Below, piece by piece: positions 1-22,105 of a DNA stretch of 22,105 nt. The notes under the pieces were generated by a model. The model saw nothing but the letters and a program-made list of their open reading frames with translations. It was not told the DNA's origin and made no database searches. How positions within the stretch are numbered: position 1 is the stretch's first letter; each line of letters begins with the position of its first letter. The stretch spans positions 1 through 22,105 of the IMG/VR virus record IMGVR_UViG_3300038421_000026; one strand, 5' to 3'. Origin of the DNA: a virus. Made by a program: the position numbers and the translations under genes.

Positions 1-30
1 AAGCCATTCTAATTCTTCCTTGTTAAACAT
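1..30 (-). CDS. Partial gene running off the left edge
   Basis: An ATG at 28-30 opens a frame that stays open to the window edge and encodes MFNKEELEWL. A GAGG sequence about 8 bases upstream of the ATG is a suitable ribosome binding site. It lies five bases downstream of the stop of the 86 aa gene and continues the late minus-strand operon. Too little is visible to assign a function. Confidence 0.5.
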   Translation of the reverse strand, partial: MFNKEELEWL

Positions 31-34
31 TGGA

Positions 35-295
35 CTAATCCTCATAACTTACTTTTAAGGTTCCACTTGATCCTGTCCTAATTGCCAGAAAATTAACTAT
101 TTCATCATGATTTTTTAGCTCCAGGGTTTGACCTACTTCCATAAGATGACCAACCGTAGAAGTTGGCGTAGTCCCATCGTAGTTAAATCTGATTTGGGCA
201 GTCTCAAGGGTTAAAAAGGCTTTTCTTGCCCTTCTGTAAGTTGCTGCGGTCAATCCTATTGCCGCAGCCCCTACTGTCACGCTTTCATGAGCCAT
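35..295 (-). CDS. Small phage structural-region protein, 86 aa
   Basis: The 86 aa protein has an N-terminal segment ESVTVGAAAIGLTAATY followed by AQIRFNYDGTTPTSTVGHLMEVG and a C-terminal AIRTGSSGTLKVSY. This pattern is known to me from small conserved proteins encoded near fibre and head genes of many tailed phages, where the product is probably a small beta-rich virion component; that role is inference. The start is well supported by an AAGGAGG sequence about 7 bases upstream of the ATG. It follows the 84 aa gene with a 12-base gap in the same operon. No membrane segment or cysteines are present. Confidence 0.7.
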   Translation of the reverse strand: MAHESVTVGAAAIGLTAATYRRARKAFLTLETAQIRFNYDGTTPTSTVGHLMEVGQTLELKNHDEIVNFLAIRTGSSGTLKVSYED

Positions 296-307
296 TTTAA
301 AACCTCC

Positions 308-562
308 TTATGTTCCTTTTTGGAATGATGGAATAATAATATTTGATGGTTGTACTGAATAACCCAATGAAGTAGCTTCGGCAATTATGGCATCTATCAT
401 TTTTTGTTTAATTTGGGCCAGGGTATCAGATTGAAGAATAATTATTGATACTTCACTCAAATCTCTTAGCCCGCCGCCGAAATAAATACATGAAAGTTTG
501 GCTTGAAGATTATCTCCATTTACATCAACTTCTATCGATGTGACAAAAGCTCCAGCCATCAT
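308..562 (-). CDS. Hypothetical 84 aa phage protein
   Basis: Not recognised. The protein begins MMAGAFVTSIEVDVNGDNLQAK, has a glycine-rich turn (YFGGGL) and ends with IIIPSFQKGT. It is soluble, with alternating hydrophobic residues suggesting beta strands and one central helix (IKQKMIDAIIAEATSL). Two ATGs occur in tandem; the AGGAG sequence is better spaced for the second (base 559), so the mature product may lack one Met. It lies between the collagen-like fibre gene and the 86 aa gene with gaps of 6 and 12 bases, so it is co-transcribed with them. It may be a fibre-associated or accessory virion protein, but this rests on position alone. Confidence 0.6.
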   Translation of the reverse strand: MMAGAFVTSIEVDVNGDNLQAKLSCIYFGGGLRDLSEVSIIILQSDTLAQIKQKMIDAIIAEATSLGYSVQPSNIIIPSFQKGT

Positions 563-568
563 TTTCTC

Positions 569-1537
569 CTATTTAAATTGAGCAATTATATTTCCGAATA
601 CCGGGTCTAAAGCTCCATCTCCTCCGCTTCCAACCAAACAGACAAAAACATCGGCTTTAGCATTAGCCGTAATATTGATCCAATTTGATACTTGAACTGT
701 ATTTTGCACATTAACCGCTACGTTGACTTCACTTGTGCCTATATCGGAATAATCGCCTACTGTAGTGGAAAATGCTGTTCTATATCGAAGTATCAATTTG
801 GAGGCAGCAGCTCCCGCCGTACCCTGTTTATTCACAATTAATCTAACTTGAGTAAAATTTGTGAGATCAACCTTTAGAATATGGCGGTGCGAACCACTTA
901 AGAACGTTGCAGCAAGTGGCATATTCGTCCATGTAAATCCAGCAGGATCAATTGCAATAGGATGGATTAATATAGATGCCGGTCCAGCTGGCCCTTGAAT
1001 TCCTTGATCTCCTTGCGGACCTTGAATGCCTTGATCCCCTTGTATTCCTTGCTCTCCTTGAATACCTTGAGCTCCATCATTGCCAGGAGGCCCTTGATAA
1101 CCTTGAGGACCTTGATCGCCAGTATCGCCTTTATCGCCCTTCAGACCAACATCTCCCGGTATTCCCTGAATTCCTTGTATTCCTTGTTCCCCTTGAGCGC
1201 CTGGAGCACCATCAGCACCAGGAGGGCCTTGAATTCCTTGTTCGCCCTGTAATCCTTGTTCACCTTGTGGTCCTTCTTCTCCCTGGATGCCTTGTAGTCC
1301 CTGATCACCAGTATCTCCTTTTGGTCCCTGTATTCCTTGAATTCCTTGCTCACCAACATCACCTTGATCACCTTTTTCACCCTGTGGACCAGCGGGTCCC
1401 TGTTCACCTTGTGGACCTTGGGGACCTGGCGGCCCAGGAGTTGGTTCTGTAAGATATAAATCCACATTTTTAATATGTTCGGCCTGTGGGTTTTCTTCGA
1501 CGACTTGACCTTCTACTAACACGCCTTGTATTTGCAT
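569..1537 (-). CDS. Collagen-like phage fibre protein
   Basis: About 322 aa in three parts: a ~34-residue head (with VLVEGQVVEENPQAEHIKNVDLYL), 51 perfect Gly-X-Y triplets, and a ~135-residue C-terminal domain rich in beta-strand-like stretches (for example ASKLILRYRTAFSTT). Collagen-like repeats in phage fibres are known to trimerise; the C-terminal domain probably nucleates the trimer and contacts the host, which is inference. The preferred start is ATG at 1535-1537, because GAGG lies 6 bases upstream of it; the GTG one codon earlier would sit too close. It is preceded by a strong hairpin and lies downstream of the head genes in the late operon. Confidence 0.85.
   Translation of the reverse strand: MQIQGVLVEGQVVEENPQAEHIKNVDLYLTEPTPGPPGPQGPQGEQGPAGPQGEKGDQGDVGEQGIQGIQGPKGDTGDQGLQGIQGEEGPQGEQGLQGEQGIQGPPGADGAPGAQGEQGIQGIQGIPGDVGLKGDKGDTGDQGPQGYQGPPGNDGAQGIQGEQGIQGDQGIQGPQGDQGIQGPAGPASILIHPIAIDPAGFTWTNMPLAATFLSGSHRHILKVDLTNFTQVRLIVNKQGTAGAAASKLILRYRTAFSTTVGDYSDIGTSEVNVAVNVQNTVQVSNWINITANAKADVFVCLVGSGGDGALDPVFGNIIAQFK
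977..1435 (-). repeat. Collagen-type Gly-X-Y repeat tract, 51 triplets
   Basis: Every third codon encodes glycine from base 1435 down to 977 without interruption. X-Y pairs are mostly IQ, PQ, EQ, DQ and PA, with Gln very frequent in the Y position. At DNA level this gives imperfect 9-18 bp direct repeats of the CCTTGAATTCCTTG type on the plus strand, which also produce long spurious open frames in other frames. Confidence 0.95.
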
Positions 1538-1556
1538 CACATGCCTCGCAAATAAG

Positions 1557-1580
1557 GCGGAGGGTTTTTAGGCCCTCCGC
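1557..1580. terminator. Strong GC hairpin between 257 aa gene and fibre gene
   Basis: GCGGAGGG (1557-1564) pairs perfectly with CCCTCCGC (1573-1580) around an 8-base loop. Read on the minus strand it lies between the 257 aa gene stop and the fibre gene start, followed by a weak T-rich stretch (CTTATTTG). It may be a leaky terminator or an mRNA-stabilising or processing hairpin within the late operon. The directly repeated TCGCAAAT on both sides is visible but unexplained. Confidence 0.6.
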
Positions 1581-1595
1581 ATCGCAAATTGTTTC

Positions 1596-2369
1596 TTAAG
1601 GTTCAAGATTCAGCATGACGGCCCCATCATCATAGCTACCATCTGAAGACTTTGAGTAAGCCGTACCAATAAACTGTCTGATATCTGTAGTTGTCGCCTT
1701 GGCAATACTTCCATCGCTCACCAACATCTTATTTACGCCATATGCATAAGCATTTGGGACCACATATGAAGGTCCTTTTGTCTGACCCCAGAAGTAATAA
1801 CCAGAAGCTACTTTGCAGAGAGGATTAACGACAGCAGGGCCGATACCCGCATGAGTTTGACCATTTCCAACGTTCTGATATGGACTTGGATAAACAGAAA
1901 TTCCATATCCCGTTCCGGCCCCTGCCGTAATGTCAATTGGTAATGGATGATCAAGATAGATTTTGATCTTCGTTGCATCACCAATTTCATTACCTGTGCA
2001 CCGGAACACCATAATTTGAGGATCAGCACCCGTTGAGAAAATAACTACCAGCCCATTGTAAAAATAATCAAGGCTGTATATCGGTGTAGCATTCACATAG
2101 ATATAACTCTGACCGGCATAAGCAACGGCATTGGCTTCATGCTCAATGGCGAAAGTATCGCCTCCGGTATCTCCACCCTGAAGGGACATGGAAGGACAAA
2201 GCCAACAAGCTACATTAATGGCTTCATAAGCCTTACAATATCTGTATCTTCGACCATGTGTTTCAAAACCCATTCCGATAGGATAATGCTGGTCTATAGT
2301 ATCGACATAAAGACCAACCGCTTCCCAGGGAACACCATGCAACATTCCATCAATACTTTGATCTCTCAT
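1596..2369 (-). CDS. Head-region structural protein, 257 aa
   Basis: The 257 aa product follows the major capsid gene directly. The segment HYPIGMGFETHGRRYRYCKA resembles a motif seen in proteins encoded just after capsid genes in other tailed phages, where a GRxYRY-type segment near the N-terminus is followed by a beta-rich body; an exact family cannot be named. The rest is rich in Gly, Tyr, Thr and short strands, with no membrane segment, and ends in DDGAVMLNLEP. A head decoration or minor capsid role is inferred from position. The start is supported by AGAAAGGAG about 7 bases upstream. Hairpins flank the gene on both sides. Confidence 0.65.
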   Translation of the reverse strand: MRDQSIDGMLHGVPWEAVGLYVDTIDQHYPIGMGFETHGRRYRYCKAYEAINVACWLCPSMSLQGGDTGGDTFAIEHEANAVAYAGQSYIYVNATPIYSLDYFYNGLVVIFSTGADPQIMVFRCTGNEIGDATKIKIYLDHPLPIDITAGAGTGYGISVYPSPYQNVGNGQTHAGIGPAVVNPLCKVASGYYFWGQTKGPSYVVPNAYAYGVNKMLVSDGSIAKATTTDIRQFIGTAYSKSSDGSYDDGAVMLNLEP

Positions 2370-2393
2370 TGTTTTTCTCCTTTCTAAGAGATT

Positions 2394-2415
2394 GGGTGAG
2401 GCGCTGGCCTCACCC
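2394..2415. terminator. Hairpin downstream of the major capsid gene
   Basis: GGGTGAGG (2394-2401) pairs perfectly with CCTCACCC (2408-2415) around a 6-base loop. On the minus strand it comes 28 bases after the capsid stop and just before the ribosome binding site of the 257 aa gene. No T-tract follows on the minus strand, so it looks more like a partial terminator or 3'-end protector that sets capsid mRNA abundance than a full stop. Confidence 0.55.
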
Positions 2416-2442
2416 GGTTAGATTTTTAATAGTTAATTTCTC

Positions 2443-3309
2443 TTACTGTGACGCAACTTCTATCACCATCTCGTCCTCGACTCTTGTGGCTCCCATATCC
2501 ATCTCGATCCAGGGCTGCCATGCAAAGTTTTTGGTAGATTCCTCAGTCAACCTGACCTGAACATCATTGATAGTTCCAAAGCCAATCGCACCCTTGCAGT
2601 AGGCATAGCAATACCAAGTCGTTGTCGAAGAACTGTTTTCCAGATAGATCAATTCGGTCTGGATAAACTTGAACCCCAAGAAAGTATCAATCTGACCGGT
2701 AGCAAGTGCTCTGACTGTGTTATAATCGGCATTGGTGATTTCAGTCGTACCCAAGAGGTCAATAATTGATTCCGATGGACAAACGAAATACCGATCTTCC
2801 CTCGGAGCTTCCGCTTCATCAAGAAGTTGTTTAGCATTCAGAAGTTTGGCAATGGTCATACCCACACCACCATGACCAACCTTCTGGGCTGCGGGAAGAG
2901 CAATAGTAGTCGTTCCAGTCTTTCCACCATAGGCATTCCCGCCAAGAGCAGCGAGGATAATCCGATCTTTCCTTCTGTTCATGGCGTTTTTGCCAGCCTG
3001 TTGATATGGGCCTTTAGGATCAACAAGCATCCGGCCTGCGTCCGCCCGGTCAAGCAAAGTTGACCAGACGTACGGTGTAGCAGATGACCGCCTTCTGGAA
3101 TGATCTTGTTCGATATTGGGTGTATCAGAGTGGCGGGTTACTAATTCAACGGCTTCGGTTGCTCCGAGTCTTTCCCAATAAAGATATTCGCCTTCTTGCT
3201 TTACAGGCGGAATGGTTGTGCCTTCAAGCCTTGAATCGGCTTGCTGGCAGAGCAACCGCATCGTGTTTTGGTATTGATTTACAAATAAGGTATCAATTGA
3301 TTCGGCCAT
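2443..3309 (-). CDS. Major capsid protein
   Basis: The 288 aa protein begins MAESIDTLFVNQYQNTMRLLCQQ, a pattern typical of the Phage_capsid_2-like coat proteins found in many podovirus and siphovirus genomes. Supporting features are WERLGATEAVELVTRHSDTP near residue 46, a central RRKDRIILAALGGNAYGG, and C-terminal strand-rich segments such as GFGTINDVQVRLTE. Known family members form the icosahedral shell; the expected order portal, scaffold, capsid is present here. The start is fixed by AGAGGAG 8 bases upstream. The 154-base leader contains two hairpins and a perfect 8-bp hairpin follows the stop, which fits a highly expressed gene with a protected message. Confidence 0.85.
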   Translation of the reverse strand: MAESIDTLFVNQYQNTMRLLCQQADSRLEGTTIPPVKQEGEYLYWERLGATEAVELVTRHSDTPNIEQDHSRRRSSATPYVWSTLLDRADAGRMLVDPKGPYQQAGKNAMNRRKDRIILAALGGNAYGGKTGTTTIALPAAQKVGHGGVGMTIAKLLNAKQLLDEAEAPREDRYFVCPSESIIDLLGTTEITNADYNTVRALATGQIDTFLGFKFIQTELIYLENSSSTTTWYCYAYCKGAIGFGTINDVQVRLTEESTKNFAWQPWIEMDMGATRVEDEMVIEVASQ

Positions 3310-3354
3310 TGTAGTTCTCCTCTTAAAATCAAATTGTTAGTTTGAATTTTCTTT

Positions 3355-3421
3355 GGGAACTACCTGGCCTTCCAGATTCCCTTCTGCTTAACGTGCAGCC
3401 TTGCGGCCTTCTTTCAGGCTG
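3355..3421 (-). promoter_or_regulatory. Two hairpins in the capsid gene leader
   Basis: The 154-base gap before the capsid gene has no frame worth calling. It holds CAGCCT (3396-3401) pairing with AGGCTG (3416-3421), and a compound hairpin with GGGAA (3355-3359) and TTCCC (3377-3381) enclosing CTGG (3364-3367) and CCAG (3372-3375). Read on the minus strand these sit in the 5' untranslated region of the capsid message. A processing or stabilising role is inference. Confidence 0.45.
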
Positions 3422-3463
3422 TCAACAGGACACTTTCGTGCTACCCCGTTATTTCTTACCTAT

Positions 3464-3829
3464 CTATCTAATGAGACTCCTTTTCAGCTTTTCATAATCT
3501 CCTTCAATCATCCATCCCTTGAGGATTCTTGGAGGAAGTTCTTTCTCTTCTTCATCTCTCGATGGTCTACCCGGTCCACGCTTGGGTTTCAGTAAAATCA
3601 CAACATCATATCCGATGAAGTGAATGCCTTCTTCATTCTGGATTCTTTTCATGGTAAAATTTATAAGTCTGTCAATTTCTGCGATAGGAATATCGTCATA
3701 CTTTAGAAGATTCTCCACCTTTGGAAATGCTGGTTCAGGTTTTGGGATTACTTTCTTTTTGGGAATTTTCTGGCCTTTCTGTATTGCTTCCCATTCCTCT
3801 TTTGTATATGTTTCCTCGTTTAATGCCAT
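3464..3829 (-). CDS. Hypothetical charged 121 aa protein with AT-hook-like motif
   Basis: Not recognised as a family. The protein is strongly charged, with an N-terminal lysine/proline-rich segment (QKIPKKKVIPKPEPAFPK) and a central LKPKRGPGRPSRDEEE that contains the GRP core of an AT-hook DNA-binding motif, followed by PPRILKGWMIEGDYEKLKRSLIR. Start support is excellent: AGGAGG 5 bases upstream of the ATG. It lies between scaffold and capsid genes with an 8-base gap to the scaffold stop. It could be a DNA- or scaffold-interacting assembly factor, but the AT-hook reading rests on one short motif. Confidence 0.6.
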   Translation of the reverse strand: MALNEETYTKEEWEAIQKGQKIPKKKVIPKPEPAFPKVENLLKYDDIPIAEIDRLINFTMKRIQNEEGIHFIGYDVVILLKPKRGPGRPSRDEEEKELPPRILKGWMIEGDYEKLKRSLIR

Positions 3830-3837
3830 AAAACCTC

Positions 3838-4710
3838 CTATTTTTTAGTTAATTGAATTTTCATCTTCTGAAGTCTGGAATATTCATCAACGGCCTCTTT
3901 ATGTCCCGGTTTGGAAATATCGTTTAGAGGATGTTTGGGATCATTAAACATTTCCAGAATTTTTTTATCCACATCGGCCAAAGTTGAAACCCCTAATCTT
4001 TCACCTTCAATAAGAGCATCTTCAAGCATTGGATCACCGATTTCAGCAAACATCTGAACGATTCTTACGGCATCTTCTGGAATCATTCGTCCGATCAATT
4101 CATCAGCATCTTCTCCGAGATGTTTCCCGGCTGCCCTCCTTGCGGCCTCAAATTTACGAGTAGAAAGACCTGCCCATTTTTTCTTCAATCCAGATTTTAA
4201 TTGCTCAAATTTCTGATCTTCTTGGGCCTCCGCACCCATTTGATAATTAAGATACCAATCAAAGAATTTTTGAACCTGAGAATTTGATATTCCTTCTTTA
4301 TGGGCAAATTCTTTAAATGAACCGATCAATGGTTCATTTGCCTGAAAATTTTCAATCTCCGGAAATTTGATCTCATACTTATCTGGACTTTCCGGCGCAG
4401 ATTCAAGGATTCCCTCTGATTTCAACTTGGTCATTATTTCCCCGATTGCCTTTTGTCTTTCTTCAGGCTTACCGTCTTTTTTTGGCAATCGGATAGAACC
4501 ACCAATTAACTTTTGAGCATTGATAAAACTTTCTGTTAATCCCTTAAAATCTTTGATCGGCTCAAGAGACTTATCCTTACCCAAATCTCCGAGACTTTCT
4601 TTAAAATTTCCAAAATGCTCTGCCCCGCCCTTAGACCAGTCTATCGTTGCAGATCCGGTCTGCCCATCACCCGATGGAACCTGACTACCTGCTCCCGCTT
4701 CATCTGACAT
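3838..4710 (-). CDS. Capsid assembly (scaffold) protein
   Basis: The 290 aa protein has the composition and layout of podovirus scaffolds: a disordered Gly/Ser N-terminus, a conserved-looking LGKDKSLEPIKDFKGLTESF around residues 42-61, long charged helices, and a very lysine-rich C-terminal helix (SRLQKMKIQLTKK) of the kind that contacts coat protein in known scaffolds. It has no cysteines or membrane segments. Its place between portal and capsid genes matches known podovirus order. Start support is AAAGGAGG 9 bases before the ATG. The product would drive procapsid formation and be released or degraded on packaging, by analogy with T7 gp9-like proteins. Confidence 0.75.
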   Translation of the reverse strand: MSDEAGAGSQVPSGDGQTGSATIDWSKGGAEHFGNFKESLGDLGKDKSLEPIKDFKGLTESFINAQKLIGGSIRLPKKDGKPEERQKAIGEIMTKLKSEGILESAPESPDKYEIKFPEIENFQANEPLIGSFKEFAHKEGISNSQVQKFFDWYLNYQMGAEAQEDQKFEQLKSGLKKKWAGLSTRKFEAARRAAGKHLGEDADELIGRMIPEDAVRIVQMFAEIGDPMLEDALIEGERLGVSTLADVDKKILEMFNDPKHPLNDISKPGHKEAVDEYSRLQKMKIQLTKK

Positions 4711-4728
4711 AGATTAAACCTCCTTTTT

Positions 4729-4971
4729 TTAGACTCCTAAATTTGTAGCAATTAAATTCCCGGCATAATCGTAGTAGACAATGCCGTTCTCCGGGACAAT
4801 CTCAAATTGAACGACATCTAATCCTAAAATAGTCCCGATCCTGATATAATCTCCAAATTGAGCATTAAGATCGGGAAAATTAACAAGCATAAATCCTCTC
4901 GGCATCTGGTCAAGAAATGGTCTTAATGTTATCAAAAATTCGGTTATGTATTCCATCGTACCAAGCAACAT
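4729..4971 (-). CDS. Small virion-region protein, 80 aa (paralogue of next gene)
   Basis: Not assigned to a known family. The second half (from RGFMLVNF) contains GTILG, then VYYDYAGNLIATN, matching in order the GTILG, YQYYDDA and LLATN of the adjacent 84 aa protein, so the two look like products of a tandem duplication. The first ATG (4971) has no strong ribosome binding site; a second ATG lies 5 codons in. It starts 12 bases after the preceding stop, so translational coupling is plausible. A head or connector accessory role is inferred only from position. Confidence 0.6.
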   Translation of the reverse strand: MLLGTMEYITEFLITLRPFLDQMPRGFMLVNFPDLNAQFGDYIRIGTILGLDVVQFEIVPENGIVYYDYAGNLIATNLGV

Positions 4972-4983
4972 GTTTTTCTGTTA

Positions 4984-5238
4984 TCAAACATTCGTAGCAA
5001 GTAAATTAGGTGTTGCCGCATCATCGTAATATTGATATTTACCATCACCTAAGGCAGCTTTCCTTTTTAGGGGTATCCCCAAAATTGTTCCGAGTAATTG
5101 GCCGTCTGCGAATCCTGAAATATTGGCAGCGTCAATGTAGAGAACGCCCCGCTTCAATTCATGAAGTGCTGGCTTGGCTGTGCCTCTCATAATTGTTTCT
5201 GCTGCTACGAACTCAGCCCTTGACCTTATTGTTGCCAT
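4984..5238 (-). CDS. Small virion-region protein, 84 aa (paralogue of previous gene)
   Basis: The protein opens with ATIRSRAEFVAAETIMRGTAKPALHELKRGVLYIDAANI, then GTILG, a short basic segment and the tail YYDDAATPNLLATNV. The start is strongly supported by GAAGGAGGAATAAACG before the ATG; that ribosome binding site overlaps the end of the preceding Bbp19-like gene. It shares the GTILG / YYD / ATN signature with the 80 aa gene immediately downstream. Function is unknown; its position between portal and scaffold suggests a small head-assembly or decoration protein. Confidence 0.65.
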   Translation of the reverse strand: MATIRSRAEFVAAETIMRGTAKPALHELKRGVLYIDAANISGFADGQLLGTILGIPLKRKAALGDGKYQYYDDAATPNLLATNV

Positions 5239-5241
5239 CGT

Positions 5242-5499
5242 TTATTCCTCCTTCTCTTCTTCTTTGATGACCTGGATTTCTCTATTCTTAAATTCCATCA
5301 TTCGCTTAATATCAAGAACGACTTCCATCATTCCGATTTTTCTAAATGTATCATTTGTATCTCCAATAGTATAAGGAAGACTGCAATATTCCTTTTCCAT
5401 ATCTTCAAGAACTCTAATCCCTTCAAGAGTGGAAAAAACAGTCCAATAATCCTGCATTCTCCTGATCTGAAATTCTGTGACTTCAAGTTTTTCAATCAT
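5242..5499 (-). CDS. Bbp19-like phage protein, 85 aa
   Basis: The segment RRMQDYWTVFSTLEGIRVLEDM, followed by YTIGDTNDTFRKIGMMEVVLDIKRMM, fits the Bbp19-like family of short podovirus proteins encoded next to the portal. The family is known by gene order and has no firm biochemical role to my knowledge. The C-terminus is a run of Glu and Lys (EEEKEE). The start overlaps the portal stop by four bases (ATGA), so it is translationally coupled to the portal. Length agrees with family members as I know them. Confidence 0.7.
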   Translation of the reverse strand: MIEKLEVTEFQIRRMQDYWTVFSTLEGIRVLEDMEKEYCSLPYTIGDTNDTFRKIGMMEVVLDIKRMMEFKNREIQVIKEEEKEE

Positions 5500-7139
5500 G
5501 GCGTTGGTTGTTCACCTTCTTTACCCATTTCTCCAATTGCTTTAATTGCAGGAATCGCCTTACTTGCTCCTTCCGCAATTCTCTCCATGTCTCTTTTCTG
5601 CATTTCAGACTTCATCATCTTCAGTCTATTTTCTCTTAATATTGTTCTTTGTTCTATCGATCTCATTACTCTTGATGGTGCACCTGAAACCTCTGCCGTA
5701 TATCTCAATGCCTCATCGCTGTCGATATTATCGTATGGATTCGAAATTCCATCCGAAGGGGGAATCTGCGCTATTTGACCTGCGAAATTATAAAGTCTTT
5801 GGATACCGAGAACATCTGCCGCCCTTTGTGCCCTTGCAAGTGGGCCTTCATATTCGACATCAATCTCTCTTACTTTTAATTGGGCAAGAATGGCAGGAGG
5901 CATAGGTAAACCCCTTGCTCTCATCATGATTCCAAATTCTCTTTCAACAAGTGGTTTTAGAAGTTCTATCTGTATTCTTCCCATGCTGGGCCCGAGAAGC
6001 CTTTGCATAAGTTCATATCGGACTTGAATCTCGGTTGCCGTCATTTCCGGTCCTTCCTGCAACTGCAATTGATCCGAATAGAAAATCTGCCGAATTGACT
6101 TTCTAAGTTCTTCTTCCTTGATCTGGCTCACATCATAACGAATACGATGATCCATCATCCAGATAGAATCTTTATCCCTGACAATATTTCGTCCTCCGGG
6201 TCTTAATTTAAGAGAACCTATCACGCCTCCATCCCTTTCAAAAGTTGGAGGATCTAAATCTTTCGCCCAGGCTTTTAATCCAAATTCTTTTGCCTTATTC
6301 AAGGACTTTGTATCGGGTAAAGCAATATGTCCCTGACCCCTTCCATATTCTTCGCCAGATGTTTTCTTCATTCTTGGTACTGCAAAAGGAAATTCATAAT
6401 ATCCGCCTTCGGAAATAAGTTCTTTTTCATCAAGGTTTATATAGTAAGAGAGATATCTTTTTTCTCCTCCATTTTCGCTGGGAAAAACAGAATGAAGAAA
6501 AATAAATTTTTTGTCAGGTTCTTTCTCTGCCGTATCAAGAATCTTTTTTGTCAGATTATTTTTCCATTTATCTCTTGCTGCTCTTGCCGAAAGTTCAAAT
6601 TCTCTAAAAAGAGTATCAACCATTCCCTGATGGTTTTCTGCCGTGCAATATTCGGAATTAGCCAAAGCCTTGTAATAAATTCCATTAAAACCCTTTCTCT
6701 CAATGGGATTCTCTTCTGTAAAAATACATCCTTCTCCAAAAGCTCCTAAATCCGCATAAGTTTCTGGAATCTCAGAATAGAAATTAGAACGTAATCTTTG
6801 ATAGTGCATTAACTCACCACAAAGCTCTAACCAATCCATAATTTCTTTTATGGAATTCATTCTGTTATCAGCAATTTTCAGATAATGCCATCTGGAAGAA
6901 GATGGAGTAATGGCCCCTGCCATCGAAGAAGCAAATTGATCAAGAGCAAAAATAGCAGCAGAATCATAAATGTCTGTAGTCTGTTTAGCTCCAGGAGAAG
7001 GTTTATATCCAATTCCTACACGACTTGGAAAAATAAATTTAGCGATATCTTCCCAAAGAGGCTCATATAAAGCCCTTGTAGCTTTCATTTTATCGTTTCG
7101 ATCAATAAGAAATTTTACTTCTTCTTTTGTTAATGGCAT
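5496..7139 (-). CDS. Portal / head-to-tail connector protein
   Basis: A 547 aa protein of the T7-type bacteriophage head-to-tail connecting family. Recognisable parts are the N-terminal helix with YEPLWEDIAKFIFPSR, then IYDSAAIFALDQFASSMAGAITP near residue 58, SRWHYLKI, and a helical C-terminus with SGAPSRVMRSIEQRTILREN. Known members form the dodecameric ring through which DNA enters. The start is placed at ATG 7137-7139 because GGGGAGA lies 6-7 bases upstream; an in-frame TTG at 7152-7154 would lie inside that site. A terminator-like hairpin ends right before this ribosome binding site. The stop overlaps the Bbp19-like start. Confidence 0.9.
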   Translation of the reverse strand: MPLTKEEVKFLIDRNDKMKATRALYEPLWEDIAKFIFPSRVGIGYKPSPGAKQTTDIYDSAAIFALDQFASSMAGAITPSSSRWHYLKIADNRMNSIKEIMDWLELCGELMHYQRLRSNFYSEIPETYADLGAFGEGCIFTEENPIERKGFNGIYYKALANSEYCTAENHQGMVDTLFREFELSARAARDKWKNNLTKKILDTAEKEPDKKFIFLHSVFPSENGGEKRYLSYYINLDEKELISEGGYYEFPFAVPRMKKTSGEEYGRGQGHIALPDTKSLNKAKEFGLKAWAKDLDPPTFERDGGVIGSLKLRPGGRNIVRDKDSIWMMDHRIRYDVSQIKEEELRKSIRQIFYSDQLQLQEGPEMTATEIQVRYELMQRLLGPSMGRIQIELLKPLVEREFGIMMRARGLPMPPAILAQLKVREIDVEYEGPLARAQRAADVLGIQRLYNFAGQIAQIPPSDGISNPYDNIDSDEALRYTAEVSGAPSRVMRSIEQRTILRENRLKMMKSEMQKRDMERIAEGASKAIPAIKAIGEMGKEGEQPTP

Positions 7140-7152
7140 CTTCAATCTCCCC

Positions 7153-7195
7153 AAAAAGAAAAGCGCCTACCGTCGTAGCTACGATAGACGCTTTT
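7153..7195 (-). terminator. Probable intrinsic terminator upstream of the portal gene
   Basis: On the minus strand AAAAGCG and CGCTTTT (bases 7189-7195 and 7159-7165) enclose the perfect palindrome TCGTAGCTACGA (7173-7184), flanked by a CTA/TAG pair. The right arm runs straight into TTTTCTTTTT, giving a long U-tract. It would terminate transcription coming from the terminase side just before the portal ribosome binding site, so it may be leaky or subject to antitermination. Confidence 0.7.
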
Positions 7196-7209
7196 CCTAT
7201 ATATTGGGA

Positions 7210-7235
7210 CCTTCGTTGCAATCGAAGGATTTTTC
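7210..7235 (+). terminator. Second hairpin with T-tract, opposite orientation
   Basis: CCTTCG (7210-7215) and CGAAGG (7223-7228) form a perfect 6-bp stem with a 7-base loop, followed on the plus strand by ATTTTT. All genes around it read on the minus strand, so as a plus-strand terminator it would block antisense transcription, forming a back-to-back pair with the hairpin at 7153-7195. Confidence 0.55.
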
Positions 7236-7253
7236 TATATCAAAAAATAAATA

Positions 7254-7388
7254 TTACGGAAATTCGTAATCATAAATAATAGCAAATATAAACTTTATCG
7301 CATAGATGATGGCGAATAAAAGTATGATTCCATAAGCGATCTGTTGAAATAAGTCCCAAAGTTCAAATAAAATATCTGAAATTTTCAT
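7254..7388 (-). CDS. 44 aa single-pass membrane protein
   Basis: ATG at 7386-7388 opens a 44-codon frame ending TAA at 7254-7256. The protein starts MKISDILFELWDLFQQ and then has a long hydrophobic stretch, roughly residues 17-39 (IAYGIILLFAIIYAIKF and on), ending in the charged tail YDYEFP. One membrane span is predicted. No strong ribosome binding site is seen; the start lies 7 bases after the stop of the CHC2-domain gene, so translation by coupling is likely. It could be a tiny holin-like or membrane-modulating protein, but there is no family match by eye. Confidence 0.5.
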   Translation of the reverse strand: MKISDILFELWDLFQQIAYGIILLFAIIYAIKFIFAIIYDYEFP

Positions 7389-7395
7389 TGATTTT

Positions 7396-7725
7396 TTATG
7401 AATTTATTTTCTTAGATAATTCTTCCACACCATCGGGAAATAAAAATCCTACCTTCCTCAAAAAAGTGAAGACGTCTCCTCCTTCGCCGCAACCGAAGCA
7501 GTGAAAAATCTGCTTCTCTTCGTTGACCATAAAGGAGGGAGTTTCTTCGAAATGAAAGGGACATAGTCCTTTGTAATTCTTCCCAACCTTTTTAAGACGG
7601 ACATAGTCTGAAACGATCTCCAAGATACTGGACTGATCCCGAATCTCTGAAATGGTTTTGTTTAATCTTTTTATTTTATCCAATATGATTTGTCTTTCTT
7701 TTTTTGTACAGTTTAATCCTTTCAA
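7396..7725 (-). CDS. Stand-alone CHC2 (DnaG-type) zinc-binding domain protein
   Basis: About 109 aa. Residues 32-90 match the N-terminal zinc domain of DnaG primases: SSILEIVSDYVRLKKVGKNY, then CPFH (Cys55, His58), then HCFGCGEGGDVFTF with Cys76 and Cys79. In known primases this domain recognises template DNA; here the TOPRIM catalytic part is absent, and nothing downstream supplies it. The frame opens with TTG at 7725, overlapping the preceding stop as TTGA; no strong ribosome binding site or later ATG is available, so the start is uncertain. Its place between terminase and portal genes is unusual for a replication domain. Confidence 0.75.
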   Translation of the reverse strand: MKGLNCTKKERQIILDKIKRLNKTISEIRDQSSILEIVSDYVRLKKVGKNYKGLCPFHFEETPSFMVNEEKQIFHCFGCGEGGDVFTFLRKVGFLFPDGVEELSKKINS

Positions 7726-7922
7726 AAATCATATTCGGTATATCCATAATGGTCATCACATTTGTGGAACTTACGAATAAAAAATTTTCCACATTGAGAA
7801 CATTTCTTTCGATAAGAGAGACTTCTCGTTTTGCGAGTTTCAAAATATGACCAATGTATTCCTTCTCCAATCAATCTTCTAACTTTTTGAGAATCAATTA
7901 TTTGGTCATAAAGATCTTTCAT
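7722..7922 (-). CDS. Small Cys/His zinc-binding protein, 66 aa
   Basis: The C-terminal half carries CSQCG (Cys41, Cys44) and HKCDDH (His53, Cys55, His58), a plausible single zinc site; the N-terminal half is a helix with a basic segment (KTRSLSYRKK). The ATG shares one base with the preceding stop (TAATG), with AGGA just upstream. It overlaps the next gene by four bases. It probably binds nucleic acid or protein through the zinc knuckle; no family is recognised. Confidence 0.6.
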   Translation of the reverse strand: MKDLYDQIIDSQKVRRLIGEGIHWSYFETRKTRSLSYRKKCSQCGKFFIRKFHKCDDHYGYTEYDF

Positions 7923-8272
7923 TATCCTAATAGGCTTCTCCGGTAAACATTTGCGGGAGCCAAAAGCCCTTCTTCTTCCTGACCCAATAGAGAACGCCTT
8001 CTTTTTCTTGCGGTTTTCTGCTCCTGTTGTCTCTGAATGTAAGATTCTGGCTTTTCTGGTTTTGGCTCTTCTATTTTGGGTGTCTCTGCCGGAGCACCAG
8101 CACCAGTTAAGGGATTGACTGTAGCACCTTCAGGCTGAACCTGAGGTCCCAAGTCCGCCATACCTTCTTCCACATTAAACACCGCTTGAGAAGAAGGCGG
8201 CAATTCTGCCATACCTTCCTCTATTCCGAACATTCCACCTTCGCCGGAAACTCCTACTCCCCCATCGGTCAT
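7922..8272 (-). CDS. Low-complexity 116 aa protein with duplicated RRSLLG ends
   Basis: A disordered, Pro/Glu/Gly-rich protein. Two internal repeats are visible (GIEEGMAELPP and NVEEGMADLGP), and the C-terminus has RRRSLLGQEEEGLLAPANVYRRSLLG in form, that is RRSLLG twice, the second being the last six residues. The start is ATG 8270-8272: GGAGGA lies 7 bases upstream, whereas the ATG two codons earlier is too close and the long upstream extension begins with TTG. Proteins of this style lie between terminase and portal in several podoviruses; the role is unknown. The exact C-terminal repeat suggests a short docking peptide. Confidence 0.65.
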   Translation of the reverse strand: MTDGGVGVSGEGGMFGIEEGMAELPPSSQAVFNVEEGMADLGPQVQPEGATVNPLTGAGAPAETPKIEEPKPEKPESYIQRQQEQKTARKRRRSLLGQEEEGLLAPANVYRRSLLG

Positions 8273-8301
8273 TGTCATTCCTCCTATAATTAAAAATAAG
8301 A

Positions 8302-8466
8302 TTATCCATGATGTTTGAACCAATTTACTCTCGCCTCTTCTTTTGCTACTGAACCTTCACTTGGCTTGCCTGAACCAAACCATCTCAATACTTTTCCGGG
8401 TTTGGAAGTGCTGACCAAAGCATACATTGATCGACCTAATTTTTTATTGTATTTTTTTCTTAACAT
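8302..8466 (-). CDS. Small basic phage protein, 54 aa
   Basis: ATG at 8464-8466 to TAA at 8302-8304. The product reads MLRKKYNKKLGRSMYALVST, then KPGKVLRWFGSGKPSE, VAKEEARVNWFKHHG. It resembles small conserved phage proteins with a VSxxxPxKVLxxFGxxKPS core that lie near terminase genes; this is from memory of the pattern. The ATG lies one base after the stop of the 74 aa gene, so it is coupled. It is soluble and very basic. It fills what would otherwise be a 195-base gap. Confidence 0.6.
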   Translation of the reverse strand: MLRKKYNKKLGRSMYALVSTSKPGKVLRWFGSGKPSEGSVAKEEARVNWFKHHG

Positions 8467-8467
8467 C

Positions 8468-8692
8468 TTAATCTTTTAATCTTGGCCTTATTCTCGTTCT
8501 TCCCATCCATGATCTTTTCTTCACTCCTCTTTCTTCCGCCGCCCTTCCTTCACTCATTGCGATGGCCTGAGCTTGTTCGGGATCGGTCACGGTCTCGCCA
8601 CTCTTCGATCTTAATCTGCCTTTTTCAAAAACTCTCATCACACGGGAAACCTGCTTTTTACCAACTTTGGATTTTACTTTTTCTAAGGCCAT
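8468..8692 (-). CDS. DUF6496-like small phage protein, 74 aa
   Basis: The core VSRVMRVFEKGRLRSKSGET, then VTDPEQAQAIAMSEGRAA, matches the pattern of the DUF6496 group of small basic proteins (VMxEFKxGxLxSxxGxxVTxxxQAxAIALSEA). No biochemical function is established for them to my knowledge. The start has CGGAG about 9 bases upstream, and the gene overlaps the end of the terminase gene by 10 bases. The basic C-terminus (RTRIRPRLKD) suggests nucleic acid contact. Confidence 0.65.
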   Translation of the reverse strand: MALEKVKSKVGKKQVSRVMRVFEKGRLRSKSGETVTDPEQAQAIAMSEGRAAEERGVKKRSWMGRTRIRPRLKD

Positions 8693-10296
8693 ATATTAAA
8701 CTCCGTTTCTGTTTCCTTAATCCCATAATTGGGAGCAAAGACATCAAAGTTAATTTCTGATTTAAAAGGCTCATCCTTCGATCTCATCTTGGCATATTTG
8801 ATTCCAGTAAGAGTCACACGATAAAGATTTTCCATAAAATGATCATTCTCATCTTTTGGTTTTCCATTCTCGTCATAAATCCATCGCTGAATTTCCCAAA
8901 TCGTGCCCTCATCTTTAATCTTGTTTGTAAGAGAACGAAAGAAAAATAAGGATGAAATTCCATTCAAACCTTTTAATCTATCTTCCACATTACGGATACC
9001 AGAATCTTTATCTTTGGTGGCTACTTTTAATTCGATGCCTTCTTTCCAAAGTTTTTCTTTCATCCGATTAAATGTATCTGTTGGATAATCTATTCCCATA
9101 TTCTTGACATAGGCGGTATCCCCTTTAGAAAGAGGATCAATAAAAGCATCTTCAATCCTCCAGGGGTTGAGCTTTTTTCTTCTTATAATTTCATCACCGA
9201 TTTCTTCGGCAGAACCCTGACGATAAATTTCATCAACAAGATAGATCATATCTCTTAAATCAAAAGCATAAAAGCTAACCGCTATGGGCTTATTCGTATG
9301 CCAATCAATCATAGGAACAACAGGCCAATCTGTCGGTACTTGAAAATCATCAATCAAATGAATCTCTGGTTTAAACCCAGGCCAAACAAGACCGATAAGA
9401 TTAATCCAGCCACCCATAATGCGAGGAATCTTTTCATTTTCTTTCAAAGATGCTTCATAAGTTTCTTGATAGTCTTTACTTAAGTATGGATTCATATTCA
9501 TCGGTATTTCTGTGACGCTTGCGTAATTTTTATGAGTATTCCTGATTATATCATCAAGCATCCAGGCTTCTTTCACGGCCGTCATTGTTATTAAAAATAT
9601 TCCCATTTCAGGATCGTCATCTTCTAAATTTTCCTTTGCTTTTCTGAGACCTCTTAAAAGAGTTACAAATTTATCTCTCTGAAAAGGTTCGTCTGCCCAA
9701 ACAATATCTCCGTCCCATCCTTCGAGGTCCTTTGTATCTTGTTTACCAGTCACAATCTCTATCGTAGATTTATTCTTAAATTCCCAACTTGACTCAATAG
9801 AAAGATTGTTCTTTGAAGTCGTATATTCTTCCAATGGAAGCCATTCTTTTAATTTCGGAACAATAACATCCTTTGCGTGTTTTTCCCAATCCGAACAAAG
9901 AATCCGACATTTCACAGGTTTTCTTCCCCATATCGTATCTTTTTTATCCCAGGGTTGAATTCCAAGACAGGCAGAACCGATAATATTAACGCCAAGAACA
10001 GTCTTTCCAATCGAATTCGCTCCCTGTAAAGTTATGATTTTTTTACCGGCATGAAGAAGTTCTAAAATCTTAGTCTGATATGGCTCTATCGGCTTAAAAA
10101 ATTCTATTTTTCTCGTTTCCTTGATCTTCTTCGCCTCTTCTTCTTTTTCGCTTATGATCATTTTCTCACGTTCTATGAGGCGATCAAGCTCTTCCAAGGG
10201 CATGGTCATTAGTTTTTCCCGATCCATGCCTTGTAGATCATCATGTAAAACTATAGAGGTGTTTTTAGGCTTTCTTCCCGGTCTTTTTATATTCAT
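8683..10296 (-). CDS. Terminase large subunit
   Basis: 537 aa DNA-packaging motor. The ATPase domain shows a Walker A-like GANSIGKT at residues 92-99, preceded by PYQTKILELLHAGKKIITLQ, and a Walker B with acidic pair at 198-203 (IVWADE). ITMTA near 236-240 fits the coupling motif. The C-terminal RNase H-like nuclease is suggested by Asp331 (PMIDWH), VDE at 354-356 and AFIDP with Asp387. Known family members cut concatemers and pump DNA through the portal encoded downstream. The start (ATG 10294-10296) has a weak GAGA site and lies inside the end of the 58 aa gene, so it is probably coupled. The N-terminal 60 residues are charged and helical. Confidence 0.9.
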   Translation of the reverse strand: MNIKRPGRKPKNTSIVLHDDLQGMDREKLMTMPLEELDRLIEREKMIISEKEEEAKKIKETRKIEFFKPIEPYQTKILELLHAGKKIITLQGANSIGKTVLGVNIIGSACLGIQPWDKKDTIWGRKPVKCRILCSDWEKHAKDVIVPKLKEWLPLEEYTTSKNNLSIESSWEFKNKSTIEIVTGKQDTKDLEGWDGDIVWADEPFQRDKFVTLLRGLRKAKENLEDDDPEMGIFLITMTAVKEAWMLDDIIRNTHKNYASVTEIPMNMNPYLSKDYQETYEASLKENEKIPRIMGGWINLIGLVWPGFKPEIHLIDDFQVPTDWPVVPMIDWHTNKPIAVSFYAFDLRDMIYLVDEIYRQGSAEEIGDEIIRRKKLNPWRIEDAFIDPLSKGDTAYVKNMGIDYPTDTFNRMKEKLWKEGIELKVATKDKDSGIRNVEDRLKGLNGISSLFFFRSLTNKIKDEGTIWEIQRWIYDENGKPKDENDHFMENLYRVTLTGIKYAKMRSKDEPFKSEINFDVFAPNYGIKETETEFNIWP

Positions 10297-10441
10297 AATA
10301 TTTCTCTATAAACCGTAAGAGCATTACCCAATGCTCAAAATAAATGGTTTCAGGATTGTTTATCGGTTCTTTTTGAACAAACAATAAATATCCATTCTGT
10401 ACTTCTTTGATAGCAAAATCAAATTTTATAATATCCTGCAT
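10265..10441 (-). CDS. 58 aa protein overlapping the terminase start
   Basis: ATG at 10439-10441, preceded by a strong AAAGGAGAAAGAGTA, to TAA at 10265-10267. The product begins MQDIIKFDFAIKEVQNGYLL, followed by FVQKEPINNPETIYFEHWVM, and ends in a basic tail (EYKKTGKKA). The last 32 bases are shared with the start of the terminase gene in another frame, so terminase translation may depend on ribosomes leaving this gene. No family is recognised; small proteins with a similar FVQKEPINNPETI-style core occur upstream of terminases in some phages, as far as I recall. Confidence 0.6.
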   Translation of the reverse strand: MQDIIKFDFAIKEVQNGYLLFVQKEPINNPETIYFEHWVMLLRFIEKYYEYKKTGKKA

Positions 10442-10457
10442 TACTCTTTCTCCTTTA

Positions 10458-10550
10458 TTATATTTGCTTCATATAGATAGGAATATACCAAAACAAAAAA
10501 TATCCTACCCATACATGATTGTGAAACCAAAAACGTCTCTTTATCAACAT
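10458..10550 (-). CDS. Possible 30 aa aromatic-rich mini-protein
   Basis: ATG at 10548-10550 opens a 30-codon frame (MLIKRRFWFHNHVWVGYFLF then WYIPIYMKQI). Basic residues precede a Trp/Tyr/Phe-rich hydrophobic stretch, so a membrane-inserted peptide is possible. A GAGG lies about 12 bases upstream, which is too far to be convincing. It fills the gap between the 114 aa and 58 aa genes. It could equally be untranslated leader. Confidence 0.25.
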   Translation of the reverse strand: MLIKRRFWFHNHVWVGYFLFWYIPIYMKQI

Positions 10551-10562
10551 AATCTCATAACC

Positions 10563-10907
10563 TCAGGATATTAAATCATTCGCAATCTTTTGTTCATTGC
10601 TCTTTTCCTTTTTCCAAAATATTAAAACTCTTTCTTGTATTTCATCGAAGGCCTCTGGTATAATTTCTAATCCTCCACCATACTTCTCTCTTATTAATCG
10701 ATAATCCTCAAAAGAAACGAAAGAATGTAGTCTTATAAAACATTCTACTGTCTCTTTTGAAAACCTATCTATAATTTTAGGAACAATATCCTGAAATTTA
10801 ACCTTATCATCTCTCGCTTTACAAAGCATAGCAATTCCATAAACAGCATGATAAAGAGTCAATATATTCGTTAAAAGTTTAATTTCTTCCTTATCTTCTC
10901 TTCTCAT
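10563..10907 (-). CDS. Hypothetical helical 114 aa protein
   Basis: Not recognised. The sequence is almost entirely helical by eye (IKLLTNILTLYHAVYGIAML, later EAFDEIQERVLIFWKKEK), acidic and basic in alternation, with two cysteines but no zinc pattern. The start overlaps the previous stop by four bases (ATGA), with TAAGG upstream. It belongs to the set of small genes between the HTH protein and the terminase. Confidence 0.55.
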   Translation of the reverse strand: MRREDKEEIKLLTNILTLYHAVYGIAMLCKARDDKVKFQDIVPKIIDRFSKETVECFIRLHSFVSFEDYRLIREKYGGGLEIIPEAFDEIQERVLIFWKKEKSNEQKIANDLIS

Positions 10908-11176
10908 TGCCTTAACCCCGATATCGCCATATTGGGTTTGATGATCCTGCCTCTTTCTTTCACGGCATCAAACATCTTCTTCAACTTACTCTTAGGCATA
11001 AACAAAATCCCGCAATTAGGACATATCCATTCCCCTCCCTGACCAATTAAACATCCACCATCTTTCTCCATCACCAAAGCCTTCAATTGTCTCTTACAAC
11101 AAGGACATGAATCCGTCTCCTCTATACCAAGAGTGCGAACATCATAGAATTTATTTGGAGTGCCAGTATCATTCAT
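10904..11176 (-). CDS. Zinc-ribbon protein, 90 aa
   Basis: A central zinc ribbon is formed by CPCC (Cys24, Cys26, Cys27) and CPNC (Cys52, Cys55), with a GQGGEW turn between them and Cys42 nearby. The C-terminus is a basic helix (KSKLKKMFDAVKERGR). The start is supported by AAAGGA 8 bases before the ATG. Such small ribbons usually contact nucleic acid or RNA polymerase; nothing more specific can be said. It heads the run of genes leading to the terminase. Confidence 0.65.
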   Translation of the reverse strand: MNDTGTPNKFYDVRTLGIEETDSCPCCKRQLKALVMEKDGGCLIGQGGEWICPNCGILFMPKSKLKKMFDAVKERGRIIKPNMAISGLRQ

Positions 11177-11418
11177 AAAAAAATCCTTTGTAATTTCGTA
11201 GACACAGGAGTAATAGAACGTTTCTTAAGTCCCCCAAAAAGGGGGGTATGCTCATTTTGAGAATCTATTTTTTGGATTTCGATCATCTCATATCCGGACC
11301 CAAGATGATGATGGGAGAGACCAAAAATCATGTGAAATCCTCATACATGACATCCGATAATCGATATTATGTTAACAAAAAATCGCCAGCAAACTCTTGT
11401 CAATCCTCAATTCTTTAG
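11177..11418 (-). other. 242-base gap: leader with C5/G6 hairpin
   Basis: No gene is seen. CCCCC (11231-11235) and GGGGGG (11241-11246) around AAAAA form a compact hairpin without a T-tract on either strand. A TTGACA lies at 11398-11403 on the minus strand, but no good -10 box follows at 16-18 bases, so a promoter is not called. The segment is otherwise AT-rich and includes the short inverted pair ATAAT/ATTAT near 11357-11370. Confidence 0.4.
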
Positions 11419-11928
11419 TTATAAACATTCTTGTTTTTCTTCGATCCCTTGACTATCAAGCGTTGGAGAGATATTCACAATGTTAATATCAGCGTCAGAT
11501 TGTCTCTGTTTTCTGATATCCTCAAGCTCCTGAAGAGTAAGTTTATGCTGCCCTATGGAGGCCCTTAATGCATCTGCATAAAGTATGTTTTGGGTAGATC
11601 CACCTTCTTCAAGCTGTCCTTTGTCATAAATGATACCATAAGAGGTGGCAAGTTGCTGTAAATTAGCCTTTTTCAATTTAGCATCCGTTATGTTTTCATA
11701 TATCTTTCTCTCCAAATGCCTAATCATAAAAGCTTTATGATTTATGTATTTCTTTGTTATTTCAATTTCTTTTAATCTTTTTGAGATATTAGAAGGGTGA
11801 CAACCTAAGATTTTAGCGATATGAGTTTGTGAATTATTTTTCTCAGCGAGTTCAATAATTGCTTCTAGTGGAATGCGGTAATTGTGTTTTTGATAATTAG
11901 CATTATTCTTTTGAACTTCATTGCTCAT
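11419..11928 (-). CDS. Helix-turn-helix protein, possible terminase small subunit
   Basis: 169 aa. Residues 19-56 form a DNA-binding HTH (IPLEAIIELAEKNNSQTHIA, then KILGCHPSNISKRLKEI). Residues ~85-110 read LKKANLQQLATSYGIIYDKG followed by QLEEGGSTQN, a pattern common in phage HTH proteins often annotated as small terminase subunits. Position at the head of the packaging operon fits that role; a transcription regulator is the alternative, since it abuts the divergent control region. No clear ribosome binding site is present; the sigma-70 -10 box lies 8 bases before the ATG, so the message may be leaderless. Confidence 0.65.
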   Translation of the reverse strand: MSNEVQKNNANYQKHNYRIPLEAIIELAEKNNSQTHIAKILGCHPSNISKRLKEIEITKKYINHKAFMIRHLERKIYENITDAKLKKANLQQLATSYGIIYDKGQLEEGGSTQNILYADALRASIGQHKLTLQELEDIRKQRQSDADINIVNISPTLDSQGIEEKQECL

Positions 11929-11936
11929 TGGTTCTT

Positions 11937-11966
11937 AGTATATGGACGTATTTTTTCTATTGTCAA
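11937..11966 (-). promoter_or_regulatory. Sigma-70 promoter for the HTH gene
   Basis: On the minus strand TTGACA (bases 11966-11961), an 18-base spacer and TATACT (11942-11937) make a near-consensus promoter. Transcription should begin around 11930, only 1-3 bases before the ATG at 11928. A second TTGACA (11988-11983) lies 22 bases upstream and could pair with GACAAT as an overlapping weaker promoter. Confidence 0.7.
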
Positions 11967-12029
11967 GCAAATTTTACGTTAATGTCAATAAGTTTTTACT
12001 CCTGGGCGCGCGTGTTCCTTTAATATTTT

Positions 12030-12139
12030 AGATTTTTTTGGTTACAATTTTGAACAATGCTTACAAATTTGTAATTTATTAATAATTTTGATGATTTAAG
12101 TTAGTTTTTAACAGATTTTGGTTTACAAAAATGAACAAT
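12030..12139. repeat. Three operator-like dyads in the divergent control region
   Basis: Three 14-bp sites share TTACAA in the left half: 12042-12055 (TTACAATTTTGAAC), 12061-12074 (TTACAAATTTGTAA, a perfect palindrome) and 12123-12136 (TTACAAAAATGAAC). Sites 1 and 3 lie in longer direct repeats (12030-12058 and 12113-12139) that begin AGATTTT and end TGAACAAT. They lie 61-155 bases upstream of the sigma-54 site. They could be activator sites, repressor operators or origin iterons. The rest of 11967-12196 is AT-rich with no gene. Confidence 0.6.
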
Positions 12140-12196
12140 ATTAAATTTACAGAATTTTTAAATGTTTGAAATTATTGATAAAAAATAATTTTATTT

Positions 12197-12213
12197 TTGG
12201 CATGGTGATTGCA
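12197..12213 (+). promoter_or_regulatory. Sigma-54 (-24/-12) promoter
   Basis: TTGGCATGGTGATTGCA matches the RpoN consensus TTGGCACG-N4-TTGCA with one change (C to T, the common alternative). GG and GC are exactly 10 bases apart as required. The start of transcription is expected near 12224, two bases before an ATG at 12226 and 38 before the ATG at 12262, which has the ribosome binding site. It would drive the small plus-strand genes. Confidence 0.65.
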
Positions 12214-12261
12214 TTTTAATAGGCCATGACAACAAAAACAATAAAAAAGGAGGAATATAAA

Positions 12262-12510
12262 ATGAAAAAAGTATATGGATTTAAAATTGGTAAACGAATC
12301 AAGCTGGGCAAATTGATTAATCGAAGGAAGGACTATAGTATCCATTTTAAAAATGCAATGTATATAATCCCATCGGATGGGAGAACCAATGGGATAAATC
12401 GGTTGGAAAATAAATTTCTCGAAATGAATTTGCCACGCTGGGTGCTGGTGTTCGCAATTATCGATGAATTTGCATTTTGCGCCCATCCCAAACAAGAGGG
12501 ATGGGAATGA
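12262..12510 (+). CDS. Hypothetical basic 82 aa protein, first gene after the sigma-54 site
   Basis: Not recognised. The N-terminal half is very basic (KKVYGFKIGKRIKLGKLINR), the middle reads DYSIHFKNAMYIIPSDGRTNGINRLENK in outline, and a hydrophobic stretch WVLVFAIIDEFAFCA lies near the C-terminus but is broken by Asp and Glu. The start is placed at ATG 12262 because AAAAAAGGAGG precedes it by 7 bases; an in-frame ATG at 12226 has no site and would require a nearly leaderless message. The end overlaps the next gene by four bases (ATGA). Confidence 0.6.
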   Translation: MKKVYGFKIGKRIKLGKLINRRKDYSIHFKNAMYIIPSDGRTNGINRLENKFLEMNLPRWVLVFAIIDEFAFCAHPKQEGWE

Positions 12511-12653
12511 AATGCCCAAAATGCGGTTACAAGATCTCCGCAAAAAAGATCGCTGCCGAAAAGGGATATTGTATCTATCCATCTTTTAATCGCTGTGCTA
12601 ATTGCTCTTTGACCAATTATGGTAGAGATTGCCATAATAATCCAATTGTTTAA
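12507..12653 (+). CDS. 48 aa zinc-ribbon mini-protein
   Basis: ATG 12507-12509 overlaps the previous stop (ATGA), with AGAGGGATGGGA upstream as ribosome binding site. The product starts MKCPKCGYKI and contains CANC at 30-33 with further Cys22 and Cys42, His43. CPKC and CANC form a clear zinc ribbon or knuckle. It is too small to have enzymatic activity and probably acts as a nucleic acid or protein adaptor. It is one of at least eight such mini-proteins in the window. Confidence 0.7.
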   Translation: MKCPKCGYKISAKKIAAEKGYCIYPSFNRCANCSLTNYGRDCHNNPIV

Positions 12654-12706
12654 AAGTGTTGGAATCTTTATAAAGCAACAGTATTAAAAAAGAAAGGAGA
12701 AAGAAA

Positions 12707-12925
12707 ATGAAAGCAAAAAGACAAAGTTTAATTGATCGAATGCAAAAGAAAAACATAGCAATCTGTGAATACTGCGGTGCAAAGAAAGAAGGCTTGAGTT
12801 TTTGTATTGGTGCATCTCTTGAGCCTGAATGGACTATGATTGAAGGTACAGGCAAAATGGCATGTCCTAATTGCTGGAAAAAAGCAACCGCAGAAGGCAA
12901 GGCGGTTATTGATTCTTTACGATAG
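12707..12925 (+). CDS. Zinc-ribbon protein, 72 aa
   Basis: A basic N-terminal helix (KAKRQSLIDRMQKKN) is followed by CEYC (Cys20, Cys23) and CPNC (Cys53, Cys56), spaced 29 residues apart, with Cys33 between. The C-terminus is a short helix (KATAEGKAVIDSLR). AAAGGAG lies 8 bases before the ATG. It is probably transcribed from the sigma-54 promoter. The target is unknown; by architecture it may bind RNA, DNA or RNA polymerase. Confidence 0.7.
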   Translation: MKAKRQSLIDRMQKKNIAICEYCGAKKEGLSFCIGASLEPEWTMIEGTGKMACPNCWKKATAEGKAVIDSLR

Positions 12926-12971
12926 CTTAATGGCTGTCCTATCGGCCATAGGAGGAGAAAGGAGAATTAAG

Positions 12972-13148
12972 ATGGATCAATTAGACCGCTTAGAACTAAA
13001 TGAAATCAGGTGTGGAATGTGGGAAATATTTTCAAGAATTGCTAAGACTCCCGAAAACGATGCTGAGATCAATATTTTTATCCGGTTGATGGACCGCCAT
13101 CAGGAGATTTTGATTAAAGATGGGAAGAACGAATTTGAAGCAATATAA
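12972..13148 (+). CDS. Hypothetical helical 58 aa protein
   Basis: The product reads MDQLDRLELNEIRCGMWEIF, then SRIAKTPENDAEINIFIRLM and a charged tail. It is a helical, acidic protein with no zinc pattern. The start is fixed by AAAGGAG 6 bases upstream; a longer frame open from 12840 overlaps the zinc-ribbon gene and is not supported. CCTAT/ATAGG (12938-12953 region) forms a short hairpin next to the ribosome binding site. It is the last gene of this plus-strand group and converges on the minus-strand 73 aa gene. Confidence 0.55.
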   Translation: MDQLDRLELNEIRCGMWEIFSRIAKTPENDAEINIFIRLMDRHQEILIKDGKNEFEAI

Positions 13149-13223
13149 AAAATTTTATGCTTGCCGTCTTTGTTTATGCCTCTCTTGATTTTGATTATAA
13201 GTAATTATAAATCTTAATCTTTT

Positions 13224-13445
13224 TTAAAGTGGGAATCCAGGTTCAAGAATATTATCATTGGCTAAAATACATTCATTAGCGTAATGAAAAATCTTTCTAT
13301 CTCTAATTTTAATATGATCGACTTCATCTTCATACAGGTGAATAAATTTCTGCTTCCCATCACAAGAGGGCAATAAATTTTCGGCACACCAGATCAATCT
13401 CTTCTTTCTACTAATAATTAACAGATCACAATCCCGGCAATTCAT
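13224..13445 (-). CDS. Small cysteine-containing protein, 73 aa
   Basis: The protein starts MNCRDCDLLIISRKKRLIWC and has Cys3, Cys6, Cys20, Cys28 and Cys59 in a spacing similar to small phage Cys-rich proteins (CxxC, then WC, then an AxEC near the C-terminus). A structural zinc is likely. There is no evident ribosome binding site, so the start is only the longest reading. It is downstream of the replication block and of the stem structure at 13461-13548. The function is unknown. Confidence 0.5.
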   Translation of the reverse strand: MNCRDCDLLIISRKKRLIWCAENLLPSCDGKQKFIHLYEDEVDHIKIRDRKIFHYANECILANDNILEPGFPL

Positions 13446-13460
13446 ATTAGTTTAATAATT

Positions 13461-13548
13461 GGATTGAGCGGACAGGCGAGCAGAAAGGACCACCAAGCGG
13501 ATACTTCTGCAATAACCCTTGATTTTGCCTAATCGCCGCCGCTCATCC
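13461..13548. other. Compact nested stem structure at the end of the replication genes
   Basis: GGAT-T-GAGCGG (13461-13471) pairs with CCGCTCATCC (13539-13548) with one bulged base; inside, GGCGA (13475-13479) pairs with TCGCC (13533-13537); inside that, GCAGAA (13480-13485) pairs with TTCTGC (13505-13510). AAGG in the loop could pair with CCTT (13517-13520). The outer arm overlaps the last codons of the helicase-loader-like gene. No T-tract follows. A structured 3'-end RNA, processing element or origin structure are all possible. Confidence 0.5.
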
Positions 13549-13971
13549 AAAACGTTTAATCTGTTTCTTTAGTTTTTCCCTTTTTTCCTCAAATTCTTTC
13601 GCTTTTTCTCGTTCAAGAAAAGGTTTTAGGTTTTCCTCTTTAGAACCAATTATTTTTTGAATTTCAGATAGGATTTGTTTTGCTCGTTCCGGAGATATTG
13701 GTTCTTCTTTATATTCAAGTTGATTTTGAGTATATTTTAACTCTGCGTTTTGTCTTATAAAATTATACAATTCTATTGGTTTCGGGAAAAAAGAAAGGGA
13801 TTTAATTGCTTCGTTTACGGCAGATTCAAATTCATTAATATTTATTGTTTGAAATTCTTCCCAATAAATATCAGTTCTAAGGGCTTCATCTTTATCTGCC
13901 AGATTTGTCGGAAATGTTACCCTTAGCCTTCTCATCAATAAGCTGAATTTCTTTCTGTCTTCTTCTTTCAT
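13543..13971 (-). CDS. Helicase-loader / replisome-organiser-like protein
   Basis: 142 aa. The N-terminal half (FSLLMRRLRVTF, then ALRTDIYWEEFQTININEFE, AIKSLSFFPKPIELYNFI) matches the pattern of phage replication proteins in which a helical domain scores partial replication intermediates and loads helicase (G39P/loader-like); the match is by pattern, not search. The C-terminal half is a long charged helix ending KREKLKKQIKRFG. AAAGGAG stands 7 bases before the ATG. The gene overlaps the upstream DUF1376 gene by 80 bases in another frame, an unusually long overlap for this window. Confidence 0.65.
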   Translation of the reverse strand: MKEEDRKKFSLLMRRLRVTFPTNLADKDEALRTDIYWEEFQTININEFESAVNEAIKSLSFFPKPIELYNFIRQNAELKYTQNQLEYKEEPISPERAKQILSEIQKIIGSKEENLKPFLEREKAKEFEEKREKLKKQIKRFG

Positions 13972-14704
13972 CTTGTATCTCCTTTGTTTTTAACCATAGA
14001 GCCTCTCCATCTAATGGGTCCCCAATCTTAAGTTTATTGATCTGACTTTTAAAAACTCCTATGGTATATCCTGATTTAAGGATAAATTTATCCTCACTAC
14101 AAAAAAATAATTCAAGTAATTCTTTTAGTTCCTCAAAAGAAATAATCTTTAGAAGATTTTTAATTAAAGTTCCATCTTTTCCCCATTCAATCACAGGTTC
14201 TATTCCAAAATAAAACTTAAACCTTTCTCCATAATGAGTGAGGAATTTTTTAACCTCACTATGAGAAATAGATCTTTTATTATTTAAAGAAGAAGAAGAT
14301 GAAGATGAAGAGTTACTTTTCGGTTGTAACCCACTTGTAACCGGATGTATAACACCGGTTATTTTATCACCCCATCGTTTTTTAGCACTAAGTTTACCTT
14401 TTTGTACTTGTGATTCTCTATATTTACGTTGTGTTTCTCTTACTTCTTCTTGCTTTTTATTTATCAATTTTCCATTACCGTTTTCTGTCCACTTTTTGGA
14501 AATATTTTTAATAAAAATCTTTTCAAATTTTAATCGTTTTTCTCTCACAATCCTGGAAAGTTCCAAAGTATCAGAGGGCAAACCACCATTAACCCAAGAG
14601 TAATTTAATAATCGTTGATAGATTCCAACTTCCTCATTTGACCAACTTGCTGTGTCCATATCGAAATCTTGAGCATACATTTGATAGGCCGGACCATCTT
14701 GCAT
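13892..14704 (-). CDS. DUF1376 (YdaU-like) phage replication protein
   Basis: 270 aa. Residues ~8-45 (YQMYAQDFDMDTASWSNEEV, GIYQRLLNYSWVNGGLPSD) are the hallmark of the DUF1376 domain found in phage and prophage replication initiation proteins. A linker with eight consecutive serines (residues ~130-140, encoded by GAA/GAT-type repeats on the plus strand) separates it from a helical C-terminal domain (FKFYFGIEPVIEWGKD, then LKELLELFF). The start is ATG 14702-14704, with GAAGAG about 10 bases upstream; the TTG three codons earlier overlaps the upstream stop. It probably binds origin DNA and works with the loader-like protein. Confidence 0.75.
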   Translation of the reverse strand: MQDGPAYQMYAQDFDMDTASWSNEEVGIYQRLLNYSWVNGGLPSDTLELSRIVREKRLKFEKIFIKNISKKWTENGNGKLINKKQEEVRETQRKYRESQVQKGKLSAKKRWGDKITGVIHPVTSGLQPKSNSSSSSSSSLNNKRSISHSEVKKFLTHYGERFKFYFGIEPVIEWGKDGTLIKNLLKIISFEELKELLELFFCSEDKFILKSGYTIGVFKSQINKLKIGDPLDGEALWLKTKEIQDERRRQKEIQLIDEKAKGNISDKSGR

Positions 14705-14709
14705 TTTTA

Positions 14710-14871
14710 TCAAGCTCTTCTTACAAAATTTCTCTTAAACCTGGTATTGTACTTTTGCCCAATTAGCATATCCAGAAACAAGAAATACCGTTCTCCACAA
14801 ATGAGACATCGAATCTCACTATGGTCAATCACCATTGGTCCTCTGCATTTGAGGCAGAAAAGATAATGCAT
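14710..14871 (-). CDS. 53 aa zinc-ribbon mini-protein
   Basis: ATG 14869-14871 to TGA 14710-14712. The product starts MHYLFCLKCRGPMVI and continues with CLICGERYFLFLDM and a basic tail KYNTRFKRNFVRRA. Cys6/Cys9 and Cys22/Cys25 form a classical treble-clef-like or rubredoxin-like ribbon. The stop lies 5 bases before the DUF1376 start, so the two are co-expressed. A hairpin (14880-14904) lies just upstream of the start. Only a weak CAGG ribosome binding site is present. Confidence 0.65.
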   Translation of the reverse strand: MHYLFCLKCRGPMVIDHSEIRCLICGERYFLFLDMLIGQKYNTRFKRNFVRRA

Positions 14872-14879
14872 TTTAATTT

Positions 14880-14904
14880 GCCTGTCTATTCAGACCGGAC
14901 AGGC
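14880..14904 (-). promoter_or_regulatory. Hairpin in the leader of the replication operon
   Basis: GCCTGTC (14880-14886) pairs perfectly with GACAGGC (14898-14904) around an 11-base loop. On the minus strand it ends 8 bases before the ATG at 14871, where it could occlude or set the spacing of ribosome entry. On the plus strand it precedes an orphan AAGGAGG (14915-14921) with no good start codon after it. Confidence 0.45.
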
Positions 14905-14938
14905 ACGGGCTATAAGGAGGATCGGAGAGAAAAATTAA

Positions 14939-15029
14939 TTGGTGGGAGTTTACGTAGTTCATCTCAATTATCGGCTTAGCCCACCATATCAGGGTTACCC
15001 AGCGGAGATGTTCTCGATACTCTCACCAA
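14939..15029. other. Structured inverted-repeat element between divergent operons
   Basis: TTGGTGGGAG (14939-14948) pairs with CTCTCACCAA (15020-15029; nine Watson-Crick pairs and one G-T). Inside, CATCTC (14960-14965) pairs with GAGATG (15005-15010), and the inner loop holds two mini-hairpins, GGCttaGCC and GGGttaCCC. TGGTGGG could instead pair with CCCACCA (14980-14986), giving two mutually exclusive folds. It lies in the 304-base gap between the replication operon and the rightward operon. It could be a cis-regulatory RNA or an origin structure. The 110 bases to its right are AT-rich with nothing else seen before the promoter. Confidence 0.5.
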
Positions 15030-15139
15030 ATTTTGGAATGAAATTATTTTAAGTCTTTTGTTAAAAAAGTCAAGAAAAAATTGAAAGATTAAAATATTCT
15101 AATCTGATTGTAATTAAATGCACAAGAAAATTAAAACGC

Positions 15140-15168
15140 TTGACAAATTAAAAAAGATTTTTTATTAT
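15140..15168 (+). promoter_or_regulatory. Strong sigma-70 promoter of the rightward operon
   Basis: TTGACA (15140-15145), an exact 17-base spacer and TATTAT (15163-15168) form a near-perfect promoter. Initiation is expected at about 15175, immediately before the ATG at 15176, so the first transcript would be leaderless or nearly so. Confidence 0.8.
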
Positions 15169-15175
15169 CTTAATC

Positions 15176-15331
15176 ATGAAAATCAAAGTTGAACTTTATA
15201 AGTGCCTGCGCTGTGGATATGATTGGATCGGAAGGCTTGACCGTCTACCAAAGCAGTGCGCCCATTGTCATTCGACAAGGTGGAATATTCCAAGAAAAGA
15301 CAATCTCAATCAAAGGAGAAATAGAATTTAA
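15176..15331 (+). CDS. 51 aa zinc-ribbon protein, leaderless
   Basis: ATG 15176 to TAA 15329-15331. The product begins MKIKVELYKCLRCGYDWIGR and continues RLPKQCAHCHSTRWNIPRK. CLRC (Cys10, Cys13) and CAHC (Cys28, Cys31) form a zinc ribbon typical of small bacterial and phage regulators. There is no ribosome binding site; the -10 box is 7 bases upstream, so translation from a leaderless message is inferred. A longer open frame on the same strand from 15189 overlaps it out of frame and is better explained by the downstream HNH gene with its own start at 15333. Confidence 0.7.
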   Translation: MKIKVELYKCLRCGYDWIGRLDRLPKQCAHCHSTRWNIPRKDNLNQRRNRI

Positions 15332-15332
15332 T

Positions 15333-15707
15333 ATGACGAAATTGTTCCATCAAAATAAATTACTTCTTCTTGAATCTTGCGAACATAGGTGTTCAATGTG
15401 CGGAAAGAAAACTAACCAAATACATCATTTGGATAAAAATAGAAACAATAATGAAATAACGAATCTAATCGTTACGTGTTCTGGTTGCCATAAATTAATA
15501 TTTCATTCCATAAAAAAACCTGACTTTAATAATCCAGTTTTGAAACTTCTTATGATTGCTCACATTCCAAGAAAAAAAATAATTCAATTAACAGGTATAT
15601 CCAGTTCAAGAATATCTGACATTATAAGGGGCAAAATTACAAAAGAACAAAGGAAGGCTTTTTTTAATGCCTTTGGCATTGATACCTGGGAGTGGGATGA
15701 GAAATGA
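15333..15707 (+). CDS. HNH endonuclease with C-terminal HTH
   Basis: 124 aa from ATG 15333, which has GGAG 14 bases upstream; a longer frame to 15189 would overlap the zinc-ribbon gene and lacks a site. CSMC (Cys20, Cys23), IHHLD (His31, His32, Asp34), an Asn at 44 and CSGCH (Cys49, Cys52, His53) make a zinc-bound HNH nuclease. The C-terminal IPRKKIIQLTGISSSRISDI (80-99) is a helix-turn-helix. This architecture is typical of free-standing homing endonucleases in phages. The stop overlaps the next gene by four bases. Confidence 0.75.
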   Translation: MTKLFHQNKLLLLESCEHRCSMCGKKTNQIHHLDKNRNNNEITNLIVTCSGCHKLIFHSIKKPDFNNPVLKLLMIAHIPRKKIIQLTGISSSRISDIIRGKITKEQRKAFFNAFGIDTWEWDEK

Positions 15708-16324
15708 TACGAGATGATTTAACTGGACGAAAGTTTGGAAAATTAACCGTTCTTAATCAAGCTCCCAATCGGGGTAAAAGGATATATTGGAACGTTATTT
15801 GTGATTGTGGAAAGAAAAAAGAAGTCGGGGCTTCACCGTTGAGGGATGGAAGAACGGTTTCTTGTGGTTGTATCAGAATAATTCATGGTCTCTGTAATAC
15901 AAAAATCCATTCTATTTGGAATGGTATGCGTCAACGATGCAACAATCCCAAAAATCCACGATACCATCAATATGGTGGTAGAGGCATTAAAATATGTGAT
16001 CGATGGGATTCATTTAAAAATTTCCTAACCGATATGGGTATACTTCCTAATGGAATGTCTCTTGACCGTATAGATATTAACGGGAATTATGAACCAACCA
16101 ATTGTCGATGGGCCACTCAATTTCAGCAATCTAACAACATGAGAAAAAATATGAGATTAAGATTTAAAGGAAAAGTATTTACCCTATCTGAAATATCTAA
16201 AATTACAGGTATTCATAAAGATACACTCCGAGTTAGAATTAAAAGACATTGGCCTTATCAAAAATTATTTAATTTCCCAAAATGGGTAAGACACGATCTT
16301 ACGCCTTCTGTAAATAAAGGATGA
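15704..16324 (+). CDS. HNH/AP2-type homing endonuclease-like protein
   Basis: 206 aa. The N-terminus has a CDCG...CGC cluster (Cys33, Cys35, Cys54, Cys56). The core reads HSIWNGMRQRCNNPKNPRYH, YGGRGIKICDRW, then SLDRIDINGNYEPTNCRWAT (residues 119-138), a pattern very common in phage HNH-like/AP2 DNA-binding endonucleases. A C-terminal HTH lies at ~158-182 (TLSEISKITGIHKDTLRVRI). Members of this group nick or cut DNA and spread to neighbouring loci. It is coupled (ATGA) to the preceding HNH gene, so two different homing-type enzymes lie in tandem. Confidence 0.75.
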   Translation: MIRDDLTGRKFGKLTVLNQAPNRGKRIYWNVICDCGKKKEVGASPLRDGRTVSCGCIRIIHGLCNTKIHSIWNGMRQRCNNPKNPRYHQYGGRGIKICDRWDSFKNFLTDMGILPNGMSLDRIDINGNYEPTNCRWATQFQQSNNMRKNMRLRFKGKVFTLSEISKITGIHKDTLRVRIKRHWPYQKLFNFPKWVRHDLTPSVNKG

Positions 16325-16451
16325 AATGGAATCAGGTTAAAAAAAATGAATCAAATCAAAAATAGAATGACTCCAAAGCAATTATTAATCTTTGCAATTC
16401 GAGTGATTTGTTATGGCAATTTTTTTAGAACAATGAAAGGAGAAATGAAAA

Positions 16452-16649
16452 ATGAAAAAAACATCATGCATAGCTCTGGCAGACGGGGATCGAATTAATC
16501 TAATTATTATGAAAGGTGAGAAAGGATATTCAGCGTTTGCTAAAGTATTGAAGACCATTGATAAAAAGGGATTTATGTCGTGGTATGGAGATGTTACAAC
16601 GGCAGATGGCAAAGAACAAAGTGGCCTAATCATAACCTGTAAGCCATAA
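16452..16649 (+). CDS. Hypothetical 65 aa protein
   Basis: Not recognised. The product reads MKKTSCIALADGDRINLIIM, then KGEKGYSAFAKVLKTIDKKG and TTADGKEQSGLIITCKP. It looks like a small all-beta domain. AAAGGAG lies 9 bases before the ATG, which strongly supports expression. It sits between the HNH pair and the structured segment. The C-terminal half has a strand-turn-strand layout, but no motif. Confidence 0.55.
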   Translation: MKKTSCIALADGDRINLIIMKGEKGYSAFAKVLKTIDKKGFMSWYGDVTTADGKEQSGLIITCKP

Positions 16650-16757
16650 CCATAATAAGCCTAAGCATATCAGGCATTTTAATAGTGATATTATTAAGAA
16701 TGAATTAAAGATGAATCATCAAAAAATTACTATTTCTTCTGAGTCTAAACGTAAGAC

Positions 16758-16973
16758 CCTCAAATCGGCTTCGGGCTGAGGCGTAGGGCAGGGAGACTGT
16801 GAGGAAGAATTAATCCAAGGTGGCTGGGATGCCATAGGAAGCAATGGATAGGTGATTCACAACGGAGGAATATCTAAATAAAGCCGTTCGGAAGGGACAC
16901 AGCCCGTGAACCAAGCGGGACAAAAGAAGGAAAGGTGGGGGATTGATAATAAGGGGGAATCGATCAACGGCTT
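16758..16973 (+). ncRNA. Candidate structured RNA or regulatory leader
   Basis: A 340-base gene-free stretch (16650-16990) whose right two thirds are more GC-rich and purine-rich than the surroundings. Pairings: CCTCA (16758-16762) with TGAGG (16777-16781); ATCCA (16813-16817) with TGGAT (16845-16849), enclosing TGGC (16821-16824) with GCCA (16831-16834); AAGCCGTT (16881-16888) with AACGGCTT (16966-16973), which encloses GATTGAT (16941-16947) with ATCGATC (16959-16965, one G-T). AACGG at 16861-16865 could compete for CCGTT. The ribosome binding site of the next gene follows immediately. No known RNA family was identified by eye. Bases 16650-16757 are AT-rich with nothing seen. Confidence 0.6.
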
Positions 16974-16990
16974 AGAAAGGAGGGATTAAA

Positions 16991-17203
16991 ATGATTACCA
17001 CCAAAGAAAAACAATTACTCAAAGATTGCGTTGATCTAATGTGGAGATGTTACCAGGAAGTCGCACATACTCCAGAAGATGATCATTGGAGCCGGATAGC
17101 GATGCAGGCAAAAGACTTACATCAATCGATCCTTAACGAAGGGATAGAATATGCCATTTCTGATTTGTCAGAAATCCAAACAGAAAATGAAAGTAGACAT
17201 TAA
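16991..17203 (+). CDS. Hypothetical acidic helical 70 aa protein
   Basis: Not recognised. The sequence is helical and acidic (KEKQLLKDCVDLMWRCYQEV, later WSRIAMQAKDLHQSILNEGI and EIQTENESRH). AGAAAGGAGGG lies 7 bases before the ATG and directly abuts the right arm of the long-range stem of the upstream structured RNA, so its translation could be controlled by that structure. It resembles small helical early phage proteins that bind host factors, but this is only a composition-based impression. Confidence 0.55.
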   Translation: MITTKEKQLLKDCVDLMWRCYQEVAHTPEDDHWSRIAMQAKDLHQSILNEGIEYAISDLSEIQTENESRH

Positions 17204-17315
17204 AATTTGTTTCCACGCTCTATGTCCATATGTTCAGCTTCTTTCCGATGGAGAAGCGACTTGTATCTTTGAATCAAACTTACAAAAAGAAATTCAAAAA
17301 AGAAAGAAGAAATGA
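17187..17315 (+). CDS. 42 aa Cys-containing mini-protein
   Basis: ATG 17187 lies inside the 3' end of the 70 aa gene (17-base overlap). The product begins MKVDIKICFHALCPYVQLLS and ends in a basic tail KEIQKRKKK. Cys8, His10, Cys13 and Cys26 could bind one zinc ion. The ribosome binding site is weak, so coupling to the upstream gene is assumed. The stop overlaps the next ATG (ATGA). The function is unknown. Confidence 0.5.
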   Translation: MKVDIKICFHALCPYVQLLSDGEATCIFESNLQKEIQKRKKK

Positions 17316-17395
17316 AAACAATCCTAAAATTATTCATACCTGCTATAATATACATTGGGATCGTAGTTTGGATAATTGAGAAAGTAGCTAAATAA
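17312..17395 (+). CDS. 27 aa single-span membrane peptide
   Basis: ATG overlaps the previous stop (ATGA), with AGAAAGAAG as a weak site. The peptide is almost entirely one hydrophobic helix: after MKTILK come LFIPAIIYIGIVVWII and a charged tail EKVAK, so the N-terminus and the C-terminus both carry lysines. It could insert in the inner membrane, as do known small phage membrane peptides. Nothing else can be assigned. Confidence 0.45.
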   Translation: MKTILKLFIPAIIYIGIVVWIIEKVAK

Positions 17396-17399
17396 AAAT

Positions 17400-17654
17400 A
17401 TGCAAGAATTCTGGTTCAAAGGCCAACGAAAAATAATCCGACGCAAGAAAATTAAGGCTTTCCTCTGGGGTCTTGTCATTGGTGCAATTATTTTCTTGCC
17501 TTGTGGGTATAGATGGAGGATGGCTCAAACCGAGAAGAATTATCAAATTGAGATTGGAAAATTAAAAAATAAGATAGTCATTTTCCAATCAACCTGGACT
17601 CCAATAAAAGAAAAATCAATTATGCAAGAAAAGAGAGAGAAAATAAAAAAATGA
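17400..17654 (+). CDS. 84 aa membrane protein with cytosolic-basic N-terminus
   Basis: A very basic N-terminus (KGQRKIIRRKKIK) is followed by one membrane span at about residues 20-37 (AFLWGLVIGAIIFLPCGY) and a helical, charged remainder (AQTEKNYQIEIGKLKNK and on). The topology would be inside-basic, outside-helical, like inner-membrane spanin subunits, but no lipoprotein partner overlaps it, so that name is not used. It starts 4 bases after the previous stop with no clear ribosome binding site. Confidence 0.55.
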   Translation: MQEFWFKGQRKIIRRKKIKAFLWGLVIGAIIFLPCGYRWRMAQTEKNYQIEIGKLKNKIVIFQSTWTPIKEKSIMQEKREKIKK

Positions 17655-17663
17655 GGAAATTAC

Positions 17664-17855
17664 ATGCTTACCAAACTAAAGATTTCATTCCTTAAATGGC
17701 AGATCCGGCATTTAGCCAAAGGGTATCACTTGGCCAAAAATCCTGTTCGTATTCCGAGAAAAAGGCATACATTGGAGAATACGATTACTGAGGAATATCA
17801 GCGACAAGCCATTGAAGGGAAGTTGCTTAAGGAATTGATGGGGAATGGAGATTAA
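17664..17855 (+). CDS. Hypothetical basic 63 aa protein
   Basis: ATG 17664 has GAGG 8 bases upstream. The product begins MLTKLKISFLKWQIRHLAKG and continues with basic KNPVRIPRKRHTLENTITEE and a helical C-terminus (YQRQAIEGKLLKELMGNGD). The first 20 residues form an amphipathic helix, and the centre is strongly positive. It is not recognised; nucleic acid or membrane surface binding are possible. A 14-codon frame at 17651-17695 overlaps its start and is not called. Confidence 0.5.
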   Translation: MLTKLKISFLKWQIRHLAKGYHLAKNPVRIPRKRHTLENTITEEYQRQAIEGKLLKELMGNGD

Positions 17856-17856
17856 T

Positions 17857-17964
17857 ATGGACGAACTCATTGAAGTAATCAAAGAGATTGCTGATCCTTG
17901 GGGATGGGTAAGATCCATAGAAAAATTGCCAAAGGAGGAAGAAGATGGAAACACTAGCAACTAA
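17857..17964 (+). CDS. 35 aa acidic mini-protein overlapping the recombination gene
   Basis: ATG 17857 has GGAGATTAAT just upstream. The product is MDELIEVIKEIADPWGWVRS followed by IEKLPKEEEDGNTSN, an acidic helix with a WGW turn. Its last 20 bases overlap the start of the 293 aa gene, whose ribosome binding site (AAAGGAGG) lies within this frame, so ribosome passage may help open that site. It may be a real peptide or a coupling leader. Confidence 0.4.
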   Translation: MDELIEVIKEIADPWGWVRSIEKLPKEEEDGNTSN

Positions 17965-18826
17965 AGATATTACCGTTTACAGAGACCCAAAGGTAGTTCT
18001 TGAAGAAGCCCATAGAGCAGCGGAGGCTCTTACTGATGTCGTAAAGGCCAAGCCTAAAAAAGTCATTATCAATGATGAACAATATCTGGAATTTGAAGAT
18101 TGGCAGACTCTTGGTCGATTCTATGGTCTTACTGTTAAGGTCGAATGGACAAAGCCCGTTAACATGGAAGGTGTTCGAGGATGGGAGGCCCAGGCTGTTG
18201 TTCTTGATCGAGAAGGAAATATCATCAGTAGTGCTGAAGCCATGTGTCTAAATGATGAGGAAAAGTGGTCGACAAAGGCAAAATATGAATATCAATATGT
18301 ACTTAAAGATGGATCGAAGATGACAAACGATCCTCCAAAAGATCAAATGATATGGGTTGAGAACCCCAATAAGCCAGGCAAAAGAATGCCTAAAAAGGAA
18401 CGTGTTAAAATTGCAGATCAACCCGTACCATCTTTCCAACTTCGATCTATGTCTCAAACGAGAGCTTGTGCAAAGGCATTTAGAAATGTATTGGCATGGG
18501 TTGTTGTCTTGGCCGGATATAAACCGACTCCAGCGGAAGAAATGCAGGAAGTTGTCGAGACGGAAGCAATTGAAACTATTGAATCTGAAAACAAGACCGA
18601 ATCTTACATCGAATCTATACCAGGCACCACGGAGAAATTACAAGATCAAATCAATTTCCTTGAAGAGATGGCAAAGTATCGAGTGAAGGTGGGGAGATCG
18701 AAATATGAAGAAATTCTTACTGGGAAATATACCTATATGAAAGCCGAAGATGTTTCAAAGAAAGAACAGCCTGAAATTCTTAAAGAGATGGAAGTCGCTT
18801 ATAAAGAAAGGACAGCGAAGAAATGA
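17945..18826 (+). CDS. Conserved phage protein, possible single-strand annealing protein
   Basis: 293 aa. The core (residues 40-200) has QYLEFEDWQTLGRFYGLTVK, then RGWEAQAVVLDREGNIISSA, WSTKAKYEYQ and SFQLRSMSQTRACAKAFRNV followed by LAWVVVLAGYKPTPAEEM. This SMxQTRAxAKAxRNxLAW signature occurs in a widespread phage protein group next to nucleases. The layout resembles Erf/Rad52-like annealing proteins (beta core followed by a conserved RxxAxxxA helix), which is inference. The C-terminal ~90 residues are acidic and helical. AAGGAGG lies 6 bases before the ATG. The RecB-like exonuclease gene downstream fits a recombination pair. Confidence 0.6.
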   Translation: METLATKDITVYRDPKVVLEEAHRAAEALTDVVKAKPKKVIINDEQYLEFEDWQTLGRFYGLTVKVEWTKPVNMEGVRGWEAQAVVLDREGNIISSAEAMCLNDEEKWSTKAKYEYQYVLKDGSKMTNDPPKDQMIWVENPNKPGKRMPKKERVKIADQPVPSFQLRSMSQTRACAKAFRNVLAWVVVLAGYKPTPAEEMQEVVETEAIETIESENKTESYIESIPGTTEKLQDQINFLEEMAKYRVKVGRSKYEEILTGKYTYMKAEDVSKKEQPEILKEMEVAYKERTAKK

Positions 18827-19110
18827 ATAAGTTTATTTATCTTCCCTCATTGATCTTTGCTTATGTTTGGACTTGGATATGGGGAGGGTGGCGTTTTATC
18901 AAATATAGAAATAAAATTAATCCAAAATGGAGATGGTTTTTCGCTTTTGGATGGGGTCGTCATGAATCCCCACGACCTGTAATTTGTAATTGTGGATGGA
19001 TGGGGCCAGGGAGATGGTTAGTGCATACCTATGGTCCTTGTGGAGAAGATGACGTAGAACCTGTTGATGAATGCCCAAAATGTGGACAAGAGATAGGATG
19101 GAATTCATAA
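18823..19110 (+). CDS. Membrane-anchored zinc-ribbon protein, 95 aa
   Basis: An N-terminal membrane span (residues ~4-27: FIYLPSLIFAYVWTWIWGGW) is followed by an aromatic, basic juxtamembrane part and a C-terminal zinc ribbon, with CNCGW (Cys55, Cys57), His68, Cys73 and CPKCG (Cys84, Cys87). The topology puts the ribbon probably in the cytoplasm if the positive-inside rule applies (RFIKYRNK follows the span). The start overlaps the previous stop (ATGA). An unusual combination for a gene between two recombination genes; the role is unknown. Confidence 0.65.
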   Translation: MNKFIYLPSLIFAYVWTWIWGGWRFIKYRNKINPKWRWFFAFGWGRHESPRPVICNCGWMGPGRWLVHTYGPCGEDDVEPVDECPKCGQEIGWNS

Positions 19111-19122
19111 GGAGAAAAAATA

Positions 19123-19551
19123 ATGCCTTATAAAGACCCAATCAAATTGAAAGAACATGCCAGGCTCAGACAAAGAAAATTTAGATTAAAAGAAGAAATT
19201 AAAGAACGAGAACGTATAAAAAGAAAGGAACGATATAAAGCAAATCCAACAAAAGAAAAAGAATATAATGAAAGCTATTGTGCAAAACATCCAGATAAAC
19301 GTAAAGCGAGAGAAGATTTAAATAATGCAATAGCTCTTGGAAAGATTCAAAAACAAAATTGTTCTAATTGTGGAACTTCAATATATATTCATGGACACCA
19401 TGAAGATTATAGCGTCCCATTAAAAGTAAAATGGCTATGTGCCAAATGTCATATGAAAAATGATAAATGGTTGGCTATAAATTTTAACTTTCCAATGGGA
19501 CGAAAATTTCCTGAATTACTTGGAGGTAAAAATGCCTGCTCGCAATTATAG
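19123..19551 (+). CDS. HNH endonuclease with basic coiled N-terminus
   Basis: 142 aa. The first ~65 residues are a highly basic helix typical of phage HNH proteins beginning MPYKDPIKLKEH. The zinc-HNH core is CSNCG (Cys80, Cys83), HGHHEDY (His90, His92, His93, Asp95) and CAKCH (Cys106, Cys109, His110). AAGGAG lies 9 bases before the ATG. The gene sits between the membrane zinc-ribbon gene and the exonuclease and overlaps the exonuclease start by 20 bases. It could be a homing insertion; the codon use is not visibly different from that of its neighbours. Confidence 0.75.
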   Translation: MPYKDPIKLKEHARLRQRKFRLKEEIKERERIKRKERYKANPTKEKEYNESYCAKHPDKRKAREDLNNAIALGKIQKQNCSNCGTSIYIHGHHEDYSVPLKVKWLCAKCHMKNDKWLAINFNFPMGRKFPELLGGKNACSQL

Positions 19552-20284
19552 ACAGTTAGCTACTGGACAAAGAGTAAAGGGAACCACCACCATTTTATCA
19601 ATACTTTCAAAGCCAGCTCTTTTGTGGTGGGCCTACAAACAAGGCATGAACAATTTTGAGAGGTTGATGGGTGAGATTGCTGAATTATCACAAATGGCAA
19701 TAAGAGAAGATCCTGAGGATTTAGAAAAGATCATTAAGGATTTTAAAATTACTGGCCTCTACGATAAGCGAGACAAGGCCGCCGATGCCGGTACGCTTGC
19801 CCACTCATTCATTGAGAATCATTTAAAAGGCCTACCAGAGCCTTCCAGAGAAGGATTATCAAAGGATATTATTGATAAAGCTGAAGGTTGCTATTTAACT
19901 TTTTTGGATTGGAAAAAGGCCAATATTAAGAAGGTAATTGGGTCAGAGATTGAAATTACGAGTGAGGAATATCCCTTCGGGGGAACTATCGACCATGTGA
20001 TTCAAGGGCCGATGACCCCAGAGGGAATGGTTGACATTTTAGATATTAAGACAGGGAAGGATATTTACCTTGAAGCAAAAATACAGGTTCGGGCTTATAA
20101 AACACTTTATGATGAAGCAGTTAAAAATATAATGTCGGTAGCTGGTTTTCACATCCTTCGCTTAGGTGAATCAGGAGAATTTACCCACAAATATTTCCCA
20201 TCTTTAGATGAAGGCTATTGGGAGATTTTCAAGCATTGTCTTGAAATCAATTTATCATTAGAAAGATTGGGCGAGAAGTTATGA
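19532..20284 (+). CDS. RecB/Cas4-type PD-(D/E)XK exonuclease
   Basis: 250 aa. Nuclease motifs are in order: GTLAHSFIEN with His91 and Glu95, GTIDHV with Asp154, VDILDIKTGK with Asp171 and Lys173, and EAKIQVRAY with Gln185 and Tyr189 (QxxxY). These are the signature of the RecB/AddB/Cas4 nuclease fold, which processes DNA ends. The start is ATG 19532 because GGAGG lies 5-6 bases upstream; an in-frame TTG at 19520 is not supported. Four cysteines of a Cas4-type Fe-S cluster are not present. It probably works with the 293 aa annealing-like protein. Confidence 0.8.
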   Translation: MPARNYRQLATGQRVKGTTTILSILSKPALLWWAYKQGMNNFERLMGEIAELSQMAIREDPEDLEKIIKDFKITGLYDKRDKAADAGTLAHSFIENHLKGLPEPSREGLSKDIIDKAEGCYLTFLDWKKANIKKVIGSEIEITSEEYPFGGTIDHVIQGPMTPEGMVDILDIKTGKDIYLEAKIQVRAYKTLYDEAVKNIMSVAGFHILRLGESGEFTHKYFPSLDEGYWEIFKHCLEINLSLERLGEKL

Positions 20285-20303
20285 AAGGGAAAAGAAGACC
20301 ATT

Positions 20304-20696
20304 ATGATATCCGCTCGTCAAAAAGGATTGAATTTTACAAGAGAAGTTAGAGATATCTTAGAAGGACTCGGCCATATTGTTGACGGTCCTTTTTATGGGA
20401 TTGCATTTTATAATGGTAGGCAAAATCCGATTCATAGAGATTTATTCGGTTGTTTTGATTTAATGTCTTTCGATGGTGAATATTTTCTTGCACATCAAGT
20501 TAGCACAATAGAGAATAAGTCTGCAAAGATTAAAGCCATTCAGAATAAAGGGCTTCGTGGTTCAGTATGGTGCAGATTCACTGATGAAGATGGCAGGGTA
20601 GGTTATCAGCTTTATAGCGTAGAGAAAGATGAAATCATCGAATCCGAAATGGTTTATGAAATTAAAAGAAGAAGAAAAGTAAAGGAGATTTCATGA
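20304..20696 (+). CDS. PD-(D/E)XK-like nuclease, resolvase-like
   Basis: 130 aa. KGLNFTREVRDILEGLGHIV (residues 7-26) gives the conserved N-terminal Glu14; HRDLFGCFDLMSFDGEYFLA leads to Asp52, and HQVSTIENKSAKIKAI gives the strand with Gln65 in the place usually taken by Glu. This DLFGCxDL...QV(S/T)xxxN layout is known to me from a widespread group of putative PD-(D/E)XK endonucleases. The exact substrate is unknown; Holliday junctions or branched DNA are plausible given its neighbours. The ATG overlaps the stop of an 8-codon frame (20281-20307). The stop overlaps the next ATG. Confidence 0.55.
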   Translation: MISARQKGLNFTREVRDILEGLGHIVDGPFYGIAFYNGRQNPIHRDLFGCFDLMSFDGEYFLAHQVSTIENKSAKIKAIQNKGLRGSVWCRFTDEDGRVGYQLYSVEKDEIIESEMVYEIKRRRKVKEIS

Positions 20697-20767
20697 AAGT
20701 ACATACAATGCTCCGGCTGACCCGCTGGGGCACAGAGTTAACCTTTAGCCAACCGAGCTATCATTAG
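20693..20767 (+). CDS. 24 aa mini-protein
   Basis: ATG overlaps the previous stop (ATGA) and has AAAGGAG 5 bases upstream, a strong translation signal for such a short frame. The product begins MKVHTMLRLTRWGTELTFSQ and ends PSYH. It may be a real peptide or a leader peptide, as hairpin arms ACCGA/TCGGT and CAACCG/CGGTTG (20750-20785) overlap its end. Confidence 0.4.
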   Translation: MKVHTMLRLTRWGTELTFSQPSYH

Positions 20768-20801
20768 TCGGTGTCAAATCGGTTGTTATCTTGGAGGTTC
20801 T

Positions 20802-20915
20802 ATGACTATCATTTCTGCCTTAATAAAAATTGATGGCATACGACTTATATATCATGATAAATGGCTTGTTTGGGATGATTCCTTACGCCTATCACTTCTG
20901 ATTGCTTTAATTTGA
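20802..20915 (+). CDS. 37 aa mini-protein
   Basis: ATG 20802 has TTGGAGG 6 bases upstream. The product begins MTIISALIKIDGIRLIYHDK, followed by WLVWDDSLRLSLLIALI. It is hydrophobic, but broken by charged residues, so a membrane span is not clear. The hairpin CGCCG/CGGCG lies just after its stop. Confidence 0.4.
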   Translation: MTIISALIKIDGIRLIYHDKWLVWDDSLRLSLLIALI

Positions 20916-20922
20916 CACATAA

Positions 20923-20939
20923 CGCCGTCATAACCGGCG
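20923..20939 (+). promoter_or_regulatory. Hairpin before the 84 aa gene
   Basis: CGCCG (20923-20927) pairs with CGGCG (20935-20939) around TCATAAC. It ends 4 bases before the AGGAG of the next gene. It is one of several hairpins that stand immediately before ribosome binding sites in this part of the window. Confidence 0.4.
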
Positions 20940-20952
20940 CACAGGAGAGTAA

Positions 20953-21207
20953 ATGGAAAAAATGAAGGACGCTATTCAGCGTCCGGTTGATGAAGTTGTT
21001 AGTACTGTTAATGCCACTGTTGATGTTTTGTTGTCGGATCACGTCGGAGAGTTGGCTGATAGATTAACGTTCTGTATGGCAAATATCAGCTTTACGGCAT
21101 CCGAGAGGCTACAGCTTTTTGCCTTGCTTATCCTCTGCAAACAGGCCAAACAAGGCTTGGCACAGTTAAGCATTGCCGATGTGATGAGGGTGTATGAGAG
21201 GTGCTAA
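20953..21207 (+). CDS. Hypothetical helical 84 aa protein
   Basis: Not recognised. The protein starts MEKMKDAIQRPVDEVVSTVN and is predicted mainly helical, with a leucine-rich second half (SERLQLFALLILCKQAKQGL). The base composition is less AT-rich than upstream genes. AGGAG stands 7 bases before the ATG. The hydrophobic stretch RLQLFALLILC is too short and polar-flanked for a confident membrane call. Tandem hairpins follow the stop. Confidence 0.55.
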   Translation: MEKMKDAIQRPVDEVVSTVNATVDVLLSDHVGELADRLTFCMANISFTASERLQLFALLILCKQAKQGLAQLSIADVMRVYERC

Positions 21208-21216
21208 CACGGAATT

Positions 21217-21257
21217 GACCGCCCTTATGCGGTCGAATGACTGGTTATGCCAGTCAT
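21217..21257 (+). terminator. Tandem hairpins after the 84 aa gene
   Basis: GACCGC (21217-21222) pairs with GCGGTC (21229-21234), and ATGACTGG (21237-21244) pairs perfectly with CCAGTCAT (21250-21257), followed by ATTTTG. The T-tract is short, so this may be a partial terminator or a processing site ahead of the ribosome binding site at 21270-21275. Confidence 0.45.
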
Positions 21258-21281
21258 ATTTTGAAAATGGAGGATATTAAA

Positions 21282-21426
21282 ATGGCAAAGAAACAATTTC
21301 CGATGAATGCTCTGTGAAGACTCGTCCATGCAGTCTATATCCAGGGTTGTTGATGTCTCAATAAATACGGGAGTTACGAATCGGCTTTGGGAGATTGAAG
21401 ATATTATTTCTCTCTTAGGTCCCTGA
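21282..21426 (+). pseudogene. Broken small gene (frameshift) or 11-codon leader plus 39 aa frame
   Basis: GGAGG lies 7 bases before ATG 21282, but the frame MAKKQFPMNAL stops after 11 codons (TGA 21315-21317). A second frame, shifted by +1, opens at ATG 21307 and runs 39 codons to 21426: MLCEDSSMQSISRVVDVSIN, then TGVTNRLWEIEDIISLLGP. That second sequence looks like real protein (VTNRLWEIEDIISLL resembles C-termini of small bacterial proteins) but has no ribosome binding site. A single-base frameshift between 21284 and 21309 would join them into one gene of ~47 aa. Confidence 0.5.
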
Positions 21427-21570
21427 TTCGTTTGAGGATGAAGTATCGCGAATATAAATGGTACTTGGCGTTTTTTCACTTTCATCTGTAACGTATATTA
21501 TGAATTCCCAGTTTTTAGCCACTTCTCGCCAGTTTTCCATATTATATTCTATCGTTGATTCTTGAAGCAT
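21415..21570 (-). CDS. 51 aa hypothetical protein on the opposite strand
   Basis: ATG 21568-21570 has AAGGAG 6-7 bases upstream on the minus strand and runs to TAA 21415-21417. The product reads MLQESTIEYNMENWREVAKN, then WEFIIYVTDESEKTPSTIYI and RDTSSSNESGT. It is soluble and acidic. It converges on the broken plus-strand gene, with their ends overlapping by 12 bases. No family is recognised. Confidence 0.55.
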   Translation of the reverse strand: MLQESTIEYNMENWREVAKNWEFIIYVTDESEKTPSTIYIRDTSSSNESGT

Positions 21571-21661
21571 TTTTAACTCCTTCTTTATTTTTAACAGTTA
21601 TTGTTCTAATTCGCCATGTGGTTGTTTCCGCTTCGTTTGGTCTCCTTTTTAGAAAAAACCC

Positions 21662-22099
21662 TTAGAACGAGATGAAAGACGGAAGATACTTCATCACTTG
21701 GGACCATACATTGGGAGCATACTGGTTGACGAGTGCCCCGATCGCGGGTGCGATCAGCTTCCCCAAATACATCACCGATGCGGCGGAGTCTGCCTCGGTC
21801 ATGGCATCCTGACCAGCACAAAACTTGGCGCACATGTCATCCAGGGCCTTCAGTGACTTTCCGAACTCTGCTGGTAGTTTGGTCCCGATCACTTCATCCC
21901 CAATGCCGATATGAATTGCCTGACTATTCATGGCCCAATGCTTCATGATCTGCTTGCCAGCAGCCATCGTTGCGGCCGCGTTCTGGTCATCGAACTGCGC
22001 GATCTGCGGCTGAATAGTCGCGCAACCCGCAAGCGCCATCATCATGACCGTAACCAGAAGCAACCCGACCAATGTAAATCTTTCTAATCTTCTTTTCAT
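21662..22099 (-). CDS. Lipoprotein of unknown function, GC-rich
   Basis: 145 aa. A classical lipoprotein signal is visible: MKRRLERFT, a hydrophobic core LVGLLLVTVMMMALAG and the lipobox LAGC with Cys26 as the modified residue. The remaining ~120 residues are helical (AATMAAGKQIMKHWAMNSQA; later LGKLIAPAIGALVNQYAPNV). Asp is not at +2 (Ala is), so outer-membrane sorting is expected in a Gram-negative host. The codon use is clearly more GC-rich than everything to the left. A prophage or host lipoprotein, or a lysis-related protein, are possible. The upstream ribosome binding site lies beyond the window. Confidence 0.7.
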   Translation of the reverse strand: MKRRLERFTLVGLLLVTVMMMALAGCATIQPQIAQFDDQNAAATMAAGKQIMKHWAMNSQAIHIGIGDEVIGTKLPAEFGKSLKALDDMCAKFCAGQDAMTEADSAASVMYLGKLIAPAIGALVNQYAPNVWSQVMKYLPSFISF

Positions 22100-22105
22100 G
22101 TTTGG

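Follow-up and report, generated by a model that had tools for sequence, protein, structure and literature searches.

Structured RNAs in phages range from GOLLD and ROOL, which are large structured noncoding RNAs, to the T4 gene 32 leader pseudoknot, an mRNA structure upstream of a ribosome binding site (RBS) that serves autoregulation. The put RNAs of HK022 have ~70 nt and two stem-loops, and putR lies ~270 nt from its promoter and acts without a phage protein (PMC9378689). The kink-turn of OLE RNA is needed for recognition by OapC (PMC9723947). Here, we describe a kink-turn RNA that occupies a fixed place in the early operons of four uncultivated phages and that defines a new structured RNA family, given that it has no match in Rfam and that we found no description of such an element in the literature.

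Results

The element was seen in IMGVR_UViG_3300038421_000026 (G000), a whole virus record of 22,105 bases that was analyzed at full length and is called the window here. The window phage is an uncultivated podovirus, for which the closest named phages are HTVC010P-like pelagiphages with a portal identity of ~33-42%. Its structural genes (capsid, portal and terminase) run leftward and its early genes rightward, from ~15.1 kb. At the right end (20950-22105) the G+C content climbs to 48%, and a minus-strand lipoprotein-like ORF there (21662-22099) is without a PHROG family match; this end may represent a module gained recently or the edge of the assembly.

A sequence-only reading of the window had pointed to positions 16758-16973, between genes of 65 aa (16452-16649) and 70 aa (16991-17203), as a G-rich, gene-free segment and a possible new structured phage RNA. 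That observation is real. No other 216-nt stretch of the window is as rich in G (peak 36%), and the G+C content of the segment, at 51%, is the highest in the rightward half (<=46% elsewhere there). The perfect 8-bp stem reported in it (AAGCCGTT/AACGGCTT) is present and encloses the 7-bp hairpin GATTGAT(AATAAGGGGGA)ATCGATC with its G-run loop, and the RBS does follow directly behind the last helix. The statement that the segment has no frame was nearly right: stop codons close all frames across it, but a 22-codon ORF (MNHQKITISSESKRKTLKSASG) enters the first stem. The interval lies within the element but starts ~30 nt too late, and because the element begins at 16729 it misses part of the 5' domain, including half of the best-supported helix (16734-16746).

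Searching phage, plasmid and IMG/VR collections directly with the DNA of the window segment gave no match; portal and terminase relatives followed by synteny were the route that succeeded. The portal protein search returned close relatives in IMG/VR, and a terminase alignment of six rows led to 51 loci. Two of the portal relatives, G003 and G007, carry a homologue of the window gene at 17151-17315, which encodes a protein of 52-54 aa with conserved Cys residues (Cys-rich protein), and immediately 5' of that gene each has a noncoding segment; the two segments share a 106-nt core at 93% identity. The version in a further relative, G008, is recognizable but diverged, and was located by reading the start of the early operon. 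These three records (43.2 kb for G003, 21.9 kb for G007 and 41.1 kb for G008) share 54-58% portal and 73-81% capsid identity with the window, and the element occupies an equivalent position in all three, between the first small early genes and the Cys-rich protein. The known members are thus four (window, G003, G007 and G008), with a size of ~250 nt in the window and 200-370 nt across the set. Across 75 loci and 15 records, model searches detected the element in no phages other than the four with a gene for the Cys-rich protein, although its absence from the other records means little, given that most are fragments or distant. GTDB scans with the Cys-rich protein alignment and the terminase alignment gave no additional members. 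One weak model match, in L078 (E 0.23), sits in apparent coding sequence and was judged to be chance.

The four operons share one order: a promoter-like sequence is followed by one to three small genes and then by the element, with at most one small gene before the Cys-rich protein. The TTGACA-type boxes that precede the operon in all four phages are consensus matches only, and matches of this kind are not enriched over shuffles. A scan of window positions 14900-18000 found no plus-strand terminator. Both HNH genes that had been noted upstream in the window match PHROG HNH families; in the three relatives, different small genes occupy the place of this pair (15189-16324), and the two are likely homing-type insertions. 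Downstream, a 45-aa ORF intervenes before the Cys-rich protein in G008, as the 70-aa gene does in the window. In all four phages an ORF enters the 5' strand of the element in the same frame, with lengths from 22 codons (window) to 107 (G003). Some of the 5' conservation could stem from this ORF (peptide PISPES-like), which does not account for the matching changes in the 3' strands.

Table 1. Features of the element and its surroundings, in window coordinates.
Feature	Position	Strand	Basis
Putative early promoter, TTGACA-17-TATTAT	15140..15168	+	11/12 consensus match; presumed
Small HNH-type gene, outside element	15189..15707	+	PHROG HNH families, E 3e-8
Second HNH-type gene, outside element	15704..16324	+	phrog_374, E 2.5e-63
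22-codon ORF entering first stem, stop inside element	16711..16779	+	Frame as in ORFs of G003, G007, G008
Whole RNA element	16729..16985 (3' limit approximate)	+	Homologues in G003, G007, G008
5' domain: two-part stem, kink-turn, variable inner hairpin	16729..16816	+	Leave-one-out covariance model
Outer (NC) helix, UUCUUC/GAAGAA	16734..16739 / 16804-16809	+	6/6 pairs kept in 4/4 phages; 3 pairs doubly changed
Inner (C) helix, GUCU/AGAC	16743..16746 / 16794-16797	+	4/4 pairs kept in 4/4 phages; 2 pairs doubly changed
Kink-turn bulge UGU + GA, facing GA 16741-16742	16798..16802	+	Same in G003, G007; one base short in G008
Middle hairpin GUGGC/GCCAU (candidate)	16820..16835	+	Predicted folds only
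3' domain, closing 8-bp stem 16881-16888 / 16966-16973	16881..16973	+	8/8 pairs in window, G003, G007; 6/8 in G008; 4 pairs doubly changed
Motif CGGAAGGGACACAGC	16889..16903	+	G008 counterpart CGGAAGGGCCAGGCAGC, by sequence comparison
7-bp hairpin, G-run loop AAUAAGGGGGA	16941..16965	+	Sequence and predicted fold
Ribosome binding site AGAAAGGAGG	16974..16983	+	Abuts last helix
Next gene, 70 aa	16991..17203	+	Place taken by unrelated 45-aa ORF in G008
Small Cys-rich protein gene	17151..17315	+	Downstream of RNA in 4/4; alignment and HMM search

The 5' domain has the same plan in all four phages, in which a pyrimidine-rich strand comes first and a purine-rich strand last, followed by UUAR (Table 1). 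The outer helix is UUCUUC/GAAGAA in the window, CUCCCC/GGGGGG in G003, CUUUCC/GGAGAG in G007 and CUCUCC/GGAGAG in G008, and the inner helix is GUCU/AGAC, GUCC/GGAC, GACU/GGUC and GACC/GGUC, respectively. One strand has U-GA between the two helices, and the opposite strand has UGU-GA (CGU-GA in G007). The window (16734-16809), G003 and G007 hence have the layout of a kink-turn (C stem, 3-nt bulge, tandem G.A/A.G, NC stem), and G008 is without the standard form, given that its GA strand is one base short. In dinucleotide shuffles the strict kink-turn descriptor was found at rates of 2/1000 (window), 5/1000 (G003) and 7/1000 (G007).

The 3' domain is bounded by the closing stem, with the counterparts AAGCCGUU/AACGGCUU in the window, UGGCCGGU/ACCGGCCA in G003, UGGCCGGU/ACCGGUCA in G007 and UUUACGGU/ACCGUUUA in G008, where it extends as GGCAAAU/AUUUGCC. 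Taken alone, the G008 closing helix is not significant with G-U pairs allowed (263/1000 shuffles). The 3' ends of the element in G007 and G003 carry UAGAAAGGGG or AGAAAGGAG; the closing helix runs directly into AGAAAGGAG in the window and G003, is separated from the RBS by an extra domain in G007, and is followed by a short hairpin region in G008. The length inside the closing helix varies from ~60 to 170 nt among the four. By inspection, G-run loops occur in the inner hairpins of G003, G007 and G008 too, and one such hairpin in each phage is as far as the predicted interior fold is supported. A switch between two folds through AACGG at 16861-16865 had also been suggested: the competition could occur in the window, but the relatives do not have that competing strand.

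Statistical support was assessed on a block alignment of the paired strands from the four phages. Across the three helices (18 pairs, 72 cells) 97.2% of the cells pair, and nine of the 18 pairs change on both sides, which was matched by 0/500 shuffles; when partners are slid by one column, pairing falls to ~52%. The blocks were aligned by hand, with one N inserted for the missing G008 base, and the helices were picked after inspection, except for the 8-bp stem, which the sequence-only reading had taken from the window alone, and the leave-one-out model. That covariance model was built from G003, G007 and G008 only and never saw the window, in which its sole match is 16729-16816 (35.8 bits, E 1.9e-8). 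Over 443 kb of relatives, the same model finds the window at E 4e-7 and the next non-member at 0.23. The significance comes only from the relatives, given that the window sequence alone is not convincingly beyond chance: the single-sequence fold has an MFE z of -0.95 and is not significant (27/200 shuffles equally good), and 31/1000 shuffles contain a perfect partner for the 3' octamer. Two outcomes had been named as speaking against the sequence-only proposal, a lack of covariation and a reading frame kept throughout the segment, and neither is seen: the stems covary, and no frame extends in conserved form through the full element, of which only the 5' edge overlaps the end of the upstream ORF. 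Taken together, homology, three helices with compensatory changes and a constant position indicate that this is a conserved structured RNA, as had been proposed.

Rfam covariance models matched no part of the window at the gathering score, with nothing at E<=5 in 16100-17300; the scans covered the window, G003 and G007. G007 had no match, and the matches of G003 were at chance level, to four unrelated eukaryotic RNA models with E 3-5 and scores far under the cut-offs. Known Rfam riboswitch classes accordingly have no covariance-model match in these scans, and neither do GOLLD, ROOL and OLE. Group I and II introns, RNase P, SRP RNA and tmRNA were checked by eye and rejected, with no supporting strand and no Rfam or ARAGORN match. 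The motif CGGAAGGGACACAGCC resembles the GGAAGG..CAGCC loop of SRP RNA, which has no further support. A HEARO or omegaRNA identity, raised earlier on account of the HNH genes, fails: there is no Rfam match and no IscB or TnpB, and in the relatives the element is preceded by small genes of other kinds, with no neighboring HNH gene apparent. For the window HNH proteins (172 and 206 aa), all matches are to small phage HNH families and none to RuvC, IscB or TnpB.

Further spacers in these operons look structured. In G003, a second G-rich, structured-looking segment precedes an RBS (L024 8540-8341, minus strand); over its 3' part (8416-8349) it matches the 3' tail of the element in G007 (L027 11868-11931) at 77% identity, and a Cys-rich paralogue lies one gene past it (L024 8052-7915, HMM E 0.007). 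The arrangement of RNA and Cys-rich protein seems to be present twice in G003. Two other spacers, L024 7828-7735 (minus strand) and L027 ~16700-16840 (plus strand), share a GGUGGCUG-GUCGC/GCGA-GA-AGCC hairpin, which GGTGGCTGG at 16819-16827 of the window resembles; the former spacer has a closing stem GGGGUGG/CCACCCC, and the two spacers could represent another RNA family of these operons. The G-rich noncoding spacer L024 8890-8705 (minus strand) contains GGAACAGCCAAGTGCAG, like GGGACAGCCAAGAACAG at ~L024 8480, and the motif is repeated in G003 spacers.

Discussion

The explanation we favor, with a probability of about 0.5, is that the element regulates the downstream genes in cis, in response to either upstream ORF translation or a protein. 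Action in cis is favored because the element is part of the early transcript, is intergenic, has its closing helix at or near the RBS and is entered at its first stem by upstream translation; we infer this action, and an effect on translation, as parts of the best explanation. The element would set the expression of downstream genes after transcription start. Translation of the upstream ORF into the 5' strand of the kink-turn stem could open that stem or let it re-form, the pyrimidine-rich 5' strand could have two alternative pairing partners, its own 3' strand and the downstream RBS, and the kink-turn could keep the whole RNA in shape or bind a protein. The two pairings of the 5' strand have similar computed energies and are present in all four phages. 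They are no evidence for a switch, however, given that strands swapped between phages pair equally well, as is expected of pyrimidine and purine tracts. Switching between partner strands, and any ligand or protein, is therefore speculative. The leader-like position supports the riboswitch-like leader of the sequence-only reading, although the first downstream gene differs between phages, which would be odd for a gene-specific riboswitch.

A somewhat unlikely alternative is a trans-acting or RNP-forming noncoding RNA cut from the early transcript, for example one that works with the small Cys-rich protein. The high G content is consistent with this, as are the joint occurrence of element and Cys-rich protein gene among the examined records, the second Cys-rich paralogue in G003, again behind a G-rich segment, and the kink-turn, which is a protein-binding and folding motif (compare OLE RNA; PMC9723947). 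However, an RBS immediately behind the closing helix, as in the window and G003, suits a cis role, upstream ORFs overlap the 5' end, and the scan of the window found neither a terminator nor a separate promoter around the element.

Antitermination or anti-pausing, in which the nascent element would bind RNA polymerase in the manner of HK022 put and allow read-through of the long early operon, is in our judgment unlikely. The early operon is indeed long and runs in one direction, the element lies a few hundred nucleotides past a TTGACA-type promoter in the relatives, and the G003 operon contains more structured segments; HK022 putR likewise stands ~270 nt from its promoter and needs no phage protein (PMC9378689). 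The put RNAs, however, have two stem-loops in ~70 nt, whereas the element has 200-370 nt with a kink-turn, stands near RBSs and lies 1.5 kb from the putative promoter in the window, and the scan of 14900-18000 found no plus-strand terminator.

It is distinctly doubtful, as a more specific proposal, that we see the first member of a new phage RNA class that works with the downstream Cys-rich protein, as an RNP or as a protein-sensing leader; the kink-turn would then be a docking or folding site for that protein. A processing or stability element, with stems that mark RNase cleavage or protect mRNA segments without regulation, is quite improbable: its position is intercistronic and several structured-looking spacers occur in the same G003 operon, but a kink-turn together with conserved unpaired motifs (UUAR behind the first stem, GGUGCC and AGAAAGG) exceeds the needs of a simple cleavage stem. 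That the segment is no functional RNA but decayed coding sequence, similar through shared ancestry only, has next to no credibility, given that the nonsignificant fold energy of the window alone and the ORF overlapping the 5' edge in all four phages are set against nine pair-keeping double changes, stops in all frames and a kink-turn kept in three diverged phages.

On the cis-regulatory reading, phage early operons would still contain undescribed RNA-based control. An orphan Cys-rich protein family is now tied to a possible RNA partner, which is directly assayable, and the element can be assayed by reporter alone, for which the host is not needed.

Compared with known systems, the element shares with HEARO, IscB omegaRNA and TnpB reRNA an HNH gene upstream in the window, but here there is no IscB or TnpB and no HNH gene apparent beside the element in the relatives. 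With a few hundred nucleotides it is smaller than GOLLD and ROOL (500-900), and unlike them it lies between small operon genes and has no Rfam match. The T4 gene 32 leader is likewise a phage mRNA structure before an RBS but differs in size and sequence. Kink-turn bacterial leader RNAs and OLE RNA have the same standard kink-turn layout, whereas the element has no Rfam match, is much shorter than OLE and is so far seen in phage early operons only. HK022 put RNA, which suppresses termination in cis via the zinc-binding domain of the RNA polymerase beta' subunit, is also a structured phage RNA, and its location in an early transcript, downstream of an early promoter, would be shared if the TTGACA-type sequences here are promoters, but it is ~70 nt long and near its promoter, in contrast to 200-370 nt, a kink-turn and a position near RBSs. 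The sequence family appears to be new, and structured elements as a broad kind are already known from the early transcripts of phages.
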